NCBI GenBank assembly: GCA_946186205.1
Contig: CAMHMH010000001.1
Location: forward strand, 682,001 to 746,000
DNA: 64,000 nt
DNA from: an uncultured Fretibacterium sp.
GTDB lineage: Bacteria > Synergistota > Synergistia > Synergistales > Aminobacteriaceae
Direction of reading: 5' to 3'
In this document: piece after piece, positions 1 to 64,000 of the stretch
Layout: each line of letters starts with the position of its first letter
Numbering within the stretch: the first letter of the stretch is position 1
Made by a program: the position numbers and the translations under genes
The notes under the pieces: generated by a model
What the model saw: only the letters and a program-made list of their open reading frames with translations
The model's database searches: none
Told to the model about the DNA's origin: nothing

Positions 1-1626
1 TGAGACTCCCTCGCACGCTGACCACTTGCACGAATCAGCGTAAGACACTCCGCACTTGCACTCCGTAATATTGAGTTCGTCAGCAGAAATTTCACCCGCA
101 GGAATACGAACGGCAAATGATTTCCCCTTCTCAACATCGCAAAGAGACTCGCCCGTAATGATTCCGAGTTCGCGCTTCAAGTTCTCCGTGAATCTCCGCA
201 AGTCTTCAGCCTGAGAAATCACAGCTCCTTCCATCATCGCGCGGGCTATGTCGGGGTTGTTTCGGATCCGCAGCTCAATCTGTGAGTCGAGCGGTGAAAG
301 TTTTCGTTCCTGTTCGCGTTCAAACTCTTTGACTCTCTCGTGAATCATTCCGGCTTTCTCAGCGTAAAGAATATCGCAGGCGGCTTTTATCTCCATCGAC
401 CTGTACCACGCATTGTCGCGGAAGCTCATATCTTCAGGACGAGTCGCAAAGTGTTCAGCGAGTGATGAGTCAGCGTCTCTGTCCTCGTAGCCTTCAGGTA
501 TTGACGGAATGCCGAAGTACCACGCAATATACGGTGAAAAGCACGGGCTGCCTAATGATTTGCGGATAATAATTCTGTCGGGGTTGTGGCGAATCTGGAA
601 GATTGATGACTCTAAAGTATCGGCATTGCATATCGTCAAAGGCTTCTGGAAGTGAGGCGTATTGTTCCGCGATGTGTATGATGATGACCCCTCGAAGTGA
701 GTCCGCAATATTTTCTTGAGAGTCTCAATGCTTACGGGCTTTGCAGGTTTTATTGAGAACGGCAGCGGCTCCCAGTCCTTCATGAGAAGCGGCGACAAAT
801 CGATGTCAAGAAGAATCTGAAACGCTCTCACATGTCGGTGCGTGTTCTTTTCGTCAGCGTAAGAGTCATCAGCCTGATACGCTCTCTTGAAGTCAAAAGC
901 TCCCTCATCAGGTCTGTACCATCCGCGGCGAACCGCATAGTCAACAAGCTCCCTGTAGCCCGGTGCTTTCCTGTCAGGCTCGTGAATAGTATAGTGATTC
1001 GGAATCACAGCGGCTTCATCATCGGGGACTCTGTGAACCGCGTAATGCTTCCCGTGAACGATCTGCATAACGTAAATTTCTTCCTTGTCGGCAAATGAAT
1101 AGCTCCGTCCGCTTGAAGCATAGCCGTATTTCTCAACAAGGCTCGCGGCAATCTCTACGGCTTCCTTTGCGGTGTGTGCTGACTCTGCAACGATGCGGCG
1201 GAGTCCCCAGCCAATGCCGCCGTCAGTGAGTTCGGGAGAGTCCTCGCGGGATTTCTCGCAGTTGTTCGAGACAATTACGACTCCGTGACCGTTGACGAAA
1301 GAGTCGCAAAATGACGGGCCGGGATTCTTAGCGTCAAAATATTTTGCTTCAGCCCAGAAAAGACTCGTGCGTGTTCCGGGCATATCGACTTCAGCGAGTG
1401 AGGGTTCAAATTTGGCTTTTGTGTTCGGGTGTCTTCGGAGCTTGCCGGAAATGTGAGTCTGCATTGTGCATCTTCCTGGTGCGTCCTCGTTGTGAGCTAC
1501 AAGAACTTCGCCGGTTGCTGAAGCGTTACGGCCTACAAGAACAGTCATGCAGGCGTGAGACTCAGAAGCCCGCAAGAAAACTGAGAGCGCAAAGACAAAT
1601 ATCAGAGCGGGAAAAATTATCGACAT
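1..1626 (-). CDS. Peptidase family C69 dipeptidase, secreted (C-terminus beyond window)
   Basis: The reading frame is open from an ATG at 1626, preceded by AGGAGA, to the window edge, so the last part of the gene is missing; 542 codons are visible. The N-terminus is a signal peptide followed by Ser-His-Ala-Cys-Met-Thr-Val-Leu-Val-Gly-Arg. In the C69 (PepD/dipeptidase A) family the Cys exposed after processing is the N-terminal nucleophile, and here it lies about residue 27. The following 'VAHNEDAP' and 'NNCEK' segments also fit the family. It probably hydrolyses dipeptides outside the cytoplasm. It is the first gene of its transcript and lies just upstream, on the same strand, of nothing visible. 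The restriction-modification pair on its other side is transcribed toward it. The family call is from motifs only. Confidence 0.85.
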   Translation of the reverse strand, partial: MSIIFPALIFVFALSVFLRASESHACMTVLVGRNASATGEVLVAHNEDAPGRCTMQTHISGKLRRHPNTKAKFEPSLAEVDMPGTRTSLFWAEAKYFDAKNPGPSFCDSFVNGHGVVIVSNNCEKSREDSPELTDGGIGWGLRRIVAESAHTAKEAVEIAASLVEKYGYASSGRSYSFADKEEIYVMQIVHGKHYAVHRVPDDEAAVIPNHYTIHEPDRKAPGYRELVDYAVRRGWYRPDEGAFDFKRAYQADDSYADEKNTHRHVRAFQILLDIDLSPLLMKDWEPLPFSIKPAKPVSIETLKKILRTHFEGSSSYTSRNNTPHFQKPLTICNADTLESSIFQIRHNPDRIIIRKSLGSPCFSPYIAWYFGIPSIPEGYEDRDADSSLAEHFATRPEDMSFRDNAWYRSMEIKAACDILYAEKAGMIHERVKEFEREQERKLSPLDSQIELRIRNNPDIARAMMEGAVISQAEDLRRFTENLKRELGIITGESLCDVEKGKSFAVRIPAGEISADELNITECKCGVSYADSCKWSACEGVS

Positions 1627-1668
1627 GTGATTATCTCCTGTGTGAAAATTTTTGAAAGGTCAACTATA

Positions 1669-2763
1669 TCACGTTTTCACCTCGCAAAAAGTATACTTGC
1701 CTTTGAGTCTCTCACGCATGACCTTCACGGCCTCTTCTGAGTCATCAACGCCGATAAACTTGCGTCCCATTTCACACGCGCAAAGAAGGAATGCCCCGCT
1801 CCCGGCAAAAGGATCAAGGACGATGCTTCCATCAAGCGATGACTGAGCGAGGATTAACTTCAGCATGTCATGATTCTTTTCCGTCGGGTAAATTGGACTC
1901 TGAGTATCTTTGAACGTCCACACGTCTTGAATCTTTCTGCCGTTATGTTCGTCAGCATATTTCTTTATGCGGGGATTGCCTGACGCTGACCACTCAATGA
2001 GTCCCTGCGAGTCTAGAACGTCGAAATTTGCCGGGTCAGTTCGCCAGTGCCGGCCATCAGGAACAGGAATATTACGCCACGCCTGCCCGGTAACACCTTG
2101 AGTCACTCCGGGAGCATGAAGAGGAATCGTAGTGTACCTCCGACCGTCTGAGTCAATTTTTGGGAACAGCCGCAGAATTTCAGACTCGCTTAACGGTGAC
2201 TTGATGTCGTTCCAGATGTTATGGCCTGAGTCTTTCACGTAGAACAGAATCATGTCGCGCTGATTTCCCCAAGCCCGGCGGTAAAAGTTTTTGGGATTCG
2301 ATTTGACGCGGGCAATGTCGTTCATGAAGTTTTCAGCTCCGAATATCTCATCAAGAATGATTTTCACGTAATGTCCTGTCTTGCAGTCAATGTGAAGATA
2401 AAGCGAGCCTCTTTGCGACAACAATTCGTGAATCAGTATGAGCCTCTCACGGATAAAGGCGAGGAATTTTTCCGGGGTCATCTTGTCGGTGTATGCCCTG
2501 CGAGATTTAACGGTGCTTACGGAATTTGCGCGGGTGTCTGAGATGTAGAAGTCGTGCTGAGTGTTGAAGGGCGGATCTGCGTAGACGAGATCAATTTTTC
2601 CGGTGTAATATTTCAGGAGGAGCGACAATGCGGAAAAGTTTTCGGCCATGAACAAATAATTTTGTGACGTATCAAGCGTGATGTTGTGACTCGCTGAAAC
2701 CTTGCGTGCTTTTTGCAGAATGTCATCACGCAGCAATCTTCCGTCAAATGAGAGTCTAATCAT
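1669..2763 (-). CDS. Type II DNA methyltransferase (N6-adenine/N4-cytosine, beta-class order)
   Basis: This is the modification enzyme of a type II system; it transfers a methyl group from SAM to an adenine or cytosine exocyclic amine. The catalytic motif IV is Asp-Pro-Pro-Phe at residues 63-66 ('YADPPFNTQ'). The SAM-binding motif I ('LDPFAGSGAFL') comes near the C-terminus, around residue 325. This IV-before-I order defines beta-class enzymes. The total length of 364 residues is normal. The ATG at 2763 was chosen because it lies 1 nt after the stop of the endonuclease gene; a TTG at 2796 would overlap that gene. The specificity cannot be read from the sequence. The pair order, nuclease first and then methylase, is less usual but known. 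Confidence 0.9.
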   Translation of the reverse strand: MIRLSFDGRLLRDDILQKARKVSASHNITLDTSQNYLFMAENFSALSLLLKYYTGKIDLVYADPPFNTQHDFYISDTRANSVSTVKSRRAYTDKMTPEKFLAFIRERLILIHELLSQRGSLYLHIDCKTGHYVKIILDEIFGAENFMNDIARVKSNPKNFYRRAWGNQRDMILFYVKDSGHNIWNDIKSPLSESEILRLFPKIDSDGRRYTTIPLHAPGVTQGVTGQAWRNIPVPDGRHWRTDPANFDVLDSQGLIEWSASGNPRIKKYADEHNGRKIQDVWTFKDTQSPIYPTEKNHDMLKLILAQSSLDGSIVLDPFAGSGAFLLCACEMGRKFIGVDDSEEAVKVMRERLKGKYTFCEVKT

Positions 2764-2764
2764 C

Positions 2765-3559
2765 TTACAGTGAGTAGAGAAATTCACGAAGCACAAGAGC
2801 GGACATAATATAATCTTCCGGGTGATGCAACAAATGTTCGTGAATCTTGCTGTGATTGCTGATGTAGATTACTCCGTCAATAATTGCGACCGGGATAACG
2901 TCAAACTGTGACGGCATGAAGCTGTGAAGTGTGCTTAGTGCGTCATCAAACTGTGCGTTCTGATGTCCTCCGAAATCTGTCAGGAATTTTGCTTCTCCTG
3001 CGATATATTTTCCGTGAAACTTTGCGAGGAAATCGACTCCCTTGTTGCGTGTGAAGCCTAAATATTTTTGTGAGAAGTCCTGCATTAAAGCATCTGAAGA
3101 ATTGAGTATGCAGTTATCATTCATCCGCAAAAATTCTTCAGGGTCATTAAGGATTGGGACTCCTATAACGTTTCGCGCTATCCAGTTTTTGAACATCGGC
3201 CCCATCTGCCTGTTTGTTTCTTTCGGGGCTGTGCATCTCTCTATTATCGTTTCGATTCCCATCTGGTATAAATTTCCGGCTATCCTGTTGACTGTCTGAG
3301 GGTTGCGCGCAATCGCTCCTCTGTCATGTCTGAGAAAAGGAACATACGAATCTTTCAGCGGGAATAGTTCAGCGTCAAGAAGAGTCCCAACAAGCCTCAC
3401 ATTGTCACGCGAGTCATAAGCTGATATTAATTCTTCCGTTTGAGAATGTGAAAGCTCCCGGCGCAAGTTAGGGTTAACCGGGTACACTCTGAATAGCTCA
3501 TCAAGATAATTTCTTTGTCCCGCAAAAATTATGCTCTGCTCCGTCCAGAAGTTAATCAA
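2765..3559 (-). CDS. Type II restriction endonuclease, PD-(D/E)XK type (possibly Tsp45I-like)
   Basis: This 264-residue protein sits directly upstream of, and 1 nt from, the DNA methyltransferase, which gives the functional context. A nuclease core is visible: Asp176 ('KGVDFLAKF') and Glu189-Ala-Lys191 ('IAGEAKFLTDFGGHQ') match the D...ExK pattern. From memory the segment after the catalytic Lys resembles the Tsp45I-type restriction family (GTSAC), but I cannot confirm this without a search. The start is a TTG at 3559 with GGAGGG seven bases upstream; no better in-frame ATG exists nearby. Confidence is high for a restriction enzyme and low for the specificity. Confidence 0.85.
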   Translation of the reverse strand: MINFWTEQSIIFAGQRNYLDELFRVYPVNPNLRRELSHSQTEELISAYDSRDNVRLVGTLLDAELFPLKDSYVPFLRHDRGAIARNPQTVNRIAGNLYQMGIETIIERCTAPKETNRQMGPMFKNWIARNVIGVPILNDPEEFLRMNDNCILNSSDALMQDFSQKYLGFTRNKGVDFLAKFHGKYIAGEAKFLTDFGGHQNAQFDDALSTLHSFMPSQFDVIPVAIIDGVIYISNHSKIHEHLLHHPEDYIMSALVLREFLYSL

Positions 3560-3578
3560 TCAAAATCCCTCCGCAAAA

Positions 3579-3597
3579 ATTATACATGTCTTATAAT
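3579..3597. promoter_or_regulatory. Divergent -10 elements between REase and tamB
   Basis: Two perfect TATAAT hexamers face away from each other: plus strand 3592-3597 and minus strand 3584-3579. The plus one lies inside what would be the first codons if tamB began at 3586. It therefore supports the downstream tamB start at 3649. The minus one has TTGAGC 16 bases upstream (3606-3601). Its predicted start point leaves only about 13 nt before the endonuclease TTG. Confidence 0.4.
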
Positions 3598-3648
3598 TAC
3601 GCTCAAAATCTCACAATACAACTTAATACAAAGGACGTGAATTTATTG

Positions 3649-6600
3649 ATGGCAGATAACATTTTGCTGCCTGAACTTTACCGAAGGAAGAAGCCCCGAA
3701 GAAGGCCGATCCCCCGCAGCGGTTCAGGATTCATGAAGTTCATCGTGATGATGTTCCTTGTGCTTTTGGTGTCGGTTGGACTCTTTTCGTTCGCTGACAT
3801 CGGAGGCAATATCGCGCTGAGCATCGCAAAAAATTTTCTCAGCAAAAATTACAGCATCGGACTCAATGCTGAGAAGATCACAGGCAACCCCATAAAGGGC
3901 TATACGCTTCACAATTTCGGAATCACTGACGAGAAATCAAGCACCGATATTTTTTCGGCGGGCTTCCTGTCGGTGAAGTTGAATCTTCCGGCAATAGTTA
4001 CGGGAAATTTGCGGCTCTCTGAAGTTTCATTAGGCGGGATTAGCATGGACGTTGAGAAATTTATCGAGTCCGTTCAGAAATTGAGTCTCACATTGCCTTC
4101 TGAGGATCAAAAAGTTTCCGGGACATTCGCGGCCTCGCCTGCATATGCTGAGGGAGAGTCCGAAAACAAAATGCCCGACTTGCCAATCGACTCCGTGAAA
4201 ATTGCTGACAGTCATTTTTCTTCACAGTTCGGAAATTTTGACGTAACAGAAATCACAGCGGACGTGAAAAATCTCGACATTAATATTGACGCAAGCATTA
4301 ACACTTTGCCGCTTAAAGGACATATCGACATGGGAGAATCTGCGGGCTTTACGGCGGCTAACAGGGCAGAGCTTTACTTAGGCTCCGGGAAAATTATTGC
4401 GACGGGCGGACTCAATTCGGGGAAATTAGACCTTCACGCCTCTGCTGAAGAGTTTGACCTGAAGGAGATAACCGCGCTTTACCCGGCCATGCTCAAAGCA
4501 GAAGATTTTGACGGCAAAGCTGACTTCACCGCTGACATTTCCGGGACAATGGACAATCCGAAAGTTTCAGGCTCAATTGATTACTTGGGCGCGAAAATTT
4601 ACGGTTACCCCGTCGAACGTGCGAGCGCAAACGTATCATACTTATCGAACAGAGTCTCAGTCAGCAACATTCAGGCAAGCGCATTCAATATCCCTGTGCA
4701 GGGTGAAATAGCAGCAGCGATGAGGCCGGGGGAAAAACTTTCGGTGATGGTTAAACTTGACGGGAGCGAAGCATACCTTGATGAACTCGACAAAATTTTA
4801 GGCATTCCCGATCTGAAGCCATTAAGCGGACGTGTATCACTCTTCAGCGTGAACATAAGCGGGCATGTAGACAAGCTCAACGGACTCGTGAACTTCACCG
4901 CGCCGAGAATAGCTTACGACGGAAAGACACTCACTAACATTCGCGCACAGATGAAACTTTCAGGGAGCGACACTGCGAATGTTGACGGCAAATTCAACTT
5001 TGAGGGGGCGCAGGGATATTTGAGCGGCAATGTCGCCTCAATCCTCACGAACCCAAGAATGAATCTCACAGCAAAACTTGCAGGACTCGACATCAAACGA
5101 ATCGAAAGCATGATACCCGACGGCCCTCAGTACAAGCTCGGCGGGAAGATTACGGCCTCAGTAACAGTGAAAGGCACTGCGGCAAATCCGAATGTTACAG
5201 GAGCGTTAAACAGTCCTGAGTTCAGCGGATGGGGTCAGACGATTGAGAAGCCCGCAATAAATTTCGCGTATTCAGGAAAGACTCTGACTCTCAGCAAGAC
5301 AGAAGGAACATTAAACGGAATGCCCGTGAACGTCAGCGGGAAAATCTCGGAGCTTCCTTCATCAAATCCCAAGCTCGACATTAACGCGACAATCACAATG
5401 ACACCTTCCGCGCTGAAAGAATACGTTCCCGACATCGACAGCTACAAGCTCAAAGGCAGCATCAACGCGGGAGTCAAAATTCAGGGGACAGCGAATAACC
5501 CGTCAGTCAATCTCCTTGCGTCATCACAAAATCTTCAGGCTATGGACATCATCACCGCTAAAGGACTCGAACTCACTACCGCGCTTAACGGGGACTTGTC
5601 GAAACTTGAGAAGATCTCCGTAAACATGGCCGCAAAATCTCTCACAGCCAGCGGGATAACTTTCACGGGTATTAATGCGAACGTCAGCAAGAACGGAGAC
5701 TCCATCATTCTCGGAAGTCTTAACGCAAAGAGCGGTGAAGGGACAATAACAGGCTCAGGAAATGCTTCAGTGTCGGGGAAATCTCCTCTCAATTTCAGCT
5801 TTGACTTCAAGAACCTTGCGCTTGCCTCTCTTGCCTCATCATCAGGAATTGACGTAAAAGGGAATCTCTCAGGGACTCTAAAAGTTGCCGGGAAAAATGA
5901 TAATCCTTCGCTGACTTTCTCCGCGAACGTTCCGACTCTTAACGCCGCAGGATTCTCGCTGAATAATATCCTCGCTGACATCGCCGGGGACATGAAGAAC
6001 ATCGCCCTCAAGAATGTACGCGCAGAAGTCGACGGAGCAGAGATAACAGCAGCAGGAAACATAAACATATCACCAGCCCTGAAAGTAAATGTAAACCTGA
6101 ACGGAAAGAATGTAAACCTCGCGCAATTGTTGAAGGATTACCCGGCCATGAAGGGAAAAATTTCCGGGGTTGCGACTCTCGCGTTTAACGTTGCAGGAAA
6201 TGAGAAGAGCATAACGGGCAAAGGGAGTCTCAATATTCCTTCTCTTGTTGCTTACGGCGTGAAGCTCTCAGACATCAAACTGCCTCTGACGTATTCGGGG
6301 AATAACTTTGCGTCAAAGGGAGGCACCGCGAAATTTTACGGCGGGACTTTGAGCAACACTCTCACATTTGCGCTTGATACTATGAAGTTCACCGATGAGA
6401 TTTCCGCGAATGCTGTTGACGTGAACGGATTAATTCAGGATGCTTCCGGCGGTCTTGAGGGGAAAATCACAGGAAAAGGCAAGCTCACCTTCAAGGTAAC
6501 AGGCTCGGCAAAAGACAAGGTAACATATTCGGGCAATGGCAATTTCTCAATGGGACAAGGAGCTATAACGGGCTTCAAGTGGCTTGACCTATTCACGAGG

Positions 6601-7386
6601 ATTCACAAGTCAGACGGACTCAGATTCGCGAGCGTTAATGCTCCTCTAACGCTTCAGACAGGACTCTTCATCATCAAAGCCGGGGCGATCGCAAACGCCG
6701 TGAAGAATGACGCGCTATATAAGTACGCAAAACTTTCACAGAACGGGACAATAAATTTTGCCGGTAAGGTCATGACGATGGACTTTTACACCGAGTCGAG
6801 CGTGAACTATCAGCTAATAAACGCGATACAGGGAGGCGCAAAGGGCGGTATTGATGCATTGCTCAAAGGCGGCGTGTCAGGGTTTGAAGACAGCGTGAAG
6901 GCTTTTCTTTCGGGAGGACTCAGCGGCGCAAAGAGTAACGCTTCAATGGGCGACTTCAGGACGGTAACACTTAGGATACACGGCAGGGCGGATAATCTCG
7001 CGTTCTCAGGACTCAAGATAGGCGAGTCGACTCTAAAGGCTGAAGAGAAATCAGACGCTAAGACTCAGACAAAGACGACTCAGACTCCCTCGCAGACCGT
7101 CAAGCAGAAAGCCGAAAACGTTAAAGAGCAAGTGAAGCAGCAGGTCATCAACAAAGCGACAGAACTTCTGCCCGATGAGCTGAAGAAGACTCTCAACCTC
7201 AAAACTAATACGGGGACTCAAACCTCAAAGCCTCAAAAGCAGCCAGCGACTCAAAACTCACAGTCTCAGAATCAAACGCAGCCTCAGAGTCAAAATCAGC
7301 AGAAGCAGCAGAGCATAGAAGACCGTCTGAAGGAAGAATTGCAGAAGGGAATACAAAAAGGACTGGGGGATTTGTTCAGAAGATGA
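3649..7386 (+). CDS. tamB: TamB-type translocation and assembly module protein (DUF490)
   Basis: This is a 1245-residue inner-membrane-anchored, beta-rich protein. A short cytoplasmic basic segment (RRKKPRRR) precedes one membrane helix at about residues 29-48. A very long region of repeating beta strands follows, with recurrent 'GxxxxxGxxxNP' phrases such as 'TAANPNV' and 'TANNPSV', typical of AsmA/TamB proteins that bridge the periplasm. The last 300 residues before the tail have the DUF490 character ('GKGKLTFKVTG'). The final 90 residues are a Gln/Lys-rich low-complexity tail not expected in TamB. Known roles of TamB-like proteins are outer-membrane protein assembly and phospholipid transport. 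The ATG at 3649 is preferred to an ATG at 3586 because a TATAAT overlaps the earlier one; TTG 3646 behind AAAGGA is an alternative. It overlaps the M50 protease gene by ATGA. Confidence 0.88.
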   Translation: MADNILLPELYRRKKPRRRPIPRSGSGFMKFIVMMFLVLLVSVGLFSFADIGGNIALSIAKNFLSKNYSIGLNAEKITGNPIKGYTLHNFGITDEKSSTDIFSAGFLSVKLNLPAIVTGNLRLSEVSLGGISMDVEKFIESVQKLSLTLPSEDQKVSGTFAASPAYAEGESENKMPDLPIDSVKIADSHFSSQFGNFDVTEITADVKNLDINIDASINTLPLKGHIDMGESAGFTAANRAELYLGSGKIIATGGLNSGKLDLHASAEEFDLKEITALYPAMLKAEDFDGKADFTADISGTMDNPKVSGSIDYLGAKIYGYPVERASANVSYLSNRVSVSNIQASAFNIPVQGEIAAAMRPGEKLSVMVKLDGSEAYLDELDKILGIPDLKPLSGRVSLFSVNISGHVDKLNGLVNFTAPRIAYDGKTLTNIRAQMKLSGSDTANVDGKFNFEGAQGYLSGNVASILTNPRMNLTAKLAGLDIKRIESMIPDGPQYKLGGKITASVTVKGTAANPNVTGALNSPEFSGWGQTIEKPAINFAYSGKTLTLSKTEGTLNGMPVNVSGKISELPSSNPKLDINATITMTPSALKEYVPDIDSYKLKGSINAGVKIQGTANNPSVNLLASSQNLQAMDIITAKGLELTTALNGDLSKLEKISVNMAAKSLTASGITFTGINANVSKNGDSIILGSLNAKSGEGTITGSGNASVSGKSPLNFSFDFKNLALASLASSSGIDVKGNLSGTLKVAGKNDNPSLTFSANVPTLNAAGFSLNNILADIAGDMKNIALKNVRAEVDGAEITAAGNINISPALKVNVNLNGKNVNLAQLLKDYPAMKGKISGVATLAFNVAGNEKSITGKGSLNIPSLVAYGVKLSDIKLPLTYSGNNFASKGGTAKFYGGTLSNTLTFALDTMKFTDEISANAVDVNGLIQDASGGLEGKITGKGKLTFKVTGSAKDKVTYSGNGNFSMGQGAITGFKWLDLFTRIHKSDGLRFASVNAPLTLQTGLFIIKAGAIANAVKNDALYKYAKLSQNGTINFAGKVMTMDFYTESSVNYQLINAIQGGAKGGIDALLKGGVSGFEDSVKAFLSGGLSGAKSNASMGDFRTVTLRIHGRADNLAFSGLKIGESTLKAEEKSDAKTQTKTTQTPSQTVKQKAENVKEQVKQQVINKATELLPDELKKTLNLKTNTGTQTSKPQKQPATQNSQSQNQTQPQSQNQQKQQSIEDRLKEELQKGIQKGLGDLFRR

Positions 7387-8009
7387 GATTATTGCATGAC
7401 CCTGTGAGATTATTGCTGACGATACCGGGATTATTATGGGCGTTGTCGTTTCATGAATTTTGTCATGGCTTCGCGGCGTGGTGTGTTGGTGACAGGACAG
7501 CGGAGAGATACGGACGACTGACTCTTAACCCTCTGGCGCATTTCGACATTCTTGGGACATTGATGCTTCTGTTCGTGGGATTCGGATGGGCTAAGCCTGT
7601 TCCGATTAACGCGCGGTACTTCAGGCACCCAAGGCGTGATCTGGTCATTGTGTCATTGGCTGGCGTTGCGGGAAATATATTGACGGCTGTCGTAACTGTT
7701 CTGATTTTGCGGTGGCTTGGGCCTTACTGGTATTTGCGGTGGGGCTATACATGGCCGATGTACGTTGACGCGATTCTGAAAATAATGGTGAACATCAACA
7801 TGGGACTCGCCGCTTTCAACCTGATACCGATTCCGCCTCTTGACGGTTCGAGGGTTCTTGAAGCGTTCCTGCCGTATAAGTACATGGAGTATTATTACTG
7901 GCTTGAGCGTTACGGGATGTTCATAATCTTTGCGCTCTTGATGACCGGGATAATTAATATCATTTTTGAGCCGATAATAAGTGTCTTGTGGATGCTGCTG
8001 CCGTATTGA
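7383..8009 (+). CDS. M50 family membrane zinc metalloprotease (site-2 protease, short form)
   Basis: This is a 208-residue integral membrane protein. The zinc-binding HExxH is at residues 24-28 (His-Glu-Phe-Cys-His) in the first helix. The second family motif, 'FNLIPIPPLDGSRVL', is in a later helix and supplies the third ligand Asp. The lack of a PDZ domain places it with the short YwhC/Rip-like M50 proteins rather than RseP. It would cleave membrane-embedded substrates; none can be inferred. The ATG overlaps the tamB stop (ATGA), so the two genes are translationally coupled. Confidence 0.92.
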   Translation: MRLLHDPVRLLLTIPGLLWALSFHEFCHGFAAWCVGDRTAERYGRLTLNPLAHFDILGTLMLLFVGFGWAKPVPINARYFRHPRRDLVIVSLAGVAGNILTAVVTVLILRWLGPYWYLRWGYTWPMYVDAILKIMVNINMGLAAFNLIPIPPLDGSRVLEAFLPYKYMEYYYWLERYGMFIIFALLMTGIINIIFEPIISVLWMLLPY

Positions 8010-8011
8010 CG

Positions 8012-8050
8012 AAAAAAAATCACCCCTTGGGATTCGCTCTCAGGGGGTGA
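8012..8050 (-). terminator. Rho-independent terminator for mrr
   Basis: Read on the minus strand, TCACCCCCTGAGA pairs imperfectly with TCCCAAGGGGTGA and is followed by eight T residues. It lies just after the mrr stop codon. The same hairpin lies 10 bases after the M50 gene, but there the plus strand lacks a T run. Confidence 0.85.
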
Positions 8051-8054
8051 AATT

Positions 8055-8966
8055 CTATAATTCTTCCGAGAAAAAATCACTGTCGACTCGTTTTATTTCG
8101 TATGTATGTTCAACCGAGACGCCTACGTTATGTTTTATCATGAGCCGCGTTAAAGTTATTCCGTCAATCAATACTACTTTTATCCCTGAAAGATTCTCCG
8201 TGTACTGAACAGCCCCGACAGAAAATTTTGCAGTCGTAATGAAAAGTCCTTTTTGAGCCTGCTGACCCTGAAGCGCGCCGACGAATTTTTGAAGCTCCGG
8301 CCTTCCTATAGTTTGTTCGGGCTGCCATTGCTTTGCCTGAATGTATATGTTGCTGAAGCCGAGCTGATCCTCCTTGATGATTCCGTCAATGCCTTCATCG
8401 TTTGAGAGCCTCGTTACTTTTCCCGCGTCATTAATTCCGTTCCCGTAGCCCATACTCAGAAGCAACTTCACTACGAGACGTTCAAAACCTGCCGGGGATA
8501 ATCTCATTACTTCGTCCATTAACTGACTTGCAAGCGCGGAAGTGATTTGCTCATACGCTGCTTCAAGAATTTCTGCGGGTGATTCGTTTTTCTCTTCCTG
8601 TGATGATTCTGAATCGTTTTCAGGTGATATTGATCGGAAATCTTTGAACGTGTCATAATTCGCAAGGTACTCAAGATCTATTCTTGCGCCCGACTTGAGA
8701 ACCCTTTTGCCTTCAGCTGTGATTCGGTAATTTCCTCTCTGAGGAGTCTCGACAAGCCCGGCTTTTTGCAGGTAAGTTTTTGCCCAGTTCACGCGGTTGT
8801 AAAATGTCGTCTGCCTTCCGCTCGGCACTAACTCGGAAATATCAGCCTCAGAGAGATTCATTTTCTGCGCGATTATGTCTTTCACTTCTTTTGCTGAATG
8901 TGTTTCTCCGTCCTTCAGAGCCTCAAGCAATACCCCGAAGAACTCAAAGAATTTCGGCACGGCCAT
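8055..8966 (-). CDS. mrr: Mrr-type type IV restriction endonuclease
   Basis: This 303-residue protein has two domains. Residues 1-100 form a winged-helix region typical of Mrr N-terminal domains ('SGRQTTFYNRVNWAKTYL', 'RGNYRITAEGKRVL'). Residues 160-290 are the Mrr catalytic fold, with Asp in 'GIDGIIKED' and Gln-Ala-Lys in 'YIQAKQW'. These are the D...QxK residues of the family. Mrr cuts DNA carrying foreign methylation and can be triggered by high-pressure stress in E. coli. It ends at a strong terminator. It lies 15 nt downstream of rlmD on the same strand, and AGGGTGA precedes its ATG. Confidence 0.9.
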   Translation of the reverse strand: MAVPKFFEFFGVLLEALKDGETHSAKEVKDIIAQKMNLSEADISELVPSGRQTTFYNRVNWAKTYLQKAGLVETPQRGNYRITAEGKRVLKSGARIDLEYLANYDTFKDFRSISPENDSESSQEEKNESPAEILEAAYEQITSALASQLMDEVMRLSPAGFERLVVKLLLSMGYGNGINDAGKVTRLSNDEGIDGIIKEDQLGFSNIYIQAKQWQPEQTIGRPELQKFVGALQGQQAQKGLFITTAKFSVGAVQYTENLSGIKVVLIDGITLTRLMIKHNVGVSVEHTYEIKRVDSDFFSEEL

Positions 8967-8981
8967 GAAATAATCACCCTT

Positions 8982-10373
8982 TCACTTAACCATAACAGCA
9001 ACGCTTTCAACATGAGCCGTCTGCGGGAACATGTCAAACGCTCTCACGCTCTCAAGCTCATACCCATGACCCGCCAAAATCTTGCAGTCCCTCGCAAGCG
9101 TCGCAGGATTGCACGAAACGTAAACGACTCTCTTCACTCCGAAATCATTCACAGCCTCTATCACTGAACGTTCGCACCCATCACGCGGAGGATCCAGCAC
9201 AACAGCATCATATGAGTCTCTCAGGTCAGCAATTACTTCTTCAGACTTGCCGCAAAAAGTTCTGACGTTCCCGAAATTATTTGCCTCAAGGTTACGCGCT
9301 GCCATTTTCACAGCAGGTTTGAACTCTTCAACGCTCGCAACATTTTTCGCACCATCAGCAAGAAAGCACGTCAAAGCACCCGCACCGCTGTAAAGCTCAA
9401 GAATATTTTTCGCGCCTCCTGCCATTGATGAAGCATACGAGAATAAATTTTCAGCCTGGCCTGTGTTGACCTGAAAGAATGAAGCAGTTCCGAACGTGAG
9501 CAGAAATTTTCCGAGTCTCTCAGAGATTAGCCCAGTGCCTGTAAGAGTCTCCGTGCAATTTCCGAGAATGACATTTCCGGGCTTTGAGTTGTGATTGAGT
9601 GTCAATGTGTCCGGCCTCGCAAGATTTCCCAATGACGCAAGAGCCTTGACGCTTTTTGCTGACAGCCTGCCATTAACGACGAACGAGAGAAGAGACTCGC
9701 CCGTGTTGATTCCTGTCCGCGCTATTATGTGTCGCAATTTTCCCGTGTGATTCGACTCGCTGTAGCCGTCAAAGGGATAATGATTCTGCGTGAGGCCGTC
9801 AAGAATTTTGCTGTAAATCTCGCTGATCCTCTTTGCGTTGACCGGGCATGAGCGGATAAATTCGAGTCTGTGAGTCCCGGCGCGGTAAAACCCCGTAACG
9901 ATTCGCCCGTTGAGATTCTGAACAGGAAACGCCGCTTTGTTTCTGTAAACCAAATTTTGCGGAGATGGTTTACATTCGAGTCCGTCAAAAATTTCACGTG
10001 AGAAGCCTCCGATACGAGTCATTGCGTCCCGGACTATTCCCGCTTTAAGCTGTAATTGCAATCCGTAATCCGCGTGCTGTAACTGGCAGCCCCCGCATTT
10101 GCCGTAATATTTGCACTTGGGAACAGCACGGCCATGTGAGGACTCAATTATTGATGTTACGTCAGCAACCGAAAAATCTTTTTTCCTCGCGACAATTTCA
10201 GCCCTTACCTTTTCACCCGGCAACGCTCCGTGAACAAATACGACTCCCGACTCAGTACGTGATATTCCGGCTCCCTCGCTGTTTATCCCAGTGATTGTGA
10301 GAGTCAGAATTTCCCCGTGATTATTCCTGCGATTGTTCGTGATGGTGACTCCCTTCCCACTCGAAATTCTCAC
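8982..10373 (-). CDS. rlmD: 23S rRNA (uracil-5-)-methyltransferase, RlmD/TrmA family
   Basis: The protein starts with a TRAM RNA-binding domain ('GINSEGAGISR'). An iron-sulfur Cys set follows ('CKYYGKCGGCQLQH'). The C-terminal SAM methyltransferase domain has 'ELYSGAGALTCFLA', the DPPR motif ('VVLDPPRDGCE') and the nucleophile Cys in 'VYVSCNPATLARD'. Because TrmA and RlmC/D paralogues look alike, the exact target U is inferred. The start is odd: the only standard start codon in frame is GTG at 10373, inside lptB, giving a 53-nt overlap. The region after the lptB stop offers only ATT or CTG as candidate starts. Confidence 0.88.
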   Translation of the reverse strand: MRISSGKGVTITNNRRNNHGEILTLTITGINSEGAGISRTESGVVFVHGALPGEKVRAEIVARKKDFSVADVTSIIESSHGRAVPKCKYYGKCGGCQLQHADYGLQLQLKAGIVRDAMTRIGGFSREIFDGLECKPSPQNLVYRNKAAFPVQNLNGRIVTGFYRAGTHRLEFIRSCPVNAKRISEIYSKILDGLTQNHYPFDGYSESNHTGKLRHIIARTGINTGESLLSFVVNGRLSAKSVKALASLGNLARPDTLTLNHNSKPGNVILGNCTETLTGTGLISERLGKFLLTFGTASFFQVNTGQAENLFSYASSMAGGAKNILELYSGAGALTCFLADGAKNVASVEEFKPAVKMAARNLEANNFGNVRTFCGKSEEVIADLRDSYDAVVLDPPRDGCERSVIEAVNDFGVKRVVYVSCNPATLARDCKILAGHGYELESVRAFDMFPQTAHVESVAVMVK

Positions 10374-11082
10374 CGAGATAAAATTTCCGTGCTAATTCGT
10401 TGCTTGCTACGTCTTCAGGAGAACCGGCAAGGAATATTTTCCCGTCATGTATTAGGTATGTCCTGTCTGTGATTGAGAGAGTCTCGCGAACGTTGTGATC
10501 TGTGATTAATATCCCGTAGCCCTGCGCTTTAAGCTCGTGAACCATTGACTGAATATCAGCTACTGCAATCGGATCTATTCCGCTGAAAGGCTCATCGAGG
10601 AGAATAAATTTCGGCTTGAGGGTTAATGCACGGGCAATTTCTACACGTCTTCTTTCACCGCCTGAGAGCGCGTAGCCTTTTGTTTCAGCAATGTGCATTA
10701 TCTTGAACTGTTCGAGAAGGCCATTCGTTAATTCATTGGCGCGCCGTCTTTGTCCTGTTTCCTGCCAGACAAGATTAATGTTTTCACGCACCGTCAAATT
10801 CCTGAACACTGAGGCTTCCTGCGGCAAATATCCTATTCCCCTTCTTGCGCGTTCGTAAACAGGAAGTGTCGTAATGTCCTCGCCGTCAATCATGACCATT
10901 CCCGAATCAGGACGGATTAGCCCGACGATCATATAGAATGATGTAGTTTTCCCCGCTCCGTTAGGCCCTAAGAGTCCGACGACTTCTCCCGGGTCAACAT
11001 CAATGCTCACTCCTCCTACGACGAGTCGGCCGTCATAGCCTTTGCGCAAGTCTTTTGCTACAAGTCCGTTAAGTCCGCTCAT
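10321..11082 (-). CDS. lptB: LPS export ABC transporter ATP-binding protein LptB
   Basis: This 253-residue ATPase carries Walker A GPNGAGKTT (residues 39-47), the signature LSGGERRR, Walker B 'FILLDEPF' and a switch His ('ITDHNV'). These agree with LptB, which powers lipopolysaccharide extraction from the inner membrane with LptFG. The gene overlaps the LptA-like gene by ATGA and is followed by rlmD, so lpt genes and an rRNA methylase share a transcript. LptF/G are not in this window. The His-rich C-terminal tail is longer than in E. coli LptB. Confidence 0.93.
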   Translation of the reverse strand: MSGLNGLVAKDLRKGYDGRLVVGGVSIDVDPGEVVGLLGPNGAGKTTSFYMIVGLIRPDSGMVMIDGEDITTLPVYERARRGIGYLPQEASVFRNLTVRENINLVWQETGQRRRANELTNGLLEQFKIMHIAETKGYALSGGERRRVEIARALTLKPKFILLDEPFSGIDPIAVADIQSMVHELKAQGYGILITDHNVRETLSITDRTYLIHDGKIFLAGSPEDVASNELARKFYLGENFEWEGSHHHEQSQE

Positions 11083-12035
11083 TTTTTGCGTGTCTTCCTT
11101 GTCTTTGATGATGATGATTTTTTCTTTGACTGTGATTTTTCGTCCTGTGATTTCTTGGGTGCTGTGTCGATTTTGATTGAGGAGTCCTGATTCTTTCGTT
11201 CGCGGTTGATGTCTATCGTGATTTCTGCTCGGTCTGAATTTAATGTGCCTGAGTCATTCTTGCGTGTGAGTCCTCCGAGTGCCTCGACTCTGTTCTGGTC
11301 CGGGAAATAGACTACCGAGTCTGAACGCAGAGTCCTTCCTCCCTGAACTGCTACGACATGGCCGCTAACTACAACGCTTCCCCTTGCGAGAGAGTAAAGA
11401 GCGTTATCACCTTTGAGGGTTACGGCTTCTTCTTTTGTGTTAGGCTTGCCCTTGAGCCAGACGCTTTTTTTTGCTGTGAGTTCGTGAAGGTCTCCTGCTC
11501 TGAGCATTCCTTCTATTGCATCCGCTCCGAAACTCAATCCCCTAGAGCTGTCCTCAAGGTTTCGTGCTTTCGTGATCCAGAATCTTGTGCGCGTGTCGTT
11601 CCCTGACGGCTGATCGATTCCACCTGCACCGATGATCGTGAGTCTGTCCGCGTCAAGTTTCATTGTTCCCATGCTGCCTTTTACGCCGCCGAGAAATTTG
11701 CAGTTTGGTATGTCCTCGAATGAGATCGATACTTTTCCGGCGATGAGATTCACTTTGTCCCCGTACCATTTGCCCGAAGCTGTTATGCCTTTGTCGAAAT
11801 GAACGATTCTTTGGTTGACGTTGCCGGAGCCTTCCGGGGCTGTGAGCTTGAGATCTCCTGCTGTGATTATGACATTCCCGTCAGCAAGAAAGTCTCCTGT
11901 CTCAGCGTCGAATCTCATCCGGTTTGCTGAGAGTGTAGCCTGGTCGGGCATGTTCTGGGCATCAAGCGCGTAACATGGCAACGTGAATAAAAGACACAAC
12001 ATCATGATGATACATGCTGAAAGTTTATGTGCCAT
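11079..12035 (-). CDS. lptA: LptA/OstA-like periplasmic LPS-transport protein
   Basis: This is a 318-residue exported protein. The signal peptide (about residues 1-24) is followed by OstA-type repeats, e.g. 'LSANRMRFDAETGDFLADGNV', 'LKGDNALYSLARGSVVVSG' and 'LRSDSVVYFPDQNRVEALGG'. These form the beta-jellyroll bridge that carries LPS across the periplasm. The last 35 residues are a Lys/Ser-rich tail. The protein is longer than E. coli LptA (about 185 residues) and may contain two jellyrolls. The start is ATG 12035; AAGGAG lies 13 bases upstream, slightly far. The 4-nt overlap with lptB supports the role. Confidence 0.85.
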   Translation of the reverse strand: MAHKLSACIIMMLCLLFTLPCYALDAQNMPDQATLSANRMRFDAETGDFLADGNVIITAGDLKLTAPEGSGNVNQRIVHFDKGITASGKWYGDKVNLIAGKVSISFEDIPNCKFLGGVKGSMGTMKLDADRLTIIGAGGIDQPSGNDTRTRFWITKARNLEDSSRGLSFGADAIEGMLRAGDLHELTAKKSVWLKGKPNTKEEAVTLKGDNALYSLARGSVVVSGHVVAVQGGRTLRSDSVVYFPDQNRVEALGGLTRKNDSGTLNSDRAEITIDINRERKNQDSSIKIDTAPKKSQDEKSQSKKKSSSSKTRKTRKK

Positions 12036-12179
12036 TGAGAGTCTGAGTCTCCTTCCGTATAACTTGTGTGAGAATTTTCGATAATATATCACAATCCCTA
12101 TCAGCAAACGCAATCTTTACCCGGAAAATTAAACGCGGGATAATATTCACAAATCCCAAACACAAGGAGAGATCCATTC

Positions 12180-12752
12180 ATGAAAAAATTTCTTTGCGCG
12201 TTAGTCATTCTTGCGTTAATGGCTGGCGTATCATTCAGCGCGACTCCTTCCGAACGCAAACGCATGGGCGTATTCATAAGCAACTTTGTCGAAATCGGCA
12301 TGAATGACATCGACATTGACACGATCTCAGACAGCGAGCTTGCGTATTTCGGAATCTGGCACAACTACAGAAACAACTTCAAGTCCCGGATTCAGAGATG
12401 CCCGGACAGAAACTGCCCTTACGGTTCACTCATCATCGACAAGAAATATGTTGCTGAGTCAGTCAAGAAATATTTTGACCTCGACATTCGCCACACGAGC
12501 ACGGAAAATGAATCACTCGGACATTATGACGGGAGATATTATCATTTTGACGGCGCGGACGGTGAAATGAATCAGCAGGCAAGAGTCTTTGAGGCACAGA
12601 GGCGTGGAACTCTCATCATCATGAAGGGAGAAACATATTACCCGGACATGGATGACTCAGAAGGCTTCACATTCACGGCGAGAGCAAAGCCCTATGTTTA
12701 CGGCGGGAAAAATACGTGGTCAATCATCACTCTTCATGTTGAGAATGAGTAA
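12180..12752 (+). CDS. Exported protein of unknown function
   Basis: This is a 190-residue protein with a clear signal peptide ('LCALVILALMAGVSFSA') and a good AAGGAGA site before the ATG. The mature part is polar, with one C-x4-C pair ('CPDRNCPYG') and many Tyr/Asp residues. I do not recognise a family. It is divergent from lptA and 50 bp upstream of another exported protein, so it probably acts in the envelope or outside the cell. The two may be co-expressed, although a TATAAT at 12760-12765 suggests the second also has its own promoter. Confidence 0.7.
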   Translation: MKKFLCALVILALMAGVSFSATPSERKRMGVFISNFVEIGMNDIDIDTISDSELAYFGIWHNYRNNFKSRIQRCPDRNCPYGSLIIDKKYVAESVKKYFDLDIRHTSTENESLGHYDGRYYHFDGADGEMNQQARVFEAQRRGTLIIMKGETYYPDMDDSEGFTFTARAKPYVYGGKNTWSIITLHVENE

Positions 12753-12802
12753 TGCGTGTATAATCTCGTAATCCACAAAAAATTTTACGGAGGTATGTTT
12801 CA

Positions 12803-14137
12803 ATGTCAGCAAGAAAAATTTTTGCCGCATTAATCCTCGTGCTTTATGCGTCGTGTTCATTCGCTGAGATTACCCCCAAGCAGGTACTCTCAGACCCGCG
12901 ATTTTATCCCCTCGTCGAGACAACAAAGAAGCATGGCAGGGAAAATCTCCCCGGGCGTTATGTCGTTACGATGGAGCTTCCCTCGCGCACAGGAGGCCCG
13001 CTGATTCTCGCTCCGACTCAAATGATTATCGAGATTGAGCAGCCTGAATCCGGAGTCCAGGTATACACATTCCATTACGATATTCACGGCGGGAAAAAGG
13101 CTGAAGGCTATATGATCCTCGACACAAAAGCAGAAGCTCCGGTGCTCTCATCGTTCACAAAAAACGAGTCGGGCGATTACGAATTATCCGGGATGTCTTA
13201 CGCGGGATTGTCGCTCTCTGAGAATGACAAAAGCTGGCTCACGGGCGCGGTGTCTGACGGCTCAATAAATATCCTGATTCCCATCAGCAATATATATTTC
13301 CCGGAAGGCTGGTACTTGGGCGCGTGGAAATGTGCTGACGGGACTCAGTTCACTTTTGACGGAGATAAAATGTACTCAAACGGGCAGGAGATCGGCACAT
13401 TCACAGCTGAGGACAACCGAATCACAGTAACAGCTTCAGACGGGAGCAAAGACACAGTTTATGCGATATGGAATCCGTACAAAGAGATTCTTGTGATGAC
13501 GTTCAGCAGCGGCCCGAATGGTATGGGAACGAACGCAGGAGTGTTTACGCGCATGAATGATTCTGAGAAGCCAGAAACGAATCGACAGCCCAGAATCGAG
13601 TCTCGCAAAACCGAATCGATAGCCCAAAATCCGACTCCCAAAAATGAACCGTTGACTCAAAGTCCGATTCATCAAAACGAAACCGTGTCCCACAAAACCG
13701 AATCGACAGCTCAAAATTTGCCTCTTAAAAATGAACCGTCGACTCAAGGTCCGATTCATCAAAACGAAACCGAGTCCCTCAAAACCGAACCGACTCCCGC
13801 GCCTAAAATGCCTACAGAATTTCCGCCAATGCCAAAAGTGAACATGCCCCCTCAGAATATCGACATCCCCCCTCAGAATATCGACATCACCGGCGTATGG
13901 GGTGCTTACGTCAACGGTCAGCAGTGGATTATTCAGTATCAGGGGAATAATTATTACGGATGGATCAACGGACAGCCTTCAGAGATGGGAATATTCACCG
14001 TGAAGGGAAAAACTATAACCGGCTCTAACAATCACGGCGTTACTTTCACGGCAGAACTTGAGCTTGACGATGACGGCGATGAGCTTGATATGACATTCGA
14101 GAACGGCAACACGATTCATTACCAGAAATTGCAGTAA
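12803..14137 (+). CDS. Exported two-domain protein with repetitive linker
   Basis: This 444-residue protein has a signal peptide at residues 1-21. A beta-rich domain spans about 22-253, and a Ser/Thr/Pro/Asn-rich linker about 254-355. A compact C-terminal domain spans about 360-444. The end of the first domain ('GAWKCADGTQFTFDGDKMY') and the C-terminal domain ('GVWGAYVNGQQWIIQYQGNN') look like related lipocalin-like modules, 'W...G..F...G..I'. The linker holds a 29-residue tandem repeat and a duplicated PPQNIDI. The linker DNA belongs to the 15/19-bp repeat family seen upstream of asd. A GGAGG site precedes the ATG and a terminator follows. No enzymatic motif is seen. Confidence 0.75.
   Translation: MSARKIFAALILVLYASCSFAEITPKQVLSDPRFYPLVETTKKHGRENLPGRYVVTMELPSRTGGPLILAPTQMIIEIEQPESGVQVYTFHYDIHGGKKAEGYMILDTKAEAPVLSSFTKNESGDYELSGMSYAGLSLSENDKSWLTGAVSDGSINILIPISNIYFPEGWYLGAWKCADGTQFTFDGDKMYSNGQEIGTFTAEDNRITVTASDGSKDTVYAIWNPYKEILVMTFSSGPNGMGTNAGVFTRMNDSEKPETNRQPRIESRKTESIAQNPTPKNEPLTQSPIHQNETVSHKTESTAQNLPLKNEPSTQGPIHQNETESLKTEPTPAPKMPTEFPPMPKVNMPPQNIDIPPQNIDITGVWGAYVNGQQWIIQYQGNNYYGWINGQPSEMGIFTVKGKTITGSNNHGVTFTAELELDDDGDELDMTFENGNTIHYQKLQ
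13611..13784 (+). repeat. In-frame 87-bp tandem duplication in linker coding sequence
   Basis: There are two copies, 13611-13697 and 13698-13784, with a third start at 13785. Each encodes 29 residues beginning TES(I/T)AQN and ending in HK/LK. Each 87-bp copy divides into 19+15+19+15+19 bp subunits marked by AAAA runs. The array upstream of asd uses the same lengths. Confidence 0.85.
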
Positions 14138-14156
14138 GAGTCGCAGAAAAATTTAT

Positions 14157-14187
14157 CCCTCCTGTGAAAATGCAGGGGGGATTTTTT
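14157..14187 (+). terminator. Rho-independent terminator
   Basis: CCCTCCTG (14157-14164) pairs with CAGGGGGG (14173-14180) and is followed by ATTTTTT. It ends the transcript of the exported-protein gene. Confidence 0.88.
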
Positions 14188-14221
14188 GTTGACGGCTGAA
14201 AATTTATTGCCTGATCTCAAA

Positions 14222-14776
14222 TTAATAGCTGAAAATTATTCCGGCGATTGCAGAAAATATTATCCAGATTACCGGGTGAAGTTTCTTTGTGAATGTTATC
14301 GCGTTGGTTAATGCCAAGAGAATCACAGCGAGAATTAACGCCTTAATGTTGACGGAATTGCTGAAGCTCCCGGAGAAGAACACAACCCTTGCGAGAATGA
14401 GTCCTGCCGCCGTAATCATGGCCGAGCTTGCCGGGCGGAGTCCGTAAAAAGCTCCGTTTACGTACTTGTTCTCGTGGAATTTCGACAGGAACGCCGCAAC
14501 AAGAAGTATCACAATCACGCTCGGAGTTATGAGTCCTATTGTCGCAATGACCGCACCGGGAATCCCCGCCGTAATATATCCCGCGTATGTCGCCATGTTC
14601 ACACCGATGGGACCGGGAGTTGACTCGCTAACCGCTATCATGTCCGCTAAATGTTCGTGAGTGAACCAGCCTGTGCGGTCTGAGATGTCGTAAAGGAAAG
14701 GAAGAGTCGCCATTCCTCCGCCGACTGCAAACAGTCCCGTCTGAAAAAATTCCCAGAACAATTTGATGTATATCAT
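14222..14776 (-). CDS. Chromate transporter family (CHR) half-protein 2
   Basis: This is a 184-residue membrane protein with the CHR signature 'FFQTGLFAVGGGMATLPFL' at the N-terminus and 'SESTPGPIGVNMATYAGY'. It is a short-chain, single-domain CHR protein. It is encoded next to its homologue, and the two likely form a heterodimer equal to one long ChrA. Known long-chain members export chromate; short-chain pairs are sometimes of unknown substrate. The ATG at 14776 overlaps the stop of the upstream partner (ATGA), which fixes the start. Confidence 0.9.
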   Translation of the reverse strand: MIYIKLFWEFFQTGLFAVGGGMATLPFLYDISDRTGWFTHEHLADMIAVSESTPGPIGVNMATYAGYITAGIPGAVIATIGLITPSVIVILLVAAFLSKFHENKYVNGAFYGLRPASSAMITAAGLILARVVFFSGSFSNSVNIKALILAVILLALTNAITFTKKLHPVIWIIFSAIAGIIFSY

Positions 14777-15309
14777 CGTTTCACCATCACTTTCAGGATT
14801 ATTCCGGCGAGTCCCGCAATCACAACAAAAATTACGGGCGACACTTTGAGGAAGACAGACCCAGCGAGAATGAGAACGTACAATCCGAGAGTCCAAGCAT
14901 CAATTATCGACTTGCTGAAGAGTTTTATTACGGCGTTGAAGATCAGCACGCACACGCAGACACGGACTCCCGCGAACGCATGAGCTACCCATTCAAGAGA
15001 AGCGTAAGCCTGAATGACTCCCGCAAGAAGCGTGATGATTACGACGGACGGAAAAACGACTCCCAATGTCGCGACGACTCCGCCGGGAATCCCCGCAACC
15101 TTGCGCCCGATGAATGTCCCTACGTTTACGGCTATGACTCCTGGCGTGCATTGTCCGATTGCGTAATAGTCGGCGAGTTCCTCATCTGTTCCCCATTTCT
15201 TGTTCTCGACAATCTCGCGCTGCAATATAGGGAGCATCGCATAGCCTCCGCCGAAAGTTACTGCCCCGATTTTTGCGAACGTTACGAACAAATCAATCAA
15301 TAACTTCAT
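14773..15309 (-). CDS. Chromate transporter family (CHR) half-protein 1
   Basis: This 178-residue membrane protein has 'FAKIGAVTFGGGYAMLPIL' and 'GQCTPGVIAVNVGTFIG', the CHR family hallmarks, in the first half, and about five hydrophobic segments. It is the first gene of a coupled pair with the next CHR half-protein. It is preceded, after 1 nt, by the L,D-transpeptidase stop on the same strand, so all three may be one transcript. The transport substrate is inferred from the family only. Confidence 0.9.
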   Translation of the reverse strand: MKLLIDLFVTFAKIGAVTFGGGYAMLPILQREIVENKKWGTDEELADYYAIGQCTPGVIAVNVGTFIGRKVAGIPGGVVATLGVVFPSVVIITLLAGVIQAYASLEWVAHAFAGVRVCVCVLIFNAVIKLFSKSIIDAWTLGLYVLILAGSVFLKVSPVIFVVIAGLAGIILKVMVKR

Positions 15310-15310
15310 G

Positions 15311-15979
15311 CTAGTACCTCTTTATGTTCTTGTGCGAGTCCATAACGACGACACAGCCGGGCTTCACTCGCTGCAAAACCGTGCGCATATCATCTTCAGG
15401 GATTGCCACGCATCCGCCGGTGTAATGATTCTTTGTGTAGCAGTGAAGGAAGATTGCCGAGCCTTTTCCCGGAGTCCCCTCAATGTTGTAGCTTATGTTG
15501 AGCGCGTACTTGTATGCAAGATCGTAATCGATTATGTGCTCGCTATCTTTCTTGCTGAATGAGTCGTAATCCTGAGTCGATACCATTTTGTTGTAGCGTT
15601 CGGAGTTTGAGTCGCTGACCCAGTAATGAGTCTCGTTGACCTGAGTATATCCCATCATGCAGCCCGGGTCAGGAAGGATTCCGAAAGCCTCCGTGAACGT
15701 GAAGACTCCGCAGGGTGTTTTCATGTCGCCCTCGCGTAATTTCCCCCAGCCCTTTTTGCCGATATAAGCATGACATGAAAGAATTTCGCGCCACGTTCCG
15801 CCGTCATTCTCGTGAAATGAGAAGATAGCCTCTGAGCCGTGAGTCCCGGAAACTATTGCGAGCTGTGAAGCATTCTCCGCAGCTTTGAGATGAGAGATCC
15901 ATTCGGGGGACTCTTTCGCTGAACCGTAAGAAGGAATCGAAACAAGAAGCAACGCAAGAACCGTGAAAAATTTTTGCAT
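15311..15979 (-). CDS. L,D-transpeptidase (YkuD) family exported protein
   Basis: This 222-residue protein has a signal peptide ending near 'SYGSA'. The C-terminal catalytic core has His in 'IFLHCYTKNHYTGGCVAI' and the nucleophile Cys in Gly-Gly-Cys-Val-Ala, matching the YkuD H...GC pattern with Cys after the second Gly. Such enzymes form 3-3 peptidoglycan cross-links or attach proteins to peptidoglycan. Asp/Trp-rich 'THYWVSDSNSERYN' is typical of the YafK/ErfK-type subgroup. The start is ATG 15979, behind GAGGAG, which gives a proper signal peptide; longer upstream reading lacks coding character. Confidence 0.88.
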   Translation of the reverse strand: MQKFFTVLALLLVSIPSYGSAKESPEWISHLKAAENASQLAIVSGTHGSEAIFSFHENDGGTWREILSCHAYIGKKGWGKLREGDMKTPCGVFTFTEAFGILPDPGCMMGYTQVNETHYWVSDSNSERYNKMVSTQDYDSFSKKDSEHIIDYDLAYKYALNISYNIEGTPGKGSAIFLHCYTKNHYTGGCVAIPEDDMRTVLQRVKPGCVVVMDSHKNIKRY

Positions 15980-16061
15980 CGTTAAAATTTCTCCTCTTTG
16001 TGAAAATTTGAATTGTGATAATCTTAGCATGAAATTTTTTCTGAAAGGCTGATTGTTATTC

Positions 16062-17648
16062 ATGAAGTCAAAAATTGCGCTCTCAATAATCATTTCACTT
16101 TTCTTTTTCACAAACGCAGAGGCAGCAGAGTCATTGCGTGAAAGACTGCTTGAGGTTGACGGGGTAATATCTGTTGACGTAGTAGAGCAGACGACGAAAG
16201 TTTTTGCGGAGAAATATATTCTCACACTCTCACAGCCGGTTGACTGGTCAAGCCCGGACGCGGCCATGTTCCCTCAGCGAGTCGAAATCGGTTACCAGTC
16301 CGACTCACGCCCGAATGTTTTCTACGTCGGGGGATATTCGCTTAATGACAGCAGGCTTGCAAGCGATGACCGCCACGAGATAGCGAAGATGTACAACGCG
16401 AACATGATAAAGCCGGAATACAGATTTTTCGGCAAATCCGTCCCCGAAGGCCTGTCGAACGACTCGACAGATTTATGGCAGCACCTTACGGACGAGAACG
16501 CCTCGCATGATTTCCACAAAATAATCTCTGAGCTGAAAGATATTTTGTCGGGCCGATGGGTTTTCGCGGGAAAGAGCAAGGGAGGAGGCGCGGCGATGGT
16601 ATTCGCTTCGTATTATCCTGATGACGCAGATATTTATGTACCGATTGTTGCTCCTTTTGGTGATGAGACTGACGGGAAATTCACGCGCTATCTTTACGAG
16701 GAAATCGGCAATGAGAAATACGGCGCAGAGAAGGCAGCACAATACCGGGCGGAGCTTTTAGAGTTTCAGGTTGAAGCCGTAAAGAACCGTGAGTACCTTC
16801 AAAATTATTACTGGAATGTAGTTGCGTCAGAAGACCTTCACATGAGGCCGTACGTAACAAAAGGTATACTGTTTGACATGATGCTTCTTGAGTTTGTTGT
16901 TCAGACTTGGCAGTATGACCAGAAATTTGATGAGCTTGAGAAGGTGCTCGCAATGCCGCGGGAGGATGACCCTTCAACCGAAATCAGCGAGAAGCAGGAA
17001 TTTCTTGACGCGGTAATCAAACGCTTCAAAGCTACAGAGGTAGACCCGTCTATATGGGCTGTGAATGAATACTTCCCGTACTATGTCCAGTCAGCAAAAG
17101 AGGAGGGCGAACACGATTACAGCTTCTCACATTTGCGGAATGCTCTTGCGTATGAGGGAAGCGGGGCAGCACTTTCAGTTACGTCTGACATGGAGAAGGA
17201 TATACTTTTCAGGATGGTATTCACTGATGAGCAGTTCAGCACGTTCAAATTTTCGCCGGCAACACGCAACAGAGTCTATGATTTTCTCGCCTCGACAGAA
17301 AGCAAAGTATTAATTCTCTACAGCAAGTCGGATCCCTGGTACGCTCTTCGTGTCCCTGAGTTTGAGGGAAATAAAAACGTTCATTACTTTGCGGACGCGG
17401 GTCAGTCTCACACCTTCAAGATTGAGGATATGCCCGATGATATGTTTTACGAAACTGTTGCGCTTCTTGATGAGGCACTTAACGAGTCGTATTTCGATAT
17501 GCAGTTCAGAGAAGGGAAGGGAAGCAACAGCGGCTGTGATTTCACGGGAGCAGGAATGATTATGATGATGATATTGCTGACGCTGATTTACCGCCGTAAG
17601 TACTTGCACATTCCCGACAATACGCAGGACTCACACGCGGGCTTCTGA
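16062..17648 (+). CDS. Peptidase S37-like secreted serine peptidase with Synergist-CTERM tail
   Basis: This 528-residue protein has a signal peptide ('ALSIIISLFFFTNAEA'), an alpha/beta-hydrolase body and a C-terminal sorting-type tail. The nucleophile is Ser172 in Gly-Lys-Ser-Lys-Gly-Gly, as in PS-10/S37 tripeptidyl aminopeptidases. Candidate Asp and His are in 'YSKSDPWYA' and 'AGQSHTFKI'. The C-terminus reads 'SNSGCDFTGAG', a hydrophobic helix and 'YRRKYLH', which fits Synergist-CTERM. The tail then runs 12 residues longer than usual, in DNA shared with the end of nth (61-bp convergent overlap). The start could also be TTG 16053. Confidence 0.82.
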   Translation: MKSKIALSIIISLFFFTNAEAAESLRERLLEVDGVISVDVVEQTTKVFAEKYILTLSQPVDWSSPDAAMFPQRVEIGYQSDSRPNVFYVGGYSLNDSRLASDDRHEIAKMYNANMIKPEYRFFGKSVPEGLSNDSTDLWQHLTDENASHDFHKIISELKDILSGRWVFAGKSKGGGAAMVFASYYPDDADIYVPIVAPFGDETDGKFTRYLYEEIGNEKYGAEKAAQYRAELLEFQVEAVKNREYLQNYYWNVVASEDLHMRPYVTKGILFDMMLLEFVVQTWQYDQKFDELEKVLAMPREDDPSTEISEKQEFLDAVIKRFKATEVDPSIWAVNEYFPYYVQSAKEEGEHDYSFSHLRNALAYEGSGAALSVTSDMEKDILFRMVFTDEQFSTFKFSPATRNRVYDFLASTESKVLILYSKSDPWYALRVPEFEGNKNVHYFADAGQSHTFKIEDMPDDMFYETVALLDEALNESYFDMQFREGKGSNSGCDFTGAGMIMMMILLTLIYRRKYLHIPDNTQDSHAGF

Positions 17649-18244
17649 GAATGACACACTGCCCGGCCGTGAGCGATCATATTTACATGGCCGCCGAGAC
17701 ATCGCGACTCAGGCACAACTTCTTCAAGCATACGTGATATTTCTTCGGGTGATGATTTCTCCGCTGCGATTCCTGTTCGTCTTGAGATTCTTGTTATGTG
17801 AGTGTCAACGGGGAACGCGGGAATCTTGAAGTCAAACAAGAGAGTACATGCTACTGTCTTAGCTCCGACTCCCGGCAAAGCTCTCAGATATTCACGGATA
17901 AATTCACGGCCATGACCTGCAAGACTCAGTATCGAGTACTCGCCGAAATCTGAATGAATGCGATTGAGTATCGTAATGATTCGGGCAGCTTTTGTGTGAG
18001 CGAGTCCGGCTGTGCGTATTGAGTCCTCAAGCTGTGATTCTCCTGCTGCGATTACGTCCGGCCATGTCGGAAATTTTGCCTTGAGATTCGTATAAGCTCT
18101 GTCGCGGTTAATGTCATTGGTGTTCTGTGAAAGCACCGTAAGAATAAGCCCGTCCAAAGGCTCAGAATGTCCGAGCTCGGGCGGGTATTGTTCGTTGTGA
18201 TACTGTGTCTCTAATGCGTCAAGAATTTTTGTTACGAGATTCAT
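17588..18244 (-). CDS. nth: Endonuclease III (DNA glycosylase/AP lyase)
   Basis: This is a 218-residue base-excision repair enzyme. The helix-hairpin-helix 'LRALPGVGAKTVACTLL' keeps the catalytic Lys. 'FPVDTHITRISRR' holds the catalytic Asp. Four Cys (197, 204, 207, 213) are spaced C-x6-C-x2-C-x5-C, as in the [4Fe-4S] cluster loop of Nth. It removes oxidised pyrimidines. Its 3' end overlaps the convergent S37 gene by 61 bp. It lies 12 bp downstream of the lonC gene. Confidence 0.95.
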   Translation of the reverse strand: MNLVTKILDALETQYHNEQYPPELGHSEPLDGLILTVLSQNTNDINRDRAYTNLKAKFPTWPDVIAAGESQLEDSIRTAGLAHTKAARIITILNRIHSDFGEYSILSLAGHGREFIREYLRALPGVGAKTVACTLLFDFKIPAFPVDTHITRISRRTGIAAEKSSPEEISRMLEEVVPESRCLGGHVNMIAHGRAVCHSQKPACESCVLSGMCKYLRR

Positions 18245-18256
18245 TTTGCTGGCGGT

Positions 18257-20728
18257 TTATTTTTCTGCTGACGGTTGCACAGTGTCTTCTGACTTTGCGG
18301 CCTTCTTCTTTTTGCGCGGAGTCCGTGAGAATTTCTTTTCGAGTCTCATTCCGTCCGACAACATTTTTTTGAGGCGGGCTTTGACTCTTCCGTGCACGGT
18401 CTTTTCGCTGAATGATCCATCCTTGCGCGGCTTCCCTGCCGTTATTCCCGTCAAGATTTCGAGTCCCTCGTCAATGTCTTTCACAGCCCACACTGAGAAC
18501 TTGCCATTGTTCACAGCGTCAATAACTTCATCGCTTAACATTAAGTGCCTCACGTTAGACTCAGGAATCATTACTCCTTGCTGACCTGTGAGTCCCGCAA
18601 TCTTGCAGTACTCGTAAAAGCCTTCTATTTTCTCGTTGACTCCTCCGATAGGCTGAACGTTCCCGAACTGGTCAACAGATCCCGTTACGGCGATTCCCTG
18701 ATTGAGCGGGAGTCCTGAGAGCGCAGACAGTATGCAGTAAAGCTCCGTTGATGACGCGCTGTCGCCCTCAATGCCGGAGTAATTCTGCTCAAACGTGATA
18801 TGCGCTGAAAGAGTCAACGGCATGTCCTGCGCGTATTTGCGTCCGAGATAGCTTGAGAGAATCATGAGACCTTTGTTGTGAATCGGTCCTGTCATTTTGA
18901 CTTCGCGCTCAATGTTCACGACTCCTTCCTGCCCCATGAAAACATTTGCGGTGATTCTTGAAGGATGTCCGAACCTGTAATCGTTGAGATCTATAACGCT
19001 GAGTCCGTTTATCTGACCCACGACTCCGCCGGAAGTGTCGACTCTGATTACTCCGTCGCGGAATGCACGAGTCAATTTCTCCTCATAGAGTCCGAGCCTG
19101 TAGTTTCTGTGATGAATCGCCTTTATCACATCGGAGCGCGTTACAATTTTCCCTTCAGCCCATGCGCTTGACTCGGTGATAAGCTCTCGTAACCTTCCTG
19201 TTTCGACTGACAATAAATTCTGGTCTTCTGCCTCTCGTCCTGACCATTCAATAATCTCTGAGAGTGCCGGAGCGTCAAAGGGCTTGAGATTCCGAACCTT
19301 GATATACTCAGCGACATAGCGCGCCATCTTTCGTTCATTCGCGGCTGTCCTCGGCATGTCGTAATCAAAGCTGGCTTTCACCTTGAAGATTTTCCCGAAC
19401 TCAGCATCATAATACTGAAGCAACTCATAGATATACGCTGTCCCGGTCATAATGATTTTGAGGTTCATGGGAATTGCTGACGGCCTCAGAGACGCAACAG
19501 GCAACGCGCCGTATTGTTCGCCTAAATTTTCGATTGAAGCCTCGCCCGTTCGTAATATTCGCTTGATTGACTCCCATGACATGAAGTTCATCAAAACTTT
19601 CTCAGCGTCAAGAACCAGAAATCCCCCGTTAGCCTTGTGGAACGCCCCCGCCAATATTCGCCGGAAATCTGTATACAAATATCCTTGATGACTCTCGTAT
19701 TCGACTCGCCCGGACAAGTTGTAGTATGTTGGATTCGTTTCCCATATGACCGGCGCGCCCTTTGAAGGATCATTGCTTACGAACAAATTTGCCTGATAGC
19801 GCGTGAAGTCAACTTCTGCGTTCTCATCTCTTGCTGCCGTAACGAACGCCCCGAAATTCTCGATGATGTCATCCGTAACAGCGTCAAACCATTTCAGGAG
19901 GGCTTCATTCCCTTCATACTTCCCGCGAATCTCATCAAGAACAGGAGAGATTGCGGCCCGGCAAATTTCCGCGTCAAGTTTGCTGAGAGTCTCTTTGAGT
20001 TTCTTCTCCATGTCGCGGATCTCACGCATTCCCAGCAATGTGCGCTGTGAAATCTTTTCGCTTTTTGCCTGATACTTTTTCTGCTTCTTGTCGTCAAGTG
20101 CTTCATACTCTTCCGGTTTAAGCTCACGTGTTATCTCGTTGCCTTCCTCGTCTTTGTCTTTGATGAGGGGAATATTCACGAAACCTTGAGGCGTTCTCTT
20201 GAGGCTGAAATGATCTTTTGCGGCGCGCGCTTTAAGTTTGTCCATTATTGCCCCGGCTTTTTCCTGAAACTCTTTCACGTAGCCTGCTTTCGTCTCTTCG
20301 TACTGGCTCTGCTCAAATGCCCGGCTGATTACGGTCTTCAGGTCTGTTACGAGCGAGTCCAAGTCGTCGGATAATTTCTTCCCTGTGCCTGCCGGGACTG
20401 ATACAGCGAGAGGCTCACCGGGCTTTGCGAAATTGTAGAGATATAACCAGTCATCCGGGGCAGGAAGAGTCGCGGCCATTCCCTGCAAACGTTCAAGAAC
20501 ATAGCTAGTTCGTCCGCTTCCGGGCTGACCTGTAACGAAAATGTTATAGCCCCTTCCGTCAACCCTTAACCCGAACTCCATAGCCTCAAATGCTCTCTGC
20601 TGTCCGATTAACGGCTCAGGCTTCCGGGATCTCGCGAGGTGTATATCGTCCGTTGTGGTTAATTTCCATGTCTCCGGGGGTTTTCTTCTCCTTAATCTTT
20701 CAGGTGCCAATCTATTTTTTGTGGTCAA
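18257..20728 (-). CDS. Lon-family ATP-dependent protease, LonC/YcbZ type
   Basis: This is an 823-residue protein with an AAA region followed by an S16 protease domain. Walker A is replaced by 'GQPGSGRTSYV', with Arg where Lys is usual, which is common in this LonC/LonH group and may mean weak or no ATP use. The protease domain has the catalytic Ser in 'GDSASSTEL' and the Lys in 'NEKIEGFYEYC'. The C-terminus is a Lys-rich tail. The start is chosen at TTG 20728 because AAAGGAG lies 6-7 bases before it; an ATG at 20755 lacks a good ribosome site and overlaps the upstream gene by 16 nt. It is the last gene of a three-gene run. Confidence 0.88.
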   Translation of the reverse strand: MTTKNRLAPERLRRRKPPETWKLTTTDDIHLARSRKPEPLIGQQRAFEAMEFGLRVDGRGYNIFVTGQPGSGRTSYVLERLQGMAATLPAPDDWLYLYNFAKPGEPLAVSVPAGTGKKLSDDLDSLVTDLKTVISRAFEQSQYEETKAGYVKEFQEKAGAIMDKLKARAAKDHFSLKRTPQGFVNIPLIKDKDEEGNEITRELKPEEYEALDDKKQKKYQAKSEKISQRTLLGMREIRDMEKKLKETLSKLDAEICRAAISPVLDEIRGKYEGNEALLKWFDAVTDDIIENFGAFVTAARDENAEVDFTRYQANLFVSNDPSKGAPVIWETNPTYYNLSGRVEYESHQGYLYTDFRRILAGAFHKANGGFLVLDAEKVLMNFMSWESIKRILRTGEASIENLGEQYGALPVASLRPSAIPMNLKIIMTGTAYIYELLQYYDAEFGKIFKVKASFDYDMPRTAANERKMARYVAEYIKVRNLKPFDAPALSEIIEWSGREAEDQNLLSVETGRLRELITESSAWAEGKIVTRSDVIKAIHHRNYRLGLYEEKLTRAFRDGVIRVDTSGGVVGQINGLSVIDLNDYRFGHPSRITANVFMGQEGVVNIEREVKMTGPIHNKGLMILSSYLGRKYAQDMPLTLSAHITFEQNYSGIEGDSASSTELYCILSALSGLPLNQGIAVTGSVDQFGNVQPIGGVNEKIEGFYEYCKIAGLTGQQGVMIPESNVRHLMLSDEVIDAVNNGKFSVWAVKDIDEGLEILTGITAGKPRKDGSFSEKTVHGRVKARLKKMLSDGMRLEKKFSRTPRKKKKAAKSEDTVQPSAEK

Positions 20729-20739
20729 AATTTTCTCCT

Positions 20740-21621
20740 TTATTCTGACAGGCATTTATTAGCCGCCAATATCTCAATCACGGCCATGTCATCACCCTCA
20801 ATAACAATACCGCTCATTCTCTCGTACTCTTCATAGCCTCCGAGCGCGTCAAGAACATCAAGCACGTATTCACGCTCGCGTTCGTCAAAACGATTCGTCA
20901 GAAGCCCGAACAGAATCGTCCCACGCCTGAACCAGTCAGAAAAATCATCAGACACCGACAATACATCGTAGTACATCACCGCAAAGCTGAAATCTTCCTG
21001 CTCTGAGTCATCAGCGTCATCGTCAGGCTCAGCAAGATAGCCCAGAATGTAGAAAGGCACTTCAGGCGAAATACTCAAAGCGTCCCAGAACATATTCGCG
21101 CAAACTGCTTTGCTTTGGCCGGGAGCTGTCATCCACGCCGCAGCGAGTCTCGAATATGCCCAAGCTAAAGAGTGCGAGTCGTCCTTAAGAGTCTCACCCA
21201 ATATGCGTCCCCATTCTTCAAGCTCAATCAATACGCGGTAATACAATTCCTTGATGTCGTTCTCTGAGTCGCTGTCATAACCTGAAACCTTAAGCGCGTT
21301 TTCACAGCACAAAAGTGAATCGCCCGGCCTGTTGTCAGCAAAATATGTATAAGCCAGCCTGTAATTCACTGAGAACGTCAATTCGTCCTTGTCATCGGGT
21401 GAAAAATTCTCCGGGTCATCGAGGGACTTCAGAGCGTGAGTCAAAATCTTCTCGCGTTTGTGCGGGTCATCTGTCGTATCGGCCATGAGGATTAATGCTT
21501 CTGTATTGTCCGGCGAAATTTCGAGAATCTGACGGGCGATAGCTGCCGTACGTTTTGCGCTCCCGGTTGTGTACGCCATATCGAGGAGCTGTTCTATTCG
21601 TGAATTTTTGTCATTCTTCAT
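20740..21621 (-). CDS. TPR-like cytoplasmic protein
   Basis: This 293-residue acidic protein has helix-turn-helix repeats of tetratricopeptide character ('AAIARQILEISPDNTEALIL', 'YRLAYTYFADNRPGDSLL'). It has no signal peptide or catalytic motif. TPR proteins are usually scaffolds. It starts 2 nt after an exported-protein gene and is followed immediately by lonC, so the three are probably co-transcribed. A role as adaptor for the protease is only a guess from position. Confidence 0.7.
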   Translation of the reverse strand: MKNDKNSRIEQLLDMAYTTGSAKRTAAIARQILEISPDNTEALILMADTTDDPHKREKILTHALKSLDDPENFSPDDKDELTFSVNYRLAYTYFADNRPGDSLLCCENALKVSGYDSDSENDIKELYYRVLIELEEWGRILGETLKDDSHSLAWAYSRLAAAWMTAPGQSKAVCANMFWDALSISPEVPFYILGYLAEPDDDADDSEQEDFSFAVMYYDVLSVSDDFSDWFRRGTILFGLLTNRFDEREREYVLDVLDALGGYEEYERMSGIVIEGDDMAVIEILAANKCLSE

Positions 21622-21623
21622 AG

Positions 21624-22478
21624 TTAATCAACGTCCCATTGTCCTTCATTGCCTGATTGTCCTTGAGGTTCTGAAGGAGTATTGCCGCCGCTTGATGAGC
21701 TTGATTTGTCGCTTAATGATGTAGTTGTTGAGGACTCAGAGCCTCCGCCGTCATGCGTGTAGTTTCTGAGGCTTTCGAGAATCACGCGGCCTCCCCAGAT
21801 GAAGCCCCATTGACGCGAAAGGTCAGCAACTTCAAGAGGTTCTCCGCCGTAAAAATATGCTCCGTTCTTGCGCAGCTCGTCAGATATGTACGGAGTGAGT
21901 CTCTTTATCATCTGCCAGGTATATTCGCCCGGCCTCGGCTCAAAGTATCTCCATTTGCTGCCAATCCATATATACACGCCGGGTTTGTGATTGTGCCATG
22001 CTATTATCGTGTTAAGGTACTCAGTTACAAGCCAGCCCATTCGGTTGACTCTCTTTTCGCGGATGCTGAGAAACTCCGGGCTGTTGAGATCTTTTCCCCA
22101 GCTCCACAATGCCGCAATCCTCGCAAGACCCGGAACGTTTGAAGGTATCACCGAACCGACAAGTATCTCTGTAGGCTGAATCGTTCCTGCTGTATTCATG
22201 ACTCCGTATACCCATCTGTTTTCCGCAACCTGCGCTACAGGGAAGCCGTCAAAAGTCGCGTACCATCCTGCTGGAAGGTCAGCCGGTTTCCATATCTCAA
22301 AATTCATCGCGTAGGCTCTCTGATATGCTGACATTACCGCGCCCCTGTATGACCTTGCGCCCTGAAGGACAACTCCGCCGGGCTGGACTGACAATCTTTC
22401 TGAAACTCTTGCTGTTGACGCGCAGGCACAAGAACACAACATCATGATCATCATCATTGCTGCTGAAAATTTACGCAT
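21624..22478 (-). CDS. Exported protein of unknown function with Ser/Gly-rich tail
   Basis: This 284-residue protein starts with a Met-rich signal peptide ending in Cys-Ser-Cys-Ala-Cys-Ala, where a lipobox-like Cys may be present. The central part is rich in Trp and Tyr ('PADLPAGWYATFDGFPVAQV', 'YIWIGSKWRYFEPRPGEYTW'), and the last 45 residues are Ser/Gly/Thr-rich. No family is recognised. It begins the transcript that continues with the TPR protein and LonC. Confidence 0.65.
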   Translation of the reverse strand: MRKFSAAMMMIMMLCSCACASTARVSERLSVQPGGVVLQGARSYRGAVMSAYQRAYAMNFEIWKPADLPAGWYATFDGFPVAQVAENRWVYGVMNTAGTIQPTEILVGSVIPSNVPGLARIAALWSWGKDLNSPEFLSIREKRVNRMGWLVTEYLNTIIAWHNHKPGVYIWIGSKWRYFEPRPGEYTWQMIKRLTPYISDELRKNGAYFYGGEPLEVADLSRQWGFIWGGRVILESLRNYTHDGGGSESSTTTSLSDKSSSSSGGNTPSEPQGQSGNEGQWDVD

Positions 22479-22604
22479 AATTAATTTCTGCCTTCCCTTT
22501 CATTTCACAAAGCAATGACAAAAAGGAGGACAAAATTTTTCACCTGCTCTGCTATAAAGTTGTCTGAGATTTTTCTCATTATAACTAACTCTTGATATTC
22601 ACGC

Positions 22605-22636
22605 AAAAAAACGCCCCCACGAATTTTGAGGGAGCG
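22605..22636 (-). terminator. Rho-independent terminator after M48 peptidase gene
   Basis: On the minus strand CGCTCCC (22636-22630) pairs with GGGGGCG (22618-22612) and is followed by seven T residues. It separates the M48 gene from the next minus-strand transcript. The rest of the 22479-22659 gap shows no convincing gene. Confidence 0.85.
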
Positions 22637-22659
22637 AGTCTCTTTTGACATTCTTAACG

Positions 22660-23391
22660 TTAATTCATGAAAGGGCTTTTGGGAGACTTGAGAGCTTTTG
22701 TCTTTTTGGTTTTGCTTCGTGATGCCTTTGATGCTTTTGCTGACTGCTTGATGTCCTTCCGTGCTTTCACTTCCGCTGCTTTTGCCTCAAGGTGCTTCAG
22801 TCTTCTTTCAGTCGGCGGGTGTGAGTTGAATCCGTCAGGCTGAGTCACAAACTTGTTGTCCTTGAATGCCTTCATTGCGTTGTAGAGTCCGTAAGGGTCA
22901 TAGCCAGCTTTCTTTAACAGCTCCGTTCCGTAATCGTCAGCTTCAACTTCCTGCTCACGTGAGAAGCCGCTCTCAATGAGTTTCGATCCGACGCTCCCGG
23001 CCGCCTGAGCCGCGACTCCTCCCCAGCCTCCGATCCTGCCGAGCAAGTTCCCCGCTACTGCCCAGCCTACAGCGCGTGAGACTCCCTTGCTGTAATGCCC
23101 GAGTCGAACGTGGCCGATCTCATGCCCTAACACGCCGGCTATTTCTTCCTCAGTGTTCAGTATCTTCATCAAGCCCTTTGTTACGTGGACGCTGTAATCA
23201 TTCTGAGACTTGAATTTTACCCAGGCATTCGGCGCGTCATTCTCCTCGTAGTTTATTGGCACCTCTTTGAAGCCGTCAGCCTTTGCTATTCTCCTCCATG
23301 CTGACTCGACGACTTCATTTGAGATTTCACCGCAGGCACATGAGCAAGACACCGCGAGAAGCATTAGAGCCGTGAAAATTTTGCGTGTCAT
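22660..23391 (-). CDS. M48 family zinc metallopeptidase, exported
   Basis: This 243-residue protein has a signal peptide with a Cys cluster ('SCSCACGE', possible lipoprotein). The zinc motif is His-Glu-Ile-Gly-His in 'VLGHEIGHVRLGHYS', and the third ligand lies in 'EVEADDYGTELL'. These are the M48 features shared with BepA/LoiP-type periplasmic proteases that handle outer-membrane protein quality control. The C-terminus is a Lys/Ala/Ser-rich tail. The gene overlaps the end of the upstream methyltransferase by 4 nt. Confidence 0.9.
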   Translation of the reverse strand: MTRKIFTALMLLAVSCSCACGEISNEVVESAWRRIAKADGFKEVPINYEENDAPNAWVKFKSQNDYSVHVTKGLMKILNTEEEIAGVLGHEIGHVRLGHYSKGVSRAVGWAVAGNLLGRIGGWGGVAAQAAGSVGSKLIESGFSREQEVEADDYGTELLKKAGYDPYGLYNAMKAFKDNKFVTQPDGFNSHPPTERRLKHLEAKAAEVKARKDIKQSAKASKASRSKTKKTKALKSPKSPFMN

Positions 23392-24167
23392 AACTTTTCC
23401 TCCTTCTTAATTTTTCGGAAATACAAGCACATTATATCTTTCGGCAGAAGATTCAAAAACGGACTGGCCGCCAAAACAGCAAGGTATGTAGCAAACTGGC
23501 TGATAACATTTCCTGCTCCGCACATTATGCGCTTTCGGAGTCCTTTTACTGTTATCGTCTTAGGGGCTGAAATGTCAGCGAGTGAAAAGCCGTAACCCTC
23601 AATGAGCCGCGTGAGATTCTTTTTGCCGAAGTACCACAAATGCGGGGAATAAAAATCTGTCTGCCACAAACGCCGCCAGTACGAATCAATCCCGAAACGC
23701 ATAAGAGTACGCGCAAGTCTGAAAAATATTCCGCTGCTGTCGGGGCAGTTGATGATGAGAAGCCCTTCAGGTTTCAGAAGCCCGGCGCATTCCCTCAGTA
23801 CAGAGTCCAAGTCCGGAAGATGCTCGAACACGTCATTGAAGATTATGAAGTCATATTGTCTGCTGGCGTTAAAGTCTTGAGGGAAGAGCCCATTGATGAC
23901 ATTAAAGCCATGTCCCTGCGCTTCAAGGCAGAAATTCTCTTCAGGCTCTATGCCGTCCATACTGATCCCGAGCTTTGCGGCCTCATCGATAAACCATCCC
24001 CGCGCACACCCGACATCAAGCCCGCAAATTTTCCCGTCTCCGAGAAGCCTGCGTATACGTGTCAGAATCTCCCGGTAATTTCCGCGCCTTAATGTTTCAA
24101 TTGAGTCCATCATTGCTTCTTCGGCTGAAGGGTTACTCGGTGAACGGAACGAAAAATTTTCAGCCAT
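23388..24167 (-). CDS. SAM-dependent methyltransferase; 5' part displaced by a TG repeat
   Basis: This 259-residue class I methyltransferase has motif I 'GLDVGCARGWFIDEAAKLGI' and the acidic 'FNDVFEHLPDLDSVL'. The conserved 'SPHLWYFGKKNLTRL' resembles glycan/lipid-modifying methylases of Methyltransf_23 type. The ATG at 24167 has a poor ribosome site. Upstream, the same frame stays open to 24302 and encodes a likely zinc ribbon ('FCSHADK...YQCKECGLY'), but it has no start codon. An ATG with AAAGGA lies at 24303 in another frame, separated by a TG tract. Adding one TG unit would join them into a 305-residue protein. The present allele therefore looks off, or gives only the truncated form. Confidence 0.75.
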   Translation of the reverse strand: MAENFSFRSPSNPSAEEAMMDSIETLRRGNYREILTRIRRLLGDGKICGLDVGCARGWFIDEAAKLGISMDGIEPEENFCLEAQGHGFNVINGLFPQDFNASRQYDFIIFNDVFEHLPDLDSVLRECAGLLKPEGLLIINCPDSSGIFFRLARTLMRFGIDSYWRRLWQTDFYSPHLWYFGKKNLTRLIEGYGFSLADISAPKTITVKGLRKRIMCGAGNVISQFATYLAVLAASPFLNLLPKDIMCLYFRKIKKEEKL

Positions 24168-24247
24168 ATACAGCCCGCATTCCTTGCACTGATATATGCT
24201 GTTCCTGCTGTCAATTAATATTTTATCGGCGTGAGAGCAAAATAAAG

Positions 24248-24283
24248 GTGTGTGTGTGTGTGTGTGTATGTGTGTGTGTGTGT
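24248..24283 (-). repeat. (TG)n/(CA)n dinucleotide repeat in methyltransferase 5' region
   Basis: On the plus strand there are ten GT units, one A, then seven TG units and a T. It lies between a well-placed ATG (24303, minus) and the zinc-ribbon codons of the methyltransferase. In the current length the ATG frame stops after 26 codons. Dinucleotide tracts of this size slip during replication and are classic phase-variation switches. Confidence 0.9.
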
Positions 24284-24394
24284 AGGATAGCTTTTTCAGT
24301 CATGAGTGTCAAGTCCTTTGTCAAAAATTTTGCCGCCATCTTCAGCGTTAAAGACAGCGGCATTTAGTTACGAGTATCAGTGTTTCAGGTTATG

Positions 24395-26728
24395 TTACAG
24401 CGGAGTAACTCCCAGCACTATGCACGCGGCAATCGCAAGGATACTTACGCTCCATATCCACACAAGCGAGTACTTTATATGTTCGCCCACGTCAATCTCA
24501 AGAAGTCCCAGACCTAAATACATTGCCGGGCTTAACGGGCTAATCATGACTCCGACGTTCTCAGCCACAAGAAGCACGCACGCAACATCCATCGGGTTCA
24601 CTCCGAACTGCGAGGCGATTCCAACAACAACAGGAAGAAGCCCAAAGTAGAATGAGTCAGTACCCAAGCACATAATCAGCGGCACCGCGAAGCACGCAAC
24701 TATGAAGTGTGTGTAGCGTCCGAGATCAGGCGGGATTACCGTAACTACTGCTGAGGCCATCGCGTTAAGCATTCCCGTACCGCTCAATACTCCCGTGAAG
24801 ATTCCCGCAGCAAACAGCGTTACAACCATCGACATCGCCGCAACGCCGTAATTCTTGAGTTTCCCGTTCTGCTCCTTGAGGCTCTTAATGTTGAACGGGA
24901 GAGTCAGAGCAAGCGCAAGCATGAACGTGTACGCAGGGTTAAGAAGACCCATCATCAACACAACGATTACCGCGACAACTACAAAGAAGTTCCAGTACTG
25001 AAGACCCGTCGAAACTTTCGGCTTGTTGTCGTCAGCCTTTGCTGCTGTCTCTTCTACTGCTGAGTCATCTGCTGTGAGTCCGAGCTTCTTTATTCTCCTC
25101 TTCTGTATGCCGCTCTGAAGAATCGCAACCACGAACGTTATCACAAGCATAAAGCCCTGAACAGGAAGCAATCTGTGCCACAAAATATTGGGGTCTGTCT
25201 CAAGAACTGTCGCCGCTCTGATTGTCGGGCCGCCCCAAGGACATACGTTCATTACGCCGATCGCAACGCACACAAGCATCATTAACGCTCTGTTGTCCAT
25301 CTTCAGCTTCTTGAACAGAGGAAGCATAGCCGTTATCGTGATGATGAATGTTGTTGCGCCGGAGCCGTCAAGATGTCCGATTACTGCAACTGCCGCCGTC
25401 GCGCAAAGAACCGCCGTTACGTTTGTTCCTGCCTTCTTGATGAGGAAATTCACAACAGGGTCAAAAACTCCCTGATCTGACATCAGCGAGAAGAACGAAA
25501 TCGAGAACACGAACAATGACACAGTAGAAACCATCTTGCTTATGCCGGAAGCCGCGAACTTGTTTATGACAAGCGGGTCAAATCCTGCAATCAATGCCGC
25601 GATTGTCGGAAGGAGTATGAATGCCAGAGGAGGAATTACGATCTTCTTGATTAAGCAGACGATGAGAACGAGAACCATCACGAAGCCGATTATTGCGAGT
25701 TTCGGTGACGGTGCTGCTTTGGGAGTTGCTTTCTTTGAGTCCTTTGCGGGCTTCAGCATGTCGGTGAATGTCTTGTACTCGTCATCCATAATTTTCTGGT
25801 ACTCTGCAGCGGGCGCGAAGCCGGGTCTCTCGTCATAAGCTCCGCGAATAAGGAACTCTTTCCATGACTCAGACTTTGTTGCTTCCTCGATTGCTTTCGA
25901 CATTGCGTCGATTGCGGGCTGAGGTGTTCCCTTCTTGGCAAAAATTCCCCTCTCAGGCCCTAAGAACGCATTGACTCCGATTTCGCCAGATGCCTGCACA
26001 TTAGGATAACGCCTCATAGGATTTCTTGAGAGCGCAAGAAGCGGAACAACTTCCCCGGTTGCTATGAGGTCTTCAATCTCATCTGTTCCCGTAATCATCA
26101 AGTCAATCTGCCCTGCCTTGAGAGCGTCATTCATGCTTGCTCCGTTGGGGTATGACACTTCAAGAACGTTGAGACCCTCAAGAGCCTGCCGCATTGATAT
26201 ACCGTCAACACCCGTGCTTGTGAGCATTCCCACGCTTATGCTGAACGGATGAGACTTCACGAACTCGCGCATTTCCGTGAAATTCGTATAGCCGCGTTCC
26301 TCCATTGCCTTGCGTGATGCCGCTATTATGTTGATGGCATTGACGAGCCTCGCGACCGGGACAAACTCATCCTTGAACTTGTAGGGCATAGCTCCCTGTA
26401 CGTCCATTGCAAAAAGACTCTGAGTCCCAAGCATGAACGTATAGCCGTCCGCGGGTTTCTCTCGTGTGAAGGAAGCTCCGTTTACACCGCCGTTGCCTGT
26501 GATGTTGACGACTTCAACTTCCTGGCCGAGCTCCTTTTTCAGCAGGGGGATTAACGCACGGAGAGTCGAATCTGCTCCGCCTCCCTCGCCCCAAGGACAT
26601 ACGACAATGATTTTGCGGTCAAATTTCCACTCTGATGATGCCGGGCTTGACTCATCAGCAGCGAAACATGCGCCGAAAATCGACAGCGCGAATAATGCAG
26701 TGAGTACTACAAATGCAAAACGCTTCAA
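24395..26728 (-). CDS. Fusion of TctC-type substrate-binding domain and CitMHS-type permease
   Basis: This is a 777-residue protein. Residues 1-24 form a signal peptide. Residues about 35-325 match the TctC/Bug binding-protein family ('VVCPWGEGGGADSTLRALIP', 'KPADGYTFMLGTQSL', 'FAKKGTPQPAIDAMSKAIE'). From about 345 to the end is a multi-pass permease like CitMHS citrate-metal/H+ symporters ('GHLDGSGATTFIITITAMLP', 'NVCPWGGPTIRAAT'). A cytoplasmic acidic loop lies near 580-600. Such a one-chain arrangement would tether the binding protein outside the membrane beside its permease. The substrate is probably a di- or tricarboxylate. The TTG start has GAGGAGG eight bases upstream. It is divergent from asd. 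Confidence 0.85.
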   Translation of the reverse strand: MKRFAFVVLTALFALSIFGACFAADESSPASSEWKFDRKIIVVCPWGEGGGADSTLRALIPLLKKELGQEVEVVNITGNGGVNGASFTREKPADGYTFMLGTQSLFAMDVQGAMPYKFKDEFVPVARLVNAINIIAASRKAMEERGYTNFTEMREFVKSHPFSISVGMLTSTGVDGISMRQALEGLNVLEVSYPNGASMNDALKAGQIDLMITGTDEIEDLIATGEVVPLLALSRNPMRRYPNVQASGEIGVNAFLGPERGIFAKKGTPQPAIDAMSKAIEEATKSESWKEFLIRGAYDERPGFAPAAEYQKIMDDEYKTFTDMLKPAKDSKKATPKAAPSPKLAIIGFVMVLVLIVCLIKKIVIPPLAFILLPTIAALIAGFDPLVINKFAASGISKMVSTVSLFVFSISFFSLMSDQGVFDPVVNFLIKKAGTNVTAVLCATAAVAVIGHLDGSGATTFIITITAMLPLFKKLKMDNRALMMLVCVAIGVMNVCPWGGPTIRAATVLETDPNILWHRLLPVQGFMLVITFVVAILQSGIQKRRIKKLGLTADDSAVEETAAKADDNKPKVSTGLQYWNFFVVVAVIVVLMMGLLNPAYTFMLALALTLPFNIKSLKEQNGKLKNYGVAAMSMVVTLFAAGIFTGVLSGTGMLNAMASAVVTVIPPDLGRYTHFIVACFAVPLIMCLGTDSFYFGLLPVVVGIASQFGVNPMDVACVLLVAENVGVMISPLSPAMYLGLGLLEIDVGEHIKYSLVWIWSVSILAIAACIVLGVTPL

Positions 26729-26768
26729 CTATTTTTCCTCCTCATAAATTTTTTTTGTGGATGGCGAT

Positions 26769-26774
26769 ATTATA
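26769..26774 (-). promoter_or_regulatory. -10 element of the fusion transporter gene
   Basis: A perfect TATAAT on the minus strand lies 40 bp upstream of the TTG start. ATGACA lies 19 bases further upstream; that spacing is long, so the -35 is uncertain. Confidence 0.45.
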
Positions 26775-26839
26775 GCGGAAATGCTGTTAGCTTGTCATTA
26801 TTCAGCCTCAGTGATTATGATTATTTTTCGCACAGAAAT

Positions 26840-27085
26840 TTTTGACTCGTTGATTCGGTTTTGACTCGCACGGTTTCGACTTGCCGATGCGCTTTTGACT
26901 CATAGACTAGGTTTTGACTCGCTCAGTTTTGAGTTATCGATTCGTTTTTGACTCGTCCGATTTTGATTTGCCGATTCGCTTTTGACTCGTAGACTCCGTT
27001 TTGACTCGCACGGTTCTGACTTGCCGATTCGCTTTTGACTCATCGACTAGGTTCTGACTCGTTCGGTTCTGACTTGTCGATTCGT
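26840..27085 (+). repeat. Ordered array of 15- and 19-bp direct repeats (TTTTGACT units)
   Basis: Fourteen units each begin TTTTGACT or a close variant, e.g. TTTTGACTCGCACGG (15) and TTTTGACTTGCCGATTCGC (19). The boundaries at 26840, 26859, 26893, 26912, 26946, 26980, 26999, 27033, 27052 and 27086 give exact steps of 19 or 34 (15+19). The array fills most of the 418-bp gap between the divergent transporter and asd genes. The only other features seen there are the two promoters. No ORF or hairpin explains it. Confidence 0.9.
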
Positions 27086-27097
27086 TTTTTGCGTGAA

Positions 27098-27106
27098 TGG
27101 TATACT
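27098..27106 (+). promoter_or_regulatory. Extended -10 promoter of asd-hom-ask
   Basis: TGGTATACT (extended -10, TGn plus TATACT at 27101-27106) lies right after the repeat array and 41 bp before the TTG start of asd. No clear -35 is present, as is usual for extended -10 promoters. Confidence 0.6.
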
Positions 27107-27146
27107 ATGCAGAAATTTTTTGACAACTTAAAGGAGTGTATCAGCC

Positions 27147-28235
27147 TTGCAGAAAAAATTTAGCGTCGGCGTTCTCGGTGCCACAGGGATGGTCGGCCAG
27201 AGATTTATTCAGATACTCCACAATCACCCGTGGTTTGACGTGAAAGTCATAGCAGCCTCGCCAAACAGCAAGGGAAAAACTTACGCTGAGGCCATGACAG
27301 GTAGATGGCTTCTCGATGAGCCTATACCCGACAACGTGAAGGGACTCGTTCTCCGTGATGTCAATGATGTGAAGTCTGTAGCTGATGATGTAGATTTTGT
27401 ATTCAGCGCGGTGAACCTCACGAAGGATGAGATAAAGAAGATCGAGGAAGATTACGCCCGCACAGAAACTCCGGTTGTGTCGAACAATTCAGCTCACAGA
27501 TGGACTCCCGATGTCCCGATGATAGTCCCGGAAATCAATCCCGAACACGCAGAAATTATCCCCTTCCAGAAGAAACGACTCGGAACTACACGCGGCTTCA
27601 TCGCCGTAAAACCTAACTGTTCACTTCAGAGCTACGTGCCTGCCTTCGCCGCGTGGAAAGAGTTTGAACCCTATGAAGCAATTGTTACTACATATCAGGC
27701 AATCTCAGGAGCTGGAAAAAATTTCAGCACATGGCCGGAAATGGTCGGCAACGTGATTCCCTACATCGGAGGAGAAGAGGAGAAATCCGAGAAAGAACCC
27801 CTGAGAATCTTCGGGCATATCGAGAACGGCGCAATAGTCCCGGCAAGTGAACCGTCAATCTCCGCTCAGTGCATAAGAATCCCCGTGCTTTACGGCCATA
27901 CGGCAGCAGCGTTCGTGAAGTTCCGCAAGAAGCCCGGCAGCAAAGAACAGCTTGTTGACCTTCTGAATAACTTTGCGGGAATCCCTCAGCGTGAGAAACT
28001 GCCCACAGCCCCGGAGCAGTTCATAAAGTACATGGAGGAAGACAATCGCCCGCAGGTAGCACTTGATGTGAATTACGGCGGAGGAATGGGAGTAACAATC
28101 GGAAGGCTCAGACCTGACACGATATATGACTGGAAGTTTGTCGGACTCTCTCACAACACACTAAGAGGCGCGGCAGGCGGTGCTGTTGAATGCGCTGAAT
28201 TGTTAGTGAACATGAAATACATCGAGGCGAAATAA
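27147..28235 (+). CDS. asd: Aspartate-semialdehyde dehydrogenase
   Basis: This 362-residue enzyme reduces aspartyl phosphate to aspartate semialdehyde with NADPH. 'GVLGATGMVGQRFIQIL' is the nucleotide loop. The catalytic Cys158 is in 'KPNCSLQSY', and 'IRIPVLYGHTAA' holds the substrate His/Arg region. The sequence is of the archaeal/fungal type of ASADH rather than the E. coli type. It starts at TTG 27147, ten bases after AAAGGAG. It is followed after 1 nt by hom, then ask, which gives the shared trunk for threonine, methionine and lysine. Confidence 0.95.
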   Translation: MQKKFSVGVLGATGMVGQRFIQILHNHPWFDVKVIAASPNSKGKTYAEAMTGRWLLDEPIPDNVKGLVLRDVNDVKSVADDVDFVFSAVNLTKDEIKKIEEDYARTETPVVSNNSAHRWTPDVPMIVPEINPEHAEIIPFQKKRLGTTRGFIAVKPNCSLQSYVPAFAAWKEFEPYEAIVTTYQAISGAGKNFSTWPEMVGNVIPYIGGEEEKSEKEPLRIFGHIENGAIVPASEPSISAQCIRIPVLYGHTAAAFVKFRKKPGSKEQLVDLLNNFAGIPQREKLPTAPEQFIKYMEEDNRPQVALDVNYGGGMGVTIGRLRPDTIYDWKFVGLSHNTLRGAAGGAVECAELLVNMKYIEAK

Positions 28236-28236
28236 C

Positions 28237-29259
28237 ATGATCAACGTTGCAATACTCGGACTCGGCACAGTAGGCGGCGGAGTCGCTGAAGTCATCGAGA
28301 AGAACCAGAACGAAATCCGCAAGACTCTCGGCGATAACATTCACGTGAAATACATCCTCGACATTCGCGACATTCCCGGAGTCGTCAATGACATCAACAT
28401 TATCGTGAATGACCCTGACATTAAGGTAGTCTGCGAAACAATGGGCGGAAAAGAACCCGCGTACACGTACACGCACTTGGCACTTGAGCGCGGAATTTCC
28501 GTCAGCACATCGAACAAGGAACTTGTAGACGCACACGGAGTCGAACTCAGCGCAATAGCACGCGAACATAACTGCTCATATCTCTTTGAAGCAAGCGTAG
28601 GAGGCGGCATACCGTTATTACGCACAATACGCGAGGCATTCGGCCATGAGAGAGTCTCACGCATAGCAGGAATCCTCAACGGGACGTGCAACTACATTCT
28701 CACGAACATGAAAGCGGGAAAAGATTTCGACTCGGCATTGAAGGAAGCGCAAGAGAAAGGATTCGCAGAACGCAACCCGGCTGCGGATGTTGAAGGCCAC
28801 GACACAGCGCGTAAAATCGCAATATTAGCTTCTCTCGTGTCAGGCAAAAAATTTTCGTACGAGCAAGTTTCATGTGAGGGCATAACGTCAATAACCCAGC
28901 AGGACATAGCAGAGGCTGAGTCAAACGGAATGGCAATAAAGCTCTTGGGAGTCTATGAGGCTGACGGGCCTTCTGTTGTTGTCGCTCCGTACCTTGTGCC
29001 TAAGTCGAGTCCTCTTTACGCGGTCAATGATGTGTTCAACGGCGTAATGGTCTCCGGGAATATGGTTGATGATGTCATGTTCTACGGAAGGGGCGCGGGA
29101 AAATTGCCTACAGCTAGCGCGGTTGTGTCTGACGTTATAGAGTGCGCGAAAAATATCGGGCGGAATATTCCTACAGGGTTTGCTGACATTCAGCCGGTGC
29201 AGGCCGTAAATGCCCCGTCAAAACCTGAAGGGCGAAAATTCCGGGTACTCGGCGAATGA
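28237..29259 (+). CDS. hom: Homoserine dehydrogenase
   Basis: This 340-residue enzyme turns aspartate semialdehyde into homoserine. It has the Rossmann loop 'GLGTVGGGVAEVI', 'TSNKELVDAHG', and the catalytic region 'GILNGTCNYILTNM' with 'NPAADVEGHDTARKIAILA'. It lacks the C-terminal ACT domain found in longer homologues (about 430 residues), so direct threonine feedback through ACT is unlikely. It is coupled to asd (1-nt gap) and to the aspartate kinase gene (4-nt overlap). Confidence 0.95.
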   Translation: MINVAILGLGTVGGGVAEVIEKNQNEIRKTLGDNIHVKYILDIRDIPGVVNDINIIVNDPDIKVVCETMGGKEPAYTYTHLALERGISVSTSNKELVDAHGVELSAIAREHNCSYLFEASVGGGIPLLRTIREAFGHERVSRIAGILNGTCNYILTNMKAGKDFDSALKEAQEKGFAERNPAADVEGHDTARKIAILASLVSGKKFSYEQVSCEGITSITQQDIAEAESNGMAIKLLGVYEADGPSVVVAPYLVPKSSPLYAVNDVFNGVMVSGNMVDDVMFYGRGAGKLPTASAVVSDVIECAKNIGRNIPTGFADIQPVQAVNAPSKPEGRKFRVLGE

Positions 29260-30566
29260 AGAAGGTTGTGAAGTTCGGCGGAAGCTCATTAGCCGATGCC
29301 GGGCAGTTCCGCAAAGTCGCAGAGATTATCCGGGCTGATGAGATGAGAGTCTTTGTTGTTCCTTCAGCACCGGGGAAACGTAACTCATCAGACACAAAAG
29401 TTACTGACCTGTTGTACCAGTGCTACGACATGGCCGCAAAGGGTGAAGATTTCTCCGTTCCATTCTCAGCGGTGAAAGAGAGATACAACGAAATAATTTC
29501 GGGACTCGGTTTGAGTTTGAGTCTCTCAGAAAAATTTGACGAAATAGAGTCGAGCCTCAGAGATTCGCCCGAAAGAGATTACACGGCTTCAAGGGGTGAA
29601 TATCTCAACGGCTTAATCATGGCCGCGTTATTAGGGTATGAGTTCATTGACTCTGCTGACGTTATATTTTTTGACGTGAACGGGAATTTTGACGGCGCGA
29701 AAACTTATCCCATACTCGCAGAAAGACTCAAAGCCTCAAAGTGCGCTGTGATTCCCGGCTTCTATGGCTCAACACCTGACGGGAGAGTCAAAACATTCTC
29801 ACGGGGAGGAAGCGACATAACAGGCTCAATAGTAGCGAGGGCCTGCCGGGCATGTACATATGAGAACTGGACAGATGTATCAGGACTCCTCATGACAGAT
29901 CCTCACATTGTCCCTAATCCCGAACGAATCGAAAGCATTACTTACCGTGAGCTGCGGGAGCTTGCCTACATGGGCGCAAGTGTCATGCACGAGGACGCTA
30001 TTTTCCCCGTCAAAAGCGCGAACATTCCCATCAACATCCGCAACACAAACAAGCCCGAAGACTCTGGCACGTGGATTGTCGGAAACACTGCACGGCGTTC
30101 AAAGTTTACGATAACAGGAATTGCCGGGAGAAAAGATTTCTGCGCAATAACAATCGCAAAAGATCTCATGCACTCACAAGCAGACTTCTACAGAAAAGTA
30201 GCTCAGTGCTTCGAGGAAAATAATATCCCTCTTGAGCATTTGCCTTCAGGAATCGACACATTAACCGTAATCGTTCAGGAGTCGAAATTCATCGAGCATG
30301 AACAGGACGTATTAAGCAGAATCGCAAAGTTTGTTGAGCCTGAGTCGGTTGAGGTTGAAGCCGGCATTGCGTTAATCGCTGTCGTAGGAAGAAGCATGAA
30401 GTCCCAGACAGGAACGGCCGCAAAGATATTCAAGGCTCTTGCTGACTCTCGCATAAATGTCCGAATGATAGATCAGGGAGCGAGCGAGCTTAATATTATC
30501 GTTGGCGTTCTGAATCCTGACTTTGAAGACGCTGTGAGAGCTATATACAATTCGTTTGTGAACTGA
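29256..30566 (+). CDS. Aspartate kinase
   Basis: This 436-residue enzyme phosphorylates aspartate, the first step to Lys, Thr and Met. It has the N-terminal 'VVKFGGSSLADA', 'FSRGGSDITGSIVA' and 'YENWTDVSGLLMTDP'. Two ACT domains occupy the last about 140 residues ('ITIAKDLMHSQADFYRKVAQ', 'IALIAVVGRSMKSQTGTAAK'), so it is probably allosterically inhibited by an end product. It is the last gene of asd-hom-ask and is followed by a strong terminator. Confidence 0.95.
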   Translation: MKKVVKFGGSSLADAGQFRKVAEIIRADEMRVFVVPSAPGKRNSSDTKVTDLLYQCYDMAAKGEDFSVPFSAVKERYNEIISGLGLSLSLSEKFDEIESSLRDSPERDYTASRGEYLNGLIMAALLGYEFIDSADVIFFDVNGNFDGAKTYPILAERLKASKCAVIPGFYGSTPDGRVKTFSRGGSDITGSIVARACRACTYENWTDVSGLLMTDPHIVPNPERIESITYRELRELAYMGASVMHEDAIFPVKSANIPINIRNTNKPEDSGTWIVGNTARRSKFTITGIAGRKDFCAITIAKDLMHSQADFYRKVAQCFEENNIPLEHLPSGIDTLTVIVQESKFIEHEQDVLSRIAKFVEPESVEVEAGIALIAVVGRSMKSQTGTAAKIFKALADSRINVRMIDQGASELNIIVGVLNPDFEDAVRAIYNSFVN

Positions 30567-30586
30567 AACTGAAACAAGAGAAAACG

Positions 30587-30623
30587 AATCCCCCCTGCCG
30601 ATTTATGACAAGGGGGATTTTTT
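30587..30623 (+). terminator. Rho-independent terminator of the asd operon
   Basis: AATCCCCC pairs with GGGGGATT, and the stem is followed by a run of six T. It lies 20 bp after the aspartate kinase stop. Confidence 0.9.
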
Positions 30624-30643
30624 GTGCCTGTGAAAATTCTGCG

Positions 30644-33442
30644 TTAATGTTTTTTCGCAAGCAATGAGACTCCCAGAAGCATTAACCCTGCAATCATTCC
30701 GGAAATGTTGCAGCCGCCTCCGCCTGAACCGCCGCCGACTCCCTGTGATGATGTCCCGCTGCTGTTCCTGCTGTTGTTGCTCGTTGTATTTCCGCTTGTG
30801 TCATTGCTGGTTGTGTTGTTCCTGTTTGCTATGCCGTTGCTGTCGTCTGTTTCTGATGATGCTGCGATGTAGAAAGTGAGATCCCATTTTCCGTCTTCTT
30901 TTCCGTCGCCGATGAGTATATACGGTACATTGTCATCCTCGAAAACTTCAACGTAAGCTGTCTTGCCTGTTGCCTTGCTCACTCCGTCAGCCATTATCAC
31001 AATAAAGTCGAGGCATAAATTATCGCCGTCAATGAATGCCCTTATGCAGTCCTTCGCGCCTTTGCCGATATTGCTGCCCTTGTTGTTTACTGCTGAGAAT
31101 AGATTCGCGTCCTTCTCTGCTGTCGCGTCCGAACGCACCCACACAGTGCCGTAACGCGCAAAGATGTTGAAGAGTGCCTCGGAGTTTTCAGCGTTGTTCA
31201 TTTCGTCCCAATGGTCAGCAATCAGACTGTTCAAACGATTGACTCTCATTCTTATTGCGACGGGCTGAAGCGGTATGTCAAGGCTCGTGTAGATGATCTC
31301 CGACGCGCTTACGCCCCTTATGCCTGTATCGCCTGAAGTTGTTGACTGGTCGCCCGATGTTGTTGTTGACGTGTCATCTGAGCCTGTATCTTCTGACACC
31401 AAACGCACGAGTCCTTCAGGAACTGCCTTTGTGATTCTGAATGCGTCAATTGCTGCCGAATGCGGATATGCTTCAACGACCGCGGCAGGTTCGGCATCAC
31501 TTCCGTAAGAAGCTCCCGTTACCCTTGAAGTGTCAGAAATCAGAGGGCCGACTCCTATCATGGCCGGAAGTTTTCCCGTGAGAATGTAAAGCTCTTCCGC
31601 AGTCTGGTTCGCATTGCTCGCAACGTCAACGAATGACATATAGAACTCTTGCACATTAACTCCGCTTGAAGGAATATGAGTCCCGCCCTCAATGGGTGTC
31701 ATTCCTCCTATGCGCCTGTACTTGAGCCGCAAATTTTTCGGGTTGCCTGAAGCGTATTCATAGAGCCTGAATGATTCTGACATGTCATTATGCGTGCTGA
31801 TTGTCCTATAGCCCTCGCCTATATTATTCTTGTAGACAGTAACGAGTCCCGGCGCAATCTGGCTGTGTGCGTCAAGCAAAAATGACTCCGGCAGTGTACC
31901 GTAATTGTCAGGCGTAAGATCATACGTCCAGTAATCCGGCATGATGTTATTGTAGCCGTTACGCCCTGAAGGATTCCCGTTCACTGAGTCCGTCATGTCG
32001 TAGCGGTAAAGCTCGTAGCGGGTCCCTGTCCTGTTTGTGATGCGAGTCTCAAGTTTGTACGTAACATCGCGTGAGCCAATCATGAAGAATGTCCCTAAGT
32101 CCTGATCCGGCTTGTCGTTCTGTGCGTCCCACGTGAATTTTATCCTGTTCACTACATTGTCATTGCTGTCTGAAACTATCATGTCAAACAAGAGGGGATT
32201 TTCAGCAGCATTACCCTCCGCAACATTCGCAATCACAAGAGGAAGCGTAGTAATTTCCCGGTAATTCGTGTAGCCAGTCGCAAGACTCGCCCTCTGCCTG
32301 AAGGAAATATAGCCGAGCCTGCTGCCATATTCTGAAGGAGTTATGCCCCTGATTGTTACGTTGGTTTTCAGTGAACCGGCTGATGATATTGTCTGCTCAA
32401 CTGAGGGATTAAGGTAGAAAGTATATCCGTCGTCAAATCCTGAGAAGGCTATAGACTCGTTGATGTTCCGAAGCTCACATATGAACATGTCCCCGGCTGA
32501 GTCAGTCTCGATTGTGAACACAACATCCCCGGAAGCATCGTAAACTTTATCACGGCTCGCGCTCACTATGTACGCCAAAACATTGTCAGCGGTATAAATC
32601 TCATCGCCCGAAACTTTGTACGCCGTTTCGCCGGAAGTATCAACAAGCAGGACATGAGTCGCAATTACTGTGGTCTGATCCGCTGAATAGTCATGCGAGA
32701 TAACATACTCGTATTCTTTGTTGTACCTGTTGTTTGTGTAGTCCCTCACGTACAAATCCGGCGAGCTGTAAATATATGCTATCGGCTCTAACGTCGGGTA
32801 AGTCTCGTTGCGCCAGTCAAAGCCCTGAAGCCACCATTTTGTTGATGTCTTTGATGAGCCTGACCCGTTGAAGTCCCACCAGAACGGGAAATGACGCGCA
32901 TACGGATTCCCAAAGTCAATATTGATCTCTCCATGACCGCCCGAAATCACAAGGCACAAACTCTCTACGGGGTCAGGGTAAACATCATAGACTTCACGGT
33001 TAATATACCTTCTCCACGCTGTAGCATACGGCTGAGGCTCTTCAGCAAAAACGAAATTGAAGCCGTCAAGCAAATCACCGACAACAGAAAATGTTATGTC
33101 AGGAATCTCGCCGCCCATTGTCCTGCGGTAAATGCCCGGATAATATTCATCATCTACCGTGACTCCGTATATCGCGCTCCTCATTCCGTAGTAATAATTC
33201 TCGTAGACAGTCGCGAACCACTGAGGCCCGGCAACCTGCTCGCGTCTGTCAGCACCCGTAATATCCCTGAGCTGATAGAAGAAATTGTAGTCCGTGTTGC
33301 CGTAACGCCCGTAAACTTGCGCTTCATAGTCCGGGCTTGTGTACCAGAAATGAAGGTTGAAGGGGTCATACTCTGTCGCGCCGTATGAAACCCCGCACAT
33401 AACCGCAAGCAAGAATATTCCCGCCGCAAAACGTTTTAACAT
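30644..33442 (-). CDS. Large exported protein with Synergist-CTERM sorting tail
   Basis: This is a 932-residue protein. The signal peptide ('MLKRFAAGIFLLAVMCGVSYG') is followed by a Tyr/Asp-rich, beta-type body with no recognised enzymatic motif. A Ser/Thr/Asn-rich linker (about 865-905) follows. The end is Gly-rich with a single Cys ('GGGSGGGGCNISGMIAGLML'), a hydrophobic helix, and Lys-Lys-His. This is the textbook layout of Synergist-CTERM substrates, thought to be cleaved and possibly anchored or released at the surface. A second Ser/Thr/Asp-rich low-complexity stretch near residue 690 suggests two main structural parts. AAAGGAGG precedes the ATG. It is downstream of nnrE on the same strand. 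Confidence 0.85.
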   Translation of the reverse strand: MLKRFAAGIFLLAVMCGVSYGATEYDPFNLHFWYTSPDYEAQVYGRYGNTDYNFFYQLRDITGADRREQVAGPQWFATVYENYYYGMRSAIYGVTVDDEYYPGIYRRTMGGEIPDITFSVVGDLLDGFNFVFAEEPQPYATAWRRYINREVYDVYPDPVESLCLVISGGHGEINIDFGNPYARHFPFWWDFNGSGSSKTSTKWWLQGFDWRNETYPTLEPIAYIYSSPDLYVRDYTNNRYNKEYEYVISHDYSADQTTVIATHVLLVDTSGETAYKVSGDEIYTADNVLAYIVSASRDKVYDASGDVVFTIETDSAGDMFICELRNINESIAFSGFDDGYTFYLNPSVEQTISSAGSLKTNVTIRGITPSEYGSRLGYISFRQRASLATGYTNYREITTLPLVIANVAEGNAAENPLLFDMIVSDSNDNVVNRIKFTWDAQNDKPDQDLGTFFMIGSRDVTYKLETRITNRTGTRYELYRYDMTDSVNGNPSGRNGYNNIMPDYWTYDLTPDNYGTLPESFLLDAHSQIAPGLVTVYKNNIGEGYRTISTHNDMSESFRLYEYASGNPKNLRLKYRRIGGMTPIEGGTHIPSSGVNVQEFYMSFVDVASNANQTAEELYILTGKLPAMIGVGPLISDTSRVTGASYGSDAEPAAVVEAYPHSAAIDAFRITKAVPEGLVRLVSEDTGSDDTSTTTSGDQSTTSGDTGIRGVSASEIIYTSLDIPLQPVAIRMRVNRLNSLIADHWDEMNNAENSEALFNIFARYGTVWVRSDATAEKDANLFSAVNNKGSNIGKGAKDCIRAFIDGDNLCLDFIVIMADGVSKATGKTAYVEVFEDDNVPYILIGDGKEDGKWDLTFYIAASSETDDSNGIANRNNTTSNDTSGNTTSNNSRNSSGTSSQGVGGGSGGGGCNISGMIAGLMLLGVSLLAKKH

Positions 33443-33458
33443 GTAAATATTTCCTCCT

Positions 33459-34175
33459 TTAATTTGGTATCCCTATGTATGAAACTGTAACATCTCCGCC
33501 GTACTCCGGGGAAATATCGAGTCCCTTCTTCATTCGGTGAAAAGTAACAGTACGCGCCGCCCTCACCGAAACGCCAAGCTCCTCGCCCGTATCACAGTCA
33601 AGCCCCGAAGGTATGTCAACCGCCACGATATGAGACGCAAATTTGTTCATCGCCTCCACAGCACGACGGAAGATTCCTTCAAGCGGACGATTGAGCCCGG
33701 TTCCGAAAATTGAGTCTATACATGCCTCGCATCCCTTTAACGCGCTCTCAAACTCCGCAAAATTCTCATCGTTCACTGTGTGCAAAACTTCAGGCGCAAG
33801 ACGAGTCATGATTTTGAGATTCGTCTGAAAGTCTGAGCTTCCCTTCTTGGTATCTCCGAGTATGTAGACTCGTACGTCTTTTCCCATTATGCACAGATGC
33901 CGGGCAATCGCGAGTCCGTCCCCGCCGTTTGAACCAGGAGCGCAAACAACCGCAAATATCGCGTACTCCTGAACAACCCGGACAACTGCAAGCGCGGCAT
34001 TCTCCATCAATAATATACTTGGGATTCCGAACGTCTCAATCGCTCGTTTGTCTGCGTCTCTTGCCTGCTGGCGTGAAAATGCTTCGGGTGAATTGACTCC
34101 GGCGTAAATTACTTCCCTGTGAAATTCGTCAGGGTCATAGAAATATTCAAGCTCATTGTCAAATTCTGGGGGCAA
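33459..34175 (-). CDS. nnrE: NAD(P)H-hydrate epimerase (YjeF N-terminal domain only)
   Basis: This is a 238-residue Rossmann-type protein. 'LLMENAALAVVRVV', 'CAPGSNGGDGLAIARHL', 'IDSIFGTGLNRPLEG' and 'VAVDIPSGLDCDTG' are the NnrE/AIBP motifs. It converts R-NAD(P)H hydrate to the S form for repair. The ADP-dependent dehydratase domain fused in many bacteria is absent, and no separate nnrD is seen here. TTG 34175 has GGAGGAG seven bases upstream. The GTG at 34184 is too close to that site. Confidence 0.9.
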   Translation of the reverse strand: MPPEFDNELEYFYDPDEFHREVIYAGVNSPEAFSRQQARDADKRAIETFGIPSILLMENAALAVVRVVQEYAIFAVVCAPGSNGGDGLAIARHLCIMGKDVRVYILGDTKKGSSDFQTNLKIMTRLAPEVLHTVNDENFAEFESALKGCEACIDSIFGTGLNRPLEGIFRRAVEAMNKFASHIVAVDIPSGLDCDTGEELGVSVRAARTVTFHRMKKGLDISPEYGGDVTVSYIGIPN

Positions 34176-34250
34176 ATGAATCACTCCTCCGCTAAATTTT
34201 TTGGTGATTACGATATTATATTACCATCACAAAACAAAGGAGCGCGGCTG

Positions 34251-37200
34251 ATGATTGACCGCAAAAATTTCAAAGAGGCGTTAAAGATTTTGGGATTCAC
34301 TTTCAACGACTCCGAATCATTCTGCACGATTGATGTCGGGAGCTGCAAGATGAGCGTTGATTTTGAGTCTGAGACTCTCATTTACCCTGAGCAGATACGA
34401 GGCAGGAATCACAACACATCTTTTGACGCGCCGGAGAATTTCGTCGTGTTTGAATGTATACTCAGACTGTTAAAAAAGGTTTACAATCCGAAAGATATAG
34501 AAATCGAAAAGGAATGGAGGCTCGGCCATGACTCTAAAAGCGGGCGGGCTGATATTTGCGTTTATGACCGGGGCTCCGAAAATGTCCTGATGATTATTGA
34601 GTGCAAGACAGCAGGACGCGAATACTATAAAGCCCTCAATGACACAAGCACGGACGGAGGGCAGCTTTTCTCTTACTGGCAGCAGGAAATCTCCGCAAAG
34701 TGGCTCGTTCTTTACACGTCTGACATCAAAGACGGCGAAAAGGGCAGGGAGATAAAGTACGAGTCGCCAGCAATAAACTGCACCGATGACCCTAACCTTC
34801 TGAGTCATAATGACCCGGCAATAAAATTATTCGTGAACGCACACACAGCGCAGGAAAAATTCACGGCATGGATTGAGACATACAACGGCGACTACAGGGA
34901 GGACATAATATTTTCTGACGAATCATCAGCGTACGACATCGGGAATCGTCCATTGCTCAAGAAGAATCTGAAAGCCTTCAACGAGGACAGCAAGAAAGGA
35001 ATCATTAACAAGTTCGAGGAAATTTTGAGACATAACAACGTAAGCGACAAGGAAAACGCCTTCAACAGACTCGTGGCTTTGTTCATCTGCAAACTTGTTG
35101 ACGAACACAGCAAGAATGATGACGATGAATTAGCGTTCCAGTACGTGCCGAGAAGAGACACTTACGAGATGTTGCAGGACAGACTCCAGAAGCTGTATCA
35201 CGAGGGAATGTCGGAGTTCATGAGAGAGGAAATAACGTACATCCCGGCGGATTATCCCCGGCTGTTTATGACACAGTACAGGGGCGGCGACAAGGAGAAC
35301 GCAATCCGGGAGCTGTCAGAGGCATTCAGGAAGCTGAAATATTTCACGAACAATGATTTTGCGTTTCTTGACGTTCACAACGAGGAACTATTCTACAAGA
35401 ACGGGAAAATTCTCGTTGAAGTCGTTCAGCTATTCGAGCATTACAGGATAGTACACACGGAAAATCATCAGTTACTCGGCGACTTGTTCGAGAAATTATT
35501 AGATCAGGGATTCCGGCAGAACGAGGGACAATTCTTCACGCCGCTTCCTTTGGCGCGGTTCATATGGGACTCACTTCCTTTGCGACGCTATGAGACATGG
35601 CCGAAAGTCATCGATTACGCATGCGGTGCAGGGCATTTCCTGACAGAGGCAATAGAGGCTGTGAGTTACTTTATCCCGTCAGAGTCACGCGAATGGATAC
35701 GCGACTCAATTTTCGGTATCGAGAAAGATTACAGGCTCTCGCGAGTGTCGAAAGTCTCAATGTTCATGAACGGCGCAGGAGGAAGCAACATAATTTTCGG
35801 GGACGGACTCGAAGACTCAGACATCATAAAGCGCGGGAAGTTTGACATTCTCACAGCTAACCCGCCGTACTCTGTAGCGTCATTCAAGCAGCACTTGAGA
35901 TTCACGGCAAAAGATTTCAGGCTGTGGGACTCAATAAGCCCGTCAAGCTCAGAAATTGAGGTGTTATTTGTCGAGCGTATCGGGCAGCTTCTTAACGACA
36001 AAGGACTAGCGGCGGTGATTCTCCCGTCATCAATCCTCAGCAACGACTCAGCGGCTTACACGGGAGCGCGTCAGGAACTCTTGCGGACGTTCAAGCTCCG
36101 TGCGGTCGTGAAACTCGGAAGCAAAACTTTCGGCGCAACAGGCACGAACACCGTAATATTATTCCTCGAAAGGTACTATCATAACCCGTCAAGACTCGCT
36201 CAGGCACTCGACAGCACAGACGCGATACTGGACAGGCGCGAGAGGGATTTAGAGTCATGGGAGGACATAGAGATTCTCATGAGCTATCTTGATATGCAGG
36301 GGCTGACTCGCGAACAGTGGAATGATTTCGTTCACGACAGATTAACGCCTGAGACAATGCCGGAATATTTCAGGATGTACATTGATGCATACGGTGAAGA
36401 TTTCTACAGGCAGGCGAAGAAAACCGAGTATGAAAAGCTGCTGTATTACGCCTTCACTTACTGCCAGCGTACAACGGTAATTATTGCGCCGTCGGACAAT
36501 GCCGGACAGCGTGAGTTTCTCGGCTATTACTGGAGCTACAGGAAGGGTGATGAGGGGATTCACTATGACGGTGAGCGGGGCGGGAAGATGTACGTAAATT
36601 CGGACCGTGAAGCCTCCGGGACTCTTGCTGATGTTGTGAGGCAGTCATTCGGGGACGAGGATATAGTGATGACTGAGGATAATATGAGGTATGCGCGTGT
36701 TGTTGAGACGTGGAGGATGTTAGATTTCTCGCGAGTAACTTTCAATGCGGACATAAGATTACAGGAACGCAAAGAGCTTGACATTGAGAGCAAATATCCG
36801 GCTGTCAAATTGTTATCGGTTTGCAGAATGAACGTCCCTAAGTCAGAAGCAAAAGCATACCCGGAAGAAACGCCCGCTTCATTTATCGACATGTCATCAG
36901 TGAGCGTATACGGCAAAATCATATCAATGTCAGTGCGTCCAATCGGCGAATTATCATCAGGCAGTTACAATTTTTTCCGTGAAGGGGATATTATCTGCGC
37001 CAAAATGATGACGAGCGCGGAAAATATGAAGTGTACAGTTGCTGAAGGACTGACAAACGGAATCGGATTCGGAAGCAGTGAGTTCTACACATTTAGATGC
37101 AATGAAGAAATAATGACTCATTACGTGTGCGAGTTTCTGAACATGACAGCAATACGCGAATCAGCTTGGGCTTCTGTTACAGGTTCAGGCCGTCAGCGTG

Positions 37201-37898
37201 TGCCGTCAAAATTTTTTGAGGCTCTGACAATCCCCCTGCCGCCGATGGAAATACAACAGCAAATCGTGAACGAATGCAGCGGAATCGACTCGCAGGAATC
37301 TTCCCTCAATGAACGAATCAAATCATGCCGCGAAAAGATAGAGGGCATATTCAGCCGACTCGAATCAGAACCGAACGTGAGACGCTACAGACTCGACGAC
37401 AGAAAATCATTCACGCTCTCAATCGGAAAAAGAGTCCTGAACTCCGAATTGATTCCCGGCGGAAAAATCCCGGTGTACAGCGCGAATGTCCGGGAGCCTT
37501 TCGGGTATGTTGACGGGTTGTTACGAGGCTTTGAGGATTTCGGGAGCGATTCGATTCTTTGGGGGATTGACGGCGATTTTATGGTGAGCTTTATGGAACG
37601 TGGGCGGGAATTTTACCCTACGGATCACTGCGGGGTTCTGCGAGTGATTGCTGACGGAGTGCACCCAAGATTCATGGCTCGCATTCTCGAACGTGAAGGG
37701 ACTCGCCTGGGCTTCTCAAGAAATTTCCGGGCATCGCTTGACCGGGTCGGCGGGATAAAGTTCGGAGTGCCTGAAATGGACTCACAAGTTGCGGCCATGA
37801 ATGAAGTGATGAGTCTTGAGCGTGAAATCTCGCGGGCATTAATGAGTCTCAAAGCTCTTGAGGGGAAGAAAGAAGCGGTGTTGAAGAAGTATCTATGA
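34251..37898 (+). CDS. One-chain restriction-modification-specificity enzyme (type IIG/type I-like)
   Basis: This 1215-residue protein joins three activities. The nuclease, residues about 70-150, has Asp101 ('GRADICVYD') and Glu117-Cys-Lys119 ('IIECKTAG'). The gamma-type N6-adenine methylase, about 400-700, has SAM motif 'YACGAGHFLTEA' around 458 and catalytic Asn-Pro-Pro-Tyr at 537-540. The HsdS-like C-terminus, about 850-1215, has two target-recognition halves ('ALTIPLPPMEIQQQIVNEC', 'IKFGVPEMDSQVAAMNEV'), each followed by a helix. No helicase is present, so it differs from type I HsdR systems and should cut at a fixed distance from its site. ATG 34251 has AAGGAG eight bases before it. It is convergent with the DUF488 pair; the two stops overlap. 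Confidence 0.88.
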   Translation: MIDRKNFKEALKILGFTFNDSESFCTIDVGSCKMSVDFESETLIYPEQIRGRNHNTSFDAPENFVVFECILRLLKKVYNPKDIEIEKEWRLGHDSKSGRADICVYDRGSENVLMIIECKTAGREYYKALNDTSTDGGQLFSYWQQEISAKWLVLYTSDIKDGEKGREIKYESPAINCTDDPNLLSHNDPAIKLFVNAHTAQEKFTAWIETYNGDYREDIIFSDESSAYDIGNRPLLKKNLKAFNEDSKKGIINKFEEILRHNNVSDKENAFNRLVALFICKLVDEHSKNDDDELAFQYVPRRDTYEMLQDRLQKLYHEGMSEFMREEITYIPADYPRLFMTQYRGGDKENAIRELSEAFRKLKYFTNNDFAFLDVHNEELFYKNGKILVEVVQLFEHYRIVHTENHQLLGDLFEKLLDQGFRQNEGQFFTPLPLARFIWDSLPLRRYETWPKVIDYACGAGHFLTEAIEAVSYFIPSESREWIRDSIFGIEKDYRLSRVSKVSMFMNGAGGSNIIFGDGLEDSDIIKRGKFDILTANPPYSVASFKQHLRFTAKDFRLWDSISPSSSEIEVLFVERIGQLLNDKGLAAVILPSSILSNDSAAYTGARQELLRTFKLRAVVKLGSKTFGATGTNTVILFLERYYHNPSRLAQALDSTDAILDRRERDLESWEDIEILMSYLDMQGLTREQWNDFVHDRLTPETMPEYFRMYIDAYGEDFYRQAKKTEYEKLLYYAFTYCQRTTVIIAPSDNAGQREFLGYYWSYRKGDEGIHYDGERGGKMYVNSDREASGTLADVVRQSFGDEDIVMTEDNMRYARVVETWRMLDFSRVTFNADIRLQERKELDIESKYPAVKLLSVCRMNVPKSEAKAYPEETPASFIDMSSVSVYGKIISMSVRPIGELSSGSYNFFREGDIICAKMMTSAENMKCTVAEGLTNGIGFGSSEFYTFRCNEEIMTHYVCEFLNMTAIRESAWASVTGSGRQRVPSKFFEALTIPLPPMEIQQQIVNECSGIDSQESSLNERIKSCREKIEGIFSRLESEPNVRRYRLDDRKSFTLSIGKRVLNSELIPGGKIPVYSANVREPFGYVDGLLRGFEDFGSDSILWGIDGDFMVSFMERGREFYPTDHCGVLRVIADGVHPRFMARILEREGTRLGFSRNFRASLDRVGGIKFGVPEMDSQVAAMNEVMSLEREISRALMSLKALEGKKEAVLKKYL

Positions 37899-38714
37899 CA
37901 CAGGGAACGGAGGAGGAAATACGCCTATAATGATGAACGGATTATGAGAAGAATAATGATGTGCTATTGTTGTGCCGAGAAAGAAATGTACATCCTTAGT
38001 CCGCGCAAAATCATCAAAGTATTTCTTCCTCACATCCTCAATTGCTACTTGCGAGTCGCCTTTGCGTTTCATGCAGTTCAGGTATAGCATTCCTATTTCC
38101 CAGTCCTCAATCATCAGGGATGCTTTTTTCCTTTCGTCATCTGTGAACGTATATCGGAACTCATAAGGGATCTTCTGCGCGAGCCTGAGATCCCTTAATT
38201 CCTCGTTGAGGCCGGGCAAGTTGAGCTGCCTTGCTTGTGCCTCTGCGTAACTGAGAGTTTCTTCAGACCATTCATCAGGACATTCTCTTGCGTCAAGCGA
38301 AATTATTTCTGACGGTTTGAACACTGCAAGAGATTTCTTTGTTTCTTTTGCTTCGGATATTAATTCGCCGAGATTGGTATAAATTTTCTGCCTGCCGAAT
38401 ATTATTCGCTTTCTTGTCTCCCAGTCAACACGCCCTTTAACTTTCGGTAACTCTGGTTCTATTTCAATGCTGCTTATGTCCGGGCGGTATGATTCTATTC
38501 TGAAGTCTGAATTATTCCTTTCGACATCGACATTAATCCACGTATATTTTTTGTACTTCTTCTCGTCTTTCATCAGCCTGAAAGGGACAGGGTAAAGCCT
38601 TATCCATGTGCCATCCTCCAATATTCCCGCCGTGCATACTGTCTCACGGTAACGCCTTGAAACTGTCGGATATGTTTTTACGAGGATAAATATTCTCTTG
38701 CGCTCAACTATCAT
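37893..38714 (-). CDS. Conserved protein of unknown function, partner of DUF488 protein
   Basis: This is a 273-residue soluble protein. The N-terminus reads 'FILVKTYPTVSRRYRETVCT' then 'GTWIRLYPVPFRLM', a pattern I associate with an uncharacterised family encoded beside DUF488 proteins. The middle has alternating basic and acidic residues, and the end has 'LGTTIAHHYSSHNPFIIIG'. There is no signal peptide or known catalytic motif. The ATG at 38714 overlaps the DUF488 stop (ATGA), so the pair is coupled. The position beside a restriction enzyme, a toxin-antitoxin pair and ssrA suggests defence, but this is inference. Confidence 0.75.
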   Translation of the reverse strand: MIVERKRIFILVKTYPTVSRRYRETVCTAGILEDGTWIRLYPVPFRLMKDEKKYKKYTWINVDVERNNSDFRIESYRPDISSIEIEPELPKVKGRVDWETRKRIIFGRQKIYTNLGELISEAKETKKSLAVFKPSEIISLDARECPDEWSEETLSYAEAQARQLNLPGLNEELRDLRLAQKIPYEFRYTFTDDERKKASLMIEDWEIGMLYLNCMKRKGDSQVAIEDVRKKYFDDFARTKDVHFFLGTTIAHHYSSHNPFIIIGVFPPPFPVS

Positions 38715-39580
38715 AAATTTATGCTCTCCGTTCCGTATAAGCCTGCTATAAATTCTCTGATTATATTTCTGTGGCACATCTGCGGATTTTTCTCGTAACA
38801 CATCAATGCTGTTCTGTGATTTTCCGTAACAAGCCTGTGAACTTTCTCAAGAGATTTCATTCTGCTGTCCATTGAAGCCCTGTAATCAGAAAACAAATTA
38901 TGATAGTCATCGGTCGTGAAAAGCGAGGCTCTTTTTTCGGACTCAATACCCAATGCCGGAATACTGATGTATTTTATCCCTGTGCTGTTAAGAATACGTT
39001 TAAGCATTTTTCCCGAAAAACCGAATTTCCTGCTCGCCGGATTTTTCCTGACATCACACAGTAACTTTATGCCGTTCTGTATCAGCGTGTTAATGAATGA
39101 CTCAAGAGTCCTGCCCTCGTAACCAATTGTGAAAAGAATATCCCTGCTGTAGTCATGAAAAATTTTTCCCCTCCGCAAAATGTCTTCTGCTTCTTCTGGG
39201 CTGAAACGCTTTGTGAGAATTGTGCTGTTGATGGCGTAATATGGATATTCGCTGTAAACTCTGCGTATCAGATCCGCGCCTCTTTCCGGGACAATGCTGC
39301 ACACAATGCTGAAATTTATTTTTCTCCGCACATGAATTTTTCCGCCGGACTTTTCCAGAAATCCTTTCATGCAAAGCGTATCAATATCCCTTTCCATCTG
39401 CAAAGAATAAGGGCCGAACTTGTAAGGTATGAAATCATAGTAAGCAGTCCCGGTATAAAGGCCGCTGAGAAAAACGAGCTTCTGAAGATTCGTCCTTGAT
39501 ATGCCGCTGTCATTAAGACATTCAGCAAACGCTAACAAATATCTTTGCCGTATATATGTGGGCTGTTCAGAGTCTTTCAT
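38711..39580 (-). CDS. DUF488 protein with N-terminal Panacea/SocA-like domain
   Basis: This 289-residue protein has two parts. Residues 1-130 look like the SocA/DUF4065 (Panacea) fold ('LQKLVFLSGLYTGTAYYDFI', 'YKFGPYSLQMERDIDTL'), known from antitoxins. Residues 145-285 are DUF488: 'LFTIGYEGRTLESFINTL', 'CDVRKNPASRKFGFS' and the end motif Cys-Tyr-Glu...Cys-His-Arg ('LMCYEKNPQMCHRNII'). DUF488 has no established biochemical role that I can cite. AAAGGTGA precedes the ATG. The downstream gene overlaps by 4 nt. Confidence is high for DUF488 and moderate for the N-terminal assignment. Confidence 0.82.
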   Translation of the reverse strand: MKDSEQPTYIRQRYLLAFAECLNDSGISRTNLQKLVFLSGLYTGTAYYDFIPYKFGPYSLQMERDIDTLCMKGFLEKSGGKIHVRRKINFSIVCSIVPERGADLIRRVYSEYPYYAINSTILTKRFSPEEAEDILRRGKIFHDYSRDILFTIGYEGRTLESFINTLIQNGIKLLCDVRKNPASRKFGFSGKMLKRILNSTGIKYISIPALGIESEKRASLFTTDDYHNLFSDYRASMDSRMKSLEKVHRLVTENHRTALMCYEKNPQMCHRNIIREFIAGLYGTESINL

Positions 39581-39633
39581 GGAAATATCACCTTTCAGGA
39601 AGTTATTATAATATGACTGGCAATGAATGATTT

Positions 39634-40011
39634 ATGACACAGTTTGAATTGTTCTGCACGATATTTTTTGCTCTCGATTCTGTTTGGGAAAAAAACGGGG
39701 GCAAACAATACCGCGAGTCAGTCTTCAGAAATTACACGATACAGAATGAAGACCTGCGAATGTTCCTGAGCGATGCCAATCCGTTTTTGTGGGATGGTGA
39801 AATCTCAGCAGACCCGGCCATGTATGAAGACTTCCGCCAAATCATAACACAGGAGAATATACCCCTCGAAGAAAGCTATGATTACGCCTCGCAGTATATA
39901 GACTCCCTCACGTATTACTATGCTGACGGAGTGCTCGAAGCCTTCAGGACAATAACCCGCAGTGAATGGGACGAGGGCGTGAAGCGTTACATGTCCAGTC
40001 CTCACAAATGA
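39634..40011 (+). CDS. Small acidic protein of unknown function
   Basis: This 125-residue protein is rich in Tyr, Phe, Asp and Glu, with no signal peptide and no known motif. The pattern 'DLRMFLSDANPFLWDGE' followed by 'DPAMYEDFRQII' suggests a helical bundle. A TATAAT lies at 39607-39612 and the ribosome site is weak. It precedes the toxin-antitoxin pair by 54 bp and is divergent from the DUF488 pair. It could be an accessory defence or immunity protein, but nothing in the sequence shows that. Confidence 0.6.
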   Translation: MTQFELFCTIFFALDSVWEKNGGKQYRESVFRNYTIQNEDLRMFLSDANPFLWDGEISADPAMYEDFRQIITQENIPLEESYDYASQYIDSLTYYYADGVLEAFRTITRSEWDEGVKRYMSSPHK

Positions 40012-40065
40012 AAAAACACTTGCGGTGATAGAATGTGCAAAAAAATTCACGGAGGCAATATCACA

Positions 40066-40320
40066 ATGAGCGATAAAACTTTAGAACGCGGAAATACTGC
40101 GCTTGCTCTCGGAACGAATGAGCCTGAAGAAGAATACGATGAATATTACGAGGAAGATTACGATCTGTATCACAGCGAGAAATTTGCGCGTGAGATGGAA
40201 GAAGTTTTTGCGGAGATGGAAGACATGAAACTTCACCCGGAGAAATACAAGAGATATACGTCAACAAAAGAAATGTTCAGGGATATGGGATTTGACGTAA
40301 GCAATTTCCCGGACAGATGA
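40066..40320 (+). CDS. Putative antitoxin of a YafQ-type toxin-antitoxin pair
   Basis: This 84-residue, strongly acidic protein has a run of Glu/Asp/Tyr ('EEEYDEYYEEDYDLYH') and a C-terminal helix-rich half ('TSTKEMFRDMGFDVSNFP'). It lacks an obvious DinJ/RelB ribbon-helix-helix sequence. The antitoxin call therefore rests on its position: its stop overlaps the toxin start (ATGA) and its charge suits binding a basic toxin. The ATG 40066 follows GGAGG by about ten bases. Confidence 0.7.
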   Translation: MSDKTLERGNTALALGTNEPEEEYDEYYEEDYDLYHSEKFAREMEEVFAEMEDMKLHPEKYKRYTSTKEMFRDMGFDVSNFPDR

Positions 40321-40604
40321 GCATATACAAATATGAGACTGTCATACGTTCTCCGCAGTTCCGCAGAGAATTGAAGAAGGCAGAAAAACGCGGGCTGAAT
40401 CCTCTTGAAGTTGAAGCAGTAATTGATTTGCTGAGGAGGGACAGTCCGCTTCCGGCGAAACATCATGACCACCCTTTGAAGGGAAAATTCAAGGGCTTCC
40501 GGGAGTGCCACATAAATCCCGACTGGCTTTTGATTTACAGGAAGGACAATGACGAGCTTATACTTTACCTTACGCGCACGGGGACTCACAGCGATTTGTT
40601 TTAG
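40317..40604 (+). CDS. YafQ-family mRNA interferase toxin
   Basis: This is a 95-residue RelE-superfamily ribonuclease. The C-terminal half has the YafQ signature: 'KHHDHPLKGKFKGFRECHI', 'NPDWLLIYRK' and 'YLTRTGTHSDLF', which includes the His, Asp and terminal Phe used in catalysis by E. coli YafQ. It cleaves ribosome-bound mRNA. It is coupled to the acidic upstream partner and lies just upstream of smpB-ssrA, the trans-translation system that rescues ribosomes on cut mRNAs. Confidence 0.9.
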   Translation: MSIYKYETVIRSPQFRRELKKAEKRGLNPLEVEAVIDLLRRDSPLPAKHHDHPLKGKFKGFRECHINPDWLLIYRKDNDELILYLTRTGTHSDLF

Positions 40605-40614
40605 CGTGAATTGC

Positions 40615-40642
40615 TTGCGTAAAATTATAATTCGTGTATAAT
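40615..40642 (+). promoter_or_regulatory. Promoter of smpB, predicting a nearly leaderless mRNA
   Basis: TTGCGT (40615-40620), a 16-bp spacer and TATAAT (40637-40642) make a good sigma-70-type promoter. The smpB ATG is at 40651, so the transcript would start about 1-2 nt before it. No Shine-Dalgarno sequence precedes the ATG. Confidence 0.6.
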
Positions 40643-40650
40643 CCCCGATT

Positions 40651-41139
40651 ATGTCAAGTTCAAATCACACCAGCGACAAGAAAGTAGCCGTAAACAGGAA
40701 GGCAAGACATGATTATTTCATTCTTGATTCTTTCGAGTGCGGAATAGTTCTGACAGGCACCGAGATAAAAAGCGTAAGAGCTGGCAATCTCAACCTGAAA
40801 GACTCTTACGCATCAATCGAGAACGGTGAAATTTGGCTATATGGTGTGCATATTTCCCCCTACGAGAAGGGAACGTACTACAACCATGAACCCGAACGCG
40901 ACAGAAAGTTATTGCTTCACAGGCACGAGATAATACGGCTTCAGAGCAAGACACGCGAAAAGGGATTGACGTTAGTTCCTCTCAGCGTATACATCAAGGA
41001 CGGGAAGCGCGCAAAGGTTGAATTAGGCCTCGCAAAAGGACGGACGACTCACGACAAGCGCGACATGATAGCCGACCGTGACGCAAAGAGAGATATAGCC
41101 CGCGCAGTAAGGGGAAAAGGACGAGACTACGACGACTAG
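40651..41139 (+). CDS. smpB: SsrA-binding protein SmpB
   Basis: This 162-residue protein binds the tRNA-like domain of tmRNA and delivers it to stalled ribosomes. The family sequence is clear: '[20 protein letters not shown]', '[20 protein letters not shown]', '[11 protein letters not shown]' and the basic tail '[12 protein letters not shown]', which enters the mRNA channel. It lies 36 bp before the tmRNA gene, so both parts of trans-translation are adjacent. Confidence 0.97.
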
Positions 41140-41175
41140 CCTACACACTGACCACAAGCCGCTGAACACTCAAAC

Positions 41176-41529
41176 GGGGGCGACAGGTTTCGACAGCGTG
41201 AAGGAGGGTCTGAAGGAGCAGGCCGGGGAAAGTCTGCAATCACCCGTAAAACTATCGGACAAAAAAATAAAAGTCGAAGATAATTTCGCATTAGCGGCCT
41301 AGTTGCCAGCTACGCCGAGGGATGGACAATGCTGACGGTTCACCTGAGGTGTCATGAAAGTCAGCTCCCCGCCGTGTAGTGAGTCCGGCACGGTGATAGA
41401 CCCGTATGACTCTAGGAACTCTGAGGGGTTGTCCCTGACCTGATGAGAACGACAACTAATAGGGAATAAGCCTGTAGAGCCGTCATGATCGGCCCGCGTT
41501 GGACGGGAGTTCGATTCTCCCCGCCTCCA
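41176..41529 (+). ncRNA. ssrA: Transfer-messenger RNA
   Basis: The 5' end GGGGGCGACAGGTTTCGACA and 3' end GTTCGATTCTCCCCGCCTCC-A form the tRNA-like half. The acceptor arms GGGGGCG and CGCCTCC pair with one G-U. The T loop reads TTCGATTC. The tag frame ends GCA TTA GCG GCC TAG at 41288-41302. Placing the resume codon at GAA 41276, after AAGTC, gives the tag EDNFALAA. CCA is not encoded after the discriminator A. It tags stalled nascent proteins for proteolysis. Confidence 0.97.
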
Positions 41530-41578
41530 TTTTTATTTTATATATACCCCAATGTAAAGTGAGAGTGTGCCAGCATAC

Positions 41579-43369
41579 ATGAAGTTTAATGTCAAATGGA
41601 ATTGGGATAACCGCTATGATTATAGCGATGGCATGTTGTTTTTCGCACAGCGCATAGAAGAAATGCTGATGTATTACACTTCACACCTCTACAAAGTCCC
41701 GGCATTTAATTCTTACCTGCTGACAGCTGAATACGCAAAGATAGCCCCTCTTGTTAAAAACGGATCAGTCAACAGCGCGCATCTCTCGGCAATTCTGGAC
41801 GAATTTTATTATTCATTGTCAACAGATATTGTCATAAAGTCCCATTATTCACAGGATGAGACAGATTATTTCATCGGTCGCCTTAAAAGTACGTCCGGTG
41901 ATGAAAGAGACAAGTTTATGGATTATCTCCTGCAAGAGTTCAATCGCTACCCGGTATGGTGCAAAGAAGAAGCTCTTAAACTCGTAACTCAGTACCCGAA
42001 AGAGAAAAAGAAAATCGACAATGTTTTGCGCTCGTTAATATCAACTTTAATCGGCATTGGCTATAATCCCAACTATATTTACTGGGAAAGCAAAGCCATT
42101 TTCTTATGCAGGAAAAACAATAACGCCTCTCCTATTGATATTTTTCTGAGCAGGTTTGATTTCACAGAGCATGAATATACCGTGTATTTTCCAGTCTCTA
42201 AAAAGGCTGAAACCTTCAGGCAGACTCTTGAAACAAAACTCGGTTTCTCATTTCAGGAGGACGATTTTTCTGGAAAGCTGGAAATTGACAATAGCGAATA
42301 TATATGCGTTCATACAACAGTCAGGGCACTCGACAGGAACAGGGCGGCAGAAGCAGCTTACTGGAAATTCAGCTTGTTTATGCGCTACTATAAATTTTTG
42401 GGCAACAGGGATGACGATTTCTGCCAAGATAAGACAATAGTGCTGGAAAACGGGCGTTATGTTCACAAGCCGCCTCTTAAGCCGCAGAAACACAGCTATT
42501 CATGGAACTATGATGACGGAATACTTTGGCAGAATACGGAGGCAATAATCTCTAACCTCCTTGCTTTTGCGAGCTTTGACGATTTCAGCAAGGTCGAGAG
42601 GATGATCATCAACCATAATTCCGCGCTCGCAAGCCCGGAAAATGCAAACAGTTTTCTCAATCTCTGGTCAATACTTGAAATTATAGGAGTCTCAGACCAT
42701 CAGAACGCAAAGATTACTGAAGTGCTCCGTGCAGTAATTCCCATTTTGAAGAAAAATTATGTGAGAAATATTTTTTTGAACCTTCATAGCTACATGAAAG
42801 CAAACCTTTCCGATGAAGATTATAACTCTTTGTTCAGCAGCGTAACAGAAGAAGGAGACAAGACTCTCAAGACAGCCTGCCTCGTCGCGCTTCCTAAGTA
42901 TCAAGCTCTCAGAAAAAGAGCAGCCGGACTTTTCGCAAATTATCCGCTTATCAGGAGCAGGATGCTTCAGCTTAGTGCAGACATATTCAGCCGCAAGTCA
43001 GACTTTCTCAAGGAGCTTGGCAGATATACCAAGAGAATTGAGTGGCATATTCAGAGGCTTTACAGAACGAGGAACGAGATAATTCATTCAGGGAATGTCC
43101 CGGAAAATATAAAGCTGCTAAGTGAACATCTCCATGATTATGCAGATGAGCTTCTCATGGAAATAATCAGAAAGCTGGCCCAGGCCGAAAGCCTCTTGAC
43201 CATAAGCAACGTGATTATTGACGCTGAAATTTTTATTGACAGGGTTCACAAAGAATACAGCAGGAATAAAGACGCGTTCTCATACGAGGATATGAAATTC
43301 CTTATATACGGGGACGAGTTGAACGGTGAGAATAATGCAGCGCAAGAAATCAGAGCTGATGAAAATTAA
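41579..43369 (+). CDS. HEPN-domain protein of unknown function (Apea-like), next to ssrA
   Basis: This 596-residue protein is soluble and mostly helical. Near the C-terminus is Arg498-Asn-Glu-Ile-Ile-His503, in 'LYRTRNEIIHSG', the R-x4-H signature of HEPN ribonucleases. The context matches the Apea-like HEPN group. The N-terminal 480 residues match no family I know and may sense a trigger. Base composition is richer in A/T than in flanking uvrA or smpB, a sign of possible transfer. It begins about 50 bp after the tmRNA 3' end, a frequent integration site. GTG 41567 is an alternative start. A terminator follows. Confidence 0.75.
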   Translation: MKFNVKWNWDNRYDYSDGMLFFAQRIEEMLMYYTSHLYKVPAFNSYLLTAEYAKIAPLVKNGSVNSAHLSAILDEFYYSLSTDIVIKSHYSQDETDYFIGRLKSTSGDERDKFMDYLLQEFNRYPVWCKEEALKLVTQYPKEKKKIDNVLRSLISTLIGIGYNPNYIYWESKAIFLCRKNNNASPIDIFLSRFDFTEHEYTVYFPVSKKAETFRQTLETKLGFSFQEDDFSGKLEIDNSEYICVHTTVRALDRNRAAEAAYWKFSLFMRYYKFLGNRDDDFCQDKTIVLENGRYVHKPPLKPQKHSYSWNYDDGILWQNTEAIISNLLAFASFDDFSKVERMIINHNSALASPENANSFLNLWSILEIIGVSDHQNAKITEVLRAVIPILKKNYVRNIFLNLHSYMKANLSDEDYNSLFSSVTEEGDKTLKTACLVALPKYQALRKRAAGLFANYPLIRSRMLQLSADIFSRKSDFLKELGRYTKRIEWHIQRLYRTRNEIIHSGNVPENIKLLSEHLHDYADELLMEIIRKLAQAESLLTISNVIIDAEIFIDRVHKEYSRNKDAFSYEDMKFLIYGDELNGENNAAQEIRADEN

Positions 43370-43370
43370 C

Positions 43371-43405
43371 AGCGTCTCTTGACTCATCATCAGGGGACGC
43401 TTTTA
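43371..43405 (+). terminator. Terminator after HEPN gene
   Basis: AGCGTC (43371-43376) pairs with GACGCT (43396-43401) and is followed by TTTTATT. The stem is short, but the position just after the stop fits. Confidence 0.6.
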
Positions 43406-43416
43406 TTATTGCCGGA

Positions 43417-43842
43417 TTATTCACCCAAAATTTTCAGTGTAGCTCCGTCCTTCTTACCGCCGAAAAATTTCTCAAGCACTCTCTCAAACACTGAGCCTTC
43501 CTCTGATACATACGCAAAGAGAGTCATGCACGATCTCAGCTTCACCGCGTCAATTTCCCAGCCCATCACTTTCACAGGGTCATTATCTTCAAGCTCAAGC
43601 AACGCCGATGTGATTTCCTTCAGGTCATGCCCTAAGACCGGGTGCGCTAAATATTCCCGCGCCTCGTCAGCATCCTCAATCCCAAATGTTACAGAACGTC
43701 CGCTCGTCCCTAACCCTTTAAGCTGAGGAAATATATACCAGATCCAATGAGACTGTTTTTCTCCCGCTCTCATTTCTCGCAATGCCTGCGGATAATCATT
43801 CGTGTGATACGGGAAGAAACGTTCAAGATTGTATTTGCTCAT
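43417..43842 (-). CDS. DUF1810 family protein
   Basis: This 141-residue protein carries the DUF1810 pattern: 'LREMRAGEKQSHWIWYIFPQ', 'YLAHPVLGHDLKEITSALLE', 'AVKLRSCMTLFA'. Members are small cytoplasmic proteins with no firmly assigned activity. The ATG 43842 has GAGG upstream and lies 2 nt after the TerA-like stop, so the two form an operon. Association with ter-type genes hints at a stress or phage response role, but nothing in the sequence proves it. Confidence 0.85.
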   Translation of the reverse strand: MSKYNLERFFPYHTNDYPQALREMRAGEKQSHWIWYIFPQLKGLGTSGRSVTFGIEDADEAREYLAHPVLGHDLKEITSALLELEDNDPVKVMGWEIDAVKLRSCMTLFAYVSEEGSVFERVLEKFFGGKKDGATLKILGE

Positions 43843-43844
43843 CG

Positions 43845-44969
43845 TTACTTCCTCCCCCTTACCCAGCGCAAGCCCCATGAATATGCCGAGTCCATATCCG
43901 CATGGCCGGGGAAAAATTTTATGAGCTTCTCAACGCTGAACGTGTTATCGTTCTCATTCTCAAGCATGGCAATCGCGCACATAATATCGGAGCTGTTGTA
44001 CTCGTCAAGTTTCACTACAAGCTCGGAGCTTCCCGGACATTTCACAGTTGCAACTCCGTTAGCGTCCTGCCAGTTCGCAATGCCCTCGTATATGAACGTG
44101 TAGATGAGAATACGTTTGAACCGCGAAATCTCCGCGCCATTCACGCGCAAATTTTCACCGCCGGCAACATCACCGGTTCTGTCATCTCCGTCAAGCGATA
44201 TATACGGGAACGAGTCAAAGCTCCCGAAGTTGCCGCCCAACGCCTGAACAGATCCTTTTCGGCCGTCCTTCATCTCGTATAAACATCCCAGGTCTAAATC
44301 TATCGCAGCGTCTTTCTTTGAGAATGCAGACAACAATCTCTTGCGCTGGTTTCCTCTGTTCCAGTTGAGATTGATTACTATCTCGCCGAGCTTGTCCGAT
44401 TTCTTTTCGAGGCTGACCTTCTTCCCCTTCTCAAGAATTACTTTCTTCACTGGCTCAGGAGGAGTCGTCATCTCCTGACCTCCGTAACTCTTCAGCAAGT
44501 CGCTTAGTCCTCCGTCAAAGCCTGAAGCTATTGCGTTGACTCTCCAGCAGTCTTTGCGGTAAATCTCTATGCTGATTATTGCGCGTTCGTTGTGGAAGTC
44601 TGAGCCTGAAAGATTCATTGTCATCGTGTCATTCTCAGTCTCAAGAGTCAAAGTGTGTGATGAGATTTCGCCCATTGTCCCCGCTCCGTCAATACTCGCT
44701 GTGAATACGAGTTTTGCGATTGATGATGGAAGTCTCGAAAGGTCAACCGCAAATTCAGCCCTGTTATTTTCGGCTGCATATTTTATTTCACCGTTTGGCG
44801 ACTCGGTCTGGTTGTAGAAAATCATGTATCTGTCATCCGAAAGTTTGTTGTCATAGTCGACACCGAAGCACGAGAAATCATAGACAGCACTGCCGGAAAT
44901 TTTCATCTCAACAGAAATCTTGTCGCCGGGAATTTTCCCCCTGAAGCCGCGTACCATTTCCATATTCAT
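43845..44969 (-). CDS. TerD-superfamily protein, TerA-like two-domain
   Basis: This is a 374-residue protein with two TerD-like beta-sandwich domains. The first, residues 1-160, contains the Asp-rich site ('YDFSCFGVDYDNKLSDDRYM', 'SGSDFHNERAIISIEIYRK'). The second, about 195-365, contains 'LDLGCLYEMKDGRKG', 'YISLDGDDRTGDVAGGENL' and 'IYEGIANW', which match TerA. TerD domains bind Ca2+. Ter proteins are tied to tellurite resistance, phage inhibition and stress signalling. No TerC or vWA/TerY gene adjoins it. It could start at ATG 44969 or 44963, behind GGGGTGA. Confidence 0.85.
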   Translation of the reverse strand: MNMEMVRGFRGKIPGDKISVEMKISGSAVYDFSCFGVDYDNKLSDDRYMIFYNQTESPNGEIKYAAENNRAEFAVDLSRLPSSIAKLVFTASIDGAGTMGEISSHTLTLETENDTMTMNLSGSDFHNERAIISIEIYRKDCWRVNAIASGFDGGLSDLLKSYGGQEMTTPPEPVKKVILEKGKKVSLEKKSDKLGEIVINLNWNRGNQRKRLLSAFSKKDAAIDLDLGCLYEMKDGRKGSVQALGGNFGSFDSFPYISLDGDDRTGDVAGGENLRVNGAEISRFKRILIYTFIYEGIANWQDANGVATVKCPGSSELVVKLDEYNSSDIMCAIAMLENENDNTFSVEKLIKFFPGHADMDSAYSWGLRWVRGRK

Positions 44970-45024
44970 TTTCACCCCTGCTAAAATGGATAACTCACAG
45001 TATACATGAAAGGACAAAATTTTA

Positions 45025-47838
45025 TTGGACGCTATAACAATCAGAGGCGCAAGAGAACACAATCTCAAGAATATTAACATCGACATTAAGCGCGGGAAGT
45101 TCACCGTAATCACAGGGCCTTCAGGTTCAGGGAAATCATCACTTGCCTTTGACACTCTTTATGCAGAAGGTCAGCGAAGGTACGTAGAGTCATTGTCAGC
45201 ATATGCCCGGCAGTTTTTAGGGGTGCAGAAGAAACCCGATGCTGATGAAATTTCCGGTTTGTCGCCCGCCATATCAATTGAGCAGAAAGGAACAGGACAC
45301 AATCCGCGCTCAATCGTCGGAACAGTAACAGAAATTTATGATTACTTCCGGCTTCTATTCGGACGAATCGGAATCCCTCACTGCCCTAAATGCGGGAAGC
45401 CCGTACAGCGTCATTCAATCGACGAAATTTTAGGCTACATTCTGAGTCATGAAGACGGACTCAAGACCGAAATATTTTCACCTGTAGTACGCGGCAAAAA
45501 GGGAGAATTTCGGAATCTCTTCAGCAGCATCAGGGAGAAAGGCTACACACGCGCAAGAGTTGACGGAGTAACGTACTACCTTGAGGAAGAAATAACGTTA
45601 GACAAGAACAAACGCCACAACATCGAGATAGTTATCGACCGTCTCAAAATTTCAGCAGACAAACGTACACGCGTAGCCGAAAGCGTCGAGTCAGCACTGA
45701 AACTTTCAGGAGGATTCGTGATGATTAATGCAGAAGGCCACGACGAATATACGATGACCGAAAATTATTCGTGCCCTGACTGTGAAATAGGTATGCCGGA
45801 AATTGAGCCGAGATTATTTTCGTTCAACAATCCTGCCGGTGCATGCCCTGACTGCGGGGGGCTTGGGAGTCATGAACACTTTTCGCGCGAGCTTGCAATT
45901 GACCCTGAAAGATCTGTGCTTGAGGGCGGTGTTATTGCGTGGAAGTCAAAGCCTCACATCATCGAGAAGCTGAAACTTTTTGCTGACGCTCACAAATGGG
46001 ATTTATCGGTTCCGTACAAAGACTTATCACCCGAAATTCAAGACTTCATATGGAACGGCTCAGGTGATGAGAAGCTGCCGATGATTTTTGACGAGAAAGG
46101 AATCGCGCGGCCATACATGGGACGCTATGAGGGCGTTGTGGGATGGCTTGAGGAAAAATTGAAGTGGTTCGCCGACAATGAGAGCGTTGCGGAGGAAGTA
46201 GCGCAGTACCGTGAAGAGGACGTGTGCAAAACCTGCGGAGGACTCAGACTCAGGCAGGAAGCATTGAATGTCAAAGTCGCGGGATATGGTATCGGTGATT
46301 TTCTCGTAATGCCCGCTGAGAATCTCGTGAACGTCATGAAGTCTCTGAAGCTCACGGACTCAGAGTCGGCAATAGTCGCTCAGGTAATGCCGGAAATCAT
46401 TCGGAGGCTTCAATTCTTGTGCGATGTCGGAGTCGGTTATCTCTCACTGTTGCGCCGTGCTGATACACTTTCGGGAGGCGAGACTCAAAGGATAAGGCTT
46501 GCGACTCAAATCGGCTCAAACTTAAGCGGAGTGCTTTATGTACTTGACGAACCTACAATAGGGCTTCACCCGCGGGACACCGAGAAATTGATACGTTCCC
46601 TCAAATCGATTCAGGAGCTCGGAAATACAATCGTTGTTGTTGAACATGACCGTGAAATGATGCAGAGTGCTGACGAGTTAATAGAGCTTGGCCCGGAAGC
46701 CGGCGAGAATGGCGGGGAGATTCTTTACGCCGGGACTTATGACGAGATTTTGAGGTCAGACGGCAAAACGGGAAAATATCTTCGCGGTGAGTCGTCCGGG
46801 ATTGTGAGACGCGAGTCGAGGCGCAAACCTTCAGGGTACATTCACGTGAAGGGGGCAGCACATAACAACCTGAAGAATATTGACGCTGATATACCCGTCG
46901 GAGTCTTTGCGTGTATTTCGGGTGTATCGGGTTCGGGCAAAAGCAGCTTCCTTTATGATGTACTGTACAAGGGAATGCGGAGGATTCTCGACAAGGATTT
47001 CCGCGAGCGTCCCGGAAAATTCGAGGCTATCGAGGGCTGTGAACAGTTCGCGAACATAATACTTGTTGACCAGAGTCCAATAGGCCGGACTCCTCGTTCT
47101 AATCCCGCAACGTATACAGGAGTCTTCACGCTCATACGGGAATTTTTCGCGGGGCTTCCTGAGTCAAAGATTCGGGGATGGAACGCCGGGAGATTCTCAT
47201 TCAACGTAAAGGGCGGAAGGTGTGAGTCATGCGGCGGTGCGGGCAGCGTGAAAACGTCAATGTTATTCCTTCCTGATATATATTCGGACTGCGAAATCTG
47301 CGGAGGAACTCGCTACAATCACGAGACGTTAGAGGTACGCTTCAAGGGGAAAAATATTGCTGACGTTCTGAACATGACGGCGGACGAGGCCGGGGAATTT
47401 TTCCGGGACATTCCGAAAATCGCAAGTAAGCTCAAAGTGATTCATGACGCGGGATTAGGGTATATACATCTTGGGCAGTCTGCATTGACTCTTTCAGGCG
47501 GCGAAGCACAGCGCGTGAAACTGTCAAAAGAACTCTCGAAACGATTCGGCGGGCGGACTCTTTATCTTCTTGATGAGCCTACAACGGGATTGTATTACAC
47601 TGACGTGCGCAAACTTCTTGAGATTGTTCACAGGATTGTTGACAACGGCAATACAGTAATCTTCATTGAACATAATCTTGATGTCTTAATGTCTGCTGAC
47701 TACATTATTGACCTTGGGCCTGAAGGGGGCGAGAACGGCGGAAGGGTTGTAGCTCACGGAACGCCGGAAGAAATCATTGCGGGCAAAAAGGGGTATACGT
47801 CAAAATTTCTGCGAGAATATATCAGCATGATAGAATAA
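45025..47838 (+). CDS. uvrA: Excinuclease ABC subunit A
   Basis: This 937-residue nucleotide-excision repair ATPase scans DNA for lesions with UvrB. It has Walker A in both halves ('GPSGSGKSS' at 31-39 and 'GVSGSGKSS'), ABC signatures ('LSGGETQRIRLATQIGS', 'LSGGEAQRVKLSKELS'), zinc-binding Cys sets ('CPKCGKPVQ', 'CESCGGAG', 'CEICGGT') and 'QKGTGHNPRSIVGTVTEI'. Length and domain order are normal. It starts at TTG 45025 behind AAAGGA and is divergent from the TerA-like gene. Confidence 0.97.
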   Translation: MDAITIRGAREHNLKNINIDIKRGKFTVITGPSGSGKSSLAFDTLYAEGQRRYVESLSAYARQFLGVQKKPDADEISGLSPAISIEQKGTGHNPRSIVGTVTEIYDYFRLLFGRIGIPHCPKCGKPVQRHSIDEILGYILSHEDGLKTEIFSPVVRGKKGEFRNLFSSIREKGYTRARVDGVTYYLEEEITLDKNKRHNIEIVIDRLKISADKRTRVAESVESALKLSGGFVMINAEGHDEYTMTENYSCPDCEIGMPEIEPRLFSFNNPAGACPDCGGLGSHEHFSRELAIDPERSVLEGGVIAWKSKPHIIEKLKLFADAHKWDLSVPYKDLSPEIQDFIWNGSGDEKLPMIFDEKGIARPYMGRYEGVVGWLEEKLKWFADNESVAEEVAQYREEDVCKTCGGLRLRQEALNVKVAGYGIGDFLVMPAENLVNVMKSLKLTDSESAIVAQVMPEIIRRLQFLCDVGVGYLSLLRRADTLSGGETQRIRLATQIGSNLSGVLYVLDEPTIGLHPRDTEKLIRSLKSIQELGNTIVVVEHDREMMQSADELIELGPEAGENGGEILYAGTYDEILRSDGKTGKYLRGESSGIVRRESRRKPSGYIHVKGAAHNNLKNIDADIPVGVFACISGVSGSGKSSFLYDVLYKGMRRILDKDFRERPGKFEAIEGCEQFANIILVDQSPIGRTPRSNPATYTGVFTLIREFFAGLPESKIRGWNAGRFSFNVKGGRCESCGGAGSVKTSMLFLPDIYSDCEICGGTRYNHETLEVRFKGKNIADVLNMTADEAGEFFRDIPKIASKLKVIHDAGLGYIHLGQSALTLSGGEAQRVKLSKELSKRFGGRTLYLLDEPTTGLYYTDVRKLLEIVHRIVDNGNTVIFIEHNLDVLMSADYIIDLGPEGGENGGRVVAHGTPEEIIAGKKGYTSKFLREYISMIE

Positions 47839-47868
47839 ATTTCATTCATTAAGTCAGGAGGATTGAAG

Positions 47869-48861
47869 ATGAAAATCAAAGTGTCAGCAATAATTATCCT
47901 TGCTTTAGTCCTGTTGTCCCGTCAAGCAGAAGCAATCCCGGAAGCGTCAGCGATATTAGCGGATTTGTACTGCACATATCAGCCAAGCGAGTCATCATTC
48001 GGGGCAAGTCTCGCGTCATTCATAGCAGGAAGCAAAAGCAGCAAAAAGTTCGCAGCAGGACTTGAGAAGGAAATATCAGACATAAAAAGCAGAAAGCCAT
48101 TCACTCAGGCCGAAGCACTTTCAGACATAAAAACAATGGTGAAAAGTGAGAAGCTCCCAGCATATATCATCGAGAAAGGAAAGTACAAATACACTCCCGG
48201 CATTAACGCTGTATACCCTTCCGAAAATGTGCGGCTTCGTTCACAGCCAAACACAAGCGCAAAGATTATCACAACCATCAAAGCAGGCTACAAGCAAGGC
48301 AGAAAATATACTCCCCCGGAAATTTCAGATTATCTCGGCGAATGGACTAGCCCTAAGTCAGAAAAATGGATACTCGTAAATTACAGGCCGTCCCTTACGT
48401 CGAATGCTGACGAAAAAAAATTAGGCTGGATTCACGGAGATTACGCGAAGTTTGTTACTGATGATGACATCATGAACACTGTTGATGTTTGCGAGCATCC
48501 CGGGAAATATTTGCGTGCGGGAAATGTTGAGGAAATATCGCCTGAGACTCTTTTGCGCGCTTATGTCGGTAATCCCTTCAAGGCTGAAAGACAGTACAAG
48601 GGAAAAATCGTGAGGCTTCACGGAGAAATCACAGCCATAAAAGCAGAGGACGGAATCCCAACGGTAGAATTTGACGTGTACTTCTCAGATTTGAATCAAC
48701 GCGCCGTAGCTGTGTGCTTCATTCCGAGAGAAGACCCTTTGCTCGCAGAGATCGAAACGGGGAAGAACATAACGATACAAGGCTACGTAGAAAATATTGA
48801 CACAGAAGCATGGAACAAGGCATTCCGAATCACAGACTGCAAAATCATATCAGCGAATTGA
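47869..48861 (+). CDS. Exported protein with SH3-like and OB-fold (tRNA_anti-like) domains
   Basis: This 330-residue protein has a signal peptide ('VSAIIILALVLLSRQAEA'). An SH3-like segment spans about residues 110-200 ('SENVRLRSQPNTSAKIITTI', 'GWIHGDYAKFV'). A C-terminal OB-fold domain of the tRNA_anti-like type spans about 230-325 ('AERQYKGKIVRLHGEITAI', 'GKNITIQGYVENI'). SH3 units of exported proteins often touch cell wall or partner proteins. The ATG 47869 has AGGAGG seven bases before it. It is 30 bp downstream of uvrA, probably in the same transcript, and is followed by a terminator. Confidence 0.8.
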   Translation: MKIKVSAIIILALVLLSRQAEAIPEASAILADLYCTYQPSESSFGASLASFIAGSKSSKKFAAGLEKEISDIKSRKPFTQAEALSDIKTMVKSEKLPAYIIEKGKYKYTPGINAVYPSENVRLRSQPNTSAKIITTIKAGYKQGRKYTPPEISDYLGEWTSPKSEKWILVNYRPSLTSNADEKKLGWIHGDYAKFVTDDDIMNTVDVCEHPGKYLRAGNVEEISPETLLRAYVGNPFKAERQYKGKIVRLHGEITAIKAEDGIPTVEFDVYFSDLNQRAVAVCFIPREDPLLAEIETGKNITIQGYVENIDTEAWNKAFRITDCKIISAN

Positions 48862-48886
48862 TTTTAACCATCACGAAATGAAGCGG

Positions 48887-48917
48887 CCCTCCTGAAAATG
48901 AATCGGGAGGGTTTTTT
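48887..48917 (+). terminator. Rho-independent terminator
   Basis: CCCTCC (48887-48892) pairs with GGAGGG and is followed by six T (48912-48917). It ends the uvrA-side transcript. Confidence 0.9.
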
Positions 48918-48925
48918 GTTATAAT
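48917..48925 (+). promoter_or_regulatory. Extended -10 promoter of ahcY
   Basis: TGTTATAAT (TGn plus a perfect TATAAT at 48920-48925) starts in the terminator T run, 44 bp before the ahcY ATG. No clear -35. Confidence 0.55.
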
Positions 48926-48968
48926 CAGCGCACAAATCACAGAAAATTTCACAGGAGGCTAAAACTTC

Positions 48969-50219
48969 ATGGCAGATTATGAAGTGAAAGATATGACTCT
49001 GGCTGAACATGGCCGGAACAAAATCAAATGGGCTTGGCAGTATATGCCCTCGATGCAGTTCAGCTACAGCAAGTACAAAGACTCTCAGCCCTTCAAAGGC
49101 GCAACAATCGCGGCATGTCTTCACCTTGAGGCAAAGACAGCGAATCTCCTCATAACACTTCACAAGCTCGGCGCAAAAGTCGCGGCGTGCGGATCGAATC
49201 CCCTCTCAACACAGGATGATATTTGCGCGGCATTGGCTGAGGAAGGAGTCAACGTCTACAGCCATCGCGGAATGTCAACAGATGATTACTTCTCTTACGT
49301 CCGCAAAGTTTTGAGCTACAAGCCGAATGTCATTGTCGACGACGGAGCAGACCTCGTAGCAACAATTCACAAAGAGATGCCCGAATTGATTCCCGGCATT
49401 ATAGGAGGCTCAGAGGAAACTACATCAGGAGTCAAACGCTTGAAGGCTATGCACAATCAGGGTGTTCTGAAGTTCCCGATGATAGCGGTTAATGACGCGC
49501 TCAGCAAATACTTGTTCGATAACCGTTACGGGACAGGCCAATCTGTTTGGGACGGCTTCATACGCACAACAAATATGATTGTCGCGGGAAAAACTGTTGT
49601 TGTTGTCGGTTACGGATGGTGCGGGCGCGGAGTCGCAATGAGAGCCGCAGGAATGGGAGCGCATGTTGTAGTTACGGAAGTTGACCCGCACAAGGCATGT
49701 GAGGCACTTATGGACGGCTTCAGGGTCATGAGCATGGAGAAAGCCGCGGAAATCGGCGACGTGTTTTTGACTCTCACGGGAAACATTCACGTTATACGGC
49801 GCGAGCATATCGAGAGGATGAAGAACGGAGTCATTCTCGGCAATGCGGGACATTTTGACGTTGAAATCAGCAAGCCGGATCTCTCTGCGCTCTCAGACCA
49901 CGTAGAACACCTCCGCGACAACATAGACACATACGTGATGAAGGACGGACGGAGAATCAATCTTCTTGGCGAGGGGAGACTCACAAACCTTGCGTGCGCT
50001 GACGGACATCCCATTGAGATTATGGATCTGAGCTTCACATTGCAGCTTGAGTCAGCACTCCATATTTACCAGCACAAATTGACGAAAGAGCCCGGACTTT
50101 ACCCCGTACCGATGGAAACAGACAGGGCAGTGATGGAGTCAAAACTTGCGGCGTTAGGGATTGAGATTGACAGCATGACTCCCGAACAGGTCGAATACAT
50201 GCGCAGCTGGCAGGAGTAA
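48969..50219 (+). CDS. ahcY: Adenosylhomocysteinase (or S-inosylhomocysteine hydrolase)
   Basis: This 416-residue NAD-dependent enzyme cleaves S-adenosylhomocysteine to homocysteine and a nucleoside. It has 'GSEETTSGVKRLKAM', the substrate Lys/Asp region 'FPMIAVNDALSKYLFDNRYG', the NAD loop 'VVVGYGWCGRGVAMRAAGMG', and 'NAGHFDVEI'. The next gene is an SAH/MTA deaminase, 6 nt away. In methanogens an AhcY paralogue acts on the deaminated S-inosylhomocysteine, and that may apply here. AhcY here is shorter than the eukaryotic type, as expected for this bacterial/archaeal group. Confidence 0.93.
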   Translation: MADYEVKDMTLAEHGRNKIKWAWQYMPSMQFSYSKYKDSQPFKGATIAACLHLEAKTANLLITLHKLGAKVAACGSNPLSTQDDICAALAEEGVNVYSHRGMSTDDYFSYVRKVLSYKPNVIVDDGADLVATIHKEMPELIPGIIGGSEETTSGVKRLKAMHNQGVLKFPMIAVNDALSKYLFDNRYGTGQSVWDGFIRTTNMIVAGKTVVVVGYGWCGRGVAMRAAGMGAHVVVTEVDPHKACEALMDGFRVMSMEKAAEIGDVFLTLTGNIHVIRREHIERMKNGVILGNAGHFDVEISKPDLSALSDHVEHLRDNIDTYVMKDGRRINLLGEGRLTNLACADGHPIEIMDLSFTLQLESALHIYQHKLTKEPGLYPVPMETDRAVMESKLAALGIEIDSMTPEQVEYMRSWQE

Positions 50220-50225
50220 ATCACA

Positions 50226-51497
50226 ATGGCAACGTTATTCAAGGATGTATATATTGTTGACGGCTCAAGAGAGAAAGCCGAGCGTGTTCACCTTCTTGTG
50301 TCGAAAGGAAGAATCGCAGAAATAATTGACGCAGGGAAGACTCCCCCGTCAGCAGACAAGATAGTGTCAGGCCGGGGAAAAATGGCAGTGATTCCCGGGT
50401 TCGTCAACGCTCACACTCACGCGGCCATGACGTTATTACGCGGTCTCGGCGAGGAAGCTCCGTTAATGGAGTGGCTGCAAAATAAAATCTGGCCTGTTGA
50501 GGAGAAATTGACTCCCGACTATATCTACTGGGGAACGTTATCGGCCATGCTTGAGATGTTAGCGACCGGGACAACGTGCTTTGCTGATATGTATTTTGAG
50601 ATGGAGAGAGTCGCAGAAGCTGTATTAGGTGCGGGAATGAAGGCGGCTTTATGTCGTGGAATAACAGCGGGCGAGCCGGGTAAAATTGAACGCTCACTGA
50701 AGAATAATCTTGAGCTTGCAGAAAAGTATCATGGCCGTGAAGGACTCATAACGATACAAATCGGGCCTCATGCGCCGTACACAGTCCCGTTTGATGACAT
50801 GAGGAAAGTTTCTGAGGCTGCAAAATCACACGGGCTCGGAGTGCATTTTCACTTCCTCGAAACGAAAGGTGAGCTTGACAATTTAGGCACTGACCCCGTG
50901 AAATATCTTCAGGACTCCGGGCTTCTTGACGTACCGTATTTGACTCTGGCACATGCTGTATATCTTGATCCTAAGTCTGAGCTTCCCGGAAATGTCGCGC
51001 TTGTTCATTGCCCTTGCAGCAACCTCAAACTAGGCAGCGGGATTATGCCTCTTCATGAATGGCTTGAACGGGGATTCCCTGTTGCGCTTGGGACTGACGG
51101 AGCGTCGAGCAATAACCAGCTTGATATGTGGGGCGAAATGAGAACGGCGGTGCTGCTTCACAAAGGAGCGACTCTGAATCCCGTATGCGTTACTGCGCTT
51201 GAGGCTCTGAGAATGGCAACGTATGAGGGCGCGAGGGCTTACGGATTTTCGCAGAAAGGAATGATTCGCGAGGGCTGGTTTGCTGACTTGGTGCTTGTGA
51301 ATCTCGACAAGCCTCACTATATCGGAGTGAACGAGGAGAATTTAGCGGCGTATTTGGTGTATGCAGGAAGCTCCGCCGATGTTGCCGGGACAATGGTAAA
51401 TGGGAAATGGCTTTACAGGAACGGCGAATATCCCACGCTTGACCGTGAAGAGATCATGCAGAAAGCTCGCGAGGCAAGAGAAGCAATAACGAGATAA
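50226..51497 (+). CDS. mtaD: 5-methylthioadenosine/S-adenosylhomocysteine deaminase
   Basis: This is a 423-residue amidohydrolase. The metal ligands are visible: 'NAHTHAAMTLL', 'HFHFLETKGE', 'LAHAVYL', and 'LGTDGASSNNQLD' with the catalytic Asp. The latter two segments and 'CPCSNLKLGSGI' are typical of MtaD. It deaminates MTA or SAH to the inosyl form. It is coupled to ahcY by a 6-nt gap, and the pair acts in methyl-cycle product removal. A strong terminator follows. Confidence 0.92.
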   Translation: MATLFKDVYIVDGSREKAERVHLLVSKGRIAEIIDAGKTPPSADKIVSGRGKMAVIPGFVNAHTHAAMTLLRGLGEEAPLMEWLQNKIWPVEEKLTPDYIYWGTLSAMLEMLATGTTCFADMYFEMERVAEAVLGAGMKAALCRGITAGEPGKIERSLKNNLELAEKYHGREGLITIQIGPHAPYTVPFDDMRKVSEAAKSHGLGVHFHFLETKGELDNLGTDPVKYLQDSGLLDVPYLTLAHAVYLDPKSELPGNVALVHCPCSNLKLGSGIMPLHEWLERGFPVALGTDGASSNNQLDMWGEMRTAVLLHKGATLNPVCVTALEALRMATYEGARAYGFSQKGMIREGWFADLVLVNLDKPHYIGVNEENLAAYLVYAGSSADVAGTMVNGKWLYRNGEYPTLDREEIMQKAREAREAITR

Positions 51498-51513
51498 GAA
51501 GAAAAATTTTTGT

Positions 51514-51546
51514 CCCTCTCCTAACGAAACAGGAGGGGGATTTTTT
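51514..51546 (+). terminator. Rho-independent terminator of ahcY-mtaD
   Basis: CCCTCTCCT (51514-51522) pairs with AGGAGGGGG (51531-51539), and the stem is followed by ATTTTTT. Confidence 0.9.
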
Positions 51547-51549
51547 GTA

Positions 51550-51558
51550 TGCTATAAT
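51550..51558 (+). promoter_or_regulatory. Extended -10 promoter of the LTD/CotH gene
   Basis: TGCTATAAT (TGn plus TATAAT at 51553-51558) lies 39 bp before the ATG at 51598. No matching -35 was seen. Confidence 0.55.
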
Positions 51559-51597
51559 TCCTTCATTCCACAAAGTTATACATAGGAGGCTTCAAGA

Positions 51598-52035
51598 ATG
51601 CGAAAAATTTTTGCGGCAATTGTTTTGTTGATGTCTTTGTGTGTTCCTTCATGGGCTGATTATGACGTGAACGAGCCGCATGTTATCATCAACCAGATTT
51701 TCGGCGGCGGCGGCGGTTATGTCTCTCACAGTTTCATTGAGCTGTATAACCCGACGGACTCAGACGTTAATCTTGAGGGATGGGCGTTGCATTACAGATC
51801 TGCGCCGGAAGACACAGCTTCATCGGATAAGTGGTACATGACGGAGCTGACTGGCACAATTCCTTCTCATCATTCGTATTTGATTCTCGGCGGTGAAGAC
51901 TCAGCGTTCGCATCTTCAGAGTATAATAGCAGCGAAAGAACCCTCAGCGAGTACGACAAAATACTTACAGGGGGGGGGGGGGTCAAGCGTAATTTACACG
52001 AAAGGTGTATCAGTAATTCTCACATCAAATCATGA
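51598..52035 (+). CDS. Lamin-tail-domain N-terminal part of LTD/CotH protein (frame broken at G13)
   Basis: The gene starts at an ATG with AGGAGG upstream. It encodes a signal peptide ('FAAIVLLMSLCVPSWA') and a lamin-tail domain ('VIINQIFGGGGGYVSHSFIE', 'LYNPTDSDVNLEGWALHY', 'IPSHHSYLILGGED'). At the G13 tract the frame runs out of homology and stops 18 codons later. Removing one G joins it to the downstream frame to give a single 1087-residue protein (3264 nt). The 145-residue product seen here is therefore the off form or an artefact of homopolymer sequencing. Confidence 0.85.
   Translation: MRKIFAAIVLLMSLCVPSWADYDVNEPHVIINQIFGGGGGYVSHSFIELYNPTDSDVNLEGWALHYRSAPEDTASSDKWYMTELTGTIPSHHSYLILGGEDSAFASSEYNSSERTLSEYDKILTGGGGVKRNLHERCISNSHIKS
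51970..51982 (+). repeat. Run of 13 G inside the LTD/CotH gene
   Basis: Thirteen consecutive G residues encode Gly-Gly-Gly-Gly in frame. With 12 G (or 15) the LTD frame continues into the CotH frame as Thr-Gly4-Ser-Ser-Val. Poly-G tracts of this length are typical contingency-locus switches, but they also collect sequencing errors. Confidence 0.92.
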
Positions 52036-54862
52036 GGAAATCCCTTCCGACTCAGAAATTTTTGACAACACGACTCACACACCAATCATAACAGGCTATG
52101 TAGATATGCTCAGTGCCGCCGGAAATGATTACGGCAAAGCAGGAAAAGAAGCCCAAGCACCAACAGCATACGAATCAAACTTCAGCGCGTTAATGTCAAA
52201 GAAGAAAGGCGTTCGGCGCGTGAAATTCCAAGACACAGACGACAATTCAGTAGACGCAGAAGCAACTGACTATTCAGCAGGCGACGTGTCAATAATATTC
52301 CCTCACTCGACATCATTCGGATCGTGGGACGAAACAACAATGATTGTCGCGGAAATAAATGCTGTGCGTAAATCCGTTCCGAAATTCTACGAGACTTACT
52401 GCACACAAGAGACCGTTACAACTTTGTCGGCAATACTGACTCAGATCGATACGGCTATAAGTGAGAGTGATACGGACTCGCTTGTGAGTCTGAAGACGAG
52501 TCTTGAGGAAGCATTGAAGAATGTCGCGTATAAATCTGACAGCAAGATAGCTCAGGTTTACGTTGCGACGGACAAAGGCGACGGGACTTCTTACGGCACA
52601 GATCCTTCAACGGGCCTCAAGAAGGCGGACGGGTATGTTCCCGCGCAGATGGTTGTTGTGAGCACTGACGGGGGAATCATGGCCGAGGATCTTTCTTGGG
52701 CCGGGCAGATTAAGGTTAGGGGAAATTCTACGGCAGGTTACGCAAAGAGACCGTATAACATGAAGTTTTCAAGCAAAGTTGATTTGTTCGGCTTCGGAGC
52801 GTCAAAGAAGTGGACTCTTCTTGCAGACTATCTTGACCCTACGTTAATGAGGAACAAGACAGCCCTTGACCTTTCCGAAATTCTCGGACTCGATTCGACA
52901 ATGGCGCATCAGCATGTAGAAGTGTGGGTTGACGGTGAATATCGCGGAATGTATCTGCTCACGGAAAAAATTGAAGCAGACACGAACAGGGTAAACATAA
53001 ACACAAAGAACGGCGATTTTATTTTGGAATTGAATACTTCACGAACAGATGAAGACAGTGTGTATGTTACATCAACAGTACAAAAAATGCGCTTTGAATT
53101 GTGCGAGCCTGAAGAGCCTACTGACACACAGAAAACAGCAATTATTGCGGCATTAGATAAATTCGAGACAGCTATAAAATCAGGAACATGGGATGAAGTT
53201 GAACAGATTATTAACGCAGAATCTTTTGTTTCATACTATATTCTGAGTGAGCTGGCAAAACAATTAGATTTTTCCGGAGCTTCAGTTTTCTTCTACTATG
53301 CTGACGGTATTTTCTACGCTGGCCCGGCATGGGATTACGATAACGGAGTCGGCAATGTTACGCATAAGGTAGCTGGATCGACAGAAGGAATTTTTGCGGG
53401 GGTGCGTCATTACTATTCATATCTGACAAAATTTACGGAGTTTCAGCTTGCTGTTTCTGAAAAAATGCGGCAGGTGTCTAATGCAATCACAAAAATTTAC
53501 GAGAATAATGGACTCATAGATAAATATGTCGCCTTTTACTCAGATGCTATTAGCAGGAATAATACGAAATGGAATGTTAGCATAGCACGTAATACATGGA
53601 TAAGGACACCAGATCCAACCTACGAAGAAAATCTCACGTTCCTAACTGACTGGTTATCAGCCCGCTATGACTGGATGACTGATTACTTCCTCAACCGCAC
53701 ATTCATCTCTTCAGACACATTCCCGGACTCAACCCTCCTCGAATACGCAAAGACACTCGACACTGACTCAGACTCCTTCCTCAGTTCAGCCGAGAAATTA
53801 TCCGTAACATCAATCGACCTCAGCGGCATGAATCTCTCCTCGCTGAATCTCGCAGGGCTTGAAATCTTTACGCAGCTTCAGAGTCTCGACCTCACTAACA
53901 ATCCATTGCTGACTCATATTAACATTCAGGGCTTCACGAGCCTCAATATACTTCACGATGACACACTGAGCCTTGCTGACGGCGTGCCATCATTCAGCAA
54001 ACATTCTCTTGTGTTAAGCGGGCAGATCGGAGTCGATTTCTACGTAACAATCCCGGAAGGCATTGACACAGAAGGAGCATACGCAGACTTCACGGTCAAC
54101 GGCAGGACAGGAACACCGGCCATGTTAAGCAACGCTGTAAAAACAGAGAGCGGCGATTACATGTTCACGTGCTACATTAACTCCGTCCAGATGGCTGACA
54201 CTATCACAGCAGCGTTCCATTACGGCAATGATGAGACAATCACGAATGAATACAGCGCGAAAGATTATCTTGACACTGTGATTAATGACGGCACTTATCC
54301 CGAAAAGCTCGTGAACCTCGTGAAGGCCATAAAAGATTTCGGGCATTACGTTCAAAAACCGCTCGCAGATAATAACAACTGGACAATCGGCACTGACCAT
54401 CAAGAAATGGACTATGCAAATGATGACATTCTTTCTGACAGCGAAGAGATTAAAGCATCACTTTCAGCCTACGAAATATCTAGGGACTTCAGCGGAACGG
54501 GAATCGAGTCGCTTATGTTTGACCTTGAGCTTGAGTCCGAGACAACAATAAACATTTACCTTTACCCGGAAAAAGATTACGCGGGCGCGGTGAATGCGTA
54601 TCTTGAAGGAAGCAGCGCAAACATGGCCGTGAAACAGCAGGACGGGAGCTACAGAATCACAATAAGCGGAATCTCTGCGCACCTTCTCGGCGAGACTCAA
54701 AAGATTAATGTTGAGGCTGAAAAGAATTTTGCCATTGAAGTTTCTGCGTTGTCGTATGCTTATGCGGTGATAAAATCATCAGAGGATGAAAATCTGAAGA
54801 AGGCCGTTACTGCCCTGTACAAATATTATGACGCAACTGTAAAATACAGGGTCGAAGACTGA
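51983..54862 (+). CDS. CotH-kinase part of LTD/CotH protein (downstream of frame break)
   Basis: These 959 codons continue the same protein in the shifted frame. The lamin-tail domain finishes by about 52330 ('SKKKGVRRVKFQDTDDNSVD'). A CotH kinase domain follows at about 52660-53700 ('GQIKVRGNSTAGYAKRPYNM', 'LLADYLDPTLMRNKTALDL', 'YRGMYLLTEKIEADTNRVN', 'GPAWDYDNGVGN'). An EF-hand/dockerin-like loop ('DTDSDSFLSSAE') with leucine-rich 'LQSLDLTNNPLLTH' comes next, then two beta-rich modules. CotH proteins are atypical kinases of secreted substrates. The 53.0-53.6 kb stretch is more A/T-rich than its surroundings. No good start of its own is seen, so expression depends on the G tract. Confidence 0.85.
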   Translation, partial: SSVIYTKGVSVILTSNHEEIPSDSEIFDNTTHTPIITGYVDMLSAAGNDYGKAGKEAQAPTAYESNFSALMSKKKGVRRVKFQDTDDNSVDAEATDYSAGDVSIIFPHSTSFGSWDETTMIVAEINAVRKSVPKFYETYCTQETVTTLSAILTQIDTAISESDTDSLVSLKTSLEEALKNVAYKSDSKIAQVYVATDKGDGTSYGTDPSTGLKKADGYVPAQMVVVSTDGGIMAEDLSWAGQIKVRGNSTAGYAKRPYNMKFSSKVDLFGFGASKKWTLLADYLDPTLMRNKTALDLSEILGLDSTMAHQHVEVWVDGEYRGMYLLTEKIEADTNRVNINTKNGDFILELNTSRTDEDSVYVTSTVQKMRFELCEPEEPTDTQKTAIIAALDKFETAIKSGTWDEVEQIINAESFVSYYILSELAKQLDFSGASVFFYYADGIFYAGPAWDYDNGVGNVTHKVAGSTEGIFAGVRHYYSYLTKFTEFQLAVSEKMRQVSNAITKIYENNGLIDKYVAFYSDAISRNNTKWNVSIARNTWIRTPDPTYEENLTFLTDWLSARYDWMTDYFLNRTFISSDTFPDSTLLEYAKTLDTDSDSFLSSAEKLSVTSIDLSGMNLSSLNLAGLEIFTQLQSLDLTNNPLLTHINIQGFTSLNILHDDTLSLADGVPSFSKHSLVLSGQIGVDFYVTIPEGIDTEGAYADFTVNGRTGTPAMLSNAVKTESGDYMFTCYINSVQMADTITAAFHYGNDETITNEYSAKDYLDTVINDGTYPEKLVNLVKAIKDFGHYVQKPLADNNNWTIGTDHQEMDYANDDILSDSEEIKASLSAYEISRDFSGTGIESLMFDLELESETTINIYLYPEKDYAGAVNAYLEGSSANMAVKQQDGSYRITISGISAHLLGETQKINVEAEKNFAIEVSALSYAYAVIKSSEDENLKKAVTALYKYYDATVKYRVED

Positions 54863-54886
54863 GACATTAAGGAGGGAATCGAACGA

Positions 54887-55027
54887 ATGAAACCTGAAGA
54901 AAGAAAGAAATCCTACGAGGCTCCGGAAGCTGAAGTGATTCGTTTTGAGGAAGAAGACGTAATTATGACCAGCACTCAGACCAAGATGCCTCCTGTGAAC
55001 GGCAGCTCAATGTTCAACTTGTTCTAG
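54887..55027 (+). CDS. 46-residue peptide downstream of the CotH-kinase gene
   Basis: An ATG with AAGGAGG eleven bases upstream opens a 46-codon frame ending TAG at 55025. The peptide has a charged leader ('KPEERKKSYEAPEAEVIRFE') and an Asp-Val-Ile-Met-Thr-Ser junction. The short tail is rich in Thr, Gln, Pro and Ser and ends Phe-Asn-Leu-Phe. The 'YEAPE.EVI.FE.EDVI.TS' layout recurs in small gut-bacterial peptides and resembles leader-core precursors. It is 24 nt from the CotH stop and likely shares its transcript. The function is unknown; a kinase substrate or modified-peptide precursor is possible. Confidence 0.7.
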   Translation: MKPEERKKSYEAPEAEVIRFEEEDVIMTSTQTKMPPVNGSSMFNLF

Positions 55028-55064
55028 TTTTTCGGCGGAGTGAATGCGTTTGCGTTTGCTCCGC

Positions 55065-56522
55065 TTAAATCTTCCTGCCCAGATATTTTTTCACCGCGTC
55101 AATCAATTCATCAATCCTGCTTCCGTCAGAAGTTTTCTCCCACCTGTATTCACTCTGCGGCCTCACATAATCACGCGCTATGCTCCCGTCCGTGTAAAGA
55201 TTAACCGTCCTCAAATGAAGGTATGTATTGTCGTCAAAATCAACAGCGTAAAGCAATATGCACGGCCCGAAATTTTTCCCGCGCCTCGCCTTGAAGTTAG
55301 GATCTCTCTTCATCTGCCTGTTAGTTTTCTCCGTCGGAAACCAAACGCTTATGAATGCCGCCTGCGAGTTAGCACGGTCGTATTCTATATAGTCCGAGGC
55401 TATGTACATCTCGTAGCTGTCATCTTTGCGCACAAATATCATTCCGCCTGAGTCTTCACGCACAGAGTCTTCACGATAGCCCGGCAAATTTCTCGGTGCT
55501 TTGTTTCTTGCTGACTGAAAGAATTTCGACAATATTCCCGGAGCAATCGCAAAGTTCAGGTTTTGTCCGTCAGTCCGTAACTTTGTGGGCATTCCGACAA
55601 CCTCGCCCCGGAGATTCACTAACGCACCTCCGCTTGAACCCGGCGAAATTGGCGCGGTGAATTGCACCCAAGTGTTATTCTCACGGAACGCCGAAACGAT
55701 TCCATTCGACACAGTTCCGCTTAAGCCTTTGGGATTCCCTATCGCTATTACTGCCTCGCCCTGACGCGGAAGACTCTTGCTTATCGCTAGGAATTTCACG
55801 GGGTAAGGAGTCTTCACGCTCAATAGTGCCATGTCCCTTTGCGAGTCATAATCCTTGAGGCTTGCTGACATGCTTTTTCCGTCATGAGCTGTTACGCTGA
55901 TATAGTCCGCGTTCCGTATGACGTGCCAGTTCGTGAGGATGTCCCCGGCCGAGCTCACAAAGAAGCCGCTTCCTGTTCCTGTGTCGGTCTTAATCATAAC
56001 GATTGAGGGCATGACTTTTTCGACAAGGTCAGCGTAATCGGGGGCGATGTTCTGCACTGCGGGAATGTCCGTCTTCATTCGGAGCTGCTCAATCTCATCA
56101 AGAAGGCGCGAATAATCACGGTCATTTTTCGAGTCATCCTGCGACGTGTAAAGGAAGTATGCGAGAAGCAGAGCTGTTATTGTTGTCATGACAAGCGCGA
56201 GTTTCAAGATGATATTGTGATGTTTCTTGCTGACGGGGTGAGAGTCTTCCGGCGAAATTTCCTTAGAGTCTTCAGCTTCTTCATGGCCGTACAGATCGTA
56301 ATATGCCTCAGTGAGATATTCATATGCCTGCTCAATGTTGAAGCGCATCCGCCGTGCCTCGTCATATTCTGCTGTGCCCGGCGCGAATCGTATTGGGTCA
56401 TAGATTGCTATTCGTGCCTCGTAGTTTCGCTGTATACGGTTAATGTCTAAGTCTTCATCTTCCGGCGAAATTCCCAAGTATAAGCATGCCTCGTCAGGTG
56501 TCATAATGTTATCTGCTCTCAC
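55065..56522 (-). CDS. Membrane-anchored trypsin-like (HtrA-type) serine protease without PDZ
   Basis: This 485-residue protein has residues 1-95 cytoplasmic and J-domain-like in layout ('ACLYLGISPEDEDLDINRIQ', 'NIEQAYEYLTEAYYDLYG'), although without a clear HPD. One membrane helix spans about 106-125. The protease core has His in 'LTNWHVIRNAD', Asp in 'QRDMALLSV' and Ser in 'ISPGSSGGALVNL'. A C-terminal 110-residue beta-rich domain replaces the usual PDZ. It should cut envelope proteins. GTG 56522 sits seven bases after GGAGG; ATG 56504 is an alternative. The gene overlaps the ankyrin gene by 14 nt. Confidence 0.88.
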   Translation of the reverse strand: MRADNIMTPDEACLYLGISPEDEDLDINRIQRNYEARIAIYDPIRFAPGTAEYDEARRMRFNIEQAYEYLTEAYYDLYGHEEAEDSKEISPEDSHPVSKKHHNIILKLALVMTTITALLLAYFLYTSQDDSKNDRDYSRLLDEIEQLRMKTDIPAVQNIAPDYADLVEKVMPSIVMIKTDTGTGSGFFVSSAGDILTNWHVIRNADYISVTAHDGKSMSASLKDYDSQRDMALLSVKTPYPVKFLAISKSLPRQGEAVIAIGNPKGLSGTVSNGIVSAFRENNTWVQFTAPISPGSSGGALVNLRGEVVGMPTKLRTDGQNLNFAIAPGILSKFFQSARNKAPRNLPGYREDSVREDSGGMIFVRKDDSYEMYIASDYIEYDRANSQAAFISVWFPTEKTNRQMKRDPNFKARRGKNFGPCILLYAVDFDDNTYLHLRTVNLYTDGSIARDYVRPQSEYRWEKTSDGSRIDELIDAVKKYLGRKI

Positions 56523-57231
56523 GTATAATCCTCCGCAAAATTCTGCTTCCCATTAATGCGCGGTTCTCTCGTGCGTAACTCACTGCGCTTTTTGCACTTG
56601 CTCCCCATTCTAACAGCTTCTCGATTAGCTTCTGACTCGGTTTTGACGCGCTCACTGCCTTGATGAGCACTTCATCTTTGTGCTTTATGCTGTCTCCTGC
56701 TGCTTCTATGATGATGTTTGCGGTTTTGACGTGCCTAGTGATAACTGCGGTCATCAATGCGGTGTTGCCTTCTGAGTCCCGTGCGTTGAGGTCAGCTCCT
56801 GTGCGAATCAGTTCACGGACTGCGGGAATGTTTCCATCCTTTGCGGCTGATATTAACGCTCTGTTTTTGCCGGTGCCGTCATCGTCCCTGCATACCCGGA
56901 GGAGTGCCAGCGCGTTTGATGTGCGTCCTGCTGAAAGTGCTGCTTCAAGAGGAGTGAGTCCCGCGCTGTTAGGTTTGTCGGGGTCAGCTCCGTACTCGTA
57001 AAGCAGTTCTATTATTGATGAGCTTGGATTGTTTGCGGCGGCTTCAAGAAGTGGAGTCGTTGTTGAGCTGTTATTTTTTCGCAGGAGAAATGATTTCAGG
57101 GCGGCCATGATGCTTTGATGATTGAGATTCACAACTGCATTGACGAAAGCACCTTCAATAACTGCTGACTTAATCTCATCATAGAGCCCGTTACGGCATA
57201 AAAGGCAGAAGTCAGAATCAGAGAGCGGCAT
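56509..57231 (-). CDS. Ankyrin-repeat protein
   Basis: This 240-residue protein contains about five ankyrin repeats: 'TTPLLEAAANNPSSSIIELL', 'GLTPLEAALSAGRTSNALAL', 'NRALISAAKDGNIPAVRELI', 'GNTALMTAVITRHVKTANII' and a final degenerate one. Ankyrin units bind proteins. It is coupled to the membrane protease gene, so it may regulate or recruit substrates to that protease; this rests on position only. ATG 57231 is used because GAGGTGA precedes it. A minus-strand TATAAT lies at 57267-57262. Confidence 0.85.
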   Translation of the reverse strand: MPLSDSDFCLLCRNGLYDEIKSAVIEGAFVNAVVNLNHQSIMAALKSFLLRKNNSSTTTPLLEAAANNPSSSIIELLYEYGADPDKPNSAGLTPLEAALSAGRTSNALALLRVCRDDDGTGKNRALISAAKDGNIPAVRELIRTGADLNARDSEGNTALMTAVITRHVKTANIIIEAAGDSIKHKDEVLIKAVSASKPSQKLIEKLLEWGASAKSAVSYARENRALMGSRILRRIIRESR

Positions 57232-57290
57232 AAAAATTTTCACCTCGCATGTAATGAGGGCATTATAACGCATAAAACCCGCGTGTGTGG

Positions 57291-57299
57291 TGTTATAAT
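57291..57299 (+). promoter_or_regulatory. Extended -10 promoter of pckA
   Basis: TGTTATAAT (TATAAT at 57294-57299) lies 50 bp upstream of the ATG at 57349. A minus-strand TATAAT for the ankyrin gene sits 27 bp away, so the two genes have back-to-back promoters. Confidence 0.55.
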
Positions 57300-57348
57300 T
57301 ACGCCTATCACACTAACAATTGAATAAAGAAAGGGGCAAAAATTTTTC

Positions 57349-59025
57349 ATGTCAACAATCGGATTTTATGATCCCGAAAATTTCAAGAAAGTTTATCACG
57401 CACAGCCCAGAACAACTATTGAGACTCTGTTTTACGGCAACAATGTTCATCACGTTTCAGACCTTCACGAAGCATACAACCTCGCAAAGAATTCACCCGG
57501 CACAATCGAATTAACAGGAATGCCCGTATTCATGCCTGAAGCTCAGGGACTCCCCCAGGACGCAAACGTGTTACTGTTCAACGACGGCGGAATCTTCGGA
57601 CGCACCGCAGCAGCTCGCAGAATCGTCGGCTATCCTGATGTTGATGTCGCGAAATACTGCAAGATTATCCGCGAGGCAGTCTTCAACATGCGCTACAGGA
57701 AGTTATACCAGGCTGACGCATATGTCGGACTCGATGAAGACTTCATGACGATGGCACATATTGTGCTCCCTGAAGGCTACGAGAATAACTTGTACAACTG
57801 GATGATTAACTTCCAGTACGCGAACGAGGCATACAAGCCGCGCTACGAGGCATCACGCAGAATTTCAGACCATGACGGAGATATATTCTTTGTGGCTGAC
57901 CCTGACTGGCCGCACGGAGACCCGGAGCTTCAGAAACAGTTCCCGCTCGGAATAGCTTTCTTCTCACCTGAAGAGAACTGCGCAATCGTATTAGGCCTGA
58001 GATATTTCGGCGAACTCAAGAAGGGTACATTGACTCTTGCGTGGGGAATCGCGGCTCGTAACGGTTACGCTTCATGCCACGGCGGACTCAAACGCTACAC
58101 ACTCAAGGACGGAAGCGGCAAAAAGTTTGTTGTTGCGGCGTTCGGACTCTCAGGTTCAGGCAAGTCGACAATTACACACGCAAAGCATGACGGGAAATAT
58201 GATGTTATGGTCTTGCATGATGATGCATTCGTCGTGAACGTGAAGGACAAATACGCGATCGCGCTTGAGCCGACATATTTCGACAAGGTAGCGGATTACC
58301 CGATAGGCTGCCCGGACAACAAGTTTGTGCTGACGCTTCAGAATTGCGGGTGCGTAAGGACTGCTGACGGAAAACTCATCGCAGTAACAGAAGACATACG
58401 CAACGGAAACGGCCGCGCAATCAAATCACGCTTATGGTCGCCGAACAGAGTCGACAGAATCGACGAGCCTTTGAACGCTATCTTCTGGCTTATGAGAGAC
58501 CCGACATTACCGCCCGTGCTGAAACTTGAAGGGCCTTCACTCGCTTCAGTATTAGGTGCGACACTTGCGACAAAGAGAACGAGCGCGGAGAACTTAGCAC
58601 CCGGCGTTGACCCTGACGCGCTTGTCTGCGAGCCTTACGCGAACCCGTTCAGGACGTATCCTCTTGGTATGGACTACGAGAGATTCAAGCAGCTTATTTC
58701 GGACGGAGTGGACTGCTACATTCTCAACACTGGCAACTTCATGGGCAAGCCTGTGGGCAAAGAGAACACATTGATGATCATCGAGAGAATCGTTGAGGGC
58801 AAAGCTCAGTGGGTGCCTTTCGGGAATCTCACGGGCATAAAGACAATGGAGATCCCCGGATTCGTTGCTGACCTCAAGAACGAGGAGTACAGGACTCAGC
58901 TCAAGAAGAGATTTGAGGACAGACTCCGCTTCATCAAGAGCAGAGATACAGAGCGCGGCGGAATCGACAAACTTCCTGCTGACGCTCACGAGGCTGTAGA
59001 GAAACTCATTGCTGAAATCGGCTAA
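57349..59025 (+). CDS. pckA: Phosphoenolpyruvate carboxykinase (ATP-type)
   Basis: This 558-residue enzyme interconverts oxaloacetate and PEP with nucleotide hydrolysis. The kinase-1a P-loop is Gly266-Leu-Ser-Gly-Ser-Gly-Lys-Ser-Thr274. 'VLHDDAFVV' holds the metal-binding Asp pair, and 'KSRLWSPNRVDRID' and 'YILNTGNFMG' are conserved downstream. It is somewhat divergent from E. coli PckA. In amino-acid-fermenting Synergistota it would feed PEP from oxaloacetate or run in the carboxylating direction. AAAGGGG lies before the ATG, though at a longish distance. Confidence 0.93.
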   Translation: MSTIGFYDPENFKKVYHAQPRTTIETLFYGNNVHHVSDLHEAYNLAKNSPGTIELTGMPVFMPEAQGLPQDANVLLFNDGGIFGRTAAARRIVGYPDVDVAKYCKIIREAVFNMRYRKLYQADAYVGLDEDFMTMAHIVLPEGYENNLYNWMINFQYANEAYKPRYEASRRISDHDGDIFFVADPDWPHGDPELQKQFPLGIAFFSPEENCAIVLGLRYFGELKKGTLTLAWGIAARNGYASCHGGLKRYTLKDGSGKKFVVAAFGLSGSGKSTITHAKHDGKYDVMVLHDDAFVVNVKDKYAIALEPTYFDKVADYPIGCPDNKFVLTLQNCGCVRTADGKLIAVTEDIRNGNGRAIKSRLWSPNRVDRIDEPLNAIFWLMRDPTLPPVLKLEGPSLASVLGATLATKRTSAENLAPGVDPDALVCEPYANPFRTYPLGMDYERFKQLISDGVDCYILNTGNFMGKPVGKENTLMIIERIVEGKAQWVPFGNLTGIKTMEIPGFVADLKNEEYRTQLKKRFEDRLRFIKSRDTERGGIDKLPADAHEAVEKLIAEIG

Positions 59026-59081
59026 ACGTTAATGACAAAAACGGGCGGCACTCTCAAGACTGCGGGAGGCCGTCTATTTCT

Positions 59082-60173
59082 TTATGTCATCTTGATGCCC
59101 TGCTGGCTGTGAAGTTTTCTGAGAAGTTTATACTCATAGCGGTCAATCTTAACGCTTCTTTCGTGATGGGGTTGCTTTGAATGACACCACTTGCAGAGAA
59201 CCCGCATATTTTCCGGTCTTACATCAGGGTGTGAGCCGTTCACGTGATGAACAACAGCAATCTCTTCATGTCCTCTCATGTCAAGCCCGCATTCCTCGCA
59301 GCGGTAATTCTGCGCGATTCTGTACATCGTAGAAATTTCGTCCCAGTTACCCGGGTATTCATTGCTGACACTTGCGCCGAACCAAACCGTATTATTCTCC
59401 ATGAGTCTGTACAGCTCTGTGAGTTCCGGCAGACTCGTCTCAAGACTCCTGCAATGACTCGCAAACTCTCTGAGGCTGAATGAGTCTCGTATCTCTTTCT
59501 TCACGCTGTCTTCTGCGCTGCTGTAACCTCGCCAGCCCCGTCCGCTGTCCCATTCGGCCAAACATTTCACACATGGCCGGAGAGTCTGCAATATTAACTT
59601 GGGCTTTTCTTTGTCTTTGCGCTTTTCTTTGTCTAATATCTCAAACTTTCCTGTGATCCTGTCGGTGAATCGATACGTACGAAGCCATCCGATACTCTCC
59701 TCATAACAGACCACGCTGCACCTCATGAAGTGAAATACATTATGCTGAAGTTTCACTGGCCTGTAGAGGAATAAGCAGCACGGCGAAAATTCGTCATTGT
59801 CAAGTACCGGCGGCAGGTCTATTCCGTCCCACATTTGAGAGTCATACCTAAGCTGAAGAAAGAATTTGTTGAAGTCGAATGTCTCTGCGGATAACTTGTT
59901 GCCGGGAAATTTTTTGTTCCACATGTTTATACAATGTCCGCATACATCAAGCCCCGGATTTTTTGAAGTCCTGCGAAAATCTTTAATGCTTCCGTCATTC
60001 TGCGCTCTCTTTATCGCCTGGCACGGCATGAAGTGAAAGGTTTCCCCGTCAGGCTTATATATTACGAAACGGAAGGGCTTCACGTCATAATCGCAATGGC
60101 ATTCGGGAGCGTTGATTTCTTTCCTGTGTGTGATTAAGCCAGCAAAAATTTCTTCAGGGTTAAGCGGCATCAT
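59082..60173 (-). CDS. HNH-endonuclease-like protein, coupled to membrane coiled-coil gene
   Basis: This 363-residue protein has Cys-rich segments in the first two thirds ('PECHCDYDVKPF', 'GLDVCGHCINMWNKK', 'LRPCVKCLAEWDSG') that may bind zinc twice. A C-terminal HNH module follows: 'CEECGLDMRGHE', 'VVHHVNGSHPDVRPENMRVL' and 'CKWCHSKQPHH'. The Cys pairs and the His-Asn-His pattern are complete. GGAGG lies six bases before ATG 60173, and the start overlaps the upstream coiled-coil gene by 14 nt. It may cut or bind nucleic acid; the target is unknown. The mosaic of zinc sites suggests a multi-part recognition region. Confidence 0.8.
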   Translation of the reverse strand: MMPLNPEEIFAGLITHRKEINAPECHCDYDVKPFRFVIYKPDGETFHFMPCQAIKRAQNDGSIKDFRRTSKNPGLDVCGHCINMWNKKFPGNKLSAETFDFNKFFLQLRYDSQMWDGIDLPPVLDNDEFSPCCLFLYRPVKLQHNVFHFMRCSVVCYEESIGWLRTYRFTDRITGKFEILDKEKRKDKEKPKLILQTLRPCVKCLAEWDSGRGWRGYSSAEDSVKKEIRDSFSLREFASHCRSLETSLPELTELYRLMENNTVWFGASVSNEYPGNWDEISTMYRIAQNYRCEECGLDMRGHEEIAVVHHVNGSHPDVRPENMRVLCKWCHSKQPHHERSVKIDRYEYKLLRKLHSQQGIKMT

Positions 60174-61206
60174 TCGAGTCCTCCTTTTCTTTGTCTGTAA
60201 CTTCCGGGGATGTCTCCGGCTTTTTCTCTGCGGCTTGCTTAGGATTATTTTTCGGCCTGCCTCTTTTGGACTTTGTTTCGGGCGTGTTTTCGGCCGGGAG
60301 AATATCAGCGTTATTCGCCGGGAATGACCCTTCCGCGCCCGCTGTCCTGAGCTTGTCAATGATTGCTGCTAAGTTGTCCGCCATCACCTGAAGTATTATC
60401 TTTATATTTTCTCCGTAAGCGTCCTTAATCTGATCCATTGAGTTATTGATTATGTTCCTTATGCCTGAATGAATCTGGCCTAACTCACTCTGAAGATTAT
60501 TCGCGCTCTCAGCTATTACGCCCTGGAAAGTTCCGGCCATGTCAGCGAGGCAGCTGGCTTGTTGATTTGATGACTCCGCCATTCTCTTGCATGACGTGTC
60601 AACAGCCTCGATTAACTGGCTGATTTCGTCCTCAAGATTCCTGATTGTGTTTCTCTGGAATGAGTCAGCGTTTTGCGACAAAGTTTCAAGCAGCTTGTTC
60701 ATCTCATCGCGCATGGCCGGCACAACGTTATTCAGCTCCTTCACAATGCTGCCTGCTCCGGCTTCTGACTTGTTATTGGCATCCGTAATTATGGCCGATA
60801 TAGCGTCAAGCCTTTGTGTGATTTCTCTGCGGAGAGTCGCATTCTCATTGCGTAAGGACTCAGCGTTCCCGGTCAAAGTTCCGGCAAGCCTGCTTATCTC
60901 ATCTGTGATACGGCTTATGCCCTGCCCCGATTTGTCGTCAGCGTCAGAAATTATTGATGACAGATCGTCAAGCCTCCGTGAAATTTCAGCGCGCAGAGTC
61001 CTGTTCTCATTCTCAAGTGCATTCATTCTGCCTGTCATTGTGCTGTGAAGGTCTTTCACCCGGTCGCCGATGTAATCACCCGAAACAATAAGAGCCTCTT
61101 CTATGTTGTCGCTGAGAAATTTTTTCATCCCGCTGTAAATCATCCACATCATAACGAGAAATATCACCATGAATACAATCACTATACCTGCAAAAATAAT
61201 TTCCAT
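60160..61206 (-). CDS. Membrane-anchored coiled-coil protein with C-terminal AT-hook-like tail
   Basis: This 348-residue protein has an N-terminal membrane helix at residues 4-24. A long coiled coil spans about 30-300. It contains an internal duplication, residues 64-117 and 118-171, which begin 'LENENRTLRAEISRRLD' and 'LRNENATLRREITQRLD'. The tail is charged and carries Lys-Arg-Gly-Arg-Pro-Lys (314-319), as in AT-hook DNA-binding motifs. The layout, a membrane anchor, a rod and a DNA-binding tip, recalls RmuC or defence scaffolds but does not match a known family. It is translationally coupled to the HNH gene. Confidence 0.75.
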   Translation of the reverse strand: MEIIFAGIVIVFMVIFLVMMWMIYSGMKKFLSDNIEEALIVSGDYIGDRVKDLHSTMTGRMNALENENRTLRAEISRRLDDLSSIISDADDKSGQGISRITDEISRLAGTLTGNAESLRNENATLRREITQRLDAISAIITDANNKSEAGAGSIVKELNNVVPAMRDEMNKLLETLSQNADSFQRNTIRNLEDEISQLIEAVDTSCKRMAESSNQQASCLADMAGTFQGVIAESANNLQSELGQIHSGIRNIINNSMDQIKDAYGENIKIILQVMADNLAAIIDKLRTAGAEGSFPANNADILPAENTPETKSKRGRPKNNPKQAAEKKPETSPEVTDKEKEDSNDAA

Positions 61207-61291
61207 TCTTAACCGGCCTTCCTGAAGTTTTCACAAAAAATTTTCAGGGACATGCCATCACTGCGACATATCCCCGTAATCTGTCAGCTTT

Positions 61292-62872
61292 CTATTTGTC
61301 TTTTGCAGGGTCTTCAAATATGCTCAGAAGGTCATCACTTTCTTCTATTATCTCGATGTCTGAAGAAATATCCGGCTGAGTCTGTTTCCTGTGAGAACGT
61401 GAGCTGAAATCCGCGTCCATTTTCTTGCGCCATTTCCCTTTGCGTAACACCTCGCGCGGTTCTTCACACATTGACATGCAGCACATAACATCGCCGACAG
61501 ACTCATATACGACTCCTGTTCCCTGAGAGTCCGCAACGTAATCCACTGCCCTGTCCGCTGAAATTCCGATTGATGAGGCCGCCTCCACTGCGTCAATATT
61601 CGCTCCGATGAAGAGAAACTCCCAGCCGTATTTCTCTGTCTCATGCTCAATCATTCTTTTCACTTCGCTGTATGAATATTTCCTGCTTGCGTTCTCGAGT
61701 CCGTCAGTGATGATGACAAAGATTGTTTTTCCGGGGACATCTTCAGGCCGCGAATGTCTGTACACTCTCACAGTGTGGTTAATCGCTCCTCCTACAGCGT
61801 CAAGCAAGGCAGTGCATCCCCGTGTGAAGTATTCCCTGCTTGTCATGGGCTTAACGTCAGCAAGATTCACGCGGTTGTGAAGAATCTCTTGAACGTCATC
61901 AAATAATATTGTCGACACGATTGCATTGCCTGACTCTTTCTTCTGCTTGGCAATCATTGAGTTGAAGCCGCCGATCGTATCACCTTCAAGCCCTCTCATT
62001 GAACCGCTTCTGTCGAGAATGAATACCATATCGGTGACTCCGTTTTTGACTCGCCCGCCAGGTTTTGACTCATTGCCGACAACCTTGCTCCACCGTTCAA
62101 GCTCTGAAGTCATGAAATCATCAAGCAAAGGACGAACGAGAGACTCAATTTCCGCCGGGACTCCGTAGAACCCTTCAGCGATTGAGCAAGTTATAGCCGC
62201 TAATGTGTCTGAGTCACCGCCGAGCGATATTGCATTGCGCAAAGCGTCCTCGAAATCATTTGCCTCAAGGAACGCGATTATTGCTTCAGGTACAGTCCCT
62301 TGGCATGACACCTCGAAATCATAATCCGGCCGAATGTCATCGCATGTCCTCTTCAAGTCGTAACCGTAACGCAGGGATATATAGCTTCTGATTTCGTCCT
62401 TGCTGTGATTCGTGCGCGCTAAGAAAATTGCTGCCGCTGTGGCCTGCGCGCCTTTGATTCCTTCGGGGTGATTGTGAGTCGGAAGGGCTGTTATCTTCGC
62501 GAATCTTTCGACTGTCGGCAAGTCATCAAAGTACCACGCGACCGGGGAGACTCTCATGGCCGATCCATTTCCGAAACTGTTATATGGCTGAGGGTTCTCG
62601 GAGTTGAGCCACGCTTTGAAGTGTGAGCCGTAACTCGTCCGGTAACGCCTGCCAAATTCGAGCATTGAGTCCTTCACTGCCTGCTGAAATTCTGACTCGT
62701 CAACAGCTTCTCCCTTCTTGAATTTCATGAGGGCATTCGCGACCGCGAGCGTCAAAACAGAGTCGTCAGTGAACTTTGAGTAACCGTTAATGAGGGGAAA
62801 ATCTTTTCTCTTGATGTTGTGAAACTCGTAGGGGCTTCCAACGACATCACCAATAACCGCGCCAAAAATCAT
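61292..62872 (-). CDS. ADP-ribosylglycohydrolase fused to a von Willebrand A domain
   Basis: This is a 526-residue protein. Residues 1-260 are an ARH/DraG hydrolase: 'GAVIGDVVGSPYEFHNI', Thr-Asp-Asp-Ser at 35-38 and 'GGDSDTLAAI' at 218-227, the Mg-binding sites of the family. It should remove ADP-ribose from proteins or nucleic acid. Residues 281-475 are a vWA domain with an intact MIDAS, Asp287-Arg-Ser-Gly-Ser-Met292, and 'IITDGLENAS'. The remaining 50 residues are acidic. The linker (264-280) is encoded by DNA like the 15/19-bp repeat family. GGAGGA precedes ATG 62872. It is 85 bp upstream of the coiled-coil/HNH pair on the same strand. Confidence 0.85.
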   Translation of the reverse strand: MIFGAVIGDVVGSPYEFHNIKRKDFPLINGYSKFTDDSVLTLAVANALMKFKKGEAVDESEFQQAVKDSMLEFGRRYRTSYGSHFKAWLNSENPQPYNSFGNGSAMRVSPVAWYFDDLPTVERFAKITALPTHNHPEGIKGAQATAAAIFLARTNHSKDEIRSYISLRYGYDLKRTCDDIRPDYDFEVSCQGTVPEAIIAFLEANDFEDALRNAISLGGDSDTLAAITCSIAEGFYGVPAEIESLVRPLLDDFMTSELERWSKVVGNESKPGGRVKNGVTDMVFILDRSGSMRGLEGDTIGGFNSMIAKQKKESGNAIVSTILFDDVQEILHNRVNLADVKPMTSREYFTRGCTALLDAVGGAINHTVRVYRHSRPEDVPGKTIFVIITDGLENASRKYSYSEVKRMIEHETEKYGWEFLFIGANIDAVEAASSIGISADRAVDYVADSQGTGVVYESVGDVMCCMSMCEEPREVLRKGKWRKKMDADFSSRSHRKQTQPDISSDIEIIEESDDLLSIFEDPAKDK

Positions 62873-63059
62873 GGCACATTCCTCCTTAAATGGTGATATA
62901 ATAATTCAACTTATCTGTGAAATTTCTTGTCTGTAGGATTATATTTGAAATAATACCATGCTTTTACTTTTCTGAATATCCGCCTGCTTACTCTTGCGGG
63001 ATTTTATAGCCTGTGTTATGTAATGCCATAAAATTTTTTCACAGGAGGAAGCAAATTCA

Positions 63060-64000
63060 TTGATTGAGCTTGAACACATAGTGAAGAGTTTTCATGCAGA
63101 CAAAGACAAATCGATTCATGCGGTTGATGATGTCTCACTCACGATTAACGACGGAGATATTTACGGCATAATAGGCTTCTCAGGCGCGGGGAAATCGACC
63201 CTTGTACGCTGCATAAATCTTCTTGAGCGTCCCGACTCCGGCAGTGTCAAAATCAACGGCGTAGAAATGATGACGCTTAAGCCCAAAGAACTCTACAAAG
63301 CACGCACCAAAATCGGAATGATCTTCCAGCAGTTTAACCTTATGCCCTCGCGAACAGTCTTGCAGAACGTAGCATACCCCCTCAAGAATATGACTCATGA
63401 CCAAATACGCGCAAAGGTCCGTGAGCTTCTCACACTCGTAGACATTCCCGACAAGGAGAACGCTTACCCTTCAGAATTATCCGGCGGGCAGAAGCAGAGA
63501 GTCGCAATTGCACGAGCACTAGCCAATGACCCGGGCATATTGTTATGCGACGAGGCAACAAGCGCGCTTGACCCTCAGACAACAGGGGCGATACTTCAGC
63601 TCCTCAAAGACCTTAACCGCAAGCTAGGACTCACAATCGTAGTAATCACTCATGAGATGGAAGTCGTGAAGACTATATGCCGAAAAGCCGCCGTTATGGA
63701 CGCAGGGAAAATCATCGAGCGCGGAGATGTCTTTGAGATTTTCTCATCACCCAAGCACCCCGTAACAAAAAATTTTGTGCGGACGGTCTCGAACCTGTCA
63801 AAAATTGAGACGCTAATCAAAGACGAGTCGCCAATCGTGAAAGTGAATCCCGGCCAGGTAATGGCGAGATTGATTTATGTACACGCTGACGTTTCAGAGC
63901 CGTTAATCTCGTATGCGTCGCGTGCGTTTGACCTTGAGATTAATATCGTGCTTGCTGACGTTGAAATAGTTGCGGGCGTAATGGTCGGAGGAACTGTAGT
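63060..64000 (+). CDS. metN: Methionine ABC transporter ATP-binding protein MetN (C-terminus beyond window)
   Basis: The frame is open from TTG 63060, 11 bases after AGGAGG, to the window end; about 313 codons are visible. It has Walker A in 'GFSGAGKSTLVRCINLL', the Q-loop 'MIFQQFNLMPSRTV', signature 'LSGGQKQRVAIARAL', Walker B 'ILLCDEATSALDP' and H-loop 'ITHEMEVV'. A NIL-type regulatory domain begins near residue 265. MetN drives methionine uptake, and methionine bound to the NIL domain inhibits it. MetI/MetQ should lie beyond the edge. The 187-bp gap upstream shows possible TTGCGG-17-TATGTA promoter elements and no S-box-like structure. Confidence 0.93.
   Translation, partial: MIELEHIVKSFHADKDKSIHAVDDVSLTINDGDIYGIIGFSGAGKSTLVRCINLLERPDSGSVKINGVEMMTLKPKELYKARTKIGMIFQQFNLMPSRTVLQNVAYPLKNMTHDQIRAKVRELLTLVDIPDKENAYPSELSGGQKQRVAIARALANDPGILLCDEATSALDPQTTGAILQLLKDLNRKLGLTIVVITHEMEVVKTICRKAAVMDAGKIIERGDVFEIFSSPKHPVTKNFVRTVSNLSKIETLIKDESPIVKVNPGQVMARLIYVHADVSEPLISYASRAFDLEINIVLADVEIVAGVMVGGTV

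Follow-up and report, generated by a model that had tools for sequence, protein, structure and literature searches.

A TG dinucleotide tract behind the start codon of a putative envelope methyltransferase gene in Fretibacterium: a probable contingency switch

The 64,000-nucleotide stretch of an uncultured Fretibacterium sp. genome analysed here (the window) carries, on its minus strand, a methyltransferase gene whose reading frame is separated from its likely start codon by a long TG tract, which we consider probably a translational dinucleotide contingency switch, presently in the OFF position and known from one assembled sequence. In the proposed mechanism, ribosomes would start at ATG 24303, and the CA repeats that follow seven codons downstream would change in number by slipped-strand mispairing. 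About one repeat number in three would place the methyltransferase body in frame and the other two would end translation early, so that expression would be reversible. The ON product would be a protein of 305 residues in which a His-Thr run at the N-terminus precedes a zinc ribbon, and the assembled copy would be one unit short of it.

The tract (24248..24283, the limits also given by TRF) consists, on the plus strand, of (GT)10 at 24248-24267, a single A at 24268 and (TG)7 at 24269-24282, plus a T at 24283; the coding strand reads it as CA repeats. No other (GT)10 occurs in the whole 2,754,062-base genome. In a 464-kb sample, made up of 400 kb of the genome taken in stretches plus the window, the other dinucleotide arrays have five units at most, and five Markov simulations of the same length never produced an array of more than six units. 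With 10 and 7 perfect units and one interruption, the tract exceeds the cut-off of six or more units that has been used for dinucleotide phase variation (PMC6321876). That it is unique and non-random favours a switch; conversely, the interrupting A should lower slippage, and the other simple sequence repeats (SSRs) of the genome are poly-G tracts rather than dinucleotides, both of which weigh against one.

The position of the tract relative to the reading frames is what would allow it to act on translation. An ATG at 24303-24301 on the minus strand, preceded at a distance of 10 nt by AAAGGA (24314..24319, minus strand), a candidate ribosome-binding site, opens a frame of 26 codons that begins MTEKAIL and enters the CA repeats (24223..24303, minus strand), reading MTEKAILHTHTHTHTHTHTFILLSRR and then a stop. 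The methyltransferase frame (23388..24299, minus strand; 303 codons and a stop) passes through the same tract stop-free and contains no ATG, GTG or TTG before 24167; from that first in-frame ATG it would encode only 259 codons (23388..24167). The two ATGs lie 136 nt apart, which leaves a remainder of one when divided by three, and therefore the frames join when the tract gains 2 nt (one TG unit more) or loses 4 nt (two units fewer), giving 918 nt. The tract thus separates a start codon from a downstream frame that is open, and changes in unit number switch the frame. The first-pass annotation had described this arrangement, including the short frame, the open frame lacking a start and the joined product of 305 residues, and our coordinates, translations and arithmetic agree with it. 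We disregarded a plus-strand frame across the region (24059-24367, VCVCVC...), which the repeat generates as a by-product.

The body of the encoded protein matches PF13489 (Methyltransf_23; E 6e-23, 81.8 bits against a curated cut-off of 27), with weaker matches to UbiG-type methyltransferases in NCBIfam and PDB, all below the NCBIfam cut-offs. A homologue search of the order (183 genomes) returned four proteins that match most of its length at 33-35% identity (31-35% among full-length homologues). All four have a ribbon at the N-terminus, C-x-V-C ... C-x2-C, after which Y-M occupies the position of the internal Met of the window copy (ATG 24167). Because the ribbon lies upstream of that Met in the homologues, translation of the natural protein begins ahead of ATG 24167, and the alignment indicates that the missing N-terminus of the assembled frame is real. 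This result removes one of the two outcomes that the first-pass annotation named as refuting, namely that homologues all begin at the internal Met. The start would be expected a few residues ahead of the first cysteine, in agreement with ATG 24303 and its seven codons. The repeat itself falls between the start and the first cysteine, in a leader that is short and variable and where additional residues would do the least harm; the order-level homologues in the alignment are without it. That an ATG with AAAGGA stands where the homologues start, with the repeat in the variable leader, is a further argument for a switch.

The ribbon of the window copy is degenerate. The zinc ribbon that had been proposed just ahead of the annotated ATG is present (24177..24239, minus strand; C-S-H-A ... 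C-x2-C, with Cys codons starting at 24239, 24188 and 24179), but it keeps only three of the four cysteines of the homologues, the second being replaced (S-H-A); a four-cysteine ribbon (C-x2-C...C-x2-C) ahead of the SAM domain was not found in this copy. Destruction of the first ribbon cysteine by the repeat was considered and rejected, as the spacing in the alignment makes the cysteine of the window copy the first one and the second the missing one. The loss of one zinc ligand counts against a switch. As for function, the enzyme is a class I SAM methyltransferase, which would most likely act on a cell-envelope sugar or lipid. The homologues L059 and L061 adjoin polysaccharide deacetylase and ATP-grasp genes, while the window copy lies between a transporter and a peptidase gene; the neighbours of these homologues may favour an envelope-sugar role without proving it, and such a role would in turn favour a switch.

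A protein could instead be made from ATG 24167, without the N-terminus, from a transcript beginning in the repeat, which would then be a leader that perhaps tunes transcription. The promoter required for this was noted earlier as a TTGACA/TATCCT pair 18 nt apart extending to 24283; the pair exists, but its spacer is 17 nt and its span 24312-24284 (24284..24312, minus strand). It matches 10 of 12 positions, has the ideal spacer, lies directly before the repeat and would start transcription inside it, downstream of ATG 24303, which, if the promoter is genuine, speaks against the proposed switch. In addition, one of the relatives described below keeps the same Met with its ribbon deleted. Set against these points, 1.8 such promoter-like matches are expected in the 1.3 kb scanned, so that the count does not exceed chance; the repeat lies outside the hexamer pair, so its length leaves their spacing unchanged; ATG 24167 lacks a good ribosome site, the nearest AAGGA being 13 nt before it, which is too far; and the ribbon precedes this Met in every one of the full-length homologues. 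We therefore regard a short protein of this kind as improbable.

The gene lies in a conserved setting. Upstream is a TctC-CitMHS transporter fusion (24395..26728, minus strand) with a terminator-like hairpin (24331..24362, minus strand) similar to hairpins in relatives, and downstream is an M48 peptidase gene (22660..23391, minus strand) whose ATG overlaps the methyltransferase stop (ATGA). Because of this overlap, it is possible that the OFF state would also lower expression of the peptidase by polarity.

Among 43 genomes of the genus, only three carry the methyltransferase gene, that of the window, G027 (68-69% identity) and G022 (71%), in each case between the transporter and the M48 peptidase genes; in at least 15 other congeneric genomes the transporter is followed directly by the peptidase gene. 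The copies of both relatives are damaged. In G027, the LYMAVN codons follow immediately on the transporter terminator, such that the ribosome site, start and ribbon are gone while the internal Met of the window copy is kept; a further loss, of about 37 codons, lies close to the C-terminus. In G022, the terminator is retained and is followed by an equivalent AAAGGA (L004/L033), and a deletion takes the start, the ribbon and the region of SAM motif I. The tract was not found at the same place in these two orthologues, in which that part is deleted. Thus, the gene either is in the course of being lost from the genus or was gained and is unstable.

These observations bring forward the next best explanation after a switch, namely that this is a dying accessory gene in which microsatellite growth in an unselected leader recently broke the frame, the repeat having no regulatory role. 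The retention of the gene in 3 of 43 genomes, the deletions in both relatives, the many genomes that pass straight from transporter to peptidase and the missing ribbon cysteine are all in accord with decay, and the rarity of the gene and the absence of repeat and N-terminus from the relatives also tell against a switch. The window copy itself is less easily reconciled with decay. Its sole lesion in 303 codons is the frame at the repeat, and, if dead, it would have died very recently. In comparison with G027, dN/dS is 0.21/1.54 over 194 codons, and in comparison with G022, 0.19/1.41 over 162 codons, a ratio of about 0.14 against both relatives that is rough, as dS is near saturation. The methyltransferase body is, by this ratio, under strong purifying selection. 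The intact body and its selection, together with the retention of AAAGGA in G022, favour a switch. Moreover, comparably long dinucleotide tracts are absent elsewhere in the genome, so that one directly behind a start codon is an unlikely product of drift, and SSR tracts of the switch type abound in the genome. The contingency switch proposed in the first-pass annotation is accordingly borne out in its anatomy, start codon, missing N-terminus and genomic company of contingency-type repeats, while the copies of the two nearest relatives are repeat-less, deleted and dead-looking; on account of those relatives decay stays a serious rival, to which we give somewhat better than a one-in-four standing.

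The repeat number itself bears on a further reading, in which most cells express the gene and the assembled count is one unit off, as a consensus or through an assembly error. Miscounting, or averaging in a consensus, can affect such tracts, and the ON state is only a single unit away; such an error would nevertheless itself imply variation in the population or technical slippage, and we hold this reading to be very unlikely.

Other repeats in the window and in the relatives were also surveyed. Where readable, none of the dinucleotide tracts of G005, G022, G027 and G032 interrupts a gene body. GT repeats of 7-10 units occur in a recurring intergenic element of three species (L179, L190 and L195 in G005, L180 in G022, L181 in G027), which begins near GGTATAAT and has a GATACAG-like word after the repeat; unlike the tract of the window, this element is non-coding. 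The window also contains tandem arrays at 26840-27089 and 13597-13888, with units of 53/87 and 87/21 bases, respectively, that are rich in GACTC/GAGTC. No copy of the flank of the repeat was found in a viral contig collection.

Poly-G tracts are abundant in this lineage (loci L128-L157 and L158-L177). The genome of the window has about 20 poly-G/C runs of 9-19 bases, the long ones exceeding the Markov simulation, and runs of G12 or longer are found in 33 of the 43 congeneric genomes and in 11 of 20 genera of the family. In the genome of the window, such tracts lie inside genes for Caps_synth, GT2, HsdS and LTD/CotH (a lamin-tail surface protein); in relatives, they lie in genes for a fucosyltransferase-like GT10, GT1 and a UDP-sugar dehydrogenase, and an FkbM methyltransferase gene carries a G14 after 28 codons. 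Where open frames flank a tract on either side (20 cases), the reading frame is maintained across it in 9 and broken in 11. Five tracts were found between promoter-like hexamers, where 0.8 would be expected. The wealth of poly-G tracts in surface-type genes of the genome and genus favours a switch at the TG tract, since it makes a long SSR close behind a start codon in this genome more likely, a priori, to be one.

Some features of the poly-G tracts are recorded here in their own right. The frame offsets of the 20 intragenic tracts are 0 (nine), +1 (ten) and +2 (one); one of the out-of-frame states is thus short, unlike the outcome of random slippage, and some of the tracts are orthologous and so not fully independent. 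Of 31 non-redundant tracts of at least 11 G, 7 have the word TACGTA no more than 25 bases away, against 2 of 469 G5-G6 flanks, and the flanks are also AT-rich, with GTAA/TTAC. Within the window itself (51598-54862, plus strand), a G13 (51970-51982) separates two frames, one of 124 aa with a signal peptide and a lamin-tail domain and one of 959 residues for a CotH kinase. At the corresponding position, the orthologues of five further species carry G13, G14, G16 or G9 or, in G010, GGGGTGG in place of a tract. In each of the six genes the two frames are out of register, and five of them share one offset. The arrangement could reflect phase variation, programmed frameshifting or a fixed split.

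Several known systems resemble the proposed switch. In Mycoplasma mycoides, the gene for the MmyCI type III methylase contains (AG)n, with AG12 being OFF (translation stops at once) and AG10 in frame and active (PMC3498834); as in the window, a dinucleotide tract inside a methyltransferase gene sets the frame, but MmyCI methylates DNA and has been seen with two tract lengths, while the window gene belongs to a small-molecule or envelope type and is known with one. The oipA gene of Helicobacter pylori has 5' CT dinucleotide repeats (PMC10564699) that likewise fix the frame of everything downstream; its product, however, is an outer membrane protein, and its switch status is documented across strains. 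In Campylobacter, SAM methyltransferases are among the phase-variable genes identified with PhasomeIt (PMC6321876), again as SSR-switched SAM-dependent enzymes in genomes with many such genes, although there the tracts are poly-G, dinucleotides being a small minority, and variation between strains has been shown. By analogy, these precedents would favour a switch here. With PF13489 enzymes that carry an N-terminal zinc ribbon, the window gene shares the fold family and the ribbon of its homologues; it differs in being one ribbon cysteine short and in having a His-Thr repeat region before the ribbon.

More tentatively, the locus may belong to an extensive and apparently undescribed phasome of this bacterial family that would switch surface-sugar, restriction-specificity and surface-protein genes by means of poly-G tracts (and here a TG tract), and the TACGTA-like signature flanking poly-G may hint at a dedicated process that creates or maintains the tracts; at roughly one chance in four, we offer this as a conjecture. 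A literature search combining Synergistetes and phase variation returned nothing relevant. If the switch is real, this lineage would use slippage switches on envelope genes in the manner of Campylobacter, Neisseria and Helicobacter, and the methyltransferase would be one of few to be switched by a dinucleotide. The genus-wide survey of poly-G tracts offers many more loci at which the claim of a switch can be checked from reads alone.
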